A stretch of DNA of 64,000 bases from Sporohalobacter salinus (lineage in GTDB: Bacteria; Bacillota; Halanaerobiia; Halobacteroidales; Acetohalobiaceae), in assembly GCF_016908635.1 (NCBI RefSeq), contig NZ_JAFBEG010000001.1, forward strand, positions 62,001 through 126,000, written 5' to 3'. Positions within the stretch are counted from its first letter, which is position 1. Each line of letters begins with the position of its first letter. The notes under the pieces are model-generated. The model did no database searches, had not been told where the DNA came from, and worked only from the letters and a program-made list of their open reading frames with translations. This document shows, one piece after another, positions 1 to 64,000 of this stretch. The position numbers were made by a program, and so were the translations under genes.

Positions 1-4
1 AATA

Positions 5-1222
5 ATGAAGGAGAAAGTAGTTATCCTTGGAACTTTAGATACAAAAGGAGAAGAATTTAAATTTGTAAAAGAAATAGTAGAGGACAAGGGATGTGAAACA
101 ATAGTCATCGATGCTGGAGTAAAAGGAGAACCGTATTTTGAACCTGATATTTCTAGTGATAGAGTAGCAGAAGCTGGAGGTATGGCCCTTGACGAGCTAA
201 TTGAAAAGGATGATCGAGGTAAGGCTATAGATGTAATGATGAAAGGGGCAAAGAAGGTTGTTTCTGACTTATTCCAGAAAGGTGAATTGGGCGGAGTTAT
301 TAGTTTAGGAGGAAGTGCTGGAACTACTATTGGAAGTGCTGCTATGCGAGTACTTCCTGTTGGAGTACCAAAGGTATTAGTTTCTACATTAGCTTCTGGA
401 GATACACGCCCTTATGTTGGAGTTAAGGATATTATGATGATCTATTCTGTAACAGATATATCCGGTTTGAATAGTGTATCTCGCAAAATACTGTCTAATG
501 CTGCTTTTGCAATTAGTGCTATGGTAAAGGATAGTCCTCCGGAAGTTGATGAAGAAAAATCATTAGTGGCAGCAACTATGTTTGGTGTGACTACCCCTTG
601 TGTAACAAAAGTAAGAGAGTATTTAGAAGAAAAGGGATATGAAGTCCTTGTTTTTCATGCTACAGGAACAGGCGGAAAGGCAATGGAAACATTGATAGAA
701 TCTGGCTTTATAGAAGGTGTACTAGATATAACAACAACTGAATGGTGTGATGAATTAGTAGGAGGAGTTTTAAATGCGGGACCACATCGTTTAGAAGCCG
801 CTGCTAAGAATGGAATTCCTCAAGTTGTTTCTACAGGTGCTTTGGATATGGTGAATTTTGGTGGAATAGACTCTGTTCCAGAAGAGTTTAGAGATAGAAA
901 TCTTTATGAACATAATCCTTCCGTTACTTTAATGCGAACTACCAAAGAGGAAAATGAAGAATTAGGTGAGATTATAGCTGATAAATTAAATCAATCAAAA
1001 GGACCTACTGCTTTATTTCTACCTCTAAAAGGGGTTTCCCTATATGATGTTGAAGGCAAGCCTTTTTATGGTCCAGAGGAAGATGAAGCTCTATTTGAAA
1101 GTTTACGGCAGAATATCGATCAGAATAAAGTTGAATTAATTGAAAGAGAGACTGATATAAATGATGAGGAATTTGCTTTAGAAATGGCTAAAAAATTAAT
1201 TAAGTTTCTAGAAAACAAATAA
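5..1222 (+). CDS. Tm-1-like ATP-binding protein (UPF0261)
   Basis: A 405-residue protein starting at ATG 5; its ribosome site lies outside the window. The N-terminal motif [13 protein letters not shown] and the glycine-rich stretch [20 protein letters not shown] (about residues 100-120) are typical of the UPF0261 family, the ATP-binding half of the tomato Tm-1 resistance protein. No membrane segment or signal peptide is seen, so it is probably cytosolic. Its biochemical role in bacteria is not established. The next gene, 19 bp downstream, encodes the other half of Tm-1, so the two products probably work together. Family assignment is firm; function is not. Confidence 0.88.
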
Positions 1223-1241
1223 TATTAAGGAGGGAATTAAA

Positions 1242-2069
1242 GTGTCAATTTCAAGAGAAGCTATATTAAAGAGATTGGATGGAGAAATTGAAGCAGGAAA
1301 TCCCATTATAGGTGCTGGAGCTGGAACCGGAATTTCTGCTAAATTTGCTGAAGCTGGCGGAGTGGATCTAATAATCATCTATAATTCCGGTAGGTATCGA
1401 ATGGGTGGAAGAGGATCTTTAGCAGGTTTGATGCCTTATGGAGATGCTAATTCAATAGTTATGGAAATGGCTAATGAAGTAATACCAATAGTAAAAGATA
1501 CTCCAGTATTAGCTGGTGTCTGCGGTACAGATCCTTTTAGATCTATGGATGTATTCTTGAAGAAATTAAAGAAAGTCGGCTTCTCTGGAGTGCAGAATTT
1601 CCCTACTGTAGGTTTAATTGATGGTAAGTTCAGACAGAATTTAGAAGAAACGGATATGGGATATGGCTTGGAAGTGGAGATGATTAGAAAAGCTAGTAAT
1701 CTAGGTTTATTTACAGCTCCATATGTCTTTGATGAAGAAGATGCTAAAGCCATGGCTGAAGCAGGTGCTGACTTATTAGTAGCTCATATGGGATTAACTA
1801 CTGATGGAAGTATTGGAGCCGAAACAGCCTTAACTTTAGAGGATAGTGCTCAAAAAGTTCAAGCTATTCATGATGCAGGAAAAGAAGTAAATGAGGATGT
1901 TAAAGTTATCTGTCATGGTGGGCCAATTGCCCAGCCTGAAGATGCTAAATATATATTGAATAATACTGAAGGAATTGTTGGATTTTTTGGAGCTTCAAGT
2001 ATTGAACGATTACCTACTGAAGAAGCTATTAAGCAACAAACAATTGAATTTAAAGATATCAAATTTTAA
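1242..2069 (+). CDS. TIM-barrel protein of the PEP-hydrolase-like family (Tm-1 C-terminal half)
   Basis: A 275-residue protein with a start GTG at 1242 behind AAGGAGGG. The opening stretch [21 protein letters not shown], the segment [14 protein letters not shown] and the C-terminal [17 protein letters not shown] match the PF09370 family (TIM-barrel signal transduction / phosphoenolpyruvate hydrolase-like), related to PEP mutase folds. It is soluble and follows the UPF0261 gene in an evident two-gene operon ended by the terminator at 2088. In plants the two domains are one polypeptide. The substrate is unknown; the name PEP hydrolase is a family label only. Confidence 0.88.
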
Positions 2070-2087
2070 TATAATTTTGCCCCCTAT

Positions 2088-2116
2088 CCCCAGAGCTTAT
2101 TCTGGGGGTTTTTTTA
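2088..2116 (+). terminator. Intrinsic terminator after the Tm-1-like pair
   Basis: CCCCAGA and TCTGGGG pair around a 6-nt loop and run straight into a T tract, closing the first operon. Confidence 0.9.
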
Positions 2117-2239
2117 ACGGTTTAATATAAAAGCTGTTTAGTGAAAAGTTCTACTTTTATTTAATAGAGATAACTTATTACATAGAATTATATAAAATTT
2201 TCATTAAAATTGATAAAGTTTGTATTAATGCGAGATATT

Positions 2240-2268
2240 TTGGAGTGAATTATTATTTATGTTATAAT
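2240..2268 (+). promoter_or_regulatory. Possible sigma-A promoter of prdR
   Basis: A perfect TATAAT at 2263-2268 lies 78 bp before the prdR start, with a weak -35 (TTGGAG) 17 bp upstream. The -10 is convincing; the -35 matches only half the consensus. The rest of 2117-2345 is AT-rich with nothing else recognised. Confidence 0.45.
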
Positions 2269-2345
2269 AATATAATAATCTTACTTATAAAAATAATCTT
2301 TTAATATCTATTTTATTGAGATAAATCATTAATAGGAGGGAACAG

Positions 2346-4170
2346 ATGTTTTTTAGAAAGCTTAATAATTTAAAAGTAAAAGATATCATGAACCCGAAGG
2401 TAATTACTATTGATATTAATAAAGAATTGAATCTCTATAGGGTTATTTCTGAAATGTTAGAAGAAGATGTGGAACAAGTCTTAATTAAGAATGAGAAGAA
2501 GAATTCATATCAAATTTTAACTTATAAAGAGATATTACAATTGATAAATCAAAATGAGGATGAATTTATTGTATCTGAAAATGATATTAATTTTAAAAAT
2601 AAAATTTTAACAGTTAGTCCGAATGTTGAACTGATAAGAGTAAAAAAAAATAATGAAAAATAATAGTATAAGGAGATTGCCTGTTGTTTCTAACCAAAAG
2701 ATAATTGGTATTGCTCATAAAGAAAATATATTGAACTCACTTTATTTGGGAATTAAACAAATAAATAATGATTTATATAAAGTTATGGAAAATATTCATG
2801 AAGCAGTTTGTATAATTAATAAAGATAAAATAGTAGTGTGTTGGAATGATAAAGCAGAGAAATTATACGGTATAGATAAAGAGCAAATCTTATATAAATC
2901 TGTTGAAGAATTTTTTGATCATCCATTAATTGTTGAAGTGTTAAATAAAGAACAGTCAATAGGGAATGTGCATCATGCTCCTCGTAAAGGAAACCACGTA
3001 GCAATTAGTGCTGTTCCTTTATATAATAACGGAAAGTTAATAGGAGCGGTTTCGACTGAACGAGATATAACTGAAATTACTAGTCTTACTTTGAAGTTAA
3101 AAGAGACAAAGCAAAGATTAAAAAATTGTAAGAATTATGAGAATCAAGTTAAAGAAAATCAAAACATAAATAAAATTAAAAAAGGTGATGTATTTGCTGA
3201 TGTATTAGGAGAAAGTAAAGTTATTACTAAAAAAATTAATAAAGCGAAGATAGTAGCTCAAAATAATTGTAATATTTTAATTACTGGAGAAAGTGGGACA
3301 GGAAAAGAATTATTTGCCCAAGCTATTCACCAAGCAAGTACCAGAGAAGGAAAGTTTATTCCCGTGAATTGTAGTGCTATTCCGAAAAACTTATTTGAAA
3401 GTGAAATGTTTGGTTATGTAAAGGGAGCTTTTACTGGAGCTTCAGATAAGGGTAAAAAGGGAAATGTTGAATTGGCTAATAATGGAACCTTGTTTTTAGA
3501 TGAGATTGGAGATATGCCCCTTCCTATGCAGGCAAAATTGCTGAGAGTTTTACAGGAGGGTAGGATAAAAAAAGTAGGTGGAGAAGATTATATAGATGTT
3601 AATGTTAGAATAATTTGTGCAACTAATAAAAACTTGAGGAATTTAATGAACAGGGGTGAATTTCGAGAAGATCTTTTTTATAGAATTAATGTAATAAAAT
3701 TGGAATTACCTAGTTTAGCAGAACGTAAAGAGGATATTCCGGTATTATTAGAATATTTTCTTAATCAACTCTGTGAAAAGAATAATATTTCAGTTCCTGA
3801 ATTAGATTCTAAAGTATTAGCAGCTTTAATGGAATATGAGTGGGAAGGAAATATAAGAGAATTAAAAAATGTAGTTAAACATTTGGTAGCTTTTTCTGTA
3901 GATGGGAGGATTGTTTTAGACAGTTTACCAGAAAGGATATTAGATAACTTACCCTCAGATTTGATTGATAATCAAAGTAATAGTAATGAACAGTTTGAAG
4001 AGGAAGTATTTGATTTGGACAAAGTAGTTAGAGAAACTGAAATACAGAAGATCAAAAAAGCTATGAAACTTACAGATGGGAATAAGAAGAAAGCAGCAGA
4101 ACTATTAAATATACCTAGAAGTACACTTTATTATAAAATTAAACAGTATGATTTAAAGCATTTGATTTAA
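2346..4170 (+). CDS. prdR: PrdR-like sigma-54-dependent activator, reading frame broken at an A9 run
   Basis: Two frames together encode one regulator of about 607 residues. The first part starts at ATG 2346 after AGGAGGG and encodes the first CBS domain and part of the second; it stops at 2661-2663. The second part (from about 2653) finishes the CBS domain (IRRLPVVSNQKIIG), then a PAS domain, an AAA+ sigma-54 interaction domain with Walker A GESGTGKE and the GAFTGA loop, and a C-terminal Fis-type helix-turn-helix. The frames meet at nine A residues (2642-2650); with eight A the CBS domain reads through smoothly as VKKIMKNNS. Position ahead of a -24/-12 promoter and prd genes matches PrdR, the proline-responsive activator of Clostridioides difficile. 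It may be a mutation, a sequencing error or slippage. Confidence 0.85.
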
Positions 4171-4190
4171 ATATTTAGAAATGGCTTTCT

Positions 4191-4241
4191 AGCCCCTGTC
4201 AATATACTGACATATGTCAGTATATTGACAGGGGCTCTTTT
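4191..4241 (+). terminator. Perfect 46-bp palindromic terminator after prdR
   Basis: Positions 4191-4236 form a perfect inverted repeat with 23-bp arms, GC-rich at the base (AGCCCC/GGGGCT), followed by CTTTTC. It separates prdR from the sigma-54 promoter of the prd operon. Confidence 0.85.
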
Positions 4242-4248
4242 CATTATA

Positions 4249-4266
4249 GTGTTAATTTATTGACAC
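4249..4266 (+). promoter_or_regulatory. Candidate upstream activator (PrdR) site
   Basis: GTGTTAA and TTGACAC flank TTTA as an 18-bp inverted repeat with one mismatch in seven. It sits about 107 bp upstream of the -24 element, a normal distance for a sigma-54 enhancer. That it binds PrdR is inference. Confidence 0.4.
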
Positions 4267-4372
4267 AATAAGATATTTGGGAGAATAAAATTAAAATTAA
4301 TTAACAAAGAAATGTTTTCTTATCCTTATATTTCGGGGAATAAGAGGAAAATCAAAAAAATAATTAGAAGTT

Positions 4373-4388
4373 TGGCATTGAAATTGCA
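4373..4388 (+). promoter_or_regulatory. Sigma-54 (-24/-12) promoter of the prd operon
   Basis: TGGCAT-N5-TTGCA matches the RpoN consensus, with GG at 4374-4375 and GC at 4386-4387, 12 bp apart as required. Transcription would begin near 4398-4400. That leaves almost no leader for a GTG at 4402 and supports the downstream TTG start of prdC. Confidence 0.92.
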
Positions 4389-4452
4389 ACTTATAATATA
4401 AGTGAAAGATAGAACAATTATAAAAACTAAAGATAAGGAGGTGAAGACTATA

Positions 4453-5742
4453 TTGGATGTAGTTATACCATTGAAGCAACATATTGGTGCTGACAATAAT
4501 CCAATAGTGAAAAAAGGTGAAAAAATAAAAAAGGGTCAGCTCATAGCAAAGCCAGAGGAATTAGGAGCTAATGTACATGCTAGTGTAAGTGGTACTGTAA
4601 AAGAAATTAGTGAAAAATTTATTAAGATTAAAGCTGCTGAAGATCAACCAAAACAGCACGTGAAAATAGAGAAAAAGGATAGTAACTTGGAACAAATAAA
4701 AGAAGCAGGAGTAGTTGGAGCAGGAGGAGCAGGCTTTCCAACTCATCTTAAATTAGATGTAGATATAGATGGTGGAGTTGTAATAGCTAATGCAGCTGAG
4801 TGTGAACCAGTCTTAACTCATAATATAAAATTAATAAAGGAAAAACCAGAACTAATTGTTAAAGGACTTAATTATATAAAAAATATAACCAATGCTAGTA
4901 AAGGGTATATAGCCATAAAACCTAAGCATAAGGAAGCAGTAATTGCTTTAAAGAAAATTTGTATGAAGGAAGAAGATATTGAGATTAGATATTTGCCAAA
5001 TATTTATCCAGTTGGGGATGAAAAGGCAATTATAAGAGAACTTTTAGATATTGAACTAGAGCCTGGTGAATTACCAACTAAGGCAAATGCAGTTGTTCAA
5101 AATGTAGAAACCTTAAAAAACATAGTTAATGCAATAGAAAAAAGAAAACCTGTTATTACTAAAGATTTAACTGTAGGTGGAAGAGTAAAAAAAGCTACAA
5201 GTGGGAAGGTATTTTTAGATGTTCCACTGGGAGTTAAAGTTAAAGATTATATTGAAAAATGTGGAGGATATATAAAACCGCATGGTGAGATAGTATTAGG
5301 TGGACCATTTATGAATCAGTCTGGAAAGGAAGATTCTCCAGTTACTAAGACTTTAGGTGGTATATTAGTAGGTATGCCTTTTCCTAAAGAGGATAGAAAA
5401 GTAGGAATATTAGCTTGTCAATGTGGTGGAGAAGAAGACCGATTAGAAGAAATAGCTAAGAATATGGGAACAGAAATAGTAGCCAAAGAAAAGTGTAAAA
5501 GAATGATAGAGGTAAATGGTAGTTATAAATGTGAGAAGCCAGGGGTATGTCCAGGGCAATCTCAGAAAGTATTATCTCTAAAGGATAAAGGAGCAGAAGT
5601 ATTGTTAGTAGGAACATGTGATGACTGAACTAATACAGTGATGAACATAGCTCCCCGGGTGGGAGTGCCTGTATATCATAGTACAGATCATATTTTAAGA
5701 GCAACTAGTGAGTTTGGATTAATAAGAAAATTAGAGGAATAA
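4453..5742 (+). CDS. prdC: PrdC, selenocysteine-containing RnfC-like electron carrier of proline reductase
   Basis: An RnfC-like protein of about 429 residues that passes electrons to proline reductase. UGA at 5626-5628 (codon 392) interrupts the frame in the motif GTCDD-U-TNTVM; the frame then continues 37 codons to TAA 5740-5742, ending HILRATSEFGLIRKLEE. Clostridial PrdC is a known selenoprotein at this kind of motif, and a stem-loop follows the UGA. The N-terminal part carries the RnfC-type segment VVIPLKQHIGA; the glycine-rich GVVGAGGAGFPTH is the NAD(P)H/FMN-type loop, and C-terminal cysteines (ACQCGG, CKRM, CEKPGVC) may bind a cluster. I chose TTG 4453 because AAGGAGGTG at 4435-4443 precedes it and the sigma-54 start point lies only 2-4 nt before the GTG at 4402. 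Confidence 0.92.
5651..5665 (+). promoter_or_regulatory. Putative bacterial SECIS of prdC
   Basis: CTCCC pairs with GGGAG around the loop CGGGT, beginning 23 nt after the UGA at 5626-5628. Size, position inside the coding region and a G in the loop suit a SelB-binding element. Confidence 0.7.
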
Positions 5743-5767
5743 AGATTTGAGAAAGGAGGAAATAAAA

Positions 5768-7633
5768 ATGTCTATTACAGAAGAAACTGCTGAAGAACAC
5801 AAAGAAGATATAGCAGTATTATGTTGTAGAAGAGAAGAAGGAAAAGTTATTGGACCGGGAGATCTAGAGGATCCGAATATCATTCCTGAACTAGAAGCAT
5901 CTGGTTTATTAGAATTGCCAGAAAATTGTTTGAAAATAGGTGAAGTTTTGGGAGGAAAATTAGTTGAAACTGCAGATTCATTAACTCCATTAACTTCAGA
6001 CTTAGTAGAAGGAACTAAGAAAATTGAGGGTGATAAAGAAGTAGAAGAAAAAGATGAGGGGGTTGTTGATAGAGAAAGTAAAGAAGACAAGCCTTCTCAA
6101 GAAGTTATTAGAGAAACTAAGGGAAATATTGAAATTCATATTGGTGAAGGAAAAGATATAGACCTTAAAATTCCTGTGGGGGTTGGTGACAGTAGATCTG
6201 TAGTTTCTGCTTCCGAAGAAGGGGCTAGAAAAGAATGTTCTAATGTAGAAGAAGTAGAAGCAAAGCAGGAAGTTACTGAAGAAGTTAAAAAAATGCGAGA
6301 ATTGGCTAAGGAATATTATGAAATTAATAAAGTGCAACTAGGTTCTGAAACTAAAATTGATGGAAATACTTTATATATTAGAGAAGATATTTGCACAGAT
6401 GCACTAGAAGCTGATAATTTAGTATGTTCCATTGAGTTAGATATAATTAAGCCTGAAGATTATGATCAATATAGTGAGACTTTGATGGATATTCAGCCAA
6501 TAGCTACTAAAGAAGAAGGAGAGCTAGGTCAAGGAACAACTAGAGTAATAGATGGAGCAGTAATGGTTGTAACTGGAGTAGATGAAAATGGAGTACAGAT
6601 AGGAGAGTTTGGATCTTCAGAAGGAATTTTGAAGGAAAATATTATGTGGGATAGACCAGGCGCACCTGATAACGGAGATATTCTTATAAAAACTGAGGTA
6701 GTAATTAAGGAAGATACTAATATGGAGCGTCCTGGTCCTTTGGCAGCTCATAAAGCTACAGATGTAATTACTAATGAAATAAGAGAGGCTTTAAAAGAAG
6801 CAGATCAGGATTTAGCTACTAACAAAGAAGAATTTGTTCACTATAAAAAAAGTAATAGAAAAAAAGTAGTAATTATCAAAGAAATTATGGGACAAGGGGC
6901 AATGCATGATAACCTTATCTTGCCAGAAGAACCAGTAGGAGTTTTAGGAGGAGAACCTAATGTTGATTTAGGTAATTTACCAGTTGTACTTTCTCCACTA
7001 GAAGTATTGGACGGAGGGATTCATGCTTTAACTTGTATTGGGCCAGCAACTAAAGAGACTTCTCGCCATTATTGGAGAGAGCCGTTAGTTAAAGAAGTAT
7101 TAGAGGATGAAGAATTAGACTTAGCTGGAGTAATCTTAGTTGGTTCGCCTCAGGCTAATGCAGATAAATTTTATGTATCTAAAAGATTAGGTATGTTAGT
7201 AGAAGGTATGGGTGTTGATGGAGCCTTTATTACTACAGAAGGATTTGGAAATAATCATATAGATTTTGCTAGCCATCATGAACAAGTAGGTAAAAGAGAC
7301 ACTCCAGTTGTTGGAATGTCTTTCTGTGCTGAACAAGGAGCTTTAGTAGTTGGTAATAAGTATATGAAGCATATGATAGATCTGAACAAATCAGAAGGTG
7401 GAATTGAAAACGAGATCCTTGCCAATAATACTTTATGTAAAGAAGACGCTATTAGAGCAATAAGCATGCTTAAAAATGCAATTATGGGAGTAGAAGTTAA
7501 GGATCCAGAACCAAGCTATAACCATCATGTTAAAGAAAGTAATCTGGAGCTAATAGAAGAAAAAACGGAGGCAGAAATAGAAAGGGTTCCTAATGAAGAA
7601 ATTTTACCTTTAAGTGAAAGTCAGGTGGATTAA
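5768..7633 (+). CDS. prdA: D-proline reductase proprotein PrdA
   Basis: A 621-residue proprotein of the selenium-dependent D-proline reductase, which reduces D-proline to 5-aminovalerate in the cytosol. Self-cleavage between Thr422 and Cys423 in the motif HALT-C-IGPATKETSRHYW would give a large N-terminal chain and a roughly 22-kDa chain whose new N-terminus becomes the pyruvoyl group; in Clostridium sticklandii the equivalent residue is Cys421. The motif TGVDENGVQIGEFGSSEG lies in the large chain. A charged, Glu/Lys-rich segment near residues 85-170 is probably a linker. Start ATG 5768 follows GAAAGGAGG; an upstream in-frame TTG at 5747 lies before that site and is rejected. Second gene of the prd operon. 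Confidence 0.95.
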   Translation: MSITEETAEEHKEDIAVLCCRREEGKVIGPGDLEDPNIIPELEASGLLELPENCLKIGEVLGGKLVETADSLTPLTSDLVEGTKKIEGDKEVEEKDEGVVDRESKEDKPSQEVIRETKGNIEIHIGEGKDIDLKIPVGVGDSRSVVSASEEGARKECSNVEEVEAKQEVTEEVKKMRELAKEYYEINKVQLGSETKIDGNTLYIREDICTDALEADNLVCSIELDIIKPEDYDQYSETLMDIQPIATKEEGELGQGTTRVIDGAVMVVTGVDENGVQIGEFGSSEGILKENIMWDRPGAPDNGDILIKTEVVIKEDTNMERPGPLAAHKATDVITNEIREALKEADQDLATNKEEFVHYKKSNRKKVVIIKEIMGQGAMHDNLILPEEPVGVLGGEPNVDLGNLPVVLSPLEVLDGGIHALTCIGPATKETSRHYWREPLVKEVLEDEELDLAGVILVGSPQANADKFYVSKRLGMLVEGMGVDGAFITTEGFGNNHIDFASHHEQVGKRDTPVVGMSFCAEQGALVVGNKYMKHMIDLNKSEGGIENEILANNTLCKEDAIRAISMLKNAIMGVEVKDPEPSYNHHVKESNLELIEEKTEAEIERVPNEEILPLSESQVD

Positions 7634-7882
7634 GTGAATTACCCAAACCAGACTATTAAGTTTAAAGGCATAATAACAGAGGTAACTGATGGATCAGTAG
7701 CCTTGGATATAGATGGAAGATTAGGGTTTATAAAAGTGCCTAAACGAATGGTGATTTCAGATAAACCTTTAGAAATAGGTCAGTCGGTGAGTTTGAGGAT
7801 GAGTTACATTGAAGTAAAGTCAGAAAATCAAGAAGAACATGTCCAAAATTTAAGAGAATATAAAAGGAGGGAAGCAAAGTAA
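7634..7882 (+). CDS. Small CBO2463/CBO2479-domain protein of the prd operon
   Basis: An 82-residue protein whose GTG start abuts the prdA stop and whose TAA overlaps the prdB start by one base, so it is translationally coupled between the two reductase subunits. The predicted all-beta core (KFKGIITEVTDGSVALDIDGRLGFIKVPKRM) resembles the small CBO2463/CBO2479 domain that I recall being found in proline reductase operons. It has no cysteine or membrane segment. Its role is unknown; assembly or maturation of the PrdA/PrdB complex is a guess from position. Confidence 0.7.
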   Translation: MNYPNQTIKFKGIITEVTDGSVALDIDGRLGFIKVPKRMVISDKPLEIGQSVSLRMSYIEVKSENQEEHVQNLREYKRREAK

Positions 7883-8610
7883 TGAGTCAATTAACAACTG
7901 TTGAAGGGATGCAATCTGAAATATATGTACCGATTACTCCAGATCCTGTGTGGACACCTGTTGAGAAAGACCTTGAAGATATGACAGTAGCTTTGGCAAC
8001 AGCAGCTGGAGTTCACTTAAAATCACAAGAAAGATTTAATTTAGCAGGAGATTCTACTTTTAGAGAGGTCCCAGGAGATGCTTCTATAGATGAATTAATG
8101 GTAACCCACGGAGGATATGATCAAGCTGATGTAAATAAAGATATTAATTGTATGTTTCCGCTTGAAAGATTACGAGAATTAGCTGATGAAGGATTTATTG
8201 GTGAAGTTGCTTCTGTACATGCTGGTTTTATGGGAGGTGGAGGTGACCAACAAAAGTTTAAACAATCCACTGGTCCCCAAGTAGCTGAAACCTTAAAAGA
8301 AGCAGATGTAGATGCTGTTTTATTGACTGCTGGTTGAGGTACTTGTCACCGCTCTGCCGTGATTGTGCAGAGAGCGATTGAAGAGATTGGGATTCCAACG
8401 ATTATTGTTGCTGCTTTACCTCCAGTAACAAGGCAGAATGGTACTCCTAGAGCAGTATCTCCAATAGTGCCAATGGGAGCTAACGCTGGAGAACCTAACA
8501 ATTCAGAAATGCAGCGAGGAATACTTAAAGATGCCTTAGAGCAGCTAATTGAAATAGAAACTCCAGGTAAGATTGTAGATCTTCCATATGAATATACTGC
8601 TGAAGTGTAA
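7882..8610 (+). CDS. prdB: D-proline reductase selenoprotein subunit PrdB
   Basis: A 242-residue subunit carrying the catalytic selenocysteine of D-proline reductase. UGA 8335-8337 is codon 152 in the motif LLTAG-U-GTCHRSAV, where clostridial PrdB has Sec followed by GTC. The frame continues to TAA 8608-8610, ending LPYEYTAEV. Without recoding the gene would appear as two ORFs, 7882-8337 and 8359-8610, in the same frame with nothing missing between them. A stem-loop just after the UGA can serve as SECIS. The selenol attacks D-proline bound to the pyruvoyl group of PrdA. Confidence 0.95.
8350..8376 (+). promoter_or_regulatory. Putative bacterial SECIS of prdB
   Basis: CGCTCTGC pairs with GCAGAG-AG-CG (one 2-nt bulge) around a loop of about 9 nt that includes G and T. 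It starts 12 nt after the UGA at 8335-8337, inside the coding region. Confidence 0.7.
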
Positions 8611-8620
8611 AATATCAACT

Positions 8621-8644
8621 CTTCCCCTCTATTTTGAGGGGAAG
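8621..8644 (+). other. Hairpin between prdB and prdD
   Basis: CTTCCCCTC and GAGGGGAAG form a perfect 9-bp stem with a TATTTT loop. No T tract follows, so it is more likely an mRNA processing or stability element, or a partial attenuator, than a full terminator. Confidence 0.6.
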
Positions 8645-8672
8645 GGGTATATCAGTATGAGGTGAGATCTTT

Positions 8673-9437
8673 ATGACAGATAGTGAAAAGAAGCTAAGGC
8701 GGCTTGTAATTAAAAGTTTCCATATAGAGAAAGTTAAGTTTGGAGAAGAATTTAGTATTGAGGATAATATTCTTACTATTTCTAAGGCCCCTCTTGAGAA
8801 ATTAATTACAAATGAAAAATTAATTAAGGATATTGAAGTTGAAATAATCAAGCCCGAGGAGCATGATAGGTGGATCAATACAATTATGGATATTATCCCT
8901 GTTTCTACGAAGGTGTTAGGGGATTTAGGAGAAGGAATAACTTATACTTGTACCGGAGTACATGTAATGCTTACAGGAGTAGATGAAAATGGAAAGCAGA
9001 TAGCCGACTTTGGTTCTTCAGAAGGGAATTTAAAAGATAAGCTTTATTGTGGTCGGCCAGGAACTCCAGCTAAAGAAGATTTTATAATAAATGTTGATGT
9101 AACTTTAGCAGAAGAAGGAGTTAATAAGAGATCTGGTCCTACGGCAGTTCATAGGGCTTGTGATGAATTTATTCAAAAAATAAGAAAAGAATTAAAAGAC
9201 CTTGGTGGAAATGAATGTACAGAAAAGCATGTATATCATGACAAAATTTCTCCTAACAAAAAGAAAATAGCTATTATTAAACAGGTAGCCGGTCAAGGAG
9301 CAATGCATGATAATTTGATCTTACCTGAAGAACCGAGTGGTTTCAAGGGAGGAAGATCAATAATAGATTTAGGTAATATGCCAGTTATACTTACTGCTAA
9401 TGAGTATCGAGATGGTGCTCTAAGAGCAATGACTTAA
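8673..9437 (+). CDS. prdD: PrdD, homologue of the PrdA large chain
   Basis: A 254-residue protein starting at ATG 8673 behind GAGGTGA. It aligns by eye along the PrdA large chain: IIKPEEHDRWINTIMDIIPV versus IIKPEDYDQYSETLMDIQPI, TGVDENGKQIADFGSSEG, and GQGAMHDNLILPEEP. It stops with TAA immediately after AMT, the position where PrdA has ALT before its cleavage cysteine. It therefore corresponds to a pre-cut large chain that cannot generate a pyruvoyl group. It pairs with prdE, 18 bp downstream. Function is unproven; a structural or regulatory partner of the reductase is likely. Confidence 0.9.
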   Translation: MTDSEKKLRRLVIKSFHIEKVKFGEEFSIEDNILTISKAPLEKLITNEKLIKDIEVEIIKPEEHDRWINTIMDIIPVSTKVLGDLGEGITYTCTGVHVMLTGVDENGKQIADFGSSEGNLKDKLYCGRPGTPAKEDFIINVDVTLAEEGVNKRSGPTAVHRACDEFIQKIRKELKDLGGNECTEKHVYHDKISPNKKKIAIIKQVAGQGAMHDNLILPEEPSGFKGGRSIIDLGNMPVILTANEYRDGALRAMT

Positions 9438-9455
9438 AAAAGGGAGGTATTTCGC

Positions 9456-9923
9456 ATGGGTATAGGCCCTTCGACTAAAGAAACTACCTTACATCATTTT
9501 AGAGACCCTCTATTAAATGTTGTTTCCGATGATGATGATGTCGATGTAGCTGGAGTAGTCATTGTAGGTACTCCTCAAGATAATAAAGAAAAAATGTTTG
9601 TAGGCAAAAGAGTGGCTAGCTGGTTAGAAGCTATGCGAATAGAAGGAACTATTATTTCAGTAGATGGCTGGGGAAATAGCCATGTGGATTTTGCTAATAC
9701 CATTGAGCAAATAGGCAAAAGAAATATTCCAGTAGTAGGTTTAAGTTTTGTTGGTACTCAGGCTGAATTTGTGGTTACCAATGAGTATATGGATACAATT
9801 ATAGACTTTAATAAGTCTGAAGATGGAATAGAAACTGAAGTAGTAGGAGAGAATAATGTAATTGGTATTGATGCTAAAAAAGCTTTGGCAACTTTGAAAC
9901 TAAAAATGAAAAGGGAGGAATGA
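9456..9923 (+). CDS. prdE: PrdE, homologue of the PrdA small (pyruvoyl) chain without the cysteine
   Basis: A 155-residue protein starting at ATG 9456 after GGGAGG. Its N-terminus MGIGPSTKETTLHHFRDPL matches the PrdA segment CIGPATKETSRHYWREPL that follows the cleavage site, and the rest follows the PrdA small chain (GDGWGN versus EGFGN, HVDFA, KRNIPVVGLSF). The pyruvoyl-forming Cys is replaced by start Met and Gly, so no pyruvoyl cofactor is expected. Together prdD and prdE look like a duplicated prdA split into two genes at the processing point. The name follows the clostridial prd nomenclature. Confidence 0.9.
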   Translation: MGIGPSTKETTLHHFRDPLLNVVSDDDDVDVAGVVIVGTPQDNKEKMFVGKRVASWLEAMRIEGTIISVDGWGNSHVDFANTIEQIGKRNIPVVGLSFVGTQAEFVVTNEYMDTIIDFNKSEDGIETEVVGENNVIGIDAKKALATLKLKMKREE

Positions 9924-9925
9924 CA

Positions 9926-10933
9926 TTGAAATTTAGTAAAAGTATTAGGACAGTGGAGTCTCATACTATGGGAGAGCCGACAAGAATTGTAATTGGGGGG
10001 ATACCTCCTATTTCTAAAGATACGATGGCTAAAAAGAAAGAATATTTAGAAAATAATCTAGACCACATACGAACTGCTTTAATGCATGAACCAAGGGGAC
10101 ATAGTGATATGTTTGGAGCAATAATCACTGCTCCAACTATTGATGAAGCTGATTTAGGAGTTGTGTTTATGGATGGTGGCGGTTACTTGAATATGTGCGG
10201 ACATGGTTCAATTGGCACAGCAGCTGTAGCAGTAGAAACAGGTATGGTGGAACCTAAAGAACCTTATACTGAAGTAAAAATGGAAGCTCCAGCAGGACTT
10301 ATAACTGCTAAAGTTAGAGTGGATGATGGAAGAGCTAAAGAGGTTACTATGACTAATGTAAAATCATTTCTTTATAAAGAAGATGTAGAAATAGAGGTAC
10401 CTAAACTAGGAACTATAACATTAGATATTTCTTTTGGAGGAAGTTTCTTTGCTATAGTAGATTCTAATCAATTAGGAGTGAAAGTAGAGCCAAGTAATGC
10501 AGATAAGCTTATAGATTTAGGAATTAGTATTAGAGAGAAAATTAATGATAATTTAGAAATAAGCCACCCTACGAAAGAATATATAAATACTGTTGATTTA
10601 GTTGAAATATATGATGAACCTTCAAGTTCAGATGCTGATAAGAGAAATGCTGTAGTGTTTGGACAGGGCCAATTAGATCGCTCTCCCTGTGGAACAGGAA
10701 CTAGTGCTAAGTTAGCAACTTTATATGCCAAAGAAGAAATTGGGTTAAAAGAAGAGTTTGTCTATGAAAGTATTATTGGAACAAAGTTTAAAGGAGAAAT
10801 AATTAAGGAAGCTAAAGTGGGAGAATTTGATGCAATAGTTCCTCAAATTACTGGAAGTGCCTATATTACAGGATTTTCTGATTTTGTTATAGATCCTGAA
10901 GACGTACTTAATAAAGGATTTTGCTTAAATTAA
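9926..10933 (+). CDS. prdF: Proline racemase PrdF
   Basis: A 335-residue proline racemase that converts L- to D-proline to feed the reductase. Both catalytic cysteines are visible, in MCGHGSIG and in DRSPCGTGTSA, as in the two-base cofactor-free racemase family; SVESHTMGEP-like N-terminal motif is present as TVESHTMGEP. GGGAGG at 9913-9918 ends one base before the ATG at 9920 but seven bases before TTG 9926, so TTG 9926 is the better start; the ATG overlaps the prdE stop. Last enzyme gene of the prd operon. Confidence 0.92.
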   Translation: MKFSKSIRTVESHTMGEPTRIVIGGIPPISKDTMAKKKEYLENNLDHIRTALMHEPRGHSDMFGAIITAPTIDEADLGVVFMDGGGYLNMCGHGSIGTAAVAVETGMVEPKEPYTEVKMEAPAGLITAKVRVDDGRAKEVTMTNVKSFLYKEDVEIEVPKLGTITLDISFGGSFFAIVDSNQLGVKVEPSNADKLIDLGISIREKINDNLEISHPTKEYINTVDLVEIYDEPSSSDADKRNAVVFGQGQLDRSPCGTGTSAKLATLYAKEEIGLKEEFVYESIIGTKFKGEIIKEAKVGEFDAIVPQITGSAYITGFSDFVIDPEDVLNKGFCLN

Positions 10934-10954
10934 TTCTATTAAGGAGGTAAAAAA

Positions 10955-11845
10955 ATGATTTTGAATGTTGTCTTATCTGTTTTAGGAGGTTTAGGTCTTT
11001 GGTTTGGATTTGAGTTTGGGAAGGATTTAAAGAACAATAGTGATCAATTTGAAGAACATACTGACTGGACTACTGCAGGGTTGATTGGAATGGTAACTAA
11101 CTTCTTTGACACTTTGGGGATAGGGAGTTTTGCTCCTACTACTGCCTTGTTAAGAACATTTGATCAAATAAAAGATCAATATTTACCTGGAACTTTGAAT
11201 GTATGTTGTACTATTCCGGTTATTGCTGAAGCATTTATTTTTATTAGTGTAATTGAAGTCGAAATAGTAACTCTTGTTAGTATGTTAGTAGCAGCAACTT
11301 TAGGTGCCTGGATTGGAGCTGGAGTTGTAGCAAACTTACCAGAAAAGAAAGTGCAGTATGGAATGGCTATTGCTTTATTTGTTACAGCTTTATTTATGTT
11401 TTTAGGTCAGACTGGATTAATGCCGGTAGGAGGAGAAGCTTTAGGGCTGCAAGGAATTAAGTTAGTAGTTGCAGTAGTAGGTAATTTCATTTTAGGAGCT
11501 TTAATGACATTAGGAATTGGACTTTATGCACCTTGCATGGCTTTGATTTATATGTTAGGAATGAGTCCTCGAGTTGCTTTTCCAATTATGATGGGATCGT
11601 GTGCTTTCTTGATGCCTGTAGCTTCAGTCAAGTTTATCAAAGAAGGAGCTTATAATAGAAAAATTTCTTTGGCAATTTCCATTTTAGGTCTTGTTGGAGT
11701 TTTCGTTGCTGCCTATATAGTTAAAAGCTTACCATTAAATATTTTGACATGGTTAGTAATTGGTGTAGTATTATATACTTCTATAACTATGTTTAAAGAA
11801 GCAATAGGAAATGAGGAAGTTAAAGAGGAAGAAGTTGTATCTTAA
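10955..11845 (+). CDS. TauE/SafE-family membrane permease in the prd operon
   Basis: A 296-residue integral membrane protein with about eight hydrophobic segments, starting at ATG 10955 after AAGGAGG, 21 bp behind prdF. The motif NFFDTLGIGSFAPTTALLRTF and the internal repeat around LGIGLYAPCMALIYMLGMSPRVAFPIMMG fit the TauE/SafE (DUF81) family. These proteins often export or import small organic acids or sulfonates. Position suggests movement of proline, 5-aminovalerate or a related solute, but this is inference. A terminator follows at 11860. Confidence 0.8.
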   Translation: MILNVVLSVLGGLGLWFGFEFGKDLKNNSDQFEEHTDWTTAGLIGMVTNFFDTLGIGSFAPTTALLRTFDQIKDQYLPGTLNVCCTIPVIAEAFIFISVIEVEIVTLVSMLVAATLGAWIGAGVVANLPEKKVQYGMAIALFVTALFMFLGQTGLMPVGGEALGLQGIKLVVAVVGNFILGALMTLGIGLYAPCMALIYMLGMSPRVAFPIMMGSCAFLMPVASVKFIKEGAYNRKISLAISILGLVGVFVAAYIVKSLPLNILTWLVIGVVLYTSITMFKEAIGNEEVKEEEVVS

Positions 11846-11859
11846 TTGAAATCACAGGG

Positions 11860-11895
11860 GCCTCCAATTATATTTTAATTTGGAGGCTTTTCTTT
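11860..11895 (+). terminator. Terminator of the prd operon
   Basis: GCCTCCAA and TTGGAGGC pair around a 12-nt AT loop and are followed by TTTTCTTT. Confidence 0.88.
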
Positions 11896-11950
11896 GCTAC
11901 AGAATGTTTTTTAAATTGATTAGTACTAAATTTCACAAAGGAGTGAGATT

Positions 11951-13420
11951 ATGGCACAGAATGATGAACAGTGGGGAAGTAGATGGGGATTTATAGCTGC
12001 TGCTATTGGAATGGCTGCTGGAACCGGAAATATTTGGAGATTTCCTAGAGTCTGCGTAAAGAATGGTGGCGGTACATTTATTATTGCTTGGGTAGTTGCT
12101 TTATTTGTATGGTCTATTCCATTACTCATATCTGAGATGGTAATCGGAAGAAAAGCAAAATTAGGAACAATTGGAGCTTTTAAAAGTTTAGGTAATAAAA
12201 GTGATACTTGGATGGGAGGATGGATAGCCTGGGTATGTATTGGAATTATGGGCTATTATTCAGTAGTAATGGGCTGGACAATAAAATACTTTATTTTAGG
12301 AGTAACAGGAAATCTCACTACTAAAACACATCAAATATGGAGTAATTTCATTTCAAGTCCGGACCAAACTATATTATTTCATTTTGTAGCTATTTTTGTA
12401 TGTACTCTTGTAATCTATAAAGGGGTAACGGAGGGCATAGAAAAGGTTACTAAGATATTAGTTCCTTCGTTGCTTATTATTTTGGTTGTCTGCGCTATAA
12501 GAGCATTATTTTTGCCCGGGTCTCAAGAAGGAATAAATTATTTATTTAATGTAGATCTTGTTAAGCTATTAAGTCCTAAAATTTGGCTTGAAGCTTTTAC
12601 TCAATCTGCATGGTCAACAGGAGCAGGCTGGGGATTTATTATAACCTATGCAGTTTATACTAGAAGAGATGAAGATATAGGAATGAATTGCTTTATTACT
12701 GGATTGGGTAATAGCTTTGTTTCTATAATTGCAGCTTTGGGTATTGTACCAACCATTTTTGCTCTTTCATCTGATAAAGTAGCTATGGAAGCTATAAATG
12801 CTGGTAATACAGGGTTAGCATTTATATATTATCCAAAATTATTTCCTACTATGCCTGGAGGAAAATTTCTAGCTGGATTATTCTTTTTAGCTATGATGAT
12901 GGCAGCACTTACTTCTCTTATAGCTATGTTTGAAGTAGCAGTGAAAAATTTAATAGATTATGGAATGGGAAGACAAAAGGCTTCAATTATTACTGGTTTA
13001 GGAGCATTTATACTTGGGCTGCCTTCAGCATTTAATATTAAAATTTTAAATAATCAAGATTTTGTTTGGGGAGTAGGCTTATTAGTTAGTGGATTATTTG
13101 TAAGTATGTTGATTATCAGATTTGGAGCAGAAAAGCTAAGAAAGAATGAGATTAATATTCCTTCAAATGATTTATATATTGGAAAGTGGTGGACTTGGTG
13201 TATTAGAATAGTTCCTGGAATATTTATTATCTTATTTGGTTGGTGGATTTGGCAGTCGATTTCTTGGTATCCAGAATCTTGGTGGAATCCCTTTAGAGAA
13301 TATAGTCTTGGTACAATTGTTTTACAATATATTATAATTTTAATAGTATTGATTTATAATAATCGTTGGTTTACTAATAATGTAGTTGAAAGCAAAAGTG
13401 ATTCTACTTTAAATAACTAG
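11951..13420 (+). CDS. Sodium-dependent transporter of the NSS (SNF) family
   Basis: A 489-residue membrane protein with about 12 hydrophobic segments. The N-terminal motif WGSRWGFIAAAIGMAAGTGN-IWRFPR is the hallmark sodium/substrate-binding TM1 of neurotransmitter:sodium symporters (LeuT-like). Start ATG 11951 follows AAAGGAGTGAG. It lies just after the proline reductase operon but behind a terminator, so it is probably transcribed separately. Uptake of an amino acid or glycine betaine with Na+ is likely; proline is suggested by context only. Confidence 0.88.
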   Translation: MAQNDEQWGSRWGFIAAAIGMAAGTGNIWRFPRVCVKNGGGTFIIAWVVALFVWSIPLLISEMVIGRKAKLGTIGAFKSLGNKSDTWMGGWIAWVCIGIMGYYSVVMGWTIKYFILGVTGNLTTKTHQIWSNFISSPDQTILFHFVAIFVCTLVIYKGVTEGIEKVTKILVPSLLIILVVCAIRALFLPGSQEGINYLFNVDLVKLLSPKIWLEAFTQSAWSTGAGWGFIITYAVYTRRDEDIGMNCFITGLGNSFVSIIAALGIVPTIFALSSDKVAMEAINAGNTGLAFIYYPKLFPTMPGGKFLAGLFFLAMMMAALTSLIAMFEVAVKNLIDYGMGRQKASIITGLGAFILGLPSAFNIKILNNQDFVWGVGLLVSGLFVSMLIIRFGAEKLRKNEINIPSNDLYIGKWWTWCIRIVPGIFIILFGWWIWQSISWYPESWWNPFREYSLGTIVLQYIIILIVLIYNNRWFTNNVVESKSDSTLNN

Positions 13421-13595
13421 CAATTTTAAAATGTTATAGTGGTTTTAGTTTTATTTAAGCTTAAATAAAACTATATATTCGTTAGAAAATGAAATTTTTT
13501 GCATAATAATTTGATATTTTTAGTAATTAAGTTTAAAATTATATTTAATAGGGGGAATAAGTAATAAATAAAAAATATAAAGGGAGTGATAAATA

Positions 13596-15479
13596 ATGGA
13601 AGATAACAATGAGGTAAAATGGTATAAGAGTTTATTATTTAAAGTTAATGGAAGTATAATTTTTATACTACTTATCTTTATGTTAATATTAGGACTTGTA
13701 GTTAATAATTTTGTATCCGAAGAAATAACCAAAGAAGTTAATAAAAGAAATTTAGAAATAGCTAGTTCTTTAAAACAGCATGCTAATGATTTTTTCAATC
13801 AGGCTGAAAAAACAATTAGATTAGCGTCTAAATTTGATGAAGTTAAAAATAAAAATGAGAAAGAAATTATGGAAACTTTAAAGAAGATAAAGGAAGAATA
13901 TTCTTCTTTTAAATATGTCTATTTAGCAACTCCTGATGGAAAAATGATTATGTATCCTCCAACAGATTTAGGAGCTGATTTTGATCCAACAGAGAGACCA
14001 TGGTATAAGCAAGCAACAAAAAAGAATGAGATAATTTGGACAGATGTTTTTATAGATGCAGGTAGTAATAAAAAAATAATAACTACTGCTATACCCGTAG
14101 AAAATGATGCTGGAGAGTTTGTTGGTGTTTTTGGAGGAGATGTTTCATTAGATAAATTAAGTAAGGCAGTAACTAGTAGAGAGATAGGAAAGACAGGATA
14201 TGCTTATATGGTAAATCAAGAAGGAAAGGTTATTGCTCATCCTAATTCAGATTTAGTTAAAGAAGGGTATAATATTAATCGAGATTTTGATTTTGAATCT
14301 GTATTAAAAGAAGGTAAAGGATCGATAAAGTATCAAGATGCTGATACTAAAGAGAAAAAATTATCTTCATATGTAACTATTGATAGAATGAATGGAGCTA
14401 TTTTTGCTCAAGTTCCTTTTGAAGAAGCTTATGCGGCAAGAGATAACTTAAGAATAATGATTTTAGGAATGAGTTTACTTATTTTAGTTATTTTAGGAGT
14501 GGCTGTTTATTTTATTAATAAAAAATATTTATTAAATCCTGTTAATAAGTTAGTAGAATCTATTTCTAAAATAGCAGAAGGAGATTTGAGTGTAGAGATA
14601 GAAAAGAGAGCTGAAGATGAAATAGGTCAAATAGAGTCAGCTTTAAATAAAATGGTTAATAATTTACTTAATATAATAAAAGGTATATTAGATACTACAG
14701 AAGAATTATCAGCTTACAGTGAAGAATTATCAGCTTCTGCTGAAGAAGGAAATGCTACTGTAGAAGATACTACTCAGTTGATTGAAAATATGTCATCAGC
14801 TATTCAAGAAATTTCAGCTTCTGCTGAAGAGGTAACAAGTTTTGCTCAGGAATCTGCTTCTCAAACTGAGATAGGTAGTGAAAATATTGAAGATACAGTT
14901 AAGAGCATGGAAGAAATTAATCAGGCTGTGACTAAGACTGTAGATATTATTAATAAATTAGATAATGATTCTCAGGAAATTGGACAGATAGTAGAGTTAA
15001 TTACTAATATAGCAGAACAAACCAACTTACTTGCTTTAAATGCTGCAATAGAAGCTGCTCGTGCTGGAGAACATGGGCAAGGTTTTGCAGTTGTAGCAGA
15101 AGAGATAAGAGACTTAGCCGAAGAGACTGCTGATGCTACAAAAGAGATAACTAATTTGGTAAATGAAATTCAGAAGGAATCACAAACTGGTTTAGAAGCT
15201 ATTAAAGAGGTAGAAGAGAAGGCTGAAAAAGGACAGACCATTGCAGAAAAGACTGGTGATGTGTTTGATGAAATTGCTGAGAGTACCGAGGAAACTTCGG
15301 CTCATATTGAAGAAACTGCTGCTTCTACTCAAGATTTAGCAGAAAATAGTGATGAAATTATGGAAGCTGCTAAAGGAATTCGTAACATGTCAGATGAAGT
15401 GACTGATTCTTCACAAGAATTGGCAATTATGGCTCAAAAATTACAAGAATTAGTGGAGAAGTTTAAAGTAGATAAATAA
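13596..15479 (+). CDS. Methyl-accepting chemotaxis protein (dCache type)
   Basis: A 627-residue chemoreceptor. TM1 lies near residues 20-40, followed by an extracytoplasmic double-Cache sensor ([15 protein letters not shown] near 140; [19 protein letters not shown]), TM2 near 288-308, a HAMP domain ([20 protein letters not shown]) and the signalling coiled coil with tip [20 protein letters not shown]. The RPWYK-type signature in the first Cache pocket (ERPWYKQA) is often linked to amino-acid sensing, which would suit a Stickland fermenter. Start ATG 13596 follows AAGGGAG. Transcribed alone; terminator at 15498. Confidence 0.92.
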
Positions 15480-15497
15480 AAGTGATATTTAATTAAA

Positions 15498-15549
15498 AGA
15501 GGGATCATCCTTAGAAAATTAGATAAAGGATGATTCCTCTAATTTTTTG
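15498..15549 (+). terminator. Terminator after the chemoreceptor
   Basis: AGAGGGATCATCCTT and AAGGATGATTCCTCT pair with one mismatch around an AT-rich loop, followed by AATTTTTTG. Confidence 0.88.
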
Positions 15550-15870
15550 TTTAAAAAATTCTTCAAAAAACCGTAATAAATTATTTATTAACGTCCAAAG
15601 TTAAAGGGGTTGGTTAGCTACTATATAGCTAAAAGAGATAAGCCTGCTGCAACGCCTTTGATAAAAATTAAAAATAAAAAAATAAGTGATTTATTGAAGG
15701 AAATTAATTAAAGTTTTATGTAAAAGAATGAGTAATAAAATAGAAGAATTAAAAATATAAATATTCTGATATTTCAAAGGTTGTTGAAGCATTACAGCAG
15801 AGATTAGAAATTATTAGATGTTAGGCTAATTTTTGAGAGTATGACGAAGGTATAGTTAGATATTATATTT
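15550..15870. other. Gene-poor stretch with possible coding relics
   Basis: No intact gene is seen. An open stretch near 15592-15711 reads without a start codon as KGLVSYYIAKRDKPAATPLI and ends at TAA; near 15730-15823 fragments such as MSNKIEELKI and ISKVVEALQQRLEIIRC lie in different frames. They look like decayed genes, but I recognise no family. Confidence 0.35.
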
Positions 15871-16011
15871 TTACCAAAGTTTATTATAATTAGTGGCATT
15901 ACAATTAGGGCATGGGGGTAATTTATCAACAATATTATCTAGCTTTAGAGTTTCACCGCAATTTTTACATTGATAAGATCCTTTTCCAGGTCTATCACCA
16001 GTTGATGGCAT
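15871..16011 (-). CDS. 46-residue zinc-ribbon protein
   Basis: A very small gene on the minus strand, ATG at 16009-16011, TAA at 15871-15873, with an excellent ribosome site (AAGGGAGGTGA) seven bases upstream. The product has two CxxC knuckles, CKNC and CPNC, separated by about 17 residues, with PPCP before the second, as in rubredoxin-like zinc ribbons of the DUF1451-type. It is probably a cytosolic zinc-binding protein of unknown function. It is flanked by non-coding DNA. Confidence 0.75.
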   Translation of the reverse strand: MPSTGDRPGKGSYQCKNCGETLKLDNIVDKLPPCPNCNATNYNKLW

Positions 16012-16443
16012 AAAATCACCTCCCTTCTTTTACATAATTCTATAGAAGGAGAGGAAACCCTTCAAAATTTGTGGAAAGTAAACTTAGCTTTATTTAGTAG
16101 TTAGTCAATTTGAACCTGCAATTAGAATAGCAATTTAGAATGGATAATTAGGATATATCTTTTAGTAATGGAATAGTTTAGTGATTTTAAGTAGTAAGGT
16201 TAGATGATTGGGGATGATCATGAAATTAAAGATTTAGAAATAATAGAAGCAAGACTATCATAAGGTAGTTTTAGTTTAGAGTAATAGTATATATTTTTGT
16301 TATAATTATGTAATTATGATATTATTTTCTTAATATTTGATGAAATTTGTTAAAGAAAAAGGTCAGGTTAATGAGTGAAAGGAAGAGTGAATGAAAAAAA
16401 GGTAATATTTTAACTAAAAATACTTGAGGTATATAAAAAATAC
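16012..16443. other. Gene-less AT-rich stretch
   Basis: I see no supportable gene. A short frame near 16204-16262 (MIGDDHEIKDLEIIEARLS) ends in TAA and may be the tail of a lost gene. The right part leads into the promoter at 16444. Confidence 0.4.
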
Positions 16444-16472
16444 TTGACAATATTAAGCATGTCCTATAAAAT
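16444..16472 (+). promoter_or_regulatory. Sigma-A promoter of the structured RNA
   Basis: A perfect -35 TTGACA (16444-16449), a 17-bp spacer and TAAAAT (16467-16472, five of six) place the start near 16479. No protein gene lies downstream on this strand before the terminator. Confidence 0.75.
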
Positions 16473-16478
16473 TAACTT

Positions 16479-16786
16479 GAAAGCAGAGGCTTTGACGCAT
16501 AATGCTTGAATGTTCGTCAGAGTTTAGGTAGCTAAGGTTTCATATATGTAACGTATAACTTAGTTAGACATATAATATAATATAAAGGAAGCCAGCCGGA
16601 TAGCTGAGATCCGGCTGGTAGCCCAAAATCCCTTCTGTTCAAGAGAGGAGCTTATCTAGCAGTTCTAAGATTTGTATTAGCAATTCTAAAAGGATAAGTA
16701 AAATCTTAGGATGCATTTTTAACACTCCCTTTCAGTGGAAGGGTGTGACCATCCCTGTGCCAGCAGGAGATGGTCTTCCTTATTTA
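16479..16786 (+). ncRNA. Unrecognised structured RNA of about 308 nt
   Basis: Between the promoter at 16444 and the terminator-like hairpin at 16747-16775 there is no credible ORF but a chain of stems: CTTTGACG/CGTCAGAG (16490-16522, extendable to about 11 bp), TAGCTAAG/CTTAGTTA (16529-16566), a perfect CCAGCCGGAT/ATCCGGCTGG (16592-16618) with loop AGCTGAG, a perfect CTAAGATTT/AAATCTTAG (16665-16709), CACTCCCTT/AAGGGTGTG (16723-16747, one mismatch), and GACCATC-CCTG/CAGG-GATGGTC followed by TTCCTTATTT. It lacks the conserved cores of RNase P RNA, tmRNA, SRP RNA or T-boxes that I know. It could be a highly diverged 6S RNA, a new small RNA, or a riboswitch-like leader that lost its gene. Confidence 0.6.
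16747..16786 (+). terminator. Terminator-like hairpin of the structured RNA
   Basis: GACCATC and GATGGTC (7 bp) enclose CCTG/CAGG with a single bulged A, then TTCCTTATTT. The T tract is interrupted, so efficiency is uncertain. Confidence 0.6.
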
Positions 16787-16816
16787 AAGTATAGCATAAA
16801 ATTGGATGCTAAGTCA

Positions 16817-16862
16817 ATAAAAAGAAATTAACTGTTTATATAAACAGTTAATTTCTTTTTAT
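16817..16862. terminator. Bidirectional perfect 46-bp palindrome
   Basis: A perfect inverted repeat with 23-bp arms centred at 16839/16840, with A runs on the left and T runs on the right, able to stop transcription both from the RNA on the plus strand and from the peroxiredoxin gene on the minus strand. Confidence 0.8.
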
Positions 16863-16949
16863 ATATAATCATAAATACTTATTTTTAGATGATTAAATAT
16901 AAATTGATAGAAGCCAAGTAACAAATAGCTGAATTTCATTACTTGTATT

Positions 16950-17639
16950 TTATTTCTTATTATAGTCTGTATAACATAGATACCAGTCTATACAGTCATA
17001 ACCGGGGCGATTTTCGACTCTTTCTAATAATTGCTGATAAGTTTTTGGTGGGGGTAGTACTACCGGATCATCAGGTTCCCAATTGGCTGGTGTAGCAACG
17101 TTTTTACGATCTGCTAGCTGTAAAGCATCTAGAGTACGTAAAATTTCTGGAATTGAGCGACCAACTTCCAAAGGATAGTAGAAAATATGTCTGATTATGC
17201 CTTGAGGATCAATAATAAAGACTGGTCTAACGGTAGAAGTAGTACTTACTTCTTCGGAAATCATTCCGTAGAGTTTGGCAATTTTTTGATTGGTATCAAC
17301 AACAATAGGAAACGGAATTTCTATTCCAGTTTCTTCGTATATATCGTAAACCCAGGCTAAATGAGCATGAAGAGTTCCAATACTTAATCCTAATAATTCT
17401 GTTCCTCGTTCTTTGAATTTATCGTATGCCTCTGCAAAGGCAATGAATTCAGTAGTTCAAACTGGTGTAAAATCACCAGGATGAGCAAAAAAGACTAACC
17501 AGCTATCACGATAGTCTGAAAGTGATCTTTCCCCAAAAGTTGTTATTGCTGTAAATCCAGGAGCTTCAGCACCAATCTGTGGTAAACATACTCTTGGCGT
17601 TTTGCTTTGATATGAGTTATCTTTCCGTTGATTAGACAT
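16950..17639 (-). CDS. Selenocysteine-containing peroxiredoxin (Prx6/archaeal TPx type)
   Basis: A 229-residue peroxiredoxin reducing peroxides. UGA at 17459-17457 (codon 61) occupies exactly the peroxidatic cysteine in HPGDFTPV-U-TTEF, and the frame then runs on unbroken (AFAEAYDKFKERGTELLGLS) to the stop at 16952-16950. This is recoding, not a nonsense mutation: the rest of the frame is intact, two prd genes in the window also use Sec, and a stem-loop follows the UGA. The C-terminal YDCIDWYLC holds the two cysteines seen in archaeal-type enzymes. Start ATG 17639 follows GGAGGG. Selenol at this site should speed peroxide turnover in an anaerobe. Confidence 0.93.
17427..17442 (-). promoter_or_regulatory. 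Putative SECIS of the peroxiredoxin gene
   Basis: On the minus strand TGCCT pairs with AGGCA around the loop TTGCAG, starting 14 nt after the UGA codon (17459-17457). Confidence 0.6.
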
Positions 17640-17763
17640 TTATTTCCCTCCTTTTCTCATAGTTTTGCGAATATTATATTAAGGAAAAGATAAGAGTGTT
17701 AAATTTTTTATTGAATATTTAAAGAATTCATTTACTTTTTTATTTTAAAGAATAAAGAGTCTC

Positions 17764-17792
17764 TTGAATAAGTTAGTAAAATATTTTATAAT
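17764..17792 (+). promoter_or_regulatory. Sigma-A promoter of the ribose operon
   Basis: TTGAAT, a 17-bp spacer and a perfect TATAAT (17787-17792). The start point falls at the edge of the operator at 17797. Confidence 0.8.
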
Positions 17793-17796
17793 ATAG

Positions 17797-17824
17797 TTGT
17801 AAGCGCTAACGTAATCGTTTACAA
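17797..17824 (+). promoter_or_regulatory. RbsR/CcpA-type operator over the rbs start point
   Basis: TTGTAAGCG and CGTTTACAA are inverted arms with one mismatch, 10 bp apart. Within it, TGTAAGCGCTAACG (17798-17811) fits the cre consensus at 13 of 14 positions. LacI-family repressors (RbsR, CcpA) bind such sites, so autorepression by RbsR, catabolite repression, or both are likely. Confidence 0.75.
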
Positions 17825-17837
17825 TAGGAGTGGTTCT

Positions 17838-18854
17838 ATGGGACTTACAATTAAAGATATTGCTAAAAAAGCCGGTGTTTCTATTGCAACAGTTTCTCGA
17901 GTATTAAATGATAAACCTGATGTTAGCGAAGATACTAAAAAAGAAATTCAAAGTATTATAAATGAACTGGGTTATAATCCTAGTGGTGTTGCCCGAGGAT
18001 TGGTTTTAAGTCAGACATATACAATTGGTTTGATCATACCTGATATTAGTAATCCATTCTTTCCAGCTGTAGCTAGAGGAGTAGAAGATGAGGCTAAAAA
18101 ATCAGGTTATTCTGTTATCTTTTGTAATACTGATAATAATAAGAAAGATGAAAAAGAGGCAATTCAGCTCATGAAGAATAAAAAGGTAGATGGCATTATA
18201 CTATCTCTATCCATACATAATAAACAAGAACTGAAAAGCCTAAAAGAAAATGGATTTCCAGTAGTGCAGATTGATAGAAAGATACCAGATTCTGCTTTGG
18301 CAGCTGTAACTATTGATAATGTATTATCTGGTTATCGAGCAGTTGAATATCTAGTTAAGCTGGGACATAAAAGCTTAGGTCATATTACTGGGGATTTGAA
18401 TACTAAGACGGCTCAAGATAGGTTAAAAGGATTTAAACAAGCGACAAAAGAGTTGGAAGCTGTCTATAAAAATGAGTGGATTTTAGAAGGTGATTATAGT
18501 AAAAAAGCCGGTTATGAAGGAATGAAAACGATTTTAAAACAAGATGAACGACCGGAAGCTGTTTTTATTGCTAATGATTTAATGGCTCTTGGAGCTTATG
18601 AAGCAGTTTATAATTACGGATTAGAAATTCCAGATGATATTTCTATTATTGGGCATGATGATATAGAAGTAGCTTCAATAGTTAAACCAGAATTGACTAC
18701 TATAGTTCAACCCAAATATCAATTAGGAGTTGAAGCAGCCAAGATTTTAATTAAACAGATAGAGAATGAAGATTTAGCAGATAGAAAAGAAATTGTTTTA
18801 GATCCTGAATTAGTTGTTAGAGATTCTACAGGAAAGGAGCAAGAGAATGAATGA
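17838..18854 (+). CDS. rbsR: LacI-family ribose operon repressor
   Basis: A 338-residue repressor starting at ATG 17838 behind AGGAGTGG. The N-terminal helix-turn-helix (TIKDIAKKAGVSIATVSRVLN) and hinge (NPSGVARGLVLSQT) are followed by a periplasmic-binding-like ligand domain (GLIIPDISNPFFPAVARGVEDEA). It heads the ribose operon with an operator at its own start point, so ribose or ribose-phosphate probably relieves repression. Its stop overlaps the rbsK start by 8 bp, giving translational coupling. Confidence 0.92.
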   Translation: MGLTIKDIAKKAGVSIATVSRVLNDKPDVSEDTKKEIQSIINELGYNPSGVARGLVLSQTYTIGLIIPDISNPFFPAVARGVEDEAKKSGYSVIFCNTDNNKKDEKEAIQLMKNKKVDGIILSLSIHNKQELKSLKENGFPVVQIDRKIPDSALAAVTIDNVLSGYRAVEYLVKLGHKSLGHITGDLNTKTAQDRLKGFKQATKELEAVYKNEWILEGDYSKKAGYEGMKTILKQDERPEAVFIANDLMALGAYEAVYNYGLEIPDDISIIGHDDIEVASIVKPELTTIVQPKYQLGVEAAKILIKQIENEDLADRKEIVLDPELVVRDSTGKEQENE

Positions 18855-19761
18855 AATTTTAGTGATTGGCAGTATGAACATGGACTTAGTTGTTCAAGCT
18901 GAAACCTATCCGCAAGCTGGTGAAACTATACTTGGCAGTAGTTTTGATCAGATTCCTGGTGGGAAAGGAGCTAATCAAGCTGTAGCGGTTGGTAGATTAG
19001 AAGGGGATGTTGGTTTTATTGGTGCTTGTGGGAATGATGACTTTGGCGATAAACTATTAACTAATTTAAACCAGGCAGGAGTTAACATAGATAACATATT
19101 TAGAACTGATATAAATACTGGAATTGCTGCTATCACTGTAGAGGAAAGTGGTGAAAATAGAATTATAGTAGTGCCTGGGGCTAATCATGAATTAACTCCA
19201 ACTAAAATTAATAGTCTAGAGGATAGGATTGGACAGGCAGAAGTTATTCTCCTACAGTTAGAAATTCCCTTGGAAACAATATTGCATATAGTAGATTTAG
19301 CTGAAAATTATCAAACAAAAGTAATATTAGATCCTGCCCCAGCACAAAAATTGCCAGAAGGACTTTATAGTAAAGTTGATTATATATTACCGAATGAAGG
19401 GGAATTGGATACTTTAATTGACTGTTATGAGGGAACTAGCCGAGATGAAAAGATAGAAACACTTTTAAACCTAGGAGTAAAAAAAGTTCTTTTAACCTGC
19501 GGTAGTAAGGGAGTTTCACTATATACTAAAGAGCAGCAGAAAGATTATCCAGCAGTTACAGTAGAAGTAGTGGATACTACAGCAGCTGGTGATGCCTTTG
19601 CTGGTGCTTTTGCTTACGGCTTACAGCAGGGATGGAATGAAGATAGATCAATTAAATTTGCTAGTCAGATAGCAGCATTAGCTGTAACAAAATTAGGAGC
19701 TCAAAGTTCGCTACCTAAGAAAAGAGAAGTAAGAAAATTTCAGCAAGAAAGGGGCATATAG
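18847..19761 (+). CDS. rbsK: Ribokinase
   Basis: A 304-residue PfkB-family kinase phosphorylating D-ribose to ribose 5-phosphate. It has the N-terminal NMDLV and GGKGANQAVA motifs and the catalytic C-terminal DTTAAGDAFAGAF with the base Asp; in typical ribokinases this reads DTTAAGD as here. Start ATG 18847 (ATGAATGAA) follows AAAGGAG with 7-bp spacing; the in-frame upstream codon at 18814 lies inside rbsR and is rejected. Second gene of the operon. Confidence 0.95.
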   Translation: MNEILVIGSMNMDLVVQAETYPQAGETILGSSFDQIPGGKGANQAVAVGRLEGDVGFIGACGNDDFGDKLLTNLNQAGVNIDNIFRTDINTGIAAITVEESGENRIIVVPGANHELTPTKINSLEDRIGQAEVILLQLEIPLETILHIVDLAENYQTKVILDPAPAQKLPEGLYSKVDYILPNEGELDTLIDCYEGTSRDEKIETLLNLGVKKVLLTCGSKGVSLYTKEQQKDYPAVTVEVVDTTAAGDAFAGAFAYGLQQGWNEDRSIKFASQIAALAVTKLGAQSSLPKKREVRKFQQERGI

Positions 19762-19763
19762 AG

Positions 19764-20159
19764 GTGAAAAAACAGGGTATTCTTAATAATGATTTATCAA
19801 AATTAATTGCTGAGATGGGGCATACTGATAAATTAGTAATTTGTGATGCTGGGTTACCTATTCCATCAGAAGCTAATAGAATTGATTTGGCTTTAACTGA
19901 AGGAGTTCCTAAATTTATTGAAGCTTTGGCAGCTATTCTGGATGATTTAGTAGTTGAGCGAGCTATTATAGCTGAAGAAATGGAGCAAGAAAGCCCAGAA
20001 CTTTTTACCGCTACTATGGAGCTTTTAGGAGAGATTCCAGTAGATAAGTATACCCATGAAGAATTTAAAAAGTTAAGCAAACAGGCCAAGGGGATAGTCC
20101 GTAGTGGAGAAGTAACTCCTTTTGCTAATATTATTTTAATATCTGGAGTGGATTTTTAA
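19764..20159 (+). CDS. rbsD: D-ribose pyranase
   Basis: A 131-residue RbsD that interconverts pyranose and furanose ribose so that ribokinase receives the right form. The motif [22 protein letters not shown] with the catalytic His, and the C-terminal [14 protein letters not shown], are typical. GTG start at 19764 lies two bases after the rbsK stop; its stop overlaps the rbsA ATG (TAATG), so the operon is tightly coupled. Confidence 0.95.
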
Positions 20160-21658
20160 TGGTTGAAAATGAATCATTTTTAGAAATGAAAGAAATTACA
20201 AAAAACTTTCCTGGAGTGAAAGCTTTAGATAATGTCAATTTTAATCTTCACCGCGGAGAAGTACATGCGCTATTAGGAGAGAATGGAGCCGGAAAATCTA
20301 CTTTGATGAAGGTCTTAAATGGGATTTATAGTAAGGATAGTGGAACAATTTATTTGGAAGGAGAAAAAGTTAACTTTGGAACTCCTAAAGAAGCTCAGGA
20401 AGCAGGGCTTGCTATTATTCACCAAGAATTGGAGTTGATTCCTAATTTAACAGTAGCTGAGAACATATTTCTAGGGCGGGAACCAGTAGGAAGCCTGCTT
20501 ATTGATTCCCAAAAGTTAGTTAGACAGACTGAAGAGGTAATGGAAAAGTTAGGGGTTAATATTAATTCTAAAAGTAAAGTGAAGGAACTTAATATTGGTA
20601 ATCAGCAGATGGTTGAAATAGCTAAAGCTTTGTCGCAGAATGCTAATATTTTAGTAATGGATGAACCAACTTCTTCGTTAACACCACAGGAGATAGAAAT
20701 TTTGTTTTCATTAATTGAACGTCTAAAGAAACAAGGGATTGCTATTATTTATATTTCTCATAGGCTAGAAGAGATTTTCAAAATTTGTGATCGAGTAACA
20801 GTATTAAGAGATGGTGAGCTAGTAGGGACTACGAAAGTTGATACTACAGATAGAGATGAATTAATTAATATGATGGTAGGACGAGAGCTTGAAAATAGAT
20901 TTCCAAAAATCAAATGTAATAGAAGTGATAAAATTTTAGAAATTAAAAATTTAACAGTTCCAGGTAAAATAGAGAACGTTTCTTTTGATCTGTATCGAGG
21001 TGAAGTTTTAGGGGTTGCAGGTTTAATGGGAGCAGGGAGAACTGAGTTAGGTAAAAGTATTTACGGTGTTTTTTCTTCTCAGACAGGAGAACTTCATTTC
21101 AAAGGCAAGAAAACAACTATTTCTTCCCCAAAAGAAGCAATTCAATCAGGAATTTATTATCTTAGTGAAGACCGAAAAGATGAAGGATTAGTTTTAAGCC
21201 TTTCTGTTAAGGAAAATATATCACTATCAATTTTGCGGCGGTTACAAAATTTTTGTTTCATAAATAAAGAGGAAGAGGATAGGATAGCTGCTAATTATAT
21301 TGATGAGTTACGAATTAAGACTCCAAATGCTAAACAGCAAGTAAAGAATTTAAGCGGTGGTAATCAGCAGAAGGTAGCTATCTCTAAATTATTGACTACT
21401 AAACCGGAAGTTGTAATTTTGGATGAACCGACTCGCGGAATTGATGTTGGAGCCAAACGTGAAGTCTATAATTTAATTGATCAATTAATACAACAGAATG
21501 TAGCAGTTATCTTAATTTCTTCCGAATTACCAGAAATTTTAAATTTAAGCCATAGGATTTTAGTGATGTATGAACATTCTGTAGCAGGTAGCTTAGATAT
21601 TAAGCAGGCCAGTCAAGAGAAAATAATGCATTTAGCAACAGGAGGTAGAAGAAATTGA
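20159..21658 (+). CDS. rbsA: Ribose ABC transporter, ATP-binding protein
   Basis: A 499-residue tandem ATPase. The first half has Walker [10 protein letters not shown] (near residue 41), signature LNIGNQQM and Walker [11 protein letters not shown]; the second has the weak Walker [10 protein letters not shown], signature LSGGNQQKV and [11 protein letters not shown]. This is the arrangement of CUT2 sugar importers. It energises uptake with RbsC and RbsB at the membrane. Stop overlaps the rbsC start. Confidence 0.95.
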
Positions 21659-22632
21659 AATCAGATAATCAAAAAAATGTAGCTACTTCAAATAGAGATT
21701 TTTCTAAACTTATAGATTTAATTAGTAGATTTAAATCTGGGATTGGATTAATAGTATTAGTAATTGGACTATCTTTTGCAAGTGATTATTTTTTAACAGT
21801 TCATAATTTAATTAATGTAGCACGGCAAATTTCAATTAATGCTATTTTAGCTTTTGGTATGACTTTTGTTATTCTTACTAGTGGTATTGATTTATCTGTT
21901 GGTTCTATGTTGGCTCTGTCATCAATAATTACTGCTAGTTTATTAACAGGAGGATATCCAATATTTATAGCAATTTTAGCTGGATTATTGGTTGGGACTT
22001 TGTTGGGATTAGCTAATGGATTAATGGTAGCTAAAGCTAAGATGCCAGCTTTTATTGTAACTTTAGGAATGATGGCTATTGCTCGTGGTTTAACATTAGA
22101 TTATTCAAATGGAAGGCCTATTTCAGGATTTGATGAAGGATTTAGAATTATAGGGGCTGGACATATAGGATTTATTCCAATACCGGTAATAGTTATGATT
22201 TTAATTTTATTAATCTGTTATATTATCTTAAAAAAGACTCCTTTTGGTCGTTATATTTATGCTATAGGTGGCAATGAAAATGCTGCTAAATTATCTGGGA
22301 TTAATACTGATGTAGTTAAGACTAGTGCTTATGTTATTAGTGGATTTTTAGCAGGAGTGAGTGGTGTGATATTAGCTGCTAGATTAAATTCAGCTCAGCC
22401 AACGGCTGGCACAGGTTATGAGTTAAATGCAATAGCCGCTGTAGTGTTAGGTGGGACAAGTCTAGCTGGGGGACGAGGAAATATTATTGGAACTATTATT
22501 GGAGCTTTGATTATTGGAATTTTACATAATGGTTTAAATCTTTTAGATGTATCTTCTTTTTATCAATCAGTAGCTAAGGGGGCAGTAATTTTAGTTGCGG
22601 TCTTTTTAGATCGCAGAAGCAAAAGAAATTGA
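21655..22632 (+). CDS. rbsC: Ribose ABC transporter, permease
   Basis: A 325-residue permease with about eight to ten membrane segments of the CUT2/RbsC family ([53 protein letters not shown]). TTG start 21655 overlaps the rbsA stop, behind GGAGGTAG. It forms the channel energised by RbsA and loaded by RbsB. After it come 86 bp with an idle GGGGGTG site before rbsB. Confidence 0.95.
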
Positions 22633-22718
22633 TAAATTAGTAAAGGGGGTGAATATATTAGCAGTAGTTAGAAAGAGGTTATATTTAAGTTAAATTTAAA
22701 AAGAGAAAGGGGAGATTT

Positions 22719-23636
22719 TTGTTGAGAAATAAGTTAATAGCTATAGCGTTAATTTTGGTAGTAGCAGTTGGGGTGTTAGGATGTCAGAATAATACTAAGC
22801 AAAGTAAAGAAAAAGAAGGCTTAAAAATTGGTTTAGCTGTATCTACTCAGAATAATCCATTTTTCGTTGATTTAAAGAATGGTGCTGAAAAGAAAGCAAA
22901 GAAGTTAGGGATTGAATTATTAACAGTGGATGCACAGGATGATGCTGCTAAACAACAAAATAGTATTGAAGATTTAATTATGAAAGAAGTTGATGTATTA
23001 ATTATAAATCCAGTAGATGGAGATGCAGTTGTTTCAGCTATTGAATCAGCTAATGAAGCAGATATTCCAGTGATTACTGTTGATAGAGGAGCTAATGGTG
23101 GCGAAGTTGTATCACATATTGCTTCCGATAATGTAGAAGGAGGTAAGATGGCTGCTGACTTCATTGCCAAGAAGTTAAATGAGAAAGGTAAAGTAGTAGA
23201 ACTGGAAGGGATTCCAGGGACATCTGCTGCTAGAGATAGAGGTAAAGGATTTAATAAAGGTATTAAAGAGTATGGAGATATTGAGGTAATTGCTAATCAG
23301 CCGGCTGATTTTAATCGAGCTAAAGGTATGACAGTTATGGAAAACATTTTACAATCTGAGTCTAATATTGATGCTGTTTTTGCCCATAATGATTCTATGG
23401 CTTTAGGAGCTATTGAAGCTATTAAAGCAGCTGATAGATCAGATGAAATTACTGTAGTTGGTTTTGATGCTATTGATGATGCAGTAAAATCAGTTAAAGA
23501 AGGCAAATTGGCAGCAACTATTGCTCAAAAACCTGGATTAATGGGAGAGATGGCTGTAGAAACGGCTAAAAAAGTAGCTAATGACAAAAAAGTTAAAGAT
23601 TATACACCAGTTCCATTAAAATTAATTACTGAATAA
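22719..23636 (+). CDS. rbsB: Ribose-binding lipoprotein
   Basis: A 305-residue periplasmic-binding-type receptor with a lipoprotein signal (hydrophobic ALILVVAVGVLGC, lipobox LGC near residue 22), so it is tethered outside the membrane. The mature domain begins KIGLAVSTQNNPFFVDLKNG, typical of RbsB, and contains HNDSMALGAIEA. Start is one of two consecutive TTG codons (22719 or 22722) after AGAAAGGGGAG. Last gene of the operon, ended by the terminator at 23646. Confidence 0.93.
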   Translation: MLRNKLIAIALILVVAVGVLGCQNNTKQSKEKEGLKIGLAVSTQNNPFFVDLKNGAEKKAKKLGIELLTVDAQDDAAKQQNSIEDLIMKEVDVLIINPVDGDAVVSAIESANEADIPVITVDRGANGGEVVSHIASDNVEGGKMAADFIAKKLNEKGKVVELEGIPGTSAARDRGKGFNKGIKEYGDIEVIANQPADFNRAKGMTVMENILQSESNIDAVFAHNDSMALGAIEAIKAADRSDEITVVGFDAIDDAVKSVKEGKLAATIAQKPGLMGEMAVETAKKVANDKKVKDYTPVPLKLITE

Positions 23637-23645
23637 GTATAATTG

Positions 23646-23681
23646 CGGATTAGGCTTATGGTCTAATCCGTTTTATTTTTG
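23646..23681 (+). terminator. Terminator of the ribose operon
   Basis: CGGATTAG and CTAATCCG pair around a 9-nt loop followed by TTTTATTTTT. Confidence 0.9.
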
Positions 23682-23780
23682 ACTAAAAATATTTGATTAA
23701 TTACCTAGATATAGAATTTAATTTATGGTAAAATGATTTTGATGTTATAAATGAAATAATAGAATGAAGGAGTGAGATCA

Positions 23781-23993
23781 ATGCCTATTTATGAATTTAG
23801 GTGTAAGGATTGTGGTTATGAGTTTGAAGCATTATGTGGTTCAAATAATGAAAGGCCTGATTGCTGTCCTGAATGTAAAGCACAAGAGTTAAAAAAGCTT
23901 CTTTCGACTTTTAGTGCTAAAGGTCCTACTATTAGCAGTGGAGATGGTAGCTGTAGTGATTGCAGTTCTACAAGCTGTGATACTTGTAGTTAA
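23781..23993 (+). CDS. FmdB-type zinc-ribbon protein
   Basis: A 70-residue protein starting MPIYEFRCKDCGYEFE, the standard opening of the FmdB putative regulatory family, with a zinc ribbon CxxC...CxxC (CKDC, CCPEC) and a Cys/Ser-rich tail (CSDCSSTSCDTC) that may bind a second metal. ATG 23781 is eight bases after AAGGAG; the GTG at 23772 overlaps that site. Function is unknown; methylotroph FmdB was proposed to regulate amidase genes. Confidence 0.88.
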   Translation: MPIYEFRCKDCGYEFEALCGSNNERPDCCPECKAQELKKLLSTFSAKGPTISSGDGSCSDCSSTSCDTCS

Positions 23994-23998
23994 TTAAC

Positions 23999-24024
23999 AG
24001 CAGGCTTGATTGCCTGCTTTTTTA
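23999..24024 (+). terminator. Terminator after the FmdB-type gene
   Basis: AGCAGGC and GCCTGCT with a 6-nt loop and a run of six T. It also overlaps the 3' end of the convergent parA-type gene. Confidence 0.88.
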
Positions 24025-24792
24025 AATTTCATTATTTTTAATTAATTCTCGAGCTAGATTACGATAACCATCGGCACCTGGAATATTTTTAGCATAGTGG
24101 ATTATTGGTTCTTGTGCTTCGGCTGCTTCAGCAAATCTAATACTGCGGTAGATAATATGGTTATAGACTTTAATTTTTGGTTCGAACCGGTCTCGAATCT
24201 GCTTTAGAGCCCATTCAGTATGATTTGTTCTTCTATCAAACATAGTCGGTAAAACTCCATTGACTTTTAGATTGCTATTTAATTGTCCTTGAACTTTTTT
24301 AATCATTTTCATTAATCCATCTACTCCACGTAAAGCTAAATATTCACAAGAAATGGGAATAATGACTTGATTAGCTGCTGTCATAGCATTAAGGGTTAAA
24401 AGACCTAAAGAAGGTTGACCATCAATGATTATTAGGTCATAGTTATTTCTGATCGGATTTAAAATAGCAGTAAGTCTTCTTTCTCTGGCTACTGTATTCA
24501 TAAGTTCCATTTCACTGACAGCAAGATCAACATTAGCAGGGATAAGATCAGGACCAAAATTAGTTTCAAGGATAATTTCATTAGTCATATCTTCATTTTG
24601 TAAGGCATTATAGATAGTTAATTTTAATTCATCCGGTTCATGACCACAGTGGAAAGTTAATCCTCCTTGAGGATCCAGATCAACCAATAATATATCTTTA
24701 CCTAATTCAGTTAGAACTGCCCCTAAATTAAGAGCGGTGGTAGTCTTTCCAACGCCTCCCTTTTGATTAGCAATTACAAGTACTTGTCCCAT
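24022..24792 (-). CDS. ParA/Soj-family ATPase without a partner gene
   Basis: A 256-residue P-loop ATPase with the deviant Walker A KGGVGKTT, the switch motif LLVDLDPQGG and DLIIIDGQPSLG, as in ParA/Soj proteins of chromosome or plasmid partition. No parB lies next to it, and no replication genes are nearby, so this may be a secondary ParA used to position another cargo. Start ATG 24792 follows AAAGGAGC. Upstream is a long leader with a stable hairpin at 24864-24905. Confidence 0.9.
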   Translation of the reverse strand: MGQVLVIANQKGGVGKTTTALNLGAVLTELGKDILLVDLDPQGGLTFHCGHEPDELKLTIYNALQNEDMTNEIILETNFGPDLIPANVDLAVSEMELMNTVARERRLTAILNPIRNNYDLIIIDGQPSLGLLTLNAMTAANQVIIPISCEYLALRGVDGLMKMIKKVQGQLNSNLKVNGVLPTMFDRRTNHTEWALKQIRDRFEPKIKVYNHIIYRSIRFAEAAEAQEPIIHYAKNIPGADGYRNLARELIKNNEI

Positions 24793-25266
24793 TATGATTA
24801 GCTCCTTTTTTACTCATTATACCATTTATGGATCAAAATTTAAATATTTTAGTAAAAATAATAGGCAGTATAGAGGATAAGGGGAGAAACTCCTTCTATA
24901 CTGCCGTTAGTTTAGAGGAGGGGAGGTAAATCATTAAATATTGATCTTGGTTCTAGTCTTAATGTAACCTAAAGGTTAGGAAATTATGAATGAAGTATTT
25001 AGTTTTAAAGTTAAATTAAACAAATTTAATAAATATTAAACTTATTGTTTATCATTAAATTTGGGTTTAATTGTTGTTAAATAGTAAGGTGATTTGAAAT
25101 TAAGATTACATATAAAATTTAAAATATGAAAAGTATAATTTTAATGGTTATATATAAGAGATAAATGGAAAAAGTAGAATAAATTTAATTTTTAAAAGGT
25201 TTTTTGGAATAAAATGTTTAATTACTTAATTAAGACTGAATCTTTATTTAAAAAGGAGGGGAATCA
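24793..25266. other. Long intergenic region between divergent genes
   Basis: Nearly 480 bp between the ParA-type gene and the phosphatase gene. It holds the hairpin at 24864-24905, a short palindrome TAACCT-AA-AGGTTA (24967-24980), and an idle GAGGAGGGGAGG site near 24914 not followed by a frame of any length. I see no gene. Confidence 0.5.
24864..24905 (-). terminator. Stable hairpin upstream of the ParA-type gene
   Basis: GGCAGTATAGA and TCTATACTGCC form a perfect 11-bp stem with an inner GGAG/CTCC stem. Read on the minus strand it is followed by TATTATTTTTAC, so it could attenuate or end transcription before the ParA-type gene. Confidence 0.6.
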
Positions 25267-26898
25267 TTGAAATTAAATTCTCTTATTTCTAATGATTTTG
25301 CCGTGGATGGTCTTGATAATGCAATTATAATTATTGGCTATAAGTCAAATGAGATTGAATATTTAAATCAAGAGTTTATTACAGTGTTTGATTATAGTAG
25401 TAAAGATGAAATAATGAAGAAAAAGATTGGAGAATTAGAGTTTAATGAGTTAAAAAAGCTTCATGCTTTTTTAAAGGAGAAAAATAAAGAATCAGTTGGG
25501 CCGGTAAAGGTTAATTATCAGAGGGAAAATGCAGAAACACTCTTTTTGAAAATAAAAGCTTGGCAAATAGAATTAAATAATAAAGATTATATTATTTATA
25601 GTATTAAAAAATCGAATAATTCCTATCAGGAATGTTATTTAGAAAATAATGACAAATCACTTAATCAAGATTGTGAATTTAATGAAGTAATACAAGATTT
25701 AAATGATAGTTCTGATATCATAGGAAATAGAAAAAAACTAGATAATTTTTTATTGAAATTACTTCGATCTGCTTTAATGTTTATTGAGTGTGATAAAGGG
25801 ATTGTTTTTTTAAAAGACTTTTTTAATGACCAAGGTTATATGAAAGAAGAAATTGGGGTTAAATTAGATGAAGAAGTGTATCGTAGGTTATTAATTATTT
25901 TTGATAGTGTTTTATTTGGAACGAGAATGATTAAGAAAAAAATCATGGATGTTTTAGAAGATAGTATTAATTTTGAAGATAGGGATATATCATTTGAGTT
26001 AATTAATGATTATGATGGAACTCCATTAGGATTAATTTTATTTTTACAAAAAGAAGATCGTGAGTATAATCTAACGAAAAGTTTACTTAAGGTATTAGGA
26101 GTTACTTATTTGAATTTTGAAGTACAAAGAGTTAAAAACTTACAAAGGGAGCAGAAAAATCAGTTAATTAATCAAGAAGTTAATATAGCAGCTCATATTC
26201 AGACCTCGTTTATTCCTAAAAAGACTCCTCGATATAATAATTTAGAAGTAGCTCTTTATTCTCAGCCATCTAAATTAGTAGGTGGAGATTATTTAGGATT
26301 TCATGAAGAGGAGGATAAATTTGATTTATTAATTTCAGATGTAATGGGTAAAGGTATTCCAGCAGCAATAGTAGTGGCTACAATTCATAGTGCTTTTAAT
26401 ATCTTAAGTGATTTTGATAAGAATTCTGCTCAAATATTAAGTAGTTTAAATAGTAATTTATATCATGATTTAAAAAATCAGTCTGCTTTTGTATCAATGT
26501 TTCATGCTATTTTTGATTTTAAAGAAGAAAAATTAAGATATAGTAATGCAGCTCATAATCCACCTCTTTTATGGTCTCCTAAGCGACAAGAATTTAGTTT
26601 GTTGTCTAAAAAAGGAATTCTGTGTGGGGTTGAATCTGAATATGAATATTCATTACACGAAGTCAAATTAGAAAAAGGAGATATAATAATCTTTTATACT
26701 GATGGGTTAACTGATTTAAGGAATGTTAAAGGAGATAGATTTAAATTAGAAAGAGTTAAAGAATTGATTAAAAATAATTCTTTATCATCTGCTGAAGATT
26801 TAAAAGATAGGTTAATTCAGGAAATAAGTTTATTTATTAAAGAACAGCCTCAACCAGATGATATAAGTTTTGTAATAACAAAATTCTTAAAAGAATAA
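25267..26898 (+). CDS. PP2C-type (SpoIIE/RsbU) phosphatase with PAS-like and GAF-like sensor
   Basis: A 543-residue cytosolic protein. The N-terminal 120 residues look PAS-like (IIIIGYKSNEIEYLNQEF), about 150-300 is GAF-like, a linker helix (INQEVNIAAHIQTSFIPK) precedes the C-terminal phosphatase with metal motifs GGDYLGF and DVMGKGIPAA, then FYTDGLTD and PDDIS. Such enzymes dephosphorylate STAS antagonists and so release sigma or other targets. It is the first gene of a partner-switching cluster ending with a STAS gene. TTG start 25267 follows AAGGAGGGG; the next gene starts 12 bp after its stop. Confidence 0.9.
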   Translation: MKLNSLISNDFAVDGLDNAIIIIGYKSNEIEYLNQEFITVFDYSSKDEIMKKKIGELEFNELKKLHAFLKEKNKESVGPVKVNYQRENAETLFLKIKAWQIELNNKDYIIYSIKKSNNSYQECYLENNDKSLNQDCEFNEVIQDLNDSSDIIGNRKKLDNFLLKLLRSALMFIECDKGIVFLKDFFNDQGYMKEEIGVKLDEEVYRRLLIIFDSVLFGTRMIKKKIMDVLEDSINFEDRDISFELINDYDGTPLGLILFLQKEDREYNLTKSLLKVLGVTYLNFEVQRVKNLQREQKNQLINQEVNIAAHIQTSFIPKKTPRYNNLEVALYSQPSKLVGGDYLGFHEEEDKFDLLISDVMGKGIPAAIVVATIHSAFNILSDFDKNSAQILSSLNSNLYHDLKNQSAFVSMFHAIFDFKEEKLRYSNAAHNPPLLWSPKRQEFSLLSKKGILCGVESEYEYSLHEVKLEKGDIIIFYTDGLTDLRNVKGDRFKLERVKELIKNNSLSSAEDLKDRLIQEISLFIKEQPQPDDISFVITKFLKE

Positions 26899-26910
26899 AG
26901 GGGGGAGGTT

Positions 26911-28158
26911 ATGGATTGTAAGCAATGTAGAGAAGAAGGCTTGGAAAGAAATTGTGTTGAATGCAAAGAGTTAATCAGTGGAAAGCTTTTAGCTAAAAGA
27001 CCTAAGAATAATTTTAAAGTAGAATTAGAGAAAATTAATGGGAATAAAACTTACATGGGTACAGTAGAATTGATTAGCCCAGTTGGATTAGTATTAAAGA
27101 CTGATAACATTTCTGCTGGTAAATATAAAGCAAAATTATTGAACGATTTAGAAATAATAATTTCTACTATTAAAGACAAAGGAAAAAATGGTTATCATTC
27201 TTTTGATATTATTTCAGTAATAAGAGGAGAAGAAGAAAGTAAAAAGTTAAATAAAGAAAATTTTGAAATTTTAATTCGATCTTCGAATGATATAATAAAC
27301 AAACTAACTGAGGATTTACCGCAAACCACTAAAAACATTGTTCGGAATAAGTTAAAAAATGATATTGAAAAGTCTAAGCTTTTGGATGCTTTTGAAGTAG
27401 GAGAAGTTTTGAAGTATAAGAAAGGAAATATAAAACGTTTATCAACTAGTAATGGAATTTTGTTATCTGATAATTATTTAAAAAAGTTTGTAAATGAGTC
27501 TATTCGAGATAGAAGTTATAGACGTGAAAAAACTATAGATGAAGAGGGAGAAAGAGTTTATGATCTACATGCTATCCCGATGGATTATAAATCTGGAGGA
27601 ATAATTGCTGTAGATGTAACTGAGATAATATTTATGGAAAAAGAGCAAAGACAAAAAGAACTAGAGATATACCGAGACATAATAGAAATAGTAACAGGAG
27701 GTAAATTAAAGCTAATTAATTCTCGAGAATTAAAATCTGAGATGAACAAAGGATGTGAAGTTAGTAGTCAAAAGTTAGAAAAGAAAGAGGATGTAAAGAA
27801 AGTACGAGAAAAAGTAAAAAAAGTTTTAAAAGATTTTTCTTTAGATTCTAAAGAAAATACTCATATTATTTTAGCAATCTCTGAAGCTGTAACTAATGCT
27901 CTGAAACATGGGGGTGGGGGAGGATTTGCATTAAGTTTAATAAATGAAAAAATATTAAGAGCAATTATTTTTGATCAAGGTCCAGGAATTGATTTTAGCA
28001 AATTGCCAAAGGTAACTTTAATGGATAAATTTTCTGATTATTCTGGCTTTTCTTTAGGAAATGGATTTACAATAATGTCAAAATTTATGGATACTATATT
28101 TTTAAAAACTGACAAAAATGGAACGACTTTAATTTTAGAAAAGGAATTGAGGAGGTGA
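26911..28158 (+). CDS. HATPase-domain anti-sigma-type kinase with zinc-finger, PilZ-like and PAS-like regions
   Basis: A 415-residue protein with an unusual front end. CxxC pairs at C3/C6 and C15/C18 suggest a bound zinc; residues about 35-110 (YMGTVELISPVGLVLKTDN) resemble a PilZ-type beta barrel; 130-240 looks PAS-like; the C-terminal 140 residues are a HATPase of the RsbW/RsbT class with N-box EAVTNALKHG and DQGPGI. It probably phosphorylates the STAS protein encoded two genes downstream, against the phosphatase upstream. Signal input could come through the zinc or PilZ-like part. Domain calls other than the HATPase are tentative. Confidence 0.8.
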   Translation: MDCKQCREEGLERNCVECKELISGKLLAKRPKNNFKVELEKINGNKTYMGTVELISPVGLVLKTDNISAGKYKAKLLNDLEIIISTIKDKGKNGYHSFDIISVIRGEEESKKLNKENFEILIRSSNDIINKLTEDLPQTTKNIVRNKLKNDIEKSKLLDAFEVGEVLKYKKGNIKRLSTSNGILLSDNYLKKFVNESIRDRSYRREKTIDEEGERVYDLHAIPMDYKSGGIIAVDVTEIIFMEKEQRQKELEIYRDIIEIVTGGKLKLINSRELKSEMNKGCEVSSQKLEKKEDVKKVREKVKKVLKDFSLDSKENTHIILAISEAVTNALKHGGGGGFALSLINEKILRAIIFDQGPGIDFSKLPKVTLMDKFSDYSGFSLGNGFTIMSKFMDTIFLKTDKNGTTLILEKELRR

Positions 28159-28169
28159 GGTAGACTATC

Positions 28170-30188
28170 ATGAGCAATAAACAAGTTGTTATTAAAGATG
28201 AAAATGTATCAACTGCTATTGAGGAAGGACTTAAGATATTAGAAGCTACTGAAGATGAGGTAGAGATAGAGATTATAGAAAAAGGGAAAAGTGGCTTTTT
28301 GGGAGTGGGTAGTAGGTTAGCTAAAGTACAGTTGACTTTAAACGAAGAAAAAAAAGATTTTAAAAATGAAGAAGAGAGTAGTACAAATAAAAAGAGTAAG
28401 ATTAAAGTAGAGTCCGACAGTGAGGTAAAGGATAAAGAAGAAATAGTAACTATTGAAGATAATAATATTATGTTGAACAAAAAAATCAAAGATAAATATC
28501 CTATAATTAAAGGAGACCAAAGAGTTAATTTATATTTAAATAGTGAATTGATTGAAGAATCAATTATTATTTCTGAAGATGATAATGTTAAGGTGCAGAC
28601 AGTGGATAAAAAACCAATTTCTGAGATCGATGTTAGAGTAACTGAAGATAAATTGAAAGCTTTTTTAAAAGTTAATTATGAGGTTGGAGCACAATTTAGT
28701 CCTAAAATTATGCCTCCATCAGGTGATAATGAAATATTAATTACTACAGAAAAGAAAAAAGAAATTGAACCTAAAAAATTTAGTTTAGATGATCTACATA
28801 GAAAATTAGATGAATTGGATATTGTTTATGGAATACAGAAAGAGGCTTTAAGAATGGCTTTAGAAAATCCTGGAGAAGAGTTTTTGGTAGCTCAAGGGGA
28901 TGAACCTAAAGAGGGGATTGATGCTAAAATAGAATATCTTTTTGAAGAAAATGGAAAAAGTGAGATACCTGAAGATGCTGATAGAATAGACTATTTTTCT
29001 TTAGATCAAGTAACTTCGGTTGAGCAAGGAGAGGTTATAGCTAAAAAACATCCATTAAAAGTTGGAAAAGCCGGAATGGATGTTTATGGAAATGAGATTG
29101 AAGTAGAAGCTCCCCAAGATATTCAATGGAAGTATAAAGATGGTGTTCAAATAATAGGTGATAAAGCAGTTGCTACTCGAGCTGGAAGACCTATAGTTAA
29201 AGGGGAAGTTTTATTTGTAATTCCAACTTATATTGTAAATGGAGATGTAGATGCTTCAGAAGGAAATATTGATTTTGATGGTGATGTAGTTATTAAAAAG
29301 AATATAAATGAAAATTTTTCTGTTAAAGCTGGAGGAAAAATAGTAGTTTATGAAAATGTAAACCAAGCTTATTTAGAAGCGGCTGGTGTAATAGATGTTA
29401 AAGGAAATATTATTGGTAGTGAAATAGTAACAGGAAAATTGGCAGTTTATTATGAGAATGCTACTCGCTATTTAAGTAAAGTAGCAAAAAGAATTGGAGA
29501 GTTAAAAAAAGCAATTGCGCAATTAAAGAATCATAAATCTTTTAAAACTAAAGATTTAGAGGAACGAGGAGATAAGCAAATTATTCAGTTATTATTAGAT
29601 ACAAAATATAAAATGATTACTGAATTATTAGTTAAATTTTATGAATTAAGTGAGGAAATTAATCAGGAAGAAGTAGTAGATGAATTAGTGGTTTTATTAA
29701 ATGAATTAAAAGAAAAAATTAATAAATATGGTGCATGTAAAATTAATAATATAGAGGAGTTATCTACTTTAAAAGAAGAAATAGAAGATGTTTGTAGTTT
29801 GCTTAACAGATATAGTTTTGAAGATGCTGATATTAAAACTAGTTATGTTCAAAATAGTGAGTTAAAAGCTAATGGTAGTATTTTAATAAAAGGGCAAGGG
29901 GGATATAATTCTAATTTAGATGCAGGAAAGAAAGTAATTATTAGTGGAAGAAAAGGTGTATTTAGAGGGGGCAAAATACGAGCTCATGATAAAGTTTTTG
30001 TTAAGGAGTTAGGTAGTCCAGGTGTAAGTAAAGTTGAAGTTTATGTTTCCGAAGAAGCTAGAATTATCTCTGATAAAGTTTATGTTAATGTGTTAATTAA
30101 TATTGGAGGTCGTAAACATAGATTTCAAAAAGTTTGGGTTGATATGTCAGCTTGTCTTGATGATAAAGGTATTATTTCGATAACTTAA
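28170..30188 (+). CDS. Jag_N-FapA (DUF342) protein
   Basis: A 672-residue protein. Residues 1-55 (VSTAIEEGLKILEATEDEVEIEIIEKG-KSGFLG) form a Jag_N-type domain as in KhpB/EloR; a charged linker follows; the remainder is FapA/DUF342, with VDRIDYFSL-type segment, the beta-helical stretch VNGDVDASEGNIDFDGDVVI, a coiled coil near 425-540 and a final beta region. FapA proteins are linked to flagellar assembly or polar organisation and to cell-surface polymers, but here the gene lies between a kinase and a STAS antagonist, suggesting it is the switch's structural output or scaffold. ATG 28170 follows GGAGGTGAGG. Confidence 0.85.
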   Translation: MSNKQVVIKDENVSTAIEEGLKILEATEDEVEIEIIEKGKSGFLGVGSRLAKVQLTLNEEKKDFKNEEESSTNKKSKIKVESDSEVKDKEEIVTIEDNNIMLNKKIKDKYPIIKGDQRVNLYLNSELIEESIIISEDDNVKVQTVDKKPISEIDVRVTEDKLKAFLKVNYEVGAQFSPKIMPPSGDNEILITTEKKKEIEPKKFSLDDLHRKLDELDIVYGIQKEALRMALENPGEEFLVAQGDEPKEGIDAKIEYLFEENGKSEIPEDADRIDYFSLDQVTSVEQGEVIAKKHPLKVGKAGMDVYGNEIEVEAPQDIQWKYKDGVQIIGDKAVATRAGRPIVKGEVLFVIPTYIVNGDVDASEGNIDFDGDVVIKKNINENFSVKAGGKIVVYENVNQAYLEAAGVIDVKGNIIGSEIVTGKLAVYYENATRYLSKVAKRIGELKKAIAQLKNHKSFKTKDLEERGDKQIIQLLLDTKYKMITELLVKFYELSEEINQEEVVDELVVLLNELKEKINKYGACKINNIEELSTLKEEIEDVCSLLNRYSFEDADIKTSYVQNSELKANGSILIKGQGGYNSNLDAGKKVIISGRKGVFRGGKIRAHDKVFVKELGSPGVSKVEVYVSEEARIISDKVYVNVLINIGGRKHRFQKVWVDMSACLDDKGIISIT

Positions 30189-30203
30189 AGGAGGGAGCTA
30201 ATA

Positions 30204-30539
30204 GTGAAAATTGAGGTTGAGTATCAAGATGATATTGCAGTTTTAAAGTTGGATGGAGAATTAGACATTGCAACTGTAGATTTTTTTATAGATAAGATAT
30301 TAGAGGTTAAAAAAGAGTATGAGAATATTATATTTGATTTTTCTAAAGTTGAATTTGTTGATTCAACTGGCGTAGGAAGTATTATTAAATTATTACAGGA
30401 TAATAATGAATTAAATTATGCTATTACTAATTTGCAGCCTGATGTGAAAGAGATTTTTCAAATTTTAAATTTAAAGGAGATTTTAGGAGAAGAAATTTTT
30501 ATTAGTTCTAATCAAAAAGCAATTGATTTTTTGATATAA
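30204..30539 (+). CDS. STAS-domain anti-sigma factor antagonist
   Basis: A 111-residue single STAS domain (SpoIIAA/RsbV class). The phosphorylatable serine or threonine lies in VEFVDSTGVGSIIKLLQ, the canonical DS/T-G-x-G site. Start GTG 30204 follows AAAGGAGGG. It would be phosphorylated by the HATPase protein and dephosphorylated by the SpoIIE-type phosphatase of the same cluster, the standard partner switch. No sigma factor gene is adjacent, so the target is unknown. Confidence 0.92.
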   Translation: MKIEVEYQDDIAVLKLDGELDIATVDFFIDKILEVKKEYENIIFDFSKVEFVDSTGVGSIIKLLQDNNELNYAITNLQPDVKEIFQILNLKEILGEEIFISSNQKAIDFLI

Positions 30540-30623
30540 GTAAATTATATATATGTGAGTTTTTAAATATGTTATGCTTGTAAGCTAGGGACGTAATTTT
30601 GATTTTATAAAAATTTAGATTGT

Positions 30624-30652
30624 TTGACCAATAAGTATTAAGAGAGGATAAT
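30624..30652 (+). promoter_or_regulatory. Promoter of a possible small RNA
   Basis: TTGACC, a 17-bp spacer and GATAAT, each one base from consensus. Start expected near 30659. Confidence 0.55.
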
Positions 30653-30658
30653 ATATGA

Positions 30659-30782
30659 GGGAGAGTTTAGCAAGGGGAATAGAGATTTCAGCAACTATGT
30701 ACGACAAGATTATACACTCTTCATACCTTGTCGAGACAGTTTCAAGAAGATCCAGTTTAGTAAACTGGTCTTCTTGAATTTA
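30659..30782 (+). ncRNA. Possible small RNA between the STAS gene and cstA
   Basis: A promoter at 30624-30652 leads to about 120 nt with a hairpin CGACAAG/CTTGTCG (30702-30733) and a strong terminator-like stem (30741-30778) followed by TTT. A 40-codon frame (30655-30777) exists, but its ATG lies just before the predicted start point, and it runs through the terminator stem, so an RNA is the better reading. The 3' part also lies beyond the cstA stop on the other strand. Confidence 0.4.
30741..30781. terminator. Bidirectional terminator stem near the cstA 3' end
   Basis: TTCAAGAAGA pairs with TCTTCTTGAA and, past one bulged T, CCAGTTTA with TAAACTGG. It serves the cluster on the plus strand and possibly cstA on the minus strand. 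Confidence 0.75.
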
Positions 30783-30795
30783 GTTAATGATTTAT

Positions 30796-32469
30796 TTAGT
30801 TATTTACGGTTGAAGTTTCTGAACTATCTTCATCAGCTTGCCTTAATATCTTTTTAGCTTCTGAACCAACAATAAGACTTAGAATTATTAATAAAATTGA
30901 TGAGATTCCTAATATATAATCTGGATTGGTTCCAAGAAAGAAATTATATCCTTGATAACATAATGCTCCGATAGCTGTTATAATCATAAGGAGTGCTGGA
31001 TATAGTGTATATTTAGTAGGTTTTTTAATTCCAACTAGATACGAGGTAATGACTAATAAAGTGAGAGCTGCTACTAATTGATTAGAAGCTCCAAACATCG
31101 GCCAGAGAACATTATAAGTTCCAGTGTAACCAAGATAGAAAGCAGGAATTGTAAAAATTAATGATCCCAGAAACCTATTCTTTAAAGCAGGAATTGAAGG
31201 GCCGATAAGTTCAGAAGTAATAAATCTTCCTAGTCTGATAGTTGTATCTAGGGTTGTCATAACGAAGGTCTTTAACATTATAATTCCAAAGATCATTCCT
31301 AAACTTCCTAATAGTGGTTCAACTAGCCGGCCATATCCAGCTCCGAATGCTTTGATTGGGCCGCCTTTTTCTAATATATGAAAGAAACCAAACTGTTCCA
31401 TACCAGTAGGTGGATCCCAAAATAACCCGGCACTTACAGTTAATAACGCTATAACTGCTAGTACTCCTTCAGTTAACATTGCTCCATATCCGACAAAGCG
31501 GCCATCAGACTCTTTGGCTAGCTGTTTAGAAGTTGTGCCGCTGGCAACAAGGGAATGAAAACCTGATATAGCACCACAGGCTACTATGATAAATAACATT
31601 GGCCAAATGGGTCCTTTATCAGGGGAGCTTAGACCAGTAAAAGCTGGGGCACTAATTGTTGGATGTGTAATAAGGGTACCAATTAATCCAATTCCCATTC
31701 CAATTACTAATACCCAGGTTGAAATATAATCTCTTGGTTGTAATAATAACCAGACAGGTAGAACAGATGCAATTAACCCATAGCCCATTAATAGGATGAA
31801 CCAGACAATAAAAGTCATATGACTAGTGAAGGGTAGAGAAATTGGAAATTTATAACCGAGTATGATCAATACAAATAAACCTATAATGGCAATGACTGTA
31901 CCCAGTACGTTATTAAAATTAGCTCTATAAACTAAGGCTCCGAAAGCCATAGCAAGTGGAATAAGTCCAAAGGTTGGAATTACCACTGAGGGAGTAGATG
32001 ATAATGTTTTAGCTGCTACAAAACCAAAGACTGCAGTTACAAATATTAATGTAATTAAGACAAAAATTGAGAATAAATTTCGGGCTCTTTTACCAATTAC
32101 TTCTTGAGCAATTTCTGGAATAGAGTTACCATCAAAGCGAGTTGAAACCATTAAAGATAAATAATCGTGGGTTGCTCCGATAAATGCAGTACCAAATAAA
32201 ATCCAAAGGATTGCACCTCCCCAGCCAAAAGCAGCTACCGCAGCAACTGGTCCTAAGATTGGTCCAGCACCTGCAATAGAGGAAAAATGATGTCCAAATA
32301 GCATTGATTTTTTCGATGGATAATAGTCAACTCCGTCATTGAGTGCAACTGCTGGAGTATCTCTCTTGTCATCTGGAACAACTAATTTATTTTCTATCTT
32401 CTTGCCATACCATCTGTAAATAAATAAGAACCATACTATGGAAAAAATAATTACAACTGCAGAATTCAT
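30796..32469 (-). CDS. cstA: CstA-family carbon starvation transporter
   Basis: A 557-residue membrane protein with about 14-16 hydrophobic segments, shorter than E. coli CstA (about 700) but the normal size for the short CstA form of clostridia. Motifs GHHFSSIAGAGPILGPVAA, GATHDYLSLMVSTRFDG and GFHSLVASGTTSKQL are diagnostic. The family imports peptides or pyruvate; which applies here is unknown. ATG 32469 is preceded on the minus strand by GAAGGAAATTT. Transcribed alone, convergent with the upstream cluster. Confidence 0.93.
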   Translation of the reverse strand: MNSAVVIIFSIVWFLFIYRWYGKKIENKLVVPDDKRDTPAVALNDGVDYYPSKKSMLFGHHFSSIAGAGPILGPVAAVAAFGWGGAILWILFGTAFIGATHDYLSLMVSTRFDGNSIPEIAQEVIGKRARNLFSIFVLITLIFVTAVFGFVAAKTLSSTPSVVIPTFGLIPLAMAFGALVYRANFNNVLGTVIAIIGLFVLIILGYKFPISLPFTSHMTFIVWFILLMGYGLIASVLPVWLLLQPRDYISTWVLVIGMGIGLIGTLITHPTISAPAFTGLSSPDKGPIWPMLFIIVACGAISGFHSLVASGTTSKQLAKESDGRFVGYGAMLTEGVLAVIALLTVSAGLFWDPPTGMEQFGFFHILEKGGPIKAFGAGYGRLVEPLLGSLGMIFGIIMLKTFVMTTLDTTIRLGRFITSELIGPSIPALKNRFLGSLIFTIPAFYLGYTGTYNVLWPMFGASNQLVAALTLLVITSYLVGIKKPTKYTLYPALLMIITAIGALCYQGYNFFLGTNPDYILGISSILLIILSLIVGSEAKKILRQADEDSSETSTVNN

Positions 32470-32684
32470 AAATAAATTTCCTTCTCAGATATGATTTTTG
32501 AAAGTTGAAACAAAATTGTTCACTTTCAAGAGTATTTATATTAAAATTAGTATACAATTAGAAATACTTTTACTTTAAAATTCATAAATTATGGTCTGAA
32601 ATGAAGTATCTATTGTTGGATAACGTTAAGGTTTTTTTCTCTAACTAATTATGCTATGATAAGAACGGTAGGTGAAATTAAATC

Positions 32685-33809
32685 ATGAATTTAGCAAAAA
32701 AGATAAAAGAGTATGGAAAGAAAATTGGTCTTGATGAAGTAAAAATTACTACTGCTGAATCTCTATCAACAGTAAAAGATTTTTTAACAGAGATGAAAAA
32801 GGAAGATAAACTTTCTAAGTTTGTTAAAAGTGATTTAGATTTAATTACTGATCCTAAACAAGTATTACCTACAGCTAAATCAGTAATTGTGACTGCTATT
32901 TCTTATAAGGTAGATATAAATCAAGTGCCCAATTTAAAAAAAGATTTGCGGGGAAAGTTATCTAAATTTGCTTGGGGAGAAGATTACCATAATGTAATAG
33001 GAAGTAAACTTGATCAATTGAGGGCCTTTCTTAACAAGAAAGATCCAACAGTGGAAACAAAAAAATTTGTAGATACAGCTCCTACAGTGGATCGAGCATT
33101 AGCTAGACGAGCTGGAATAGGTTGGCAAGGAAAAAATTGTAGCATTATTCATGAAGAATACGGCTCCTGGATTTTTATTGGAGGAATTATTACTAATTTA
33201 AAGTTAGAAACTGATATGCCTATAAAAAATAAATGTAAAGGATGTCAAAAGTGTATTGAAGCTTGCCCAACTGGGGCTTTAGAAGAACCGTATGTTTTAA
33301 ATAGTAGTAAATGTTTAGGTTATATCACATTAAGTAAAGGATATATTGAAAATGAAAAGAGAAAAGCAATGGGAACTAGACTTTGGGGATGTGATACCTG
33401 TCAAGACGTCTGTCCTTATAATCAAGAAGCTAAAAGTGGTAATCATGTTGAGTTTCAACCTCAGACTGTGGAGCATTATCCTAGATTACCTACTTTATTA
33501 ACGCTTACCAATAAGGAATATAAAGAGAAATTTAGTTCAACAGCTATGAACTGGCGGGGTAAACGGCCGATCCAGCGTAATGCTGCTATAATTATGGGGA
33601 ACCTGAAAAATCCTAAAGCAATTTCCTATCTAATTGATGGATTAGAAGATCCTAAGCCAATTGTGCGGGCACATTCAGCTTGGGCTTTAGGAGAGATAGG
33701 TGATGATAGTATAGTAATTGATTTGAGAAAGGCTTTAGCTAGAGAAGGGAAAAAAAGAGTAAAAGAGGAGATTAGAAAAGTAATTAATCAACTGCTAGAT
33801 GGCTGTTAG
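32685..33809 (+). CDS. queG: Epoxyqueuosine reductase QueG
   Basis: A 374-residue cobalamin-dependent enzyme that reduces epoxyqueuosine to queuosine at tRNA wobble position 34. Two [4Fe-4S] ferredoxin-like motifs are visible (CKGCQKCIEACPTGAL and CDTCQDVCPYN), with upstream RAGIGWQGKN and SWIFIGGIITN typical of QueG, and a C-terminal HEAT-like repeat (AISYLIDGLEDPKPIVRAHS). Start ATG 32685 has a modest AGGTG site. It ends just before a perfect palindromic terminator that also carries the -35 of the biotin operon. Confidence 0.95.
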   Translation: MNLAKKIKEYGKKIGLDEVKITTAESLSTVKDFLTEMKKEDKLSKFVKSDLDLITDPKQVLPTAKSVIVTAISYKVDINQVPNLKKDLRGKLSKFAWGEDYHNVIGSKLDQLRAFLNKKDPTVETKKFVDTAPTVDRALARRAGIGWQGKNCSIIHEEYGSWIFIGGIITNLKLETDMPIKNKCKGCQKCIEACPTGALEEPYVLNSSKCLGYITLSKGYIENEKRKAMGTRLWGCDTCQDVCPYNQEAKSGNHVEFQPQTVEHYPRLPTLLTLTNKEYKEKFSSTAMNWRGKRPIQRNAAIIMGNLKNPKAISYLIDGLEDPKPIVRAHSAWALGEIGDDSIVIDLRKALAREGKKRVKEEIRKVINQLLDGC

Positions 33810-33852
33810 GTTTTATATTATCTGGACTTCTTTTTAGAATATCTTTAGAGCG

Positions 33853-33898
33853 AGGGCCATTGTCAACTTATGAAATTTCATAAGTTGACAATGGCCCT
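33853..33898 (+). terminator. Perfect 46-bp palindromic terminator after queG
   Basis: A perfect inverted repeat with 23-bp arms centred at 33875/33876. The usual T tract is missing. Its right arm contains TTGACA (33885-33890), the -35 box of the next operon. Confidence 0.75.
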
Positions 33899-33913
33899 GA
33901 TATATTATATAAT
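33885..33913 (+). promoter_or_regulatory. Consensus sigma-A promoter of the biotin operon
   Basis: TTGACA (33885-33890), a 17-bp spacer and TATAAT (33908-33913), a perfect match in both boxes. Start near 33920, just before the BirA operator. Confidence 0.88.
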
Positions 33914-33928
33914 TTAACTCCAAATCAA

Positions 33929-33960
33929 TTGTAAACCATAATATATTAACCGGTTTACAT
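33929..33960 (+). promoter_or_regulatory. BirA operator (biotin box)
   Basis: TTGTAAACC and GGTTTACAT are inverted arms 14 bp apart with a single end mismatch, the standard BirA site. It lies directly downstream of the promoter start, so biotin-bound BirA would block the operon. Confidence 0.92.
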
Positions 33961-33993
33961 AGTATGAATGGTGGAGAATAAAAGGAGGGGACC

Positions 33994-34511
33994 ATGAAGC
34001 TTGTAGTATTGATTATTTAATTGGAGATGCTGAAAGGTTAGATTTAGAGCGAAAATTTGATCTAATAACTTCTAATGCTGCTTTTCAATGGTTCCAAGAT
34101 CTAAGAAAAACAGTTAGCAACTTTAAAGCTAACTTAAAACAGCAAGGGAAATTATACTTTTCTACTTTTGGAGCCCGAAATTTTCATGAGTTGAGATCTT
34201 GTTTACAGGAGATTTCGCCAAAATATAATTATTCGCAAGATTTTTATAGTAAAGAAGATCTAAAAGAAATTTTAAGTCAAGAGTTTAAAGGGGTTTATAT
34301 AGAAGAAGAAGAGTACATTGAGGAATTTGATCGAGTTAGAGACTTCTTACAAGCAACGAAAAAAATTGGAGCCAATAGCGCTAAGCAGGATAAACCGACT
34401 ATGACGCCAGGTTTATTAAAGAAGTTAGAGCGTAAGTATAGAAAGGAATTTAGTGAAGAGGGACGAATAATTGTAACTCATCATTTATTATTTGTGAAAT
34501 TGGAAAAGTAG
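33994..34511 (+). pseudogene. bioC: bioC remnant, 5' part deleted (malonyl-ACP methyltransferase)
   Basis: The ribosome site AAAGGAGGGG and ATG 33994 are intact, but that frame stops after eight codons. From about 34002, one frame over, the sequence reads as the middle and end of BioC: SIDYLIGDAERLDLERKFDL, SNAAFQWFQDL, YFSTFG. The first 75-85 residues, including the SAM-binding glycine motif, are absent. No start codon exists in the BioC frame before TTG 34191. The remaining roughly 170 codons have no further lesions, so the loss looks recent. BioC would start pimelate synthesis; bioW in the same operon offers the alternative route. Confidence 0.8.
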
Positions 34512-34526
34512 AAATGGGGGAGTACT

Positions 34527-35492
34527 ATGTTAACTAAGTTAAAGAAAAAAGTACTAGCAGGCGACAAGATTACAAAAGAAGAGGCAATACAATTAGTTGA
34601 ACTAGAGGACAGTAGAACAATGGAGTTATTAGCAGCAGCTAATCAGATTAAAAATCAGTTTATTGGAAAGAAGGTAGATTTATGTTCAATTATAAATGCT
34701 AAATCTGGTAGTTGTTCTGAAGATTGTACCTTTTGTGCTCAATCTACTCATTATGATACTGGAGTGAGTAGTTATGATTTGTTAGATAGAGAAGAGATTT
34801 TAGCTAGAGCTAAGGAAATAGAGGATAATGGAGCAGAGCACTTTGGAATTGTAACTAGTGGTCGAGGAGTAATTAGTAATCAAGAATTTGAACAGATTTT
34901 AGAGACTATGAAAACAATTAAGGAAAAAACAGAGTTAGAGGTTTGTGCTTCATTAGGAACCTTAGATCAAAAGCGAGCTGAAAAATTATCAGAGATAGGG
35001 TTGAAAAGATATAATCATAATTTAGAAACTTCTGCCAGTTATTTCTCCAAAGTTTGTACTACTCATAGTTATCAAGATAGAGTTAAGACTGTTAAGTTCT
35101 TAAATGATAGAGATATAGAGGTCTGTTGTGGTGGAATTATAGGCTTAGGAGAAAGTTTTGCTGATCGAGTGGAATTAGCTTTTACTTTACAAGAGTTAGA
35201 TGTTGACTCAGTACCAATTAATATTTTAAATCCAGTAGCAGGAACTCCTGTAGAAGATAATGAGTCTATACCACCAATGGAAGTTCTAAAGACAGCAGCT
35301 ATTTTTAGATTTATCTTGCCGACTAAGGTAATTAAATTATGTGGAGGAAGAGAAAATAACTTACGTGATTTACAATCTTTGAGTTTATTGTCAGGAGTTA
35401 ATGGCTTATTAACAGGTAATTATTTAACTACTGAAGGTAGAGCTGTAAAAGAAGATATTCAGATGATTGAGGATCTAGGTTTGGAGCGTTAA
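34527..35492 (+). CDS. bioB: Biotin synthase
   Basis: A 321-residue radical-SAM enzyme inserting sulfur into dethiobiotin. The radical cluster motif CSEDCTFCAQS is present, with NAKSGSC before it and YNHNLETS and the C-terminal GGRE-N (second cluster Arg) region as usual for BioB. ATG 34527 lies after GGGGGAG. It follows the bioC remnant by 15 bp. Confidence 0.96.
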   Translation: MLTKLKKKVLAGDKITKEEAIQLVELEDSRTMELLAAANQIKNQFIGKKVDLCSIINAKSGSCSEDCTFCAQSTHYDTGVSSYDLLDREEILARAKEIEDNGAEHFGIVTSGRGVISNQEFEQILETMKTIKEKTELEVCASLGTLDQKRAEKLSEIGLKRYNHNLETSASYFSKVCTTHSYQDRVKTVKFLNDRDIEVCCGGIIGLGESFADRVELAFTLQELDVDSVPINILNPVAGTPVEDNESIPPMEVLKTAAIFRFILPTKVIKLCGGRENNLRDLQSLSLLSGVNGLLTGNYLTTEGRAVKEDIQMIEDLGLER

Positions 35493-35494
35493 TT

Positions 35495-36337
35495 ATGTCT
35501 GATGAATTTTTTAGTTTACGGATGAGAGCTGCTCAAGGTGGAAAACATCAACAAGGAGGCAGACATATTTCTGGAGCAGAGCGAATTATTACTGAGGATA
35601 AACTAGAGGCTAATATAAACAGTTTAATTAACAGAGCTAGAGAACATAGCCAAGGAAGTGCAGATTATATCAACTTAACTTTAGAGGTGCTTGAGAGGGC
35701 AAACATAGAGAAAATTAGTTCTTTACCAATTACAACTATTACTGTAGATAGCTATCAAGTAGGAAGAAGAGAAGCTAAAGAGTTGTTGATGAAACTAGAA
35801 ATTAAAGAACAGGTAATCAAGCAAGCCCAACATTTATTAGCTACAGGTGCTAATCCAGCTGGAGATAATATGCGGGGAGCTATTGTAATGGATTTAGATA
35901 CTGGAGAAAGATTAGAGCCTGATTACTATCGTGGCCTGCGAGCTAGTAAAATGGATTATACTAGGGAAGTTAAAGATAGATTAATCAATTTATTAAGTCA
36001 GAATAATTTGAACCAGAGCCATTTACCAGAAGCTTTAGCGTTAGCTACTAAAGTTGTTTCCTATTTAGATATAGTTGCTGAATTATGTTGGTCAGATGAT
36101 TCCAATTATACAGCCGGTTATGTAGCTAGTAAAAAGTTTGGTTATTGTCGGTTTCCTGCTCTTAAACCTAGTGGTTTAGATAAAGGAGGCCGTGTTTTTT
36201 TCGTAAGATTGTCAACCTGTTTAGAAAAATTGGTAACATACTTAGAAGAAAAGCCAGTTTTAATTAGTAGGCTAGATGAAAGAATAACTAGCTATAATTC
36301 AGTAGCCAGATTTTTAGAAGCTAGAGGTGACAATTGA
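35495..36337 (+). CDS. bioW: 6-carboxyhexanoate-CoA ligase (pimeloyl-CoA synthetase)
   Basis: A 280-residue BioW activating pimelate to pimeloyl-CoA. The N-terminal FSLRMRAAQGGKHQQGGRHI-SGAER motif and the internal NMRGAIVMDLDTGERLEPD, GLRASKMDY and GYVASKKFGYCRFPALKP are diagnostic. It starts two bases after bioB and overlaps bioF, so it is fully embedded in the operon. A source of free pimelate (for example BioI) is not in the window. It makes the decayed bioC dispensable in principle. Confidence 0.95.
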   Translation: MSDEFFSLRMRAAQGGKHQQGGRHISGAERIITEDKLEANINSLINRAREHSQGSADYINLTLEVLERANIEKISSLPITTITVDSYQVGRREAKELLMKLEIKEQVIKQAQHLLATGANPAGDNMRGAIVMDLDTGERLEPDYYRGLRASKMDYTREVKDRLINLLSQNNLNQSHLPEALALATKVVSYLDIVAELCWSDDSNYTAGYVASKKFGYCRFPALKPSGLDKGGRVFFVRLSTCLEKLVTYLEEKPVLISRLDERITSYNSVARFLEARGDN

Positions 36338-37503
36338 TGGAAGAGTGGGGTAAAGAGTTAAACCGATTAAAAGAAGCAGGATTATATAGAAAGTTAAGAG
36401 TTTTAGAAGATGCTCAAGCGCCACAAACAATAGTTGATGGTCAAGAAATAATTATGTTAGCTTCAAATAATTATTTAGGGTTATCAATAAATTCCCAAGT
36501 GAAAGATCAAGTTATTGAAATTGTAGAGGACTATGGAACAAGTTCAGGAGGTTCTAGGTTAACGACTGGGAATTATGATTTACACCAAGAGTTAGAAGAG
36601 AAACTAGCTAAATTTAAAAAATATGAAGCAGCTATAGTTTTTAATACAGGTTATATGACTAATTTAGGGGTGTTAACTACAGTGGTTGGTAAGGAAGATT
36701 TAATTATTAGTGATGAGTTAAATCATGCTAGTATTATTGATGCTTGTCGATTAAGTAAAGCTGAAGTAGCCATCTATCAACACACTAATCTAGATGATTT
36801 AAAGGCTAAGTTAGAAGTAGGGCAGAACTATAACCGAAGATTAATTGTGACAGATGGTGTCTTTAGTATGGATGGAGATCTAGCCCCTTTAGCAGCAATT
36901 GTAGAGTTGGCCCGAGAGTATAATGCTTTAGTAATGGTTGATGATGCTCATGGGACTGGTGTGTTAGGTGATAGTGGTGCTGGTAGTAGTCAGCATTTTG
37001 GTTTACAAGATGAAATAGATATTAAAGTAGGTACTTTAAGTAAAGCTTTAGCTGCTGAAGGTGGTTTTGTAGCTGGAAGTCAAGAGTTAGTTGATCTTTT
37101 ACGTAATAAAGCTAGGTCGTTTATTTATTCTACAGCTTTAGCTCCCGGAACAATAGCAGCTAGTTTGGCTTCTTTGCAGTATTTACAAGATAATCCGCAA
37201 ATTTTAACTACATTATGGAGAAATATTAAATTATTAAAGTCTGGATTACAGGACTTAGGATATCAATTATTACCTAGCAATAGTGCAATTATTCCTATTA
37301 TGATTGGTGATGAAGAAGAAACAATGAAGTTGAGTCGTGGTTTGTTAGAAGAAGGAATTTTAGCACCAGGTATTAGACCTCCAACAGTTCCAGAGGGGAC
37401 TAGTAGAATTAGAGTAACAGTAATGGCTAATCATCAAGTTCAGGATTTAGAAAAAGCAGTTAAAGCTTTTTCTAAGGTAGGTAAGGAGTTAGACCTGATT
37501 TAG
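36337..37503 (+). CDS. bioF: 8-amino-7-oxononanoate synthase
   Basis: A 388-residue PLP enzyme condensing pimeloyl-CoA and alanine. Motifs LASNNYLGLS, GTSSGGSRLTTGN, VDDAHGTGVLG and the PLP lysine in KVGTLSKALAAEGGFV are visible. ATG 36337 overlaps the bioW stop (TGATG) after GAGGTGA; an upstream TTG at 36334 is less likely. Confidence 0.95.
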   Translation: MEEWGKELNRLKEAGLYRKLRVLEDAQAPQTIVDGQEIIMLASNNYLGLSINSQVKDQVIEIVEDYGTSSGGSRLTTGNYDLHQELEEKLAKFKKYEAAIVFNTGYMTNLGVLTTVVGKEDLIISDELNHASIIDACRLSKAEVAIYQHTNLDDLKAKLEVGQNYNRRLIVTDGVFSMDGDLAPLAAIVELAREYNALVMVDDAHGTGVLGDSGAGSSQHFGLQDEIDIKVGTLSKALAAEGGFVAGSQELVDLLRNKARSFIYSTALAPGTIAASLASLQYLQDNPQILTTLWRNIKLLKSGLQDLGYQLLPSNSAIIPIMIGDEEETMKLSRGLLEEGILAPGIRPPTVPEGTSRIRVTVMANHQVQDLEKAVKAFSKVGKELDLI

Positions 37504-37541
37504 TTTCAATAAGATAATGAATTTATTCTGGAGGTGTAATA

Positions 37542-38255
37542 ATGGGGCAAGGAATTTTTATTACAGGAACAGATACTGACATAGGTAAAACAGTAGTTAC
37601 TGCTGGTTTGACTGCTGCTTTAAGCCAACAAGGTTATGATTTAGGAGTTATGAAACCTTTTCAAAGTGGAGCTTTTAAAGAAGATGATAGATTGTTAGCT
37701 CCTGATATTGAGTTTATACTACAACATATATCATTAGATGCTGATTATGATTTAATGAATCCAATTCGATTACAACCTCCTTTAGCTCCTAGTGTAGCAG
37801 CTAAAGAAGAAGGGGTAAAGATAGATCTCAATCAAATTATGTCAGCTTATCAGCAATTACAAGAAGAGTACCAAGGATTAGTGGTTGAAGGAGCTGGCGG
37901 ATTAATGGTTCCTTTAGCTGAAGATTTTTTAATTCCGGATTTAGTTATGAGATTAGATTTACCAGTTATTATAGTAGCTAGACCTAATTTAGGTACAATT
38001 AACCATACTGTTTTGACAGTTAAGGCAGCACGACAGTTAGGTTTAGATGTATTAGGAGTAATTATTAATGGTTATCCAAAAGAAGCTGGAGTTGCAGAAG
38101 AAACTAATCCAGATATAATTTCAGATTTAGCAGAAGTTCCTATCTTAGGGATTATGCCTTATATTGAAGAGATGGAACAGGTAGATTTAGGTAAGATAGT
38201 TGCAGATAGTGTGGATTTAGAAATAATAATTGATAGTGTAGAATTAAAATATTAA
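37542..38255 (+). CDS. bioD: Dethiobiotin synthetase
   Basis: A 237-residue P-loop enzyme closing the ureido ring of dethiobiotin using CO2 and ATP. Walker A GTDTDIGKT, MKPFQSG and VEGAGGLMVPL are diagnostic. ATG 37542 follows CTGGAGGTG. Fourth intact gene of the biotin operon. Confidence 0.96.
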   Translation: MGQGIFITGTDTDIGKTVVTAGLTAALSQQGYDLGVMKPFQSGAFKEDDRLLAPDIEFILQHISLDADYDLMNPIRLQPPLAPSVAAKEEGVKIDLNQIMSAYQQLQEEYQGLVVEGAGGLMVPLAEDFLIPDLVMRLDLPVIIVARPNLGTINHTVLTVKAARQLGLDVLGVIINGYPKEAGVAEETNPDIISDLAEVPILGIMPYIEEMEQVDLGKIVADSVDLEIIIDSVELKY

Positions 38256-38279
38256 TTATAAATGAAGAGGTGATTTAAT

Positions 38280-39647
38280 ATGACAGAAGATATGTCATTA
38301 TTAGAAAAAGATAAAGAGTATGTCTGGCATCCTTTTACTCAAATGAAAGAATGGGTTGAAAAAGAAGAACAGTTAATTATTGAACGCGGTGAAGGAATTA
38401 AGTTATATGATACTGAGGGAGATGAGTATTATGATGGTGTTTCTTCTATCTGGCTTAATGTTCATGGCCATCAAAAAGAAGAACTAGATCAGGCAATTAA
38501 AGATCAATTAGATAAAATAGCTCATTCTACAATGTTAGGTCTAGCTAATGAACCAGCTACAAATTTGGCTGAAAAGTTAGTTGAAATTAGCCCTCAAGGA
38601 TTAAATAAAGTCTTTTATTCAGATAGTGGTTCTACAGCGGTAGAGATTGGGCTTAAGATGGCTTTTCAGTACTGGCAACAACTTGATGAGGATGTTGGCC
38701 CGAAGGATAAATTTATTACGTTAACTAATGCCTATCATGGTGATACTATTGGTTCAGTCAGTGTAGGGGGCATTGATTTATTCCATGAAATTTATAAACC
38801 AATGTTATTTAATAGCTTAAAAACTCCTTCTCCTCATTGTTATCGTTGTGCTTTTGATGAAGAAAGAAAAGAATGTGATTTCACCTGTATTAAAGAATTA
38901 GAGAAGATGATCCAAGAATGTCATCAGGAAGTAGCAGCTTTAATTATTGAGCCATTGATGCAAGGTGCTGGAGGGATGATTGCTGCTCCTGAAGGTTATT
39001 TAGCTAAAGTCAGAGAGTTATGTGATAAATATAATATCTTAATGATTGCTGATGAAGTTGCTGTTGGCTTTGGAAGAACGGGAAAGATGTTTGCTTGTGA
39101 ACATGAAGATGTTAGTCCAGATATTATGGCGGTGGCTAAAGGAATTAGTGGTGGTTATTTACCTATCTCAGCTACCTTAACAACAGATGAAATTTATGAT
39201 GCTTTTTATGATGATTATGAGACGCAGAAAACTTTCTTTCACGGTCATTCTTATACTGGAAATCCATTAGCTGCAGCAGTTTCAGTAGCTAATTTAGAAT
39301 TATTTGAAGAAGAAAACATTTTAGAGCGGATGCCATCTAAAATTGAAATGGTAACTGATAAGTTAGAGGAGTTTGAAGGGTTAGAACATGTAGGGGATAT
39401 TCGGCAACAAGGTTTAATGGTTGGGATTGAATTAGTGAAAGATAAAGGAACTAAAGAGCCATATCCTTGGCAAGAAAAAATAGGAGTTCAAGTTTGTATA
39501 GAGGCTAGAGATAAAGGAATGATCCTTCGTCCCTTGGGGAATGTGATAGTCTTTATGCCGCCGCTTTGTAGTACAAAAAGCCAGTTAGAAGATATGATGG
39601 AAATAATTTATAAATCAATTGAGGAAGTTACTAATGATTCAAGCTAA
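38280..39647 (+). CDS. bioA: Adenosylmethionine-8-amino-7-oxononanoate aminotransferase
   Basis: A 455-residue class-III PLP aminotransferase converting KAPA to DAPA. It opens VWHPFTQMKEW, the BioA hallmark, and has YDGVSSIWLNVHGH, NAYHGDTIGS, IADEVAVGFGRTGKMFACE and the PLP lysine in AVAKGISGGYLP. ATG 38280 follows GAGGTG. Last gene of the operon; no clear terminator before the next promoter at 39666. Confidence 0.96.
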   Translation: MTEDMSLLEKDKEYVWHPFTQMKEWVEKEEQLIIERGEGIKLYDTEGDEYYDGVSSIWLNVHGHQKEELDQAIKDQLDKIAHSTMLGLANEPATNLAEKLVEISPQGLNKVFYSDSGSTAVEIGLKMAFQYWQQLDEDVGPKDKFITLTNAYHGDTIGSVSVGGIDLFHEIYKPMLFNSLKTPSPHCYRCAFDEERKECDFTCIKELEKMIQECHQEVAALIIEPLMQGAGGMIAAPEGYLAKVRELCDKYNILMIADEVAVGFGRTGKMFACEHEDVSPDIMAVAKGISGGYLPISATLTTDEIYDAFYDDYETQKTFFHGHSYTGNPLAAAVSVANLELFEEENILERMPSKIEMVTDKLEEFEGLEHVGDIRQQGLMVGIELVKDKGTKEPYPWQEKIGVQVCIEARDKGMILRPLGNVIVFMPPLCSTKSQLEDMMEIIYKSIEEVTNDSS

Positions 39648-39665
39648 TAAAAATCATTTTATTCC

Positions 39666-39694
39666 TTGACAGATTTAAATTTATCTGGTACAAT
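39666..39694 (+). promoter_or_regulatory. Sigma-A promoter of the aroF leader
   Basis: Perfect TTGACA (39666-39671), a 17-bp spacer and TACAAT (39689-39694). The start near 39701 gives a leader of about 630 nt containing two T-boxes. Confidence 0.85.
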
Positions 39695-39724
39695 GTCTAT
39701 CAACATCATAAATATGTTAATGAC

Positions 39725-39998
39725 GTTGAAAGAGGAAAGTAAATCTTAGATAAAATTACAGCGAGCTAAGGATAGTGAGAGCTTAGTTTAAAGTTTAAGG
39801 TTGAAGTTCCCTCTGGAGTTGCTAGTTGAAATAATAAGTAGACTAAGCCGGCATTCCTCCGTTATCTAGGGAAAGGGATATAAGAGTAGATTTACTCCGT
39901 ATCCTATAGAGGGGATTAGCTATAGAAGCTAATCAATCAGAATGGTAACACGAATTCAAACTCTTCGTTTCTGGAATAGAGGCGGAGAGTTTTTTTGA
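39725..39998 (+). promoter_or_regulatory. T-box leader 1, probable Phe specifier
   Basis: The T-box landmarks appear in order: GAAAGAGGAAAGTA near the start, the specifier region GAAGTTCCCTCTGGAG with probable codon TTC (39807-39809), stem II with TTGAAATAATAAGTAG, AGCCGG and CCGTTA, the T-box AATGGTAACACG (39941-39952), and a terminator ACTCTTCG/CGGAGAGT (39960-39990) with seven T. The T-box sequence departs from canonical GGTGGTACCGCG but keeps TGGT for pairing with the tRNA acceptor end. The base after the specifier is C rather than the usual purine. Confidence 0.85.
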
Positions 39999-40020
39999 TT
40001 TTAAAGTTAAATATAATTAA

Positions 40021-40285
40021 AGGCAAAGAAAGAGTTAAGTAGATTAAAGGAAATTTATTGTAGAGAGGAGATGTCATTGGCTGTAAGCATCTTCAAATGA
40101 TCTTTAATTGAAATTTCGCTCTGGAGCTGTATGGCTGAATCTTAGTAAGCTATGCCGGCAAGTTAAGTCGTTAATTAAACTGAGAGGATTATATTACAGG
40201 TTGTAGTATAATCTAATTAGGTGGTACCGCGAAACAAGGCCTATCTTGTTGCGTCCTAACTGGACGACAGGATAGGTCTTTTGTA
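40021..40285 (+). promoter_or_regulatory. T-box leader 2, probable Phe specifier
   Basis: A second, canonical T-box directly after the first: GAAAGAGTTAAGTA, GAGAGGAG, specifier region GAAATTTCGCTCTGGAG with codon TTC (40115-40117) followed by G, CCGG, the T-box AGGTGGTACCGCG (40219-40231) and a long terminator stem (40238-40279) ending GGTCTTTTG. The gene follows about 50 nt later. Confidence 0.92.
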
Positions 40286-40334
40286 GTTGTTGATGGTTGA
40301 CTATATTATTAATTAATAATTAGGGGTGGATAAA

Positions 40335-41153
40335 ATGAAAATGTTAACTGAAATGAAGGTGTCGGATCATAAGAAGATTATTGAGGTAGGAGATGTAAAA
40401 ATTGGCGGTGAAGACTTGGTAATTATGGCTGGGCCATGTGCAGTAGAAAGTAGAGAACAGTTACTTGCAGCAGCAGATCATGTAGCTAAGGAAGGTGGTC
40501 AGATCTTAAGAGGAGGGGCTTTTAAACCGCGAACTTCCCCTTATAGCTTCCAGGGATTAGGAGAAGAAGGTTTAAAGTATTTAGCTGAAGCTAGAGATAG
40601 AACAGGTCTTAAAGTAGTTACAGAGTTGTTGGATTCAGATGACCTTGAGTTAGTTAATTCTTATGCAGATATTTTACAGATCGGTTCCAGAAATATGCAG
40701 AATTATGGTTTACTAAAGAAGTTAGGAAAATTGGATACGCCGGTGATGTTAAAAAGAGGGTATGCAGCTACTATTCGAGAATGGTTAATGGCAGCTGAAT
40801 ATGTCATTTCACATGGTAATGATAATATTATTCTTTGTGAGCGGGGAATTAGGACTTTCGAGACTGCAACTCGGAATACTTTAGATTTAAATGCAATTGC
40901 TTTAATTAAAGATGAATTAAATATACCGGTAATTATAGATCCAAGCCATGGTACTGGACAGAGAAATTTAGTTAGTCCGATGGCTAAAGCTGGAATTAGT
41001 GCTGGAGCTGATGGAGTTATAATAGAAATGCATCCTAATCCCCAAGAGGCTCTCTGTGATGGGCAGCAGTCTTTAACCCCCGATGATTTTTCACAATTAG
41101 TTGTTGATTTAAATAGAGTTGCGCAGGCTGTAGATAAAAGCTTAGCTATTTAA
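40335..41153 (+). CDS. aroF: 3-deoxy-7-phosphoheptulonate (DAHP) synthase
   Basis: A 272-residue type I-beta DAHP synthase, first step of the shikimate pathway. Motifs [39 protein letters not shown] and IDPSHGTG are diagnostic. The N-terminal extension is short (about 25 residues) and no chorismate mutase domain is fused. ATG 40335 is 6 bp after GGGGTGG; the GTG at 40326 overlaps that site. Two T-boxes reading tRNA-Phe charging control it, so phenylalanine shortage should raise synthesis. Confidence 0.95.
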
Positions 41154-41253
41154 TTGTTTTCTTGAAGGAAGAAAACAGCAGATATAGAAGAATAATAGTG
41201 AAAGATAAGCAGGATAAGTTGAACCTGATATAGAATAGAAGTGACAGATAATA

Positions 41254-41398
41254 ATGAATAATAGGATTATCGAAGCTAATTTTCCTGAAGATTTAGCTGG
41301 ATCTTTTCTATAATGAGGGAGAAGTAATTGAGAATATCTTATTGAATGCTTTACGTAACATAGATACTGACCAAGATTGTAATTATGATAATTCTTGA
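41254..41398 (+). pseudogene. Possible small decayed gene
   Basis: ATG 41254 opens MNNRIIEANFPEDLAGSFL and stops; one frame over the text continues NEGEVIENILLNALRNIDTD to a stop at 41396. The two parts read like one frameshifted small protein. No family is recognised, and chance cannot be excluded. Confidence 0.25.
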
Positions 41399-41411
41399 GA
41401 GGAGAATGGAA

Positions 41412-41867
41412 ATGTTAGCAGTTAGTTCCTGTTTATTAGGGTGTGACTGTAAGTATAATGGCGGTAATAATGAAGATGAGAGGATAATTAAACTCTCAGA
41501 AGTTAAGCCAGTAATTCCTATCTGTCCAGAAAAGCTTGGTCAGTTGCCTATTCCAAGGCCTCCAGCGGAGATTAGGAATGGTGATGGGGCTGATGTTTTA
41601 GATGGTAAAGCACGAGTTGTAAATAAGCAAGGAAAAGATGTAACTAATGAATTCATTGAAGGGGCATATCAAGCTCTACAGCAGATAAGAATGAATGGTA
41701 TTACTACAGCAGTTTTGAAATCGAGAAGTCCTTCCTGCGGGAAGGGAAGAATTTATACTGGAGATTTTAGTGGTGAATTAAAAGATGGCCATGGAGTAAC
41801 TACAGCATTATTTAAGCGGAATGGGATTCAAGTTTATACTGAGGAAGATATAGAAAAATTACTGTGA
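41412..41867 (+). CDS. DUF523 family protein
   Basis: A 151-residue protein opening LAVSSCLLGCDCKYNGG and containing VIPICPEKLGQLPIPRPPAEI and LKSRSPSCGKGRIYTG, all typical of DUF523. The conserved cysteines (SSCLLGC, PICPE, SPSCG) suggest metal or cluster binding. Function is unknown. ATG 41412 lies seven bases after GAGGAG; ATG 41406 is too close to it. Confidence 0.9.
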   Translation: MLAVSSCLLGCDCKYNGGNNEDERIIKLSEVKPVIPICPEKLGQLPIPRPPAEIRNGDGADVLDGKARVVNKQGKDVTNEFIEGAYQALQQIRMNGITTAVLKSRSPSCGKGRIYTGDFSGELKDGHGVTTALFKRNGIQVYTEEDIEKLL

Positions 41868-41896
41868 ATGTTGGTTAACTAAGGGAGGTTGGACTG

Positions 41897-42355
41897 GTGA
41901 ATATAGTACTTTATCAACCTGAGATTCCACCAAATACAGGTAATATAGCTCGTACCTGTGCCTGTACTGATGTTTCACTGCATCTGATTAGACCGCTTGG
42001 ATTTTCTACAGATGAAAAGGCTGTGAGACGAGCAGGATTGGATTATTGGGATAAGGTAGATGTTAATTATTATAATAGTTTTGCAGAATTAGAAGAGAAA
42101 TATAGTGATCATAATTTTTATTTTGCTACTAAGTTTGCAGCTAAATTTTATACAGAAATAGAATATGAACATGATGACTTTTTAGTCTTTGGGCAGGAGA
42201 CAGCGGGACTTCCTGATGAAATTACTGACCGGTATAGTGAAAACTGTATTAGAATTCCGATGCAGAGAGATATTCGTTCACTGAATTTAGCCAATTCAGT
42301 ATCTATTATTCTCTATGAAGCCCTGCGGCAGAATGGATTTTATAATTTGGTTTAA
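41897..42355 (+). CDS. trmL: tRNA (cytidine(34)-2'-O)-methyltransferase TrmL
   Basis: A 152-residue SPOUT methyltransferase that methylates the wobble ribose of certain leucine tRNAs. Start NIVLYQPEIPPNTGNIARTC, middle VFGQETAGLP and C-terminal IPMQRDIRSLNLANSVSIILYEALRQ are the SPOUT motifs 1-3 that form the SAM knot. GTG 41897 follows GGGAGG. Normal length. Confidence 0.95.
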   Translation: MNIVLYQPEIPPNTGNIARTCACTDVSLHLIRPLGFSTDEKAVRRAGLDYWDKVDVNYYNSFAELEEKYSDHNFYFATKFAAKFYTEIEYEHDDFLVFGQETAGLPDEITDRYSENCIRIPMQRDIRSLNLANSVSIILYEALRQNGFYNLV

Positions 42356-42447
42356 TATATTTATCTGGATTTATAATTCTAGTTTTCTAAAATAAAATAT
42401 GTTATTATTTATTCAGAAAGTTTAATAATTACTCTGGGGGGGAGTAG

Positions 42448-42639
42448 ATGCCGATTATTACTTTAGAAGGACCGGAATTGACAAAAGAGCAGAAAAAAGA
42501 GTTAGTTAAATCTTTTACTAAAAGTGCCAGTGGAATCATTGGAATGCCAGAGGAGAAGTTTATAGTTATGTTAAAGGAGACAGAAAGTGAGAATGTAGGT
42601 GTGGGCGGCGAATTATTATCTGAGAAAAAGAAAGGTTAA
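42448..42639 (+). CDS. 4-oxalocrotonate tautomerase family protein
   Basis: A 63-residue tautomerase-fold protein with the catalytic N-terminal proline (MPIITLEG) and the family core LTKEQKKELVKSFTKSASGI. Start ATG 42448 follows GGGGGGGAG. Its physiological substrate is unknown. It ends 13 bp before the flavoprotein gene and probably shares its transcript. Confidence 0.9.
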   Translation: MPIITLEGPELTKEQKKELVKSFTKSASGIIGMPEEKFIVMLKETESENVGVGGELLSEKKKG

Positions 42640-42652
42640 GGAGGCTGTAAGA

Positions 42653-43156
42653 ATGCAGGAAGTTAAGTATAATCAATACTCAACTGAAGCCTTGGAAGCC
42701 ATCTCTAAAGGAGCATTTCTGACTGTTCAGGCCAATGGAGAATTAAATACTATGACTATTGGTTGGGGAAATATAGGTTATATCTGGGGAAAGCCATTCT
42801 TTACAGTTTTAGTAAGACATTCACGTCATACTTTTCAGTTAATAGAAGAAACAGATGAATTTACAGTAAGTATTCCTTTAGATAGCGATATGAGAGAAGA
42901 GTTAAATTTTTGTGGAACTAAGTCTGGTGAAAATTATGATAAATTTACTGAATGTAATTTAACAGTACTTTCTGGTCAGGTAGTTGATACACCTGTTATT
43001 GGCGGTTGTGACCTGCATTATGAATGTAAGATTAAGTTTAAGCAAGTAATGGATAAAGAAAATTTAGATCTTGATTATAAACAAGAGTGGTATCCAACAG
43101 AGGATTACCATACTCTTTACTTTGGAGAGATTGTAAAATCATATTTGACAAAATAA
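42653..43156 (+). CDS. Flavin reductase-like FMN-binding protein
   Basis: A 167-residue flavin-reductase-like split-barrel protein (NTMTIGWGNIGYIWGKPFFTVLVR, HTFQLIEETDEFTVSIP, FCGTKSGENYDKF). Such proteins bind FMN and use NAD(P)H; the substrate is unknown. ATG 42653 follows AAGGAGG; the longer frame back to 42599 overlaps the tautomerase gene and is rejected. A terminator follows. Confidence 0.9.
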   Translation: MQEVKYNQYSTEALEAISKGAFLTVQANGELNTMTIGWGNIGYIWGKPFFTVLVRHSRHTFQLIEETDEFTVSIPLDSDMREELNFCGTKSGENYDKFTECNLTVLSGQVVDTPVIGGCDLHYECKIKFKQVMDKENLDLDYKQEWYPTEDYHTLYFGEIVKSYLTK

Positions 43157-43166
43157 TTAATCTTTT

Positions 43167-43198
43167 CCTGTCTTGAAATTGCTTCAAGGCAGGTTTTT
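43167..43198 (+). terminator. Terminator after the flavin reductase-like gene
   Basis: CCTGTCTTGAA and TTCAAGGCAGG pair over 11 bp (one G-T) around a short loop, then TTTTT. Confidence 0.9.
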
Positions 43199-43281
43199 AA
43201 TTAGGTCTAAATTCAATATATAGTTTTAGTTTAAGTTGAGGTTATAGTAGATGTAGTAAAATTTATTTTTGAGGTGGTATA

Positions 43282-44178
43282 GTGGATATAAAACAGATTA
43301 AAGATAATATATATTATCTTGATAATGCTAGTAATATAGGTATGATTAAAACTGGAAAGGAAGCAATTTTAATCGACAGTGGTCTTGATGATAGTACGGC
43401 TAAAAAAGCATTGAATATTCTTAAACAAGAAGGAATTTCCCCGACGGTTCTAATTAATACTCATGCTCATGCAGATCACTGTGGGGGTAATGCATATTTA
43501 AAGGAAAAATTAGATATAGAAATTTATACTTCTCGTCTAGAGGCAGACTTGATAGAAAAACCATATTTAGAACCATTTTTTTTATTTTCAGGTGCTAGTC
43601 CAATTGAGGATTTGAAGAATAAATTTTTAATGGCTAAGGATTCCCAAGTTGATTATATAATTGATAATGATACGGATCACCTAATAATTAATGGAGTAGA
43701 ATTAGATATTTTTGCTTTACCAGGCCATACAGCAGGGCAGATTGGAATTGGAGCAGCAGGAGTTTTATTTTGTGGTGATGCCATTTTTACTAAAAAAGCT
43801 TTAGAGAAGCATAAGATGCTCTTTCATACTGATATACTTCAGCAAAAAGAGACATTATCTTTGCTTAAAGAAAGCAATTATGATTTCTATCTTCCAACTC
43901 ATGGTGGGGTAGTAGAAGATATTGAATCTTTAATTGAGTTAAATTTAAATTCTATAAAAGAAATTGAAGAATATTTACTAGAATTATTAACAGAACAAAA
44001 ATTGACTACTGAAGAGGTATTAAAAAAATTATGCCAACATTTTGATAATGAATTAACAGAAGTTTCTCAGTATTATTTAACCCAGACTATTGCTAAGGCT
44101 TACCTTAGTTCACTTTATCAGCAGCAGAAAATAGATTTAGTAATAAAGAGTAACTTATTATATTGGTATAAAGATTAA
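43282..44178 (+). CDS. Metallo-beta-lactamase-fold hydrolase
   Basis: A 298-residue MBL-fold protein with the zinc motif THAHADHCGG, further ligands in LPGHTAGQIG and FCGDAIF, and LPTHGG. A C-terminal helical region of about 80 residues (TTEEVLKKLCQHFDNEL) is extra to the core and resembles the winged-helix-like tail of some such hydrolases. Substrate unknown; glyoxalase II-like thioesterase is one option. GTG 43282 follows GAGGTGG. Confidence 0.85.
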   Translation: MDIKQIKDNIYYLDNASNIGMIKTGKEAILIDSGLDDSTAKKALNILKQEGISPTVLINTHAHADHCGGNAYLKEKLDIEIYTSRLEADLIEKPYLEPFFLFSGASPIEDLKNKFLMAKDSQVDYIIDNDTDHLIINGVELDIFALPGHTAGQIGIGAAGVLFCGDAIFTKKALEKHKMLFHTDILQQKETLSLLKESNYDFYLPTHGGVVEDIESLIELNLNSIKEIEEYLLELLTEQKLTTEEVLKKLCQHFDNELTEVSQYYLTQTIAKAYLSSLYQQQKIDLVIKSNLLYWYKD

Positions 44179-44391
44179 TATAATATTTATTTAGGGAAGA
44201 CTTAATAGAGTTAGTGAACATCTTGAAGTTTCATCATCAAATCGAATTGAGTGGTAGGATAAAGACAGTCTAAAATAATAGATATTAATTTAGATGTCTT
44301 TAATGCTGGAAATAAATATTCATTTTTGTTTGTATGATTGTCTATTAAATTAGTTGCTATTAATTAAGTTGGTGCTTTTTTGTAGTAAAAT

Positions 44392-44427
44392 AAAAAAAGG
44401 ACTTCCTTTAAAGGAAGTCCTTTTTAT
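44392..44427 (-). terminator. Terminator of the cold-shock genes
   Basis: AAAAAGGACTTCC and GGAAGTCCTTTTT form a perfect stem around TTTAAA, about 25 bp after the cold-shock stop on the minus strand. Confidence 0.88.
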
Positions 44428-44452
44428 CTATATTAGGCTGATATAGATCTAA

Positions 44453-44653
44453 TTACAGCTTAACTACGTCTTCAGCTTGTAGTCCCTTGTCACCTTCAAC
44501 TATGTTAAATTCCACTTCTACGCCTTCTTCTAAGTCCTTGAAACCTTCTTCCTGAATAGCAGAGAAGTGAACGAATACGTCGTCTTCTTCTGGTCGTTCA
44601 ATAAATCCATAACCTTTGTTAGAATCAAACCATTTTACTGTTCCTGTTTCCAT
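44453..44653 (-). CDS. csp: Cold-shock protein (second copy)
   Basis: A 66-residue cold-shock domain protein with the RNA-binding motifs KGYGFIER and [12 protein letters not shown] 44653 follows AGGAGGAAT. It lies 58 bp downstream of a nearly identical copy (about six differing residues) and before a terminator, so it is probably co-transcribed with it. It acts as an RNA chaperone. Confidence 0.96.
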
Positions 44654-44710
44654 TATAAATTATTCCTCCTATTTTTGTTCATCTATGTAGTATAACATAG
44701 ATTTAGTTAA

Positions 44711-44911
44711 TTATAGCTTGACTACGTTTTCAGCTTGTAGTCCTTTGTCGCCTTCAACTACTTCAAATTCCACTTCTACGCCTTCTTCTAAGTCCTTGAA
44801 ACCTTCTTCTTGAATAGCAGAGAAGTGAACAAATACATCGTCTTCCTCTGGTCGCTCAATAAATCCATAACCCTTTTTAGAATCGAACCATTTTACCTTT
44901 CCTGTTTCCAT
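44711..44911 (-). CDS. csp: Cold-shock protein (first copy)
   Basis: A 66-residue cold-shock domain protein ([26 protein letters not shown]), very acidic like its partner. ATG 44911 follows AGGAGGAATT. A promoter lies 44-72 bp upstream, so the leader is short, without the long 5' region of E. coli cspA. The copy pair arose by tandem duplication. Confidence 0.96.
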
Positions 44912-44954
44912 AAAGCTAATTCCTCCTATTTCTCTTAAGTTTAGTACAAATATA

Positions 44955-44983
44955 ACTTTAACATATTATGATTGGTTTGTCAA
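44955..44983 (-). promoter_or_regulatory. Promoter of the cold-shock genes
   Basis: On the minus strand TTGACA (44983-44978), 17 bp, then TAAAGT (44960-44955). The -35 is perfect, the -10 four of six. Confidence 0.65.
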
Positions 44984-45135
44984 AAATATATTTTATTTGT
45001 GTTGATTTGAGAATTGCAAATTAAAATGTACTTTTTTTATTTGATGGGAAATGGTAGTAATTACTATATATAATATCTATTCTTAATAAATTATGATATA
45101 CTAAAATCAAAGTTTTATACATGGGAGGGTAGAAA

Positions 45136-46008
45136 ATGCGAATTTTAAGATTTAAAAGCTTAGTAGTTTTACTTGGGCTTTCATTGATTGTATTAGTTAC
45201 AGCTTCCTGTCAGGTTCCTTCAACTGGACTAAAAGATTCATTAGGGAAGGAGTCAATAAAGACTGCAGTTAAAGAGCCTGCTAATCTAAAGGGAAAAAGT
45301 AAGGGGAAAAGTAGAAAAAAATTATCTGCTGATCAAAAAGTGTCATCGGAGATGAAAGATAGAAAAATAATTAAAAAAGCTAATCTTAGCTTAGAACGGA
45401 AGGATTTAAAAGGAATTAATAAAGAAGTTAAAGAATTAGCCAAAGAGTATGAAGGATATATTGTAAATTCTCATCAATGGCAGAGTAAAGACCAGCAGAA
45501 ACATTTTCGTTATACGTTACGTATTCCTCAACAGAATTTTGAAGCAGCAATGACTAAACTTAAAGATTTAGGGAAGCTTAAAGATGAACAACTTAATGGT
45601 CGGGATATTACTAGAGAATATATTAATTTAGAGGCTCGATTAAAGAACTTTAAGGCTCAGGAGGAAAGATATTTAGAGTTATTAAACCAAGCCAAAGATG
45701 TAGAAGATATGTTAAAAATAGAGAAAGAATTAAATCGAGTTAGAGGAAAGATTGAGCAGTTTCAAGGGCGGTTAAAGTATTATGATAACCGAGTTGATTT
45801 GGCAACAATAAATGTTAATATCTCTCAGCCACCGCCAGTAATAAAGAATAATTGGCAGATTATTAATAGTTTTAAAGAAGCAATTAGAGGTTTTGTAAAG
45901 AGTATTAATTTAATTATTATTTTAATAGGTACTTTGTTGCCTTGGCTTTTCTTTGTAGCTTTGATAGGAATGCTTGGTTATATCATCTTTAAAGCTAAAA
46001 GAAAATAA
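45136..46008 (+). CDS. DUF4349 lipoprotein
   Basis: A 290-residue exported protein with a lipobox (TASC near residue 25) and a C-terminal membrane segment (INLIIILIGTLLPWLFFVALIGMLGY). Between them lies the DUF4349 core: KANLSLERKDLKGINKEVKE, FRYTLRIPQQNFEAAM, a coiled coil near 165-215 and TINVNISQPPP. A Lys/Ser-rich segment (KGKSKGKSRKK) follows the lipobox. Function is unknown; envelope localisation is clear. ATG 45136 follows GGGAGGG. Confidence 0.88.
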   Translation: MRILRFKSLVVLLGLSLIVLVTASCQVPSTGLKDSLGKESIKTAVKEPANLKGKSKGKSRKKLSADQKVSSEMKDRKIIKKANLSLERKDLKGINKEVKELAKEYEGYIVNSHQWQSKDQQKHFRYTLRIPQQNFEAAMTKLKDLGKLKDEQLNGRDITREYINLEARLKNFKAQEERYLELLNQAKDVEDMLKIEKELNRVRGKIEQFQGRLKYYDNRVDLATINVNISQPPPVIKNNWQIINSFKEAIRGFVKSINLIIILIGTLLPWLFFVALIGMLGYIIFKAKRK

Positions 46009-46020
46009 TTATATTTATAG

Positions 46021-46053
46021 CTCCTGGTCTTTTAAGAAGATCAGGAGTTTTTA
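46021..46053 (+). terminator. Terminator after the DUF4349 gene
   Basis: CTCCTGGTCTT and AAGATCAGGAG pair over 11 bp, followed by TTTTT. Confidence 0.9.
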
Positions 46054-46183
46054 CTGTTTATAGATAAATTGTGTTCGTTATAGATTAATTAAATTTCGCT
46101 TATCACATAGTGAGATGAAAAACATATTATGATTACAAAGTTATATTATTTCAAGATTAAAGAGAATTAAGGAGGAATTGATA

Positions 46184-46684
46184 GTGGTAAAATTAAAAGA
46201 GGAAATAAATTTTTATGATTCTAAAGAGATAGCAAAAGCAGTTATTAAAGGAGGGCCTTTAGCTCCAAATTTAAAAGGAGTTGTTTACTTTAAATCTGCA
46301 CCCAAAGGAACTAGAGTAATAGTGGAAGTTTCGGGGTTGCCATTTTATCAGCCAGCTTCTGATAGTAAACCGCCTATTGGTCCCCATGGTTTTCATATTC
46401 ATGAATTTGGTACTTGTAAAGTAGGTGATCCCGATAATCCATTTCAGGCAGCAGGGGAACACTATAATCCTACTAATCAGCCCCATGGAAATCATGCAGG
46501 TGACCTACCAGTGCTTTTTTCAAATAATGGTTTTGCTCGCATGTCGGTCTTTACTAATCAGTTTGAAGTTGAGGAGGTAATAGATAGATCGGTAATTATT
46601 CATCAAAATCCTGATGATTATCGTAGTCAGCCGGCAGGAGATGCAGGAAAACGATTAGCTTGCGGAGTTATTGAGTGGGTTTAA
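46184..46684 (+). CDS. Cu/Zn superoxide dismutase-like protein without signal peptide
   Basis: A 166-residue SodC-family protein. The metal-binding region HGFHIHEFG, GEHYNPTNQPHGNHAGD and the C-terminal GDAGKRLACGVI are all present, as is the disulfide partner Cys in FGTCKVGD. The N-terminus (VKLKEEINFYDS) has no signal peptide or lipobox, although bacterial SodC is normally exported. GTG 46184 lies eight bases after GGAGG; TTG 46178 is too close. It could work in the cytosol or be a related copper-binding protein. Confidence 0.88.
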   Translation: MVKLKEEINFYDSKEIAKAVIKGGPLAPNLKGVVYFKSAPKGTRVIVEVSGLPFYQPASDSKPPIGPHGFHIHEFGTCKVGDPDNPFQAAGEHYNPTNQPHGNHAGDLPVLFSNNGFARMSVFTNQFEVEEVIDRSVIIHQNPDDYRSQPAGDAGKRLACGVIEWV

Positions 46685-46687
46685 AAA

Positions 46688-46716
46688 ATAAAAAAATACT
46701 ATCAAATTTGATAGTA
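46688..46716 (-). terminator. Terminator of the tRNA operon
   Basis: ATACTATCAA and TTGATAGTAT form a stem on the minus strand right after tRNA-Tyr, followed by TTTTTTATTT. Confidence 0.85.
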
Positions 46717-46720
46717 TGAA

Positions 46721-46807
46721 TGGTGGAGGGGAGAGGATTCGAACCTCTGAAGGCATCGCCGGCAGATTTACAGTCTGCTCCCTTTGACCGGACTCGGGAA
46801 CCCCTCC
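46721..46807 (-). tRNA. tRNA-Tyr (GTA)
   Basis: The minus strand folds as a class II tRNA with acceptor GGAGGGG/CCCCTCC, discriminator A, an encoded CCA, a GTTCGAATC T-arm, a long variable arm and anticodon loop CTGTAAA giving anticodon GTA. 87 nt. Confidence 0.96.
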
Positions 46808-46827
46808 ATATATGGAATTTAATTAAA

Positions 46828-46905
46828 TGGTCGGAGCAGCAGGATTTGAACCTGCGGCCCCCTGGTCCCAAACCAGGTGCGCTAACCAAACTGCGCCATG
46901 CTCCG
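46828..46905 (-). tRNA. tRNA-Pro (TGG)
   Basis: The minus strand folds with acceptor CGGAGCA/TGCTCCG, discriminator A and encoded CCA, T-arm GTTCAAATC and anticodon loop TTTGGGA, anticodon TGG. It is upstream of tRNA-Tyr in the same transcript. 78 nt. Confidence 0.96.
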
Positions 46906-47011
46906 ATGAGTTAAATTTTCATTTCAAAATGACGACAGTATAAATTATAATAGAATTTTTATTATTAGTCAAGGGGAAAATATAATTTTAGCAGGAATTT
47001 TAAGATAAATA

Positions 47012-47054
47012 GTAGTAAAAAGACCTTACTATACTATAGGAAGCAGTAAGGTCT
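47012..47054 (-). terminator. Terminator after the NifU-like gene
   Basis: AGACCTTACT and AGTAAGGTCT pair over 10 bp on the minus strand, followed by TTTTACTACT. Confidence 0.85.
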
Positions 47055-47064
47055 AAAATTTATT

Positions 47065-47271
47065 CTATACAGATTCTACTTTTTCTATTTCTGGAATTTC
47101 TTCTTTGAGTACTCGTTCGATTCCATTTGTGAGAGTCATTTGAGACATAGGACAACCGCCGCAAGCACCTGTTAATTTCACCTTAACAATTCCATCTTTA
47201 ATTTCAACTAATTCAACACCGCCGCCATCTTCTTCTAATGATGGTCTAACTTTTCCTTCATAAAAAAACAA
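47065..47271 (-). CDS. NifU C-terminal-domain protein, N-terminus shortened
   Basis: A 68-residue NifU_C/Nfu-type scaffold with the cluster motif CGGCPMS and the family text VRPSLEEDGGGVELVEI. Nfu proteins carry [4Fe-4S] clusters to target enzymes. The usual first helix (for example MKEKVEEVLEK) is missing: the frame begins only at TTG 47271 without a good ribosome site, beside a run of seven T on the coding strand, and an ATGAAGGAAAAG sits there in another frame. This may be a 5' deletion or a frameshift, so activity is uncertain. Confidence 0.75.
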   Translation of the reverse strand: MFFYEGKVRPSLEEDGGGVELVEIKDGIVKVKLTGACGGCPMSQMTLTNGIERVLKEEIPEIEKVESV

Positions 47272-47419
47272 ATTTAAAAGTTACTCTTAATATCTTCTAA
47301 TTTACTTTTTACTACTATTGTGTATTAATATAAAGAATTTCTTGTTGATGATACAACAATGATTAATTCTGGATGAATGCTATAATTCTTTTGAATTAAT
47401 GGAATTAGATTTTGATTTT

Positions 47420-47448
47420 TTGACACTTTAAGTGTAAGCTGTTATAAT
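47420..47448 (+). promoter_or_regulatory. Consensus promoter of the Fur/PerR gene with embedded operator
   Basis: TTGACA (47420-47425), a 17-bp spacer and TATAAT (47443-47448), both perfect. Between the boxes lies the perfect palindrome ACACTT-T-AAGTGT (47423-47435), a plausible operator; it is not a standard Per or Fur box. Confidence 0.8.
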
Positions 47449-47489
47449 GAAACAAGTAATTATTATTAGTTATAAAGGATGTGTAAAAA

Positions 47490-47900
47490 ATGGGTACCCA
47501 GCCTAAAAGACGAATGACTAAACAGAGAAAGAAAATATTAGAAGTGTTGCGTAGTACTACATCTCATCCAACTGCTGACTGGATTTATGATCAAGTAAAG
47601 CAGGAAATACCAAATATTAGTCTGGGGACTGTTTATCGGAATCTCAATGTTCTAAAAGAGATGGGAGAAATTAGGGAATTGGATTATGGCAGTTCTCACA
47701 GCCATTTTGATGGTAATGCAGAAAAACATTACCACTTTACTTGTTTAGAATGTGGTAAGATCTGTGATGTGGATGAATCTCTACATTTTGAATTGAATCA
47801 GAATGTAGAAGAGAAGTTAGGATGTAGTATAGATTACCATCGATTAGAATTTTTTGGAGTCTGTTCTGAATGTAAGGCTAATAAAAATAAAACAGATTAA
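47490..47900 (+). CDS. perR: Fur-family regulator, PerR-like
   Basis: A 136-residue Fur-family repressor. The winged helix contains the family signature AKISLGTVYRNL-like text (PNISLGTVYRNLNVLKEMG), the metal region HFDGNAEKHYHFTCLECGKICD and the structural zinc site with two CxxC pairs (CLEC, CSEC). The sequence resembles PerR more than Fur, fitting the peroxiredoxin and SOD genes in the window, but the choice is inference. ATG 47490 has a weak AAAGGATG site. Terminator at 47912. Confidence 0.88.
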   Translation: MGTQPKRRMTKQRKKILEVLRSTTSHPTADWIYDQVKQEIPNISLGTVYRNLNVLKEMGEIRELDYGSSHSHFDGNAEKHYHFTCLECGKICDVDESLHFELNQNVEEKLGCSIDYHRLEFFGVCSECKANKNKTD

Positions 47901-47911
47901 TTTTAATTTAA

Positions 47912-47948
47912 GTGTCAGAATATATTTTAAATTCTGACACTTTTTTTA
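47912..47948 (+). terminator. Terminator of the Fur/PerR gene
   Basis: GTGTCAGAAT and ATTCTGACAC form a perfect 10-bp stem followed by seven T. Confidence 0.92.
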
Positions 47949-48013
47949 ATACCATATTATTAACATATGATTATAATATATTAAGTTTAGGATTAAGAAT
48001 AAAAGCTCCAGGG

Positions 48014-48212
48014 ATGATAGTAAAAGAAGCAACAGAAAAATTTAAGGACTTAGTTATTAGTAAAGGATAGGGAACTTTTTGAGGGATTGTCAGATGTAGA
48101 TAGACCTATCTTTTTTCTATTAAAAGCGAAGTGTGATTTGATTGCTCAATTACTGGAAGTAGAAGAGGGAGATCTGGTTTTTAAATATTTTTCTCCCAGT
48201 CGAGATAATTAA
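48014..48212 (+). pseudogene. Frameshifted small gene of unknown family
   Basis: ATG 48014 reads MIVKEATEKFKDLVISKG and stops at 48068. One frame over, from about 48060, the text continues DRELFEGLSDVDRPIFFLLK, then AKCDLIAQLLEVEEGDLVFK to TAA 48210. The amino acid composition looks genuine and the two parts join near GTAAAGG. I recognise no family. It lies between two terminators in an otherwise gene-less 420-bp stretch. Confidence 0.45.
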
Positions 48213-48231
48213 AAAAATGAAAGATTTATTA

Positions 48232-48259
48232 AGCCTCCCTTTTGCGGGGAGGCTTTTTT
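48232..48259 (+). terminator. Terminator before the hydrogenase operon
   Basis: AGCCTCCC and GGGAGGCT pair around a 7-nt loop, followed by six T. Confidence 0.9.
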
Positions 48260-48321
48260 AGTATAAGTTTTATGTTTTTTGGAGATACTATGTACCGTAT
48301 GATTGAAGGAGGCAAATAATT

Positions 48322-48810
48322 GTGGTTACAGAGAAAACAATAGAATTATCTGAAGAGGAAAAATTTGCTAAATTAGATGAGATTATTGAAAAGAATCAAG
48401 GCCAAGAAGGAATTTTAATTAATGTATTGCATCAAGCTCAGCAGATTTTTGGTCATGTAGCTCGGAAAGTTCAACTTCATATTGCAGAGGGATTAGATAT
48501 TCCTTTTAGTAAAGTATATGCAGTGGTAAGTTTTTATTCGCTTTTTTCTACAGATGTTAGGGGGAGGTATACTATAGAGGTCTGCACTGGTACTGCCTGT
48601 TATGTAAAAGGAGCAGAAGATATTTTGGAAAAGCTCAAAACTGAATTAGAAATAGACCCAGGGGAAACAACTGATGATGGATTATTTACTTTAGAAACTA
48701 CTAGATGTATAGGTGCTTGTGGTATGGCTCCAATTATTAAGATTGGAGATAATACTCATGGTAGATTAGAAGAAGATCAGATACCAGATTTATTGAGTAA
48801 ATATGAATAA
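48322..48810 (+). CDS. hydC: [FeFe] hydrogenase subunit HydC (NuoE-like)
   Basis: A 162-residue thioredoxin-fold [2Fe-2S] protein like NuoE. The four cluster cysteines are in VCTGTACYVKG and TTRCIGACGMAP. It is the small subunit of the cytosolic trimeric hydrogenase that couples NADH and reduced ferredoxin oxidation to H2 evolution, or the reverse. GTG 48322 follows AAGGAGG with 9-bp spacing. First gene of hydCBA. Confidence 0.93.
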   Translation: MVTEKTIELSEEEKFAKLDEIIEKNQGQEGILINVLHQAQQIFGHVARKVQLHIAEGLDIPFSKVYAVVSFYSLFSTDVRGRYTIEVCTGTACYVKGAEDILEKLKTELEIDPGETTDDGLFTLETTRCIGACGMAPIIKIGDNTHGRLEEDQIPDLLSKYE

Positions 48811-48822
48811 AGGAGGAAAAAG

Positions 48823-50625
48823 ATGGCGGCTGAGGCTGAGGTTTTAGTCTGTAGTGGAACTAGCTGTTTTTCGTCTGGCGGACCTGATATTTATCAAAAT
48901 TTAGTAGAGAAAATTGAAAAAAGAGGTTTGACTGAAGAAATAAGTTTAGTTCAAACTGGTTGCTTTGGTTTTTGTGAAAAAGGTCCTATAGTGGTCATCT
49001 ATCAAGAGGATAATCCTGGTGGTACTTTTTATTGTCAAGTTGAATCAGAAGATGTTCAGCAAATTGTAGAAGAACATTTAATTGAAGGCAAAATTATAGA
49101 AGATTTATTATATGAAGAGCCAGGAAGTGGTCATAAAGTTAGAGAGTATGAAAATATGGGTTTTTATAAATATCAACAGAGGATTGCTTTGAGAAATTGT
49201 GGGCTAATTGAACCTCATAATATAAGAGAATATATAGCTCGTGATGGATATCGAGCTTTAGGAAAAGCATTGACGGAGATGACTCCTGAGGAAGTAATTG
49301 ATGAGGTAAAAACTTCTAAGTTACGCGGTAGAGGAGGAGGAGGTTTTCCTACGGGGGTTAAATGGGAATTAGCGAAAGCAGCAGAGGGATCTCCCAAATT
49401 TATTATCTGCAATGCTGATGAGGGGGATCCAGGAGCATTTATGGATCGTAGTATTTTAGAAGGGGATCCACATAGTGTGATTGAAGGCTTGGCTCTTGGA
49501 GGTTATGCTATTGGAGCTAATCAGGCGTATGTTTATGTAAGAGCTGAGTATCCATTGGCAGTAGATAGACTGGAGAAAGCTATTAAGTTAGCTAAAGAAT
49601 TGGGAGTATTAGGAGAAAATATCTTCGACAGTGATTTTGATTTTAATGTGGAGATTCGAGTTGGAGCTGGTGCTTTTGTTTGTGGTGAAGAGACTGCATT
49701 AATTCATTCTGTTCAAGGAGATAGAGGTGATCCAAGGGGAAAACCTCCTTATCCTGCAAATGAGGGTTTATGGGACCAGCCAACAGTAATCAATAATGTA
49801 GAAACTTTAGCTAATATTCCTCAAATTATTTTGAATGGAGGAAATTGGTTTAGCCATATTGGAATTGATGAAAGCACTGGAACGAAGGTTTTTGCTTTAG
49901 CTGGAGATATCTATAATACTGGATTAATTGAAGTTCCTATGGGAACAACACTTAGAGAAATAATCTTTAATCTTGGTGGCGGGATTCCTGATAATAAAGA
50001 GTTTAAGGCGGCTCAGACTGGGGGGCCTTCTGGAGGATGTCTTCCGAAGGATAAATTGGATATTTCAATGGATTATGATTCACTATTAGAAGTTGGTTCA
50101 ATGATGGGATCAGGTGGTTTGATTGTAATGGATGAAGACACCTGTATGGTAGATGTAGCCCGCTTTTATTTAGATTTTACGCAGGATGAAGCTTGTGGTA
50201 AATGTACTCCAGGAAGAGTAGGGACTAAGCGTTTGCTAGAGATGTTAAATAGGATTGTCAACGGTGAAGCAGAGGAGAATATTCTTGACAAATTAGAAGC
50301 ACTTTGTCATGAGATTAAGAAGACAGCTCTTTGTGGTTTAGGTCAGTCAGCTCCTAATCCAATTTTAAGCACATTGAAATACTTTCGGGATGAGTATGAG
50401 GCTCATGTTTTTGATAAATATTGTCCTGCCGGAGTTTGTAAAGAACTGTCAGGTTATAAAATAGATGAAGATGCTTGTGAAGCATGTGGTGTTTGTAAGG
50501 AGAAATGTCCTGTTTCAGCGATTATAGGTGATAAAGAGGAAGGATATGAAATTGATCCTGAGATCTGTGAAAGTTGTGGTATTTGTGAAGAAGAGTGTCC
50601 TTATGAAGTAATTACCAGAGGTTAA
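48823..50625 (+). CDS. hydB: [FeFe] hydrogenase subunit HydB (NuoF-like)
   Basis: A 600-residue flavoprotein subunit. An N-terminal thioredoxin-like [2Fe-2S] domain (VCSGTSCFSSGG, TGCFGFCEKGP) precedes the NuoF core with FMN/NADH motifs RGRGGGGFPTGVKW and NADEGDPGAFMDR, the [4Fe-4S] site CGKCTPGRVGT, and a C-terminal pair of [4Fe-4S] ferredoxin motifs (CEACGVCKEKCP, CESCGICEEECP). This is the site of electron bifurcation in the Thermotoga and Acetobacterium enzymes. ATG 48823 follows AAAGGAGG. Confidence 0.95.
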   Translation: MAAEAEVLVCSGTSCFSSGGPDIYQNLVEKIEKRGLTEEISLVQTGCFGFCEKGPIVVIYQEDNPGGTFYCQVESEDVQQIVEEHLIEGKIIEDLLYEEPGSGHKVREYENMGFYKYQQRIALRNCGLIEPHNIREYIARDGYRALGKALTEMTPEEVIDEVKTSKLRGRGGGGFPTGVKWELAKAAEGSPKFIICNADEGDPGAFMDRSILEGDPHSVIEGLALGGYAIGANQAYVYVRAEYPLAVDRLEKAIKLAKELGVLGENIFDSDFDFNVEIRVGAGAFVCGEETALIHSVQGDRGDPRGKPPYPANEGLWDQPTVINNVETLANIPQIILNGGNWFSHIGIDESTGTKVFALAGDIYNTGLIEVPMGTTLREIIFNLGGGIPDNKEFKAAQTGGPSGGCLPKDKLDISMDYDSLLEVGSMMGSGGLIVMDEDTCMVDVARFYLDFTQDEACGKCTPGRVGTKRLLEMLNRIVNGEAEENILDKLEALCHEIKKTALCGLGQSAPNPILSTLKYFRDEYEAHVFDKYCPAGVCKELSGYKIDEDACEACGVCKEKCPVSAIIGDKEEGYEIDPEICESCGICEEECPYEVITRG

Positions 50626-50645
50626 GTTTGAGAGGAGGTTAATTA

Positions 50646-52451
50646 GTGGTTAGTATAACAGTAGATGGTCAAGAGGTAGAAGTAAAAGAAGGAGCAACAG
50701 TATTGGACGCTGCTGAGAAGCTAAATATTGATATTCCAACTCTTTGTTATTTAGAAGATTTGAATGAACCTGGTTCTTGTAGAGTCTGTTTGGTTGAAAT
50801 AGAGGGAGAAGAGAACTATCAGCCATCTTGTGTTTATAATGTAACTGATGGATTAGAAGTAAGGACTAATACTCCAGGAGTTATAGAAGCCAGAAAGAAA
50901 ATGATTGAATTGTTATTATCTGACCATCCCTTTGATTGTTTGACCTGTGCTGCTAATCAGAACTGTGAATTACAATCGCTAGCAAAACAGTACGGTATTA
51001 GAGATATAGATTTTGATGGTGAGCGAAATGAGTTTCCTGTTGATGACTTATCTCCAGCATTAGTTAGGGAGCCTAGCAAATGTATTCGCTGTCGGCGTTG
51101 TATTAATGTTTGTAGTGAGATTCAGGAAGTACATATCTATGATATGAATGAACGAGGGTTTGATTCCGTTGCTGCTCCTGCTTTTAATGAAAGTTTGATG
51201 GATACTCCCTGTATTACCTGCGGTCAGTGCATTATGGTCTGTCCTACAGGAGCATTACATGGACAGGACGATAAACAGAAAATCTGGGATGCTCTTGCTG
51301 ATGATTCAAAACATGTAGTTATTCAGACTGCTCCTGCAATTAGAGTTACTATCGGTGAAATGTTTGGTATGGAAGTAGGTAGTTTGGTTACTGGTAAGCT
51401 AGTATCTGCTTTAAAGAAAGTAGGTTTTGATAGGGTTTTTGATGACTGCTTTGGTGCTGATGTTGTTGTAATGGAAGAGGGACATGAGTTAATGGAGCGT
51501 TTAGAGAGTGATAAAGATTTACCGCAGTTTACATCTTGTTGTCCAGGTTGGGTTAAATTTTGTGAATCCTTTTATCCGTCGCTATTGGATAATTTATCTA
51601 GCTGTAAGTCACCACAGCAGGTATTTGGGGCTTTAGCTAAGACTTATTATGCTGAAAAGGTAGGAATTGATCCTGAAAATATCTTTTCTGTTTCAACTAT
51701 GCCTTGTGTAGCTAAAAAGTATGAAGCTCAGCGGCCAGAAATGAATGATAGTGGTACGCAAGATGTAGATGCTGTTTTGACTACTCGTGAATTAGGAGAG
51801 ATGATCAAGCAAATAGGGATTGATATTAAAGACTTACCTGAACAAGAATATGATGAGCCTATGGGATATGCTACTGGGGCAGGAGTTATATTTGGTTCTA
51901 CTGGTGGAGTACTAGAAGCAACACTCCGTACTGTTTATGAAAAATTAACAGGCGAAAGGTTAGAGGATTTTGAAATACAGGAAGTAAGAAGTCAGGATTT
52001 TAATGAAGCTGAAGTGAAATTGGATGAAGAGCGGAGTATAAAAGCAGCAGTAGCTAGAGGAACAGGAAATGCACGCAAATTGATTCATCGTGTACTATCT
52101 GGTGAAGCTGATTATGATTTTGTAGAAGTAATGGCTTGTCCAGCCGGAGGATGTGTTGGTGGCGGTGGACAGCCGATTTATTCTGGACGTGATCGATGGG
52201 GAAGAATGGTCGAAGATAGGGTAGCGAGAGCAGATGGACTATTTGAGGCAGATGGGAAAAAAGATATTAAAGTTGCTCATGAGAATCCATTTGTTAAAGA
52301 ATTATATGATAGCTTTCTTGAGAAGCCGCATGGAGAAAAATCTCAAAAGTTATTGCATACTACCTACAAGGATAGACAGTTATATACTCATGAAGAACGT
52401 TATAGTGAGAAAAAGGGTAAAGAGATGAAAGAAGCAGATAAAAATAATTAA
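50646..52451 (+). CDS. hydA: [FeFe] hydrogenase catalytic subunit HydA
   Basis: A 601-residue group A hydrogenase. In order: [2Fe-2S] domain (CYLEDLNEPGSCRVC), His-Cys cluster (HPFDCLTCAANQNC), two [4Fe-4S] motifs (CIRCRRCINVC, CITCGQCIMVCP), then the H-cluster domain with L1 TSCCPGWVKF, L2 MPCVAKKYEA and L3 EVMACPAGGCVGGGGQP. In L3 the two cysteines are separated by four residues instead of the usual three (CxxGC), an oddity in a metal-binding loop. The C-terminal tail after residue 545 ends with HTTYKDR, typical of the family. GTG 50646 follows GAGGAGG. Confidence 0.95.
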   Translation: MVSITVDGQEVEVKEGATVLDAAEKLNIDIPTLCYLEDLNEPGSCRVCLVEIEGEENYQPSCVYNVTDGLEVRTNTPGVIEARKKMIELLLSDHPFDCLTCAANQNCELQSLAKQYGIRDIDFDGERNEFPVDDLSPALVREPSKCIRCRRCINVCSEIQEVHIYDMNERGFDSVAAPAFNESLMDTPCITCGQCIMVCPTGALHGQDDKQKIWDALADDSKHVVIQTAPAIRVTIGEMFGMEVGSLVTGKLVSALKKVGFDRVFDDCFGADVVVMEEGHELMERLESDKDLPQFTSCCPGWVKFCESFYPSLLDNLSSCKSPQQVFGALAKTYYAEKVGIDPENIFSVSTMPCVAKKYEAQRPEMNDSGTQDVDAVLTTRELGEMIKQIGIDIKDLPEQEYDEPMGYATGAGVIFGSTGGVLEATLRTVYEKLTGERLEDFEIQEVRSQDFNEAEVKLDEERSIKAAVARGTGNARKLIHRVLSGEADYDFVEVMACPAGGCVGGGGQPIYSGRDRWGRMVEDRVARADGLFEADGKKDIKVAHENPFVKELYDSFLEKPHGEKSQKLLHTTYKDRQLYTHEERYSEKKGKEMKEADKNN

Positions 52452-52459
52452 TATTAAGC

Positions 52460-52481
52460 CCCCTTCTTAATTAAGAAGGGG
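52460..52481 (+). terminator. Hairpin after hydA
   Basis: CCCCTTCTTAA and TTAAGAAGGGG form a perfect 22-bp palindrome; there is no strong T tract. It also lies just beyond the convergent acetate-transporter gene. Confidence 0.7.
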
Positions 52482-52510
52482 ACTTGCAAAATTTGTTAAT
52501 TGAATTTAGT

Positions 52511-53092
52511 TTAAACAGAGATATCTTTTTCATCTAAGGGAAGTACAGTTTCATTTGAAACATCATTAATTACTTCTGCGGCAGAAGTATACCAAGCCAT
52601 AAGAGCACAAATGATTCCCATATATCCGCCTAGTGTTCCGAATTTAGGTGCTACTAGATCTCCGAGAGCCAAGAGGAAGAAAGTAATCCATAGTGTTAAG
52701 AAGATAAGCCAAAGTGCCCTATTTAACTTAAAAGTACCTAACCACATATAAAAAGTGAAAATTCCCCAGGCAGTAAGTACTAATCCTATAGAAGTAGCTG
52801 CATTAGCGCCTAAATCGATCCAACCTAGTGCAGTAGAATATTCAAGTAAAGCAAAGAACATCCACCAGGCACCATAAGAAGTAAAAGCAGTTGCTCCAAA
52901 AGTATTACCTGTTTTGAATTCCCACATTCCAGCCATAAATTGAGCCAAACCACCATAAAATAATGCTAATGGAAAAACTATTGCTTTTCCTCCTGATAAA
53001 ATTCCAGCATTATAAAAACTAAGTACAAAAGTTGTTAGTGCAAAACCAGCTAATCCTAATGGTGCTGGATTAGCTATCTTATTAGTAGTCAT
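52511..53092 (-). CDS. Acetate uptake transporter (GPR1/FUN34/YaaH family)
   Basis: A 193-residue membrane protein with six hydrophobic segments and the family signature NPAPLGLAGFALTTFVLS at the N-terminus. E. coli SatP of this family moves acetate and succinate with protons. In a fermenter it may release or recover acetate. ATG 53092 follows GGAGGTATAAA on the minus strand. Confidence 0.92.
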   Translation of the reverse strand: MTTNKIANPAPLGLAGFALTTFVLSFYNAGILSGGKAIVFPLALFYGGLAQFMAGMWEFKTGNTFGATAFTSYGAWWMFFALLEYSTALGWIDLGANAATSIGLVLTAWGIFTFYMWLGTFKLNRALWLIFLTLWITFFLLALGDLVAPKFGTLGGYMGIICALMAWYTSAAEVINDVSNETVLPLDEKDISV

Positions 53093-53334
53093 GTTTTATA
53101 CCTCCATTTTAATAAGTATAATAGATTTAATCATTTATTATATTATTTGTAGGGTTTAGTATAAGATCACATCCTTTCTATAATGACATTATTATAGGAA
53201 TTATATATAAATTAGTTTTAAATGTCAATAATTTTCTAAATTTTTTAATAGAATATTTATCGTGCAGGAATAATTCTTTTGATTAAGAATTAATAGGTGA
53301 AAGTTCCATTTAAAATTTTGGTAGGAGGGGTAAG

Positions 53335-53727
53335 ATGGTTTATGAGCTAACAATAAATACTAATTCAAAGACTGAAATGGTAGATATAACTAATAAAATT
53401 CAGGGTTTAATTTTGGATTCGGGCATGGAAGGTGGAATTTGTACTCTATTTGTGCCTCATACTACTGCTGCGGTTACTATTAATGAGAATGCTGATTTGA
53501 CAGTACAGAAAGATATTTTAAAAGAATTAAATAAAGTAATTCCTTTTGAAGATGATTACCAACATTTAGAAGGTAATTCAGCTGCTCATATTAAATCAAC
53601 TTTAGTTGGATGTAGTCAACAATTGATTATCGAGAAAGGAGAATTAGTTTTGGGAACTTGGCAGGGGATTTATTTTTGTGAATTTGATGGTCCCCGTTCT
53701 AGAAAATTAAAAGTGAAATTGGCTTAA
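53335..53727 (+). CDS. yjbQ: YjbQ family protein (UPF0047)
   Basis: A 130-residue YjbQ/UPF0047 protein with the diagnostic segments CTLFVPHTTAAVTINENAD, HLEGNSAAHIKSTLVG and LGTWQGIYFCEFDGPRSRK. Members show weak thiamine-phosphate synthase activity in E. coli, but the true role is not settled. ATG 53335 follows GGTAGGAGGGG. It heads a run of plus-strand genes with PHP phosphatase and typA. Confidence 0.93.
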   Translation: MVYELTINTNSKTEMVDITNKIQGLILDSGMEGGICTLFVPHTTAAVTINENADLTVQKDILKELNKVIPFEDDYQHLEGNSAAHIKSTLVGCSQQLIIEKGELVLGTWQGIYFCEFDGPRSRKLKVKLA

Positions 53728-53752
53728 TAAGAATAGGCAGAGGAGGAAAGGG

Positions 53753-54514
53753 ATGTTAGTAGATTACCATGTTCACCCTATTGCTCACGATGATGGGGAT
53801 CATTCAGAAGATAATTTAAGAGAATTTGTTAAACAGGCTAAAAAGGTGGGAGTTAGAGAATTAGGAATTGCTGATCATAATCGTTACTTTGATGCTTTTC
53901 AACCTGAAAATATTCAGACTATTAATAAAGAATTTGGAGAAGTTGAACTTAAATTTGGAATTGAGATGGATTATACTCCTGGACAAGAAGAAGAGATTGC
54001 TGAATTTTTAGATGAATTTGAGTTAGATTATGTAATTGGTTCTATACATTATCTTGGTGATTGGATGTTCGATCATCCTGACTATGTTGATGAATATAAT
54101 AATCGTGATATTGATGAAATATATGAAAGATACTTCAATTATGTATCACAAGCTGCTAAGTCAGGTTTGTTTGACATTATAGGTCATCTTGATTTGATTA
54201 AAGTTTTTGATTTTCACCCCTGTTGTGATATATTAGAATATGCTAAACTAGTTTTAGAGACGATAGCTGACGAAGACCTTTGTATTGAGATTAATACTAA
54301 TGGGCTTAATAAACCGGTAGAAGAGATTTATCCTAGCCGTAAGATATTACAGGAAGCTTACAATTTAGAAATTCCAGTTACTTTAAGTTCTGATGCTCAT
54401 GTTCCTGAACGAGTAGGAGAAGAACTAGAGATGGCAAAAGAAATTTTAAAAGAAATAGGATATAGAGAAATAGCTACTTTTAAGAAACGTCAGTGTAAAT
54501 TAATAAGTATTTAA
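53753..54514 (+). CDS. hisJ: PHP-domain histidinol-phosphatase-like protein
   Basis: A 253-residue PHP-domain protein. Metal ligands occur in DYHVHPIAHDDG, GIADHNRYF, KFGIEMDYTP, GSIHYLG, IGHLDLIK and SSDAHVPE, the pattern of HisK/HisJ histidinol phosphatases. No other his genes are in the window, so the substrate may be another phosphate ester. ATG 53753 follows GAGGAAAGGG. Confidence 0.82.
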   Translation: MLVDYHVHPIAHDDGDHSEDNLREFVKQAKKVGVRELGIADHNRYFDAFQPENIQTINKEFGEVELKFGIEMDYTPGQEEEIAEFLDEFELDYVIGSIHYLGDWMFDHPDYVDEYNNRDIDEIYERYFNYVSQAAKSGLFDIIGHLDLIKVFDFHPCCDILEYAKLVLETIADEDLCIEINTNGLNKPVEEIYPSRKILQEAYNLEIPVTLSSDAHVPERVGEELEMAKEILKEIGYREIATFKKRQCKLISI

Positions 54515-54546
54515 AGTTTAATGATAAATAGAGGAGAATTATAATA

Positions 54547-56367
54547 ATGGGATTAGTTACTAGAGATGATATTAGAAATATAGCTATTATTGCACATGTT
54601 GATCATGGTAAGACGACATTAGTAGACGGAATGTTAAAACAAAGCGGAATCTTTCATGAACAGAAGCAAGTAGAAAACAGAGTAATGGATACTAATGATT
54701 TAGAAAAAGAACGGGGTATTACGATTTTATCGAAAAATACAGCTATTGATTATAAAGGAATTAAGGTCAATATTGTTGATACTCCTGGTCATGCTGATTT
54801 TGGTGGAGAAGTAGAGAGAATTTTAAAGATGGTAGATGGAGTATTATTAATTGTAGATGCTTTTGAAGGGCCGATGCCTCAGACTAAGTTTGTATTGAGA
54901 AAAGCATTAAATTTAGATTTGAAGCCAATAGTGGTAATTAATAAGATAGATCGCAGTAATGCTCGCCCCTATGAAGTAGAAGATGAAGTTTTAGAATTAT
55001 TCATTGAATTAGAGGCTTCTGATGAACAGTTAGAGTTTCCTGTAATTTATGCTTCTGGATTAGAAGGATTTTCTAAAGAAAAATTAGATGAGGAAAATAG
55101 AAATTTAGAACCGTTATTTCAGAAAATAATTACTCAAATTCCACCACCGACTGTAGATTTGAATGCACCATTACAGATGATAGTGACTACAATAGAATAT
55201 AATGATTATGTAGGTAGACTTGCAGTAGGGAAGATTAAACAGGGTAAGATATCTAATGGAGCTTTAGTTTCAATCTGTAGATCTGATGGTAGTATTATTA
55301 CTGATCAGATAAGTAATCTCTATCAGTATTCAGGTCTTGGACGCAAAGAAGTTGAAGATGCGAAAGCAGGTGACATAGTAGCTATTTCTGGGCTGAATGA
55401 AATAAATATTGGGGAAACAATTGCTGATAAAGATGATCCAAAGCCGTTACCATTTATTGAGATTGAAAAGCCTACTGTGACAATGACATTTACTACTAAT
55501 GATAGTCCTTTCGCTGGTCAAGAAGGTGAGTTTTTAACTTCGCGTCATCTTCAGGCTAGATTTGATAAAGAATTAGAGAGGAATGTAGCTTTGGATGTGA
55601 CTGAAACTAATAGTCCAGATACCTGGCGTGTTTCTGGTCGGGGTGTGCTTCATTTATCAGTTTTAATTGAAACTATGCGCCGTGAAGGTTATGAGTTTCA
55701 AGTTTCTAAACCAGATGTAATTACTAAACAAGAAGATGGTCAAAAATTAGAACCAATAAAAGAGTTAGTGATTGATATTCCTGAAAAATTCATGGGAACA
55801 ATTATGGAGGAAATAGGACAGCGTAAAGGACAGATGCAGAATATGAAGCATCTTAATGCTGAGAGAATTAGATTAATATTTGAAATTCCAGCTAGGGGGC
55901 TAATTGGTTTTAGATCTGATTTTTTAACTATAACTAAAGGAGAAGGAATTATTAATCATACTTTTTCTCATTATGCTCCTTATAAAGGAGGATTACCTGA
56001 ACGGCAACATGGTTCTTTAGTAGCAACTGAAAAAGGAGAAGTAACGAGATTTGGTATCTTTAATGCTCAGGAAAGAGGAATAATATTTGTTAGTCCTGGA
56101 ACTAGAGTTTATCGGGGAATGATAATTGGAGAGAATGCACGGCCAAGTGATTTAGATATTAACATCTGCAAACAGAAAAAACTAGATAATATGCGTTCTG
56201 GTTCAGCTGATGAAGCAATCGATTTAATTCCTCCTACTGAATTGAGTTTAGAAGAAGCTTTAAATTATATTGCTGATGATGAGTATGTAGAAATTACTCC
56301 TAAAAATATTAGATTAAGAAAGAAAATTTTAAATGCGAAGAAACGCAGAAGAGCTAAAAAGAATTAA
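54547..56367 (+). CDS. typA: Translational GTPase TypA/BipA
   Basis: A 606-residue ribosome-associated GTPase of the EF-G family. G1 AHVDHGKTTL, switch I ERGITILSKNTA, G3 DTPGHADFGGEV, G4 NKIDR and the C-terminal GEGIINHTFSHYAPYKG are typical. It assists 50S assembly and stress adaptation. ATG 54547 follows GAGGAGAAT. Normal length. Confidence 0.97.
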   Translation: MGLVTRDDIRNIAIIAHVDHGKTTLVDGMLKQSGIFHEQKQVENRVMDTNDLEKERGITILSKNTAIDYKGIKVNIVDTPGHADFGGEVERILKMVDGVLLIVDAFEGPMPQTKFVLRKALNLDLKPIVVINKIDRSNARPYEVEDEVLELFIELEASDEQLEFPVIYASGLEGFSKEKLDEENRNLEPLFQKIITQIPPPTVDLNAPLQMIVTTIEYNDYVGRLAVGKIKQGKISNGALVSICRSDGSIITDQISNLYQYSGLGRKEVEDAKAGDIVAISGLNEINIGETIADKDDPKPLPFIEIEKPTVTMTFTTNDSPFAGQEGEFLTSRHLQARFDKELERNVALDVTETNSPDTWRVSGRGVLHLSVLIETMRREGYEFQVSKPDVITKQEDGQKLEPIKELVIDIPEKFMGTIMEEIGQRKGQMQNMKHLNAERIRLIFEIPARGLIGFRSDFLTITKGEGIINHTFSHYAPYKGGLPERQHGSLVATEKGEVTRFGIFNAQERGIIFVSPGTRVYRGMIIGENARPSDLDINICKQKKLDNMRSGSADEAIDLIPPTELSLEEALNYIADDEYVEITPKNIRLRKKILNAKKRRRAKKN

Positions 56368-56499
56368 CAGTTATCTAAGCGGAAGAATTGCTCAGCTTTA
56401 TTTTAGTTTTGGGCAGGAAAAGCATTTATCTATGAGGAAATTTAGTTTTAGACGATGAAAATAACCTTTAGTGATAATTAATTCGAGAGGGGGAAGGGA

Positions 56500-57690
56500 A
56501 TGTATCTAACATCGAGAGTAGAAGAAATTGATGAATCACCTACCTTAGCAATTAGCTCAAAAGCAAAGCAAATGAAAAATCAGGGACTTGATATTGTTGG
56601 TCTAGGAGCTGGAGAACCTGATTTTGAAACACCTGATCATATAAAAGAAGCAGGAATTGAAGCGATTGAGGCTGGATTTACTCACTATACTACTACTTCT
56701 GGGATCCAAGAATTAAAAGAAGCTATCTGTAATAAATTAAAGAGAGATAATGGTTTAGAGTATAATACAGATGAAATTATTGTTTCTTCTGGAGCTAAAC
56801 ATTCATTATATAATACTCTTCAGGCGATTTGCGAAGAAGGGGATGAAATTATTGTACCTACACCTTACTGGGTAAGCTATCCTCAGCAGATTAAATTAGC
56901 TGGAGGAGAAACAGTAGTTATTGAAACAAGCGAAGAGAATGGTTTTAAACTCAAGCCTGAAGATTTAAAAGCTAAAATTAATAATAAGACTCGGGGGATT
57001 ATTTTAAATACGCCATCTAATCCGACAGGAACTGTCTATACAGAAGAAGAATTAGCAGAGATTGCTAAAATAGCTGTCGAAAATGGAATTTATATTATTG
57101 CTGATGAAATTTACGAAAAGATATATTATGACCAGAAGCCAGTAAGTATAGCTAGCTTGAATAAAGAAATTAAAGAATTAACAATTTTAATTAATGGAGT
57201 TTCAAAGGCTTATTCAATGACTGGATGGAGAATTGGCTATGCGGCAGCCGAGAGTGAAATAGTATCAGCAATGTCGAAACTTCAAAGCCATAGTACTTCT
57301 AATCCAAATTCTATTGCTCAGAAGGCTAGTTTAGCTGCCTTGCAGGGAAGTCAAGAGCCAGTAGAAAAGATGGTAACAGCTTTCGAGAAAAGAAGAAATT
57401 ATATATTAGATAGAATTAATCGAATTAATGGGCTATCAGCTCGAAAACCTAAAGGGGCCTTTTATCTTTTTGTTAATGTTTCTGAATTAATAGGAAGTAA
57501 GATAGCTAATAATGAGGTTGTTGATGATAATAAACTGGCTGATGTTTTACTTACTGAAGCAAAAGTAGCAGTAGTACCAGGTTCTGCTTTTGGAGCGCCT
57601 AGTTATCTGCGGTTGTCTTATGCTGCATCTTTATCAGAATTAACCAAAGCTTTGGATAGAATTGAGGGATTATTAGGAACCGAAGCTTAA
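56500..57690 (+). CDS. Class I PLP aminotransferase (aspartate aminotransferase-like)
   Basis: A 396-residue fold-type I aminotransferase of the AspC gamma group. GAGEPDFETPDHIKEAG, TPYWVSYPQQIKLAGG, LNTPSNPTG, IADEIYEKI and the PLP lysine in NGVSKAYSMTGWRIGYA are visible. Aspartate and 2-oxoglutarate are the likely substrates. ATG 56500 follows GAGGGGG. It converges on ytrI, overlapping its end by four bases. Confidence 0.93.
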   Translation: MYLTSRVEEIDESPTLAISSKAKQMKNQGLDIVGLGAGEPDFETPDHIKEAGIEAIEAGFTHYTTTSGIQELKEAICNKLKRDNGLEYNTDEIIVSSGAKHSLYNTLQAICEEGDEIIVPTPYWVSYPQQIKLAGGETVVIETSEENGFKLKPEDLKAKINNKTRGIILNTPSNPTGTVYTEEELAEIAKIAVENGIYIIADEIYEKIYYDQKPVSIASLNKEIKELTILINGVSKAYSMTGWRIGYAAAESEIVSAMSKLQSHSTSNPNSIAQKASLAALQGSQEPVEKMVTAFEKRRNYILDRINRINGLSARKPKGAFYLFVNVSELIGSKIANNEVVDDNKLADVLLTEAKVAVVPGSAFGAPSYLRLSYAASLSELTKALDRIEGLLGTEA

Positions 57691-58160
57691 TTTGACTCAG
57701 CAGCTTTAACTTTAATTATAGTTTCTCGTTGAAGAAGTAGCCAGATTAAATTTATTTTATAATTTGTGTCATCAACAAGAATTACTCGGTCGTCAATAGT
57801 ATTACTAATTAAAGTACCATCAATTTTGTTCATCTGGCGACCGATAATGCTTTTTAATAATTCATATAATTTTTCTTTTAATTTTTGTTTGATATGTTTA
57901 TTTTCTTCAGTTTCAATTATAATTTTTATATTTTGGACTACTTTCCACTTTCTATTAGCTAAGCTTTCTTCGAGTTTTTTTAATTCATTATTTTTAGTTT
58001 GAATCTTATTAGTTAGTTCATTATTTTCATAAATTAGTTGATCAATTTGACGGGCAGTAATTAAATTTATTATTAGCCCACCGACAATCACCCCTAAAAT
58101 AAAAGCGGCTAGTAGTTGATATAGTTCACGTTGGGTAAGAGTTAAGAATCTGAATTTCAT
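57687..58160 (-). CDS. ytrI: YtrI-like sporulation membrane protein
   Basis: A 157-residue protein with one N-terminal membrane segment (LLAAFILGVIVGGLIINLI), a coiled coil near 40-75 and a soluble C-terminal domain (VVQNIKIIIETEENKHIKQK). Sequence identity is not obvious by eye, but size, topology and position directly after a ytrH gene and next to dnaE match Bacillus ytrI, needed for proper forespore development. ATG 58160 lies three bases after the ytrH stop. Confidence 0.65.
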   Translation of the reverse strand: MKFRFLTLTQRELYQLLAAFILGVIVGGLIINLITARQIDQLIYENNELTNKIQTKNNELKKLEESLANRKWKVVQNIKIIIETEENKHIKQKLKEKLYELLKSIIGRQMNKIDGTLISNTIDDRVILVDDTNYKINLIWLLLQRETIIKVKAAESN

Positions 58161-58163
58161 GAT

Positions 58164-58475
58164 TTATTTACCCCCAGTTAGAATAGTAATTAACCAGATT
58201 GCTAATTGGGCTCCTAAAAAAGCTGAGATCAGAATTAATAGCTGTTTAGCTACTAAAGATATTTTTCCTTCCATAAAGCCACCTTCTAAAACTCTTAAAT
58301 TGGAAAAAGTTCCACCAATAGCAGTGGCAATAGCCCAGAGTTTAATATCTTTAGCTAATTTAAACATAAGTTTAATCGGTGACTGCTGTGTAAGAACTCC
58401 GGCTAAGCTACCGACTAAGACTCCACCTAATAAAACTCCAAGTGAAGTAAAGAAGGCTATAATTATTCTTTGCAT
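58164..58475 (-). CDS. ytrH: YtrH-like sporulation membrane protein
   Basis: A 103-residue very hydrophobic protein (IIIAFFTSLGVLLGGVLVGSLAG, AIATAIGGTFSNLRVLEGGF, LLILISAFLGAQLAIW), matching the spore YtrH family. In Bacillus subtilis ytrH and ytrI are sporulation genes beside dnaE, and here they are divergent from dnaE. Its presence suggests the organism can form spores. ATG 58475 follows GCAGGTGATA. Confidence 0.85.
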   Translation of the reverse strand: MQRIIIAFFTSLGVLLGGVLVGSLAGVLTQQSPIKLMFKLAKDIKLWAIATAIGGTFSNLRVLEGGFMEGKISLVAKQLLILISAFLGAQLAIWLITILTGGK

Positions 58476-58642
58476 ATTATCACCTGCTTAAATTGTTAAT
58501 AATATATATTGATTTAAGTATTGATTTAGAACCGCCTTTTAAAGGCAGGATTTTAGAGTAGTTAGCGTGAATTAGTATATATTAGGGTAATAGACGCTTA
58601 AGATATTAACAGATTATTTTTAGTAATAAAGGAGGGCTGGTA

Positions 58643-61600
58643 ATGAGTGAATTTGTGCATCTTCATGTTCATACTGAATATAGTCTCCTTGATGGAGCAG
58701 CTAAAATTGAAGAATTAGTAACTCAAGCTGCTGATTATGGAATGCCAGCCTTAGCTATTACTGATCATGGAAATATGTATGGAGTAGTAGAGTTTTATAA
58801 AGCAGCTAAAAAAGCAGGGATTAAGCCAATTATTGGATCTGAAGTTTATGTAGCTCCAGATAGTAGATTTGATCAAAAAAGTGGACAATCAGATAGTCCT
58901 TATCATTTAGTTTTATTGGCTAAGAATAATCAGGGATATCGAAATTTATTGAAGTTAGTTTCTAAAGGATATCTTGAAGGATTTTATTATAAACCGCGAG
59001 TTGATCTAGAATTACTTAAAGAGTTTAGTGAAGGTTTAATCTGTTTAAGTGGTTGTTTGGCCGGTAGAATCCCCAGAGATCTTTTGAATGAACAAGAGCA
59101 GCAGGCAAGAAAGATGATCAAGACATACCAAGATATATTTGGTGAAAATAATTTTTATTTAGAATTACAGGATCAAGGATTAAGAAAAGAAAAGATAGTT
59201 AATCATTCATTAATAGATTTAGGAAGAGAATTGGATGTACCGTTAGTAGCTACTAATGATGTACATTACTTAAACCAGGAAGATGCTCAGGCCCATGATG
59301 TATTGCTCTGTATTCAGACTGGAAAAAAATTAACAACAGAAGATAGAATGAAATTTCCCAATGATGAATTTTACTTAAAGAATAATCAGGAAATGGCTGA
59401 GATTTTTTCTGAAGTTCCACAGGCAATTGAAAATACAAGAGAAATTGCTGAGCGTTGTAATGTAGAACTTGATTTTGACCAAACATATCTTCCTTATTAT
59501 GAGGTTCCGGATGAGGAAAGTTTGTCTTCTTATTTGCAGGAATTATGTTTAAAAGGAGCTAGAAGGCGATATGGCGAATTAACTGAGGAAGTAAAAGAAC
59601 GGTTAGATTATGAATTAGAGATTATTAATGAAATGGGTTATCCAGCTTATTTTTTAATTGTCTGGGATTTCATTGAATATGCTAAAGATAAGGGGATTAT
59701 GGTTGGGCCCGGTCGTGGTAGTGCAGCTGGGAGTTTAGTTTCTTATGTCTTAGGAATTACAGATATAGATCCGTTAGAACATGGTTTGATTTTTGAACGA
59801 TTTTTGAATCCGCAGCGTGTTAGTATGCCTGATATTGATATAGATTTCTGTTATCAGCGTCGTGATGAAGTAATTGATTATGTAACTGAAGAATATGGAC
59901 AAGATCGAGTAGCTCAAATTATTACTTTCGGGACTATGGCAGCTCGAGCAGTAGTGAGAGATGTAGGAAGAGTTTTAGATTTACCCTATGCACAAGTAGA
60001 TGAGATAGCGAAATTAATACCTTTTGGTGCTGATTTAGAGGAGGCTTTGGAATCTTCTCAGGACCTTAAGGAGCTTTATCATAAAAAGGATAGGGTTAAA
60101 GAATTAATTGATTATGCTCAGAAATTAGAAGGATTACCGCGCCATGCTTCTACCCATGCAGCAGGAGTTGTCATTTCTAAGGAAAAATTAACAGAGTATA
60201 CTCCTCTTCAACAAAATAAAGGAGAGGTTACTACTCAGTATCCAATGGGGGATTTAGAAGCTATTGGCCTGTTAAAGATGGATTTTCTGGGATTGAGAAC
60301 TCTAACAGTAATTAATAATACCTTAGAGATTATTGAACAAACTCAGGATGTTGAACTTAATTTAGCTGAGATTTCCCTGGATGATGAAAAGACATATGAA
60401 CTGTTGCAGACAGGTAATACTGAGGGGCTTTTTCAGATTGAATCAAATCTTTTTCAGCGGTTAATTGCTGACTTAAAGCCGACACGTTTTGAAGATTTAA
60501 TTGCTCTATTAGCTTTAGGGAGACCTGGGCCGTTAGGTAGTGGAATGGTGGATGATTTTATCAAACGGTGCCACGGTGAAGCTGAGGTAGAGTATCCTCA
60601 TCCTGTGTTAAAAGAAATTTTAGAAGAAACTTATGGCGTTATTCTCTATCAGGAACAGGTAATGCGGATTGCCAATGAAATAGCAGGTTATAGTCTTGGT
60701 GAAGCTGATATTCTTCGTCGTGGGATGGGAAAAAAGAAGCCAGAATTGTTAAAGAAGCATCGACAGAAGTTCATTGATGGTGCTTTAGAGAAAGGATATT
60801 CGGAAGAATTAGCTAATGAATTATTTGATTTAATGGAATATTTCGGCGGCTATGGGTTTAATAAATCACATAGTGCTGCATATGCATTTGTTTCTTATCG
60901 GACAGCTTATCTTAAGACCTATTATCCGGTAGAATTTATGGCAGCATTATTAAGCAGTGTTATGGGTAATAGTGATAAAGTTGCCCGTTATATAGAAGAA
61001 TGTAATCGAATGGAGATTGAAGTTCTACCGCCTGATGTGAATGAGAGTGAAGTTAGATTTACTGTGGTTGAAGATAGAATTAGATTTGGATTAGAGGCAG
61101 TTAAAAATGTAGGACAGAAAGCTATTGAAGAAATAATCAGATCTCGAAAAGAAGAAGGGAACTTTGAATCTCTAGCTGATTTTTGTCAAAAGGTTTCCTT
61201 AGGTAAAGTTAATCAGCGGGTGATAGAAAGCTTAATTAAAGCTGGGGCCTTTGATTCATTAGGTGCTCACCGGTCACAGATGTTAACGGTTTTAGAAGAT
61301 TTATATGAGCAGGCTCGTCAGATACAGAAAGAGAAAGGGAACGGACAGCAGTCTTTTGGTGATTTTCTAGATGCTGATGAGTTTGGAAATGTTGAAATTA
61401 GACTGCCTGAAATGTCTGAATATAGTCATGAGCAGTTATTAGCTATGGAGCGGGAATATCTGGGACTTTATATCTCTGGTCATCCTATTGATAAGTACCA
61501 GAATTTATTATCTAAGAATAGATTTAAATCGATAGTAGCTATTAAAGATTTATCTGATGAGGAAGAAGTTAAATTTGGAGGTATTATAAATGATTTAAAT

Positions 61601-62032
61601 CAGATTGTAACTAAAAATGGAAAAGATATGGCTTTTTTAGAGTTAGAAGATAGAACGGGGCGATTAGAAGTAATAGTCTTTCCTGAACAGTATAATGATT
61701 CTCAGGAATTATTAATTCCAAAGAATTTTATAATGGGTAAAGGGAGATTAGATAAAAATGAAGAGGGGACTAAATTAATTGCTCAAAAATTACATGAAGC
61801 TCCTGAAGAGAAATTATATTTGAAATTAGAAGATATAAATTCAAAACAATTACAACGATTAGCTAGAGTATTAAAAGGAGTTTCAGGTTCTACTCCTGTT
61901 TATCTGGTACTTAAATTAGCCAAAGAGAAGATTGTTATTTCAACTGGTAATCAGTTTTCAGTTAAATTGGAAACAGAATTGGAAAATAAGCTACAAGAGA
62001 TTTCTGGAGTAAAAGATTACATTTTAGCTTAA
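58643..62032 (+). CDS. dnaE: DNA polymerase III alpha subunit DnaE
   Basis: A 1129-residue C-family replicative polymerase. An N-terminal PHP domain (HLHVHTEYSLLDGAAKI, ITDHGNMYG) is followed by the palm with catalytic aspartates in PDIDIDFCYQRRDEV, the fingers (GPGRGSAAGSLVSY), the helix-hairpin-helix region near 850-880, an OB fold (VKFGGIINDLNQIVTKNGKD) and a short tail. Length is normal for DnaE1/DnaE. ATG 58643 follows AGGAGGG. Firmicutes also have PolC elsewhere. Confidence 0.97.
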   Translation: MSEFVHLHVHTEYSLLDGAAKIEELVTQAADYGMPALAITDHGNMYGVVEFYKAAKKAGIKPIIGSEVYVAPDSRFDQKSGQSDSPYHLVLLAKNNQGYRNLLKLVSKGYLEGFYYKPRVDLELLKEFSEGLICLSGCLAGRIPRDLLNEQEQQARKMIKTYQDIFGENNFYLELQDQGLRKEKIVNHSLIDLGRELDVPLVATNDVHYLNQEDAQAHDVLLCIQTGKKLTTEDRMKFPNDEFYLKNNQEMAEIFSEVPQAIENTREIAERCNVELDFDQTYLPYYEVPDEESLSSYLQELCLKGARRRYGELTEEVKERLDYELEIINEMGYPAYFLIVWDFIEYAKDKGIMVGPGRGSAAGSLVSYVLGITDIDPLEHGLIFERFLNPQRVSMPDIDIDFCYQRRDEVIDYVTEEYGQDRVAQIITFGTMAARAVVRDVGRVLDLPYAQVDEIAKLIPFGADLEEALESSQDLKELYHKKDRVKELIDYAQKLEGLPRHASTHAAGVVISKEKLTEYTPLQQNKGEVTTQYPMGDLEAIGLLKMDFLGLRTLTVINNTLEIIEQTQDVELNLAEISLDDEKTYELLQTGNTEGLFQIESNLFQRLIADLKPTRFEDLIALLALGRPGPLGSGMVDDFIKRCHGEAEVEYPHPVLKEILEETYGVILYQEQVMRIANEIAGYSLGEADILRRGMGKKKPELLKKHRQKFIDGALEKGYSEELANELFDLMEYFGGYGFNKSHSAAYAFVSYRTAYLKTYYPVEFMAALLSSVMGNSDKVARYIEECNRMEIEVLPPDVNESEVRFTVVEDRIRFGLEAVKNVGQKAIEEIIRSRKEEGNFESLADFCQKVSLGKVNQRVIESLIKAGAFDSLGAHRSQMLTVLEDLYEQARQIQKEKGNGQQSFGDFLDADEFGNVEIRLPEMSEYSHEQLLAMEREYLGLYISGHPIDKYQNLLSKNRFKSIVAIKDLSDEEEVKFGGIINDLNQIVTKNGKDMAFLELEDRTGRLEVIVFPEQYNDSQELLIPKNFIMGKGRLDKNEEGTKLIAQKLHEAPEEKLYLKLEDINSKQLQRLARVLKGVSGSTPVYLVLKLAKEKIVISTGNQFSVKLETELENKLQEISGVKDYILA

Positions 62033-62089
62033 TCAAACATATAATGAATATATCATAATAGTTTAAGGAGTTTATAGGAGGGGAATTAG

Positions 62090-62575
62090 ATGAAGGAATT
62101 GGTAATTAATTTATTAAAACAAAGAGGAGTTAAGTTAAGGTCCATAGCAGAGATTGCTTATGATTTACAGTCACCTTATAATCCTGGTTTGACGTTAGAA
62201 GACTGTATTATCAGTGTGGAGCAGGTATTTGAAAAACGCGAGGTACAACATACAATTTTAACTGGATTAGCTTTAGATAAGATGGCCGAGGAAGATAACT
62301 TAGAAGAACCATTAGCTACTATTATTAAGACTGATGAGCCGCTATATGGAATTGATGAAAGTCTAGCTATGACTATAGCTAATATATATGGTACTATTGG
62401 AGTAACTAGCTTTGGATATTTGGATAAAAAGAAGACGGGAATTATTGAAGAGCTGGATAGTAGTGAAGGAAGAGTTGATACCTTTCTTGATGACATTGTG
62501 GCTGGAATTGCTTCGGCTGCTTCGGCGAGATTGGCTCATCAATTAAAGAAAGAAGAACAGGCTGAGATTTCATAA
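62090..62575 (+). CDS. pgpA: Phosphatidylglycerophosphatase A-family protein
   Basis: A 161-residue soluble PgpA/YutG-type protein. The C-terminal GRVDTFLDDIVAGIASAASARL and the middle IIKTDEPLYGIDESLAMTIANIYGTIGV fit the family, though membrane segments typical of E. coli PgpA are missing, as in Bacillus YutG. It probably dephosphorylates phosphatidylglycerophosphate or a related lipid. ATG 62090 follows AGGAGGGG. Confidence 0.82.
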   Translation: MKELVINLLKQRGVKLRSIAEIAYDLQSPYNPGLTLEDCIISVEQVFEKREVQHTILTGLALDKMAEEDNLEEPLATIIKTDEPLYGIDESLAMTIANIYGTIGVTSFGYLDKKKTGIIEELDSSEGRVDTFLDDIVAGIASAASARLAHQLKKEEQAEIS

Positions 62576-62607
62576 TATTTTAGAAAATTGAATGGGAGGG
62601 GAGCGGT

Positions 62608-63588
62608 GTGGAAGGGAGTCAAATAGATTATTATCAGATAAGAACTACTGTAGGCGGTACTGAAAGTTATAAACTACGAGAGAAAATTTCTGATTATGAT
62701 ATTCACTATTCAGTTAAAGTAATTAGAGGACCTGAGGGAAGAAGGGTTGATTTGTCAGTTGTAGTTAAAAGTGAGATGTTAGAAGAAATGATGGCTTTAA
62801 TTAAAGATATATGTATGGACCCAATTATTACTATCGTTCCTGTTGCAGATTTCAAAGATCAAAAAGAAGTAAGAGATTGGCGGCAAGTAACATTAATGGA
62901 TGGAGCTAGTGTTAGTTCTTTAGCAGAACTTTATGATGGAGTTTATTTAGATCATGGTAGTCGAGTAGTAGGTAATGCTATTTTAAATGAAGAAGTTAGA
63001 ATTGGTCAAAATACATTTGTTGGAACTGGTGTGATTATTAGAAAGAATACAGGTATTGGCGATAATTGTCATATTGGTACTGGAGCTATTATTGGTGATA
63101 ATGTTGAAATTGGAAATAATGTTAAGATTGAAGAGAATGTCACAATTAGAAGTGATGTAAAGATTGGAAATGATGTTTCAATTGGTACTGCTGCTAATTT
63201 AGAAAGTAATGTAACGATTAAAGATAAAATTCGGATTGGACCTTTGGCTAGAATTTTTAATGTTGGTCGTAAACGGGCTGAATTAGAATCTGCTGAAGAT
63301 CGAAAAGTTATTTCTACAGTTATTGAAGGAGGTACTTTTGTGGGCAGTGGTGCTATTGTAGGAGGAAAGATTGGGAAGAATGTAATGGTTGGTTCTAATG
63401 CAATTGTGCATACTGCTAATATAGAAGCTGAAGTTACTGTTGGCTCTGGAGCTGTTGTACCTTATGGAGGGAAAGTAGAGTCTGGTTTGACTGTTATTGG
63501 TTCTCCGGCTAAGCCTATTGAACATTATCAGCAGGAAAAGGAGCTTTTTGACTTTTTATCTGAGAAGTATAAAGATGAGTTAGATTAA
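62608..63588 (+). CDS. Left-handed beta-helix (hexapeptide-repeat) protein
   Basis: A 326-residue protein. The first 90 residues form a separate domain (YYQIRTTVGGTESYKLREKI) of unknown type; then about 20 hexapeptide turns ([IV]G-x-N-x-x, for example IGDNCHIGTGAIIGDNVEIG) build a left-handed beta-helix, interrupted near 215-235. Such folds are usual in acyl- and nucleotidyl-sugar transferases, but no catalytic His is obvious and no substrate domain is recognised. GTG 62608 follows GGGAGGGGAG. Function unknown. Confidence 0.8.
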   Translation: MEGSQIDYYQIRTTVGGTESYKLREKISDYDIHYSVKVIRGPEGRRVDLSVVVKSEMLEEMMALIKDICMDPIITIVPVADFKDQKEVRDWRQVTLMDGASVSSLAELYDGVYLDHGSRVVGNAILNEEVRIGQNTFVGTGVIIRKNTGIGDNCHIGTGAIIGDNVEIGNNVKIEENVTIRSDVKIGNDVSIGTAANLESNVTIKDKIRIGPLARIFNVGRKRAELESAEDRKVISTVIEGGTFVGSGAIVGGKIGKNVMVGSNAIVHTANIEAEVTVGSGAVVPYGGKVESGLTVIGSPAKPIEHYQQEKELFDFLSEKYKDELD

Positions 63589-63595
63589 TAAGTGC

Positions 63596-63624
63596 TTGAC
63601 AATAAAGGTTAAGTATATTATCAT
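63596..63624 (+). promoter_or_regulatory. Sigma-A promoter of mtrB
   Basis: Perfect TTGACA (63596-63601), a 17-bp spacer and TATCAT (63619-63624, five of six). It gives a leader of about 105 nt. Confidence 0.78.
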
Positions 63625-63736
63625 GAAGATACGTAATTTGGAAATAAGAGTATGTAAATTCATAATAAGTATCCCCTTAATAAAATATATTTAAGATTTT
63701 AATTTATTATTTGAACATGTAAGGGAGGAAGTATTA

Positions 63737-63973
63737 ATGTCAAATAGATCTGAAGAGGATCATGTAGTAATTAAAGCTTTAGAAGATGGAGTTACAATTA
63801 TAGGTTTAACGAGAGGAGAGCAGACTAAGTTTCATCATACTGAAAAATTAGATGCTGGTGAGGTTATGTTAGCACAATTTACTAAACATACTTCAGCTAT
63901 TAAGATAAGAGGTGAAGCTAAAGTTATAACTGAACATGGGAAAGTAACAGCAGGAGAAATAGATGAGGAATAG
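63737..63973 (+). CDS. mtrB: Trp RNA-binding attenuation protein TRAP
   Basis: A 78-residue TRAP monomer. Alignment by eye with Bacillus TRAP is strong: [53 protein letters not shown], including the KH and R residues that touch RNA and the tryptophan-pocket loops. The 11-mer binds tryptophan and GAG/UAG repeats in trp leaders. No trp gene or mtrA is adjacent. ATG 63737 follows AGGGAGGAAG. Confidence 0.95.
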
Positions 63974-64000
63974 ATTTTATATTTAATAGATCGATAGTAG

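Follow-up and report, generated by a model that had tools for sequence, protein, structure and literature searches.

Our analysis indicated that the segment at 16444-16817 very likely belongs to a new family of type I toxin-antitoxin modules, with the toxin encoded on the minus strand and an antisense antitoxin RNA on the plus strand. The segment lies in a 64,000-nt stretch of Sporohalobacter salinus (GCF_016908635.1, NZ_JAFBEG010000001.1, 62,001-126,000 of the forward strand), here called the window, within which all positions are counted; the studied block covers 16444-16786. The plus-strand RNA proposed for this block in a preliminary description is probably the antisense antitoxin of the minus-strand toxin gene, and the family of such cassettes in these salt-loving bacteria (Halanaerobiales) is apparently undescribed. 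The features supporting this reading, namely the open reading frame (ORF), the Shine-Dalgarno (SD) sequence, promoter motifs, terminator, family conservation, covarying pairings and the phage neighbourhood of the relatives, can be read from the sequence itself.

The strongest signals of the block are those of its minus strand. There, an extended -10 promoter (TTGACT-N18-TATACT, with TGC before the hexamer) occupies 16817-16788 and was the best site of its interval (p=0.002 against shuffles); its position places the predicted transcription start at about 16781. The predicted toxin mRNA (16781-16584, about 198 nt from the predicted start to just beyond the terminator) has a minimum free energy (MFE) of -67.6 kcal/mol. 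Its SD sequence, AAGGGAG (16731-16725), was read directly 8 nt upstream of the ATG at 16716, which opens an ORF of 25 codons plus TGA (16716-16639) for the Leu-rich peptide MHPKILLILLELLIQILELLDKLLS. The preliminary description had found no ORF, which holds for the plus strand and fails for the minus strand, where this peptide, with a GRAVY of 1.37, has the character of a small (<60 aa) hydrophobic toxin served by a ribosome-binding site (RBS). The 12-nt near-direct repeat reported earlier is present (copies at 16657 and 16678, 92% identical at a spacing of 21) and is a coding heptad repeat: within 16689-16657 of the minus strand, two LELL heptads, TTAGAATTGCTA and TTAGAACTGCTA, lie 21 nt or 7 codons apart and differ once, by a synonymous Leu change (TTG/CTG). 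Similarly, the perfect 10-bp GC-rich hairpin described before (16592-16601/16609-16618) belongs to the intrinsic terminator of the toxin mRNA (16618-16582; CCAGCCGGAT..ATCCGGCTGG then CTTCCTTTAT, hairpin 16618-16592), the only terminator recognised by a scan of 15480-17840 (2.4 kb). A composite search of both strands for a promoter scoring at least 11, an SD sequence, an ORF of 20-32 codons with at least 56% hydrophobic residues and a terminator returned a single place in the 64 kb, namely this locus; 4000 shuffled versions of the region yielded no instance. No family in Pfam, NCBIfam or PHROG matched the window peptide or its relatives.

Searches with the window peptide as query, and then with profiles built from two and from four peptides, revealed seven distinct cassettes including that of the window (16817-16584, minus strand), the first match being a weak one in an Orenia-type genome that turned out to be a complete cassette. 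The six others, which encode peptides of 24-25 aa of the same pattern, comprise a second copy in the same genome (L081/L089), one each in Fuchsiella alkaliacetigena (L052 = L114), Orenia metallireducens (L090 = L120) and genome G007 (L091), and two in genome G012 (L050/L088 and L101); a near copy of the Orenia cassette on an IMG/VR phage contig (L122) differs from it in one codon, synonymously (the ORE11/VIR122 pair). Most members follow the form MxWLKxxxxILxILQxxLxLIDKLL, and the family peptides combine a GRAVY of 1.2-1.6 with a high hydrophobic moment. Common to all seven cassettes are a hairpin at the 5' end, the ORF with an anti-SD about 28 nt upstream of its ATG, a terminator and, in the 3'UTR, an SD-like element that reads GAAGGG in the window and TAGGAG in most cassettes; in all seven the sense promoter is of the extended -10 type at -101 to -114 from the ATG (combined p 1.4e-10). 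In 20 comparisons of diverged ORFs, codon position 2 showed 2-5 differences and positions 1 and 3 showed 6-14, a pattern that fits a hydrophobic peptide and not a bare RNA. Tape-measure, tail, lysozyme, terminase and DnaC-like genes adjoin the Fuchsiella, second own-genome, G012 and phage-contig cassettes, that is, four cassettes plus the phage-contig copy, and the contig of the Orenia metallireducens cassette is itself catalogued as viral. Weak peptide matches in other genomes of the phylum, mostly in long or unrelated frames, were not accepted. Two further observations concern IMG/VR contigs: on L111, from 6926-6961 onward, the same CCTCCTAAA...AAGGAGGTG motif lies upstream of an ORF for 44 basic-hydrophobic residues, which may be an unrelated small peptide of a phage with a comparable hairpin in its RNA, and at the edge of L107 (18-58, minus strand) an anti-SD/SD motif with the short frame MNVIKL is possibly a further member of the family, truncated where the contig ends.

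When the 1733 frames of the window were scored with a profile built from the six other peptides and composition correction was off, the window peptide came first (22.8 bits, E 8e-6); with the composition correction of HMMER, its score was only 4.9 bits. The window copy is therefore treated as the most divergent member, and its placement in the family relies on gene anatomy no less than on sequence. It is flanked by a chemoreceptor gene and a selenoprotein peroxiredoxin gene, with no recognisable prophage around it. This position outside a prophage, together with the divergent peptide, a shorter 3'UTR, the lack of a sizeable gene in the 15500-16440 flank and the absence of the cassette from the close relative A. 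arabaticum (G001) in the peptide and profile searches, would suit a decayed remnant that may no longer be expressed or toxic. An intact promoter, SD sequence and terminator, an ORF free of interruptions and preserved, compensated pairings argue against decay, which we consider rather unlikely; as a sub-case of the toxin-antitoxin reading, its probability overlaps with that of the latter. In the neighbouring peroxiredoxin gene (16953-17639, minus strand), an in-frame TGA stands at the expected active-site position (DFTPVU), so the product is probably a selenocysteine peroxiredoxin; its homologues in G001, G003 and G004 also have one in-frame TGA. No counterpart of the block was found beside the peroxiredoxin gene in the flanks read in relatives.

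The plus-strand consensus promoter of the preliminary description was recovered at 16444-16472 (TTGACA-17-TAAAAT, 11 of 12 consensus matches); taken alone, it is modest (p=0.027). Across the family, opposite-strand promoters at about +225 to +300 nt from the start codon gave a combined p of 1.2e-6, against 0.81 and 0.94 in control intervals; the predicted antisense promoter is individually significant in five of the seven cassettes and weak in two Orenia-type cassettes. Since most homologous cassettes have an antisense promoter at the same place, it is likely that a plus-strand RNA is transcribed here, too, from a promoter of its own. The terminators of the antisense strand in the family are located before or at the sense promoter, and from these and the promoter we infer a probable antitoxin RNA at 16479-16786 that covers the whole toxin mRNA. 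The terminator claimed for the plus strand is doubtful, as the candidate is imperfect and escaped the terminator scan, whose sole hit is on the minus strand. The antisense RNA may end at an imperfect hairpin (16748-16775) followed by TTCCTTATTTA, or at a hairpin at 16817-16862, where the inverted-repeat scan found a perfect 23-bp repeat with U tracts on both sides; this repeat could serve as terminator of both the antisense RNA on the plus strand and the peroxiredoxin gene on the minus strand.

Amphipathic helices of such length also occur as regulators and secreted peptides. The product of the minus-strand gene might be a small amphipathic peptide that acts in the membrane, in signalling or after secretion and is no self-toxin, with antisense transcription merely tuning its expression, and the hydrophobicity and high hydrophobic moment of the family are compatible with either reading. 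We judge this improbable, since a prophage setting, a masked SD sequence and a convergent antisense promoter are jointly typical of type I toxins (PMC6563280, PMC6733600), and we noticed no gene for export or processing in the neighbourhoods read. Counted against the toxin-antitoxin reading were the 4.9 bits of the window peptide after correction, the lack of adjoining phage genes, the p of 0.027 for its antisense promoter, the two Orenia-type cassettes without a convincing one, the tied mRNA folds described below and the absence from A. arabaticum.

The structure that had drawn attention to the block was confirmed in z-scores relative to dinucleotide shuffles, the 308 nt folding at -98.3 kcal/mol against -74.7 +/- 4.8 for shuffled sequences (z -4.9). 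In a sliding scan, the excess was located mainly in 16584-16781 (z about -5.5 on the plus and about -4.1 on the minus strand), and the 5' part of the plus-strand RNA (16479-16575) was unremarkable (z -1.5). The segment 16584-16781 coincides with the predicted minus-strand mRNA for the conserved-family peptide, measured from its putative start to the terminator. The stem CTAAGATTT/AAATCTTAG (16665-16673/16701-16709) and the helix CTTATC/GATAAG (16651-16656/16693-16698) are both present and would cross, as previously described; in our judgement, the 6-bp crossing helix by itself is near chance expectation. A covariance model built from the single plus-strand sequence matched only itself and, weakly, its own reverse strand; in outline, the block is thus close to being its own reverse complement, and this prompted a reading of the other strand. 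The earlier failure to match known RNA families was borne out by strict and permissive Rfam scans of the region, no match exceeding the gathering score there or in the six related loci, and no tRNA or tmRNA was detected at the locus. Conservation of the plus-strand RNA at the DNA level was not found: searches in relatives, the class, about 400 genomes of the phylum, phages and plasmids gave only the sequence itself or chance-level matches. A riboswitch or leader was dropped because the downstream gene runs the other way and has its own terminator in between, and a guide RNA of a mobile element was dropped, no tnpB or IscB-like gene being recognised nearby. A stand-alone structured non-coding plus-strand RNA, acting in trans or as a scaffold opposite a coincidental ORF, would agree with the 11 of 12 promoter matches and with a plus-strand fold slightly more stable than that of the minus strand, and is improbable given that neither DNA nor structure-model searches found a homologue while searches with the minus-strand peptide uncover a family whose genes are built alike, that relatives show the codon-position pattern and that no shuffle reproduced the composite coding signal. 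Of the unrecognised RNA with its own promoter, there remain a structured region, no Rfam family and a likely plus-strand transcript, which is probably not a stand-alone non-coding RNA.

Returning to the toxin-antitoxin reading, fold predictions suggested that the toxin mRNA controls its own translation. A 5'UTR hairpin (CACACCCTTccactgAAAGGGAGTG, 16746-16722, minus strand) is predicted to sequester the SD sequence with a first anti-SD (anti-SD 1, CCCTTC), and the six other cassettes have a CCTCCTA/GGAGG pairing as its equivalent. In the 3'UTR, GAAGGG (16635-16630, minus strand) mimics the SD sequence and is complementary to anti-SD 1; its pairing would release the SD sequence, and CTCCTCTCTT, located where the ORF ends, would become the new partner of the latter. 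The two states are tied in the window mRNA, the alternative fold being at -67.4 against the MFE of -67.6 kcal/mol. Column-wise pair counts were precluded by a MAFFT alignment of the mRNAs that was too poor in the helices, and the arms were therefore compared by the energies of matched and swapped pairings. For the 5'UTR with the 3'UTR, matched pairs beat swapped ones and only 2 of 5040 permutations were as good, and for the SD/start region with the ORF this number was 34 of 5040, kinship being ignored in both counts. In staged folding, which is prediction only, the SD sequence had an unpaired probability of 0.14-0.42 at each stage in all seven cassettes, indicating a masked RBS; it paired first with the 5'UTR anti-SD and finally, in most members, with an anti-SD inside the ORF, and while the latter holds it, the 3'UTR mimic pairs with the 5'UTR anti-SD in most members. 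The ends of the window mRNA are also predicted to pair (5' AAGGAAG, 16781-16775, with 3' CTTCCTT, 16590-16584); as a family feature, this end pairing was rejected on inspection for lack of conservation and was retained for the window only. The fuller proposal, a new prophage-borne type I family with an mRNA relay of two anti-SDs (5'UTR and ORF) and a 3'UTR SD mimic, in which completion of the transcript would swap the masking helix while translation stays off, is put forward tentatively and we lean somewhat against it; such a relay has not been described in the type I literature compared.

In the mechanism that we propose, the 25-residue hydrophobic amphipathic peptide would probably insert into the membrane of the cell that makes it, and its mRNA of about 200 nt, transcribed from the extended -10 promoter, would probably be kept untranslated by its own fold. 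The upstream anti-SD would mask the SD sequence first; upon completion of the RNA, the second anti-SD, within the ORF, would take over the SD sequence and the 3'UTR mimic would capture the first anti-SD. The RNA from the convergent plus-strand promoter, antisense to the entire toxin message, would pair with it and block or destroy it. Transcription, translation, toxicity and antitoxin action are all putative at this stage, as is the role of the module in holding a prophage or chromosomal segment.

By analogy, the locus resembles zorO/dinQ in its peptide and aapA3-type systems in its mRNA control. ZorO of E. coli O157:H7 is a Leu-rich peptide of 29 aa with a GRAVY of 1.4 and with E16 and D26 ten residues apart (PMC9860968); the window peptide is similar in size, Leu-rich, and has E11 and D21 at the same spacing, a resemblance that could be a convergence of amphipathic helices. 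The RBS of zorO is masked by 5'UTR structure (PMC8309996), as predicted here, whereas OrzO is divergently encoded with about 18 nt of pairing (PMC3919570) in a different phylum, and the predicted antisense RNA here is convergent with full overlap. In aapA3 of Helicobacter pylori, hairpins mask the SD sequence one after another, with control elements located both in the 5'UTR and in the ORF, before a long-distance 5'-3' interaction yields an inert mRNA (PMC6733600). Successive masking and a long-distance interaction are likewise predicted here; however, the final state of aapA3 masks the SD sequence by a third anti-SD in the 5'-3' interaction, whereas here the 3'UTR SD mimic would capture the first anti-SD, and no sequence relation between AapA3/IsoA3 and the window locus was noticed. 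Type I systems of B. subtilis and C. difficile are commonly located in prophages, and for C. difficile antisense RNAs that are convergent and overlapping have been described (PMC6563280); CD0956.2/RCd10, bsrG/SR4 and txpA/RatA share with our family a small hydrophobic, prophage-linked toxin. Those prophage toxins have 28-60 aa and a charged C terminus (PMC6563280), in contrast to the 24-25 aa of the present family, of which most members end in (D/E)xIDKLL or similar and which lacks a Pfam or NCBIfam match. The enterobacterial timP mRNA was first annotated as the non-coding RNA RyfA, and mutually exclusive mRNA folds control its translation (PMC11228461); timP/TimR thus parallels our locus in a toxin mRNA first taken for non-coding RNA and in the alternative folds predicted here, and differs in its peptide and in a pseudoknot that activates translation, which our scheme does not require.

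If the reading is correct, it adds a compact family of 24-25 aa with a full-overlap antisense RNA and an easily tested scheme of RNA control, accounts for structured intergenic segments of these genomes that are orphans, and illustrates how a toxin mRNA may be mistaken for a structured non-coding RNA, as in the case of RyfA/timP (PMC11228461).

Other features of the window were noted in passing. A prd-like gene cluster contains a PrdB-like subunit of D-proline reductase whose frame continues through an in-frame TGA (7882-8610, plus strand; U152), and a PrdA-like paralogue is split into two ORFs (8673-9437 and 9456-9923, plus strand), apparently at the expected self-cleavage place of the intact paralogue (5747-7633, ALTCIG), which raises the question of whether it is a naturally pre-split proprotein. 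Further along, two tandem T-box leaders (39717-40261, plus strand) lie upstream of a DAHP-synthase-like gene at 40326.
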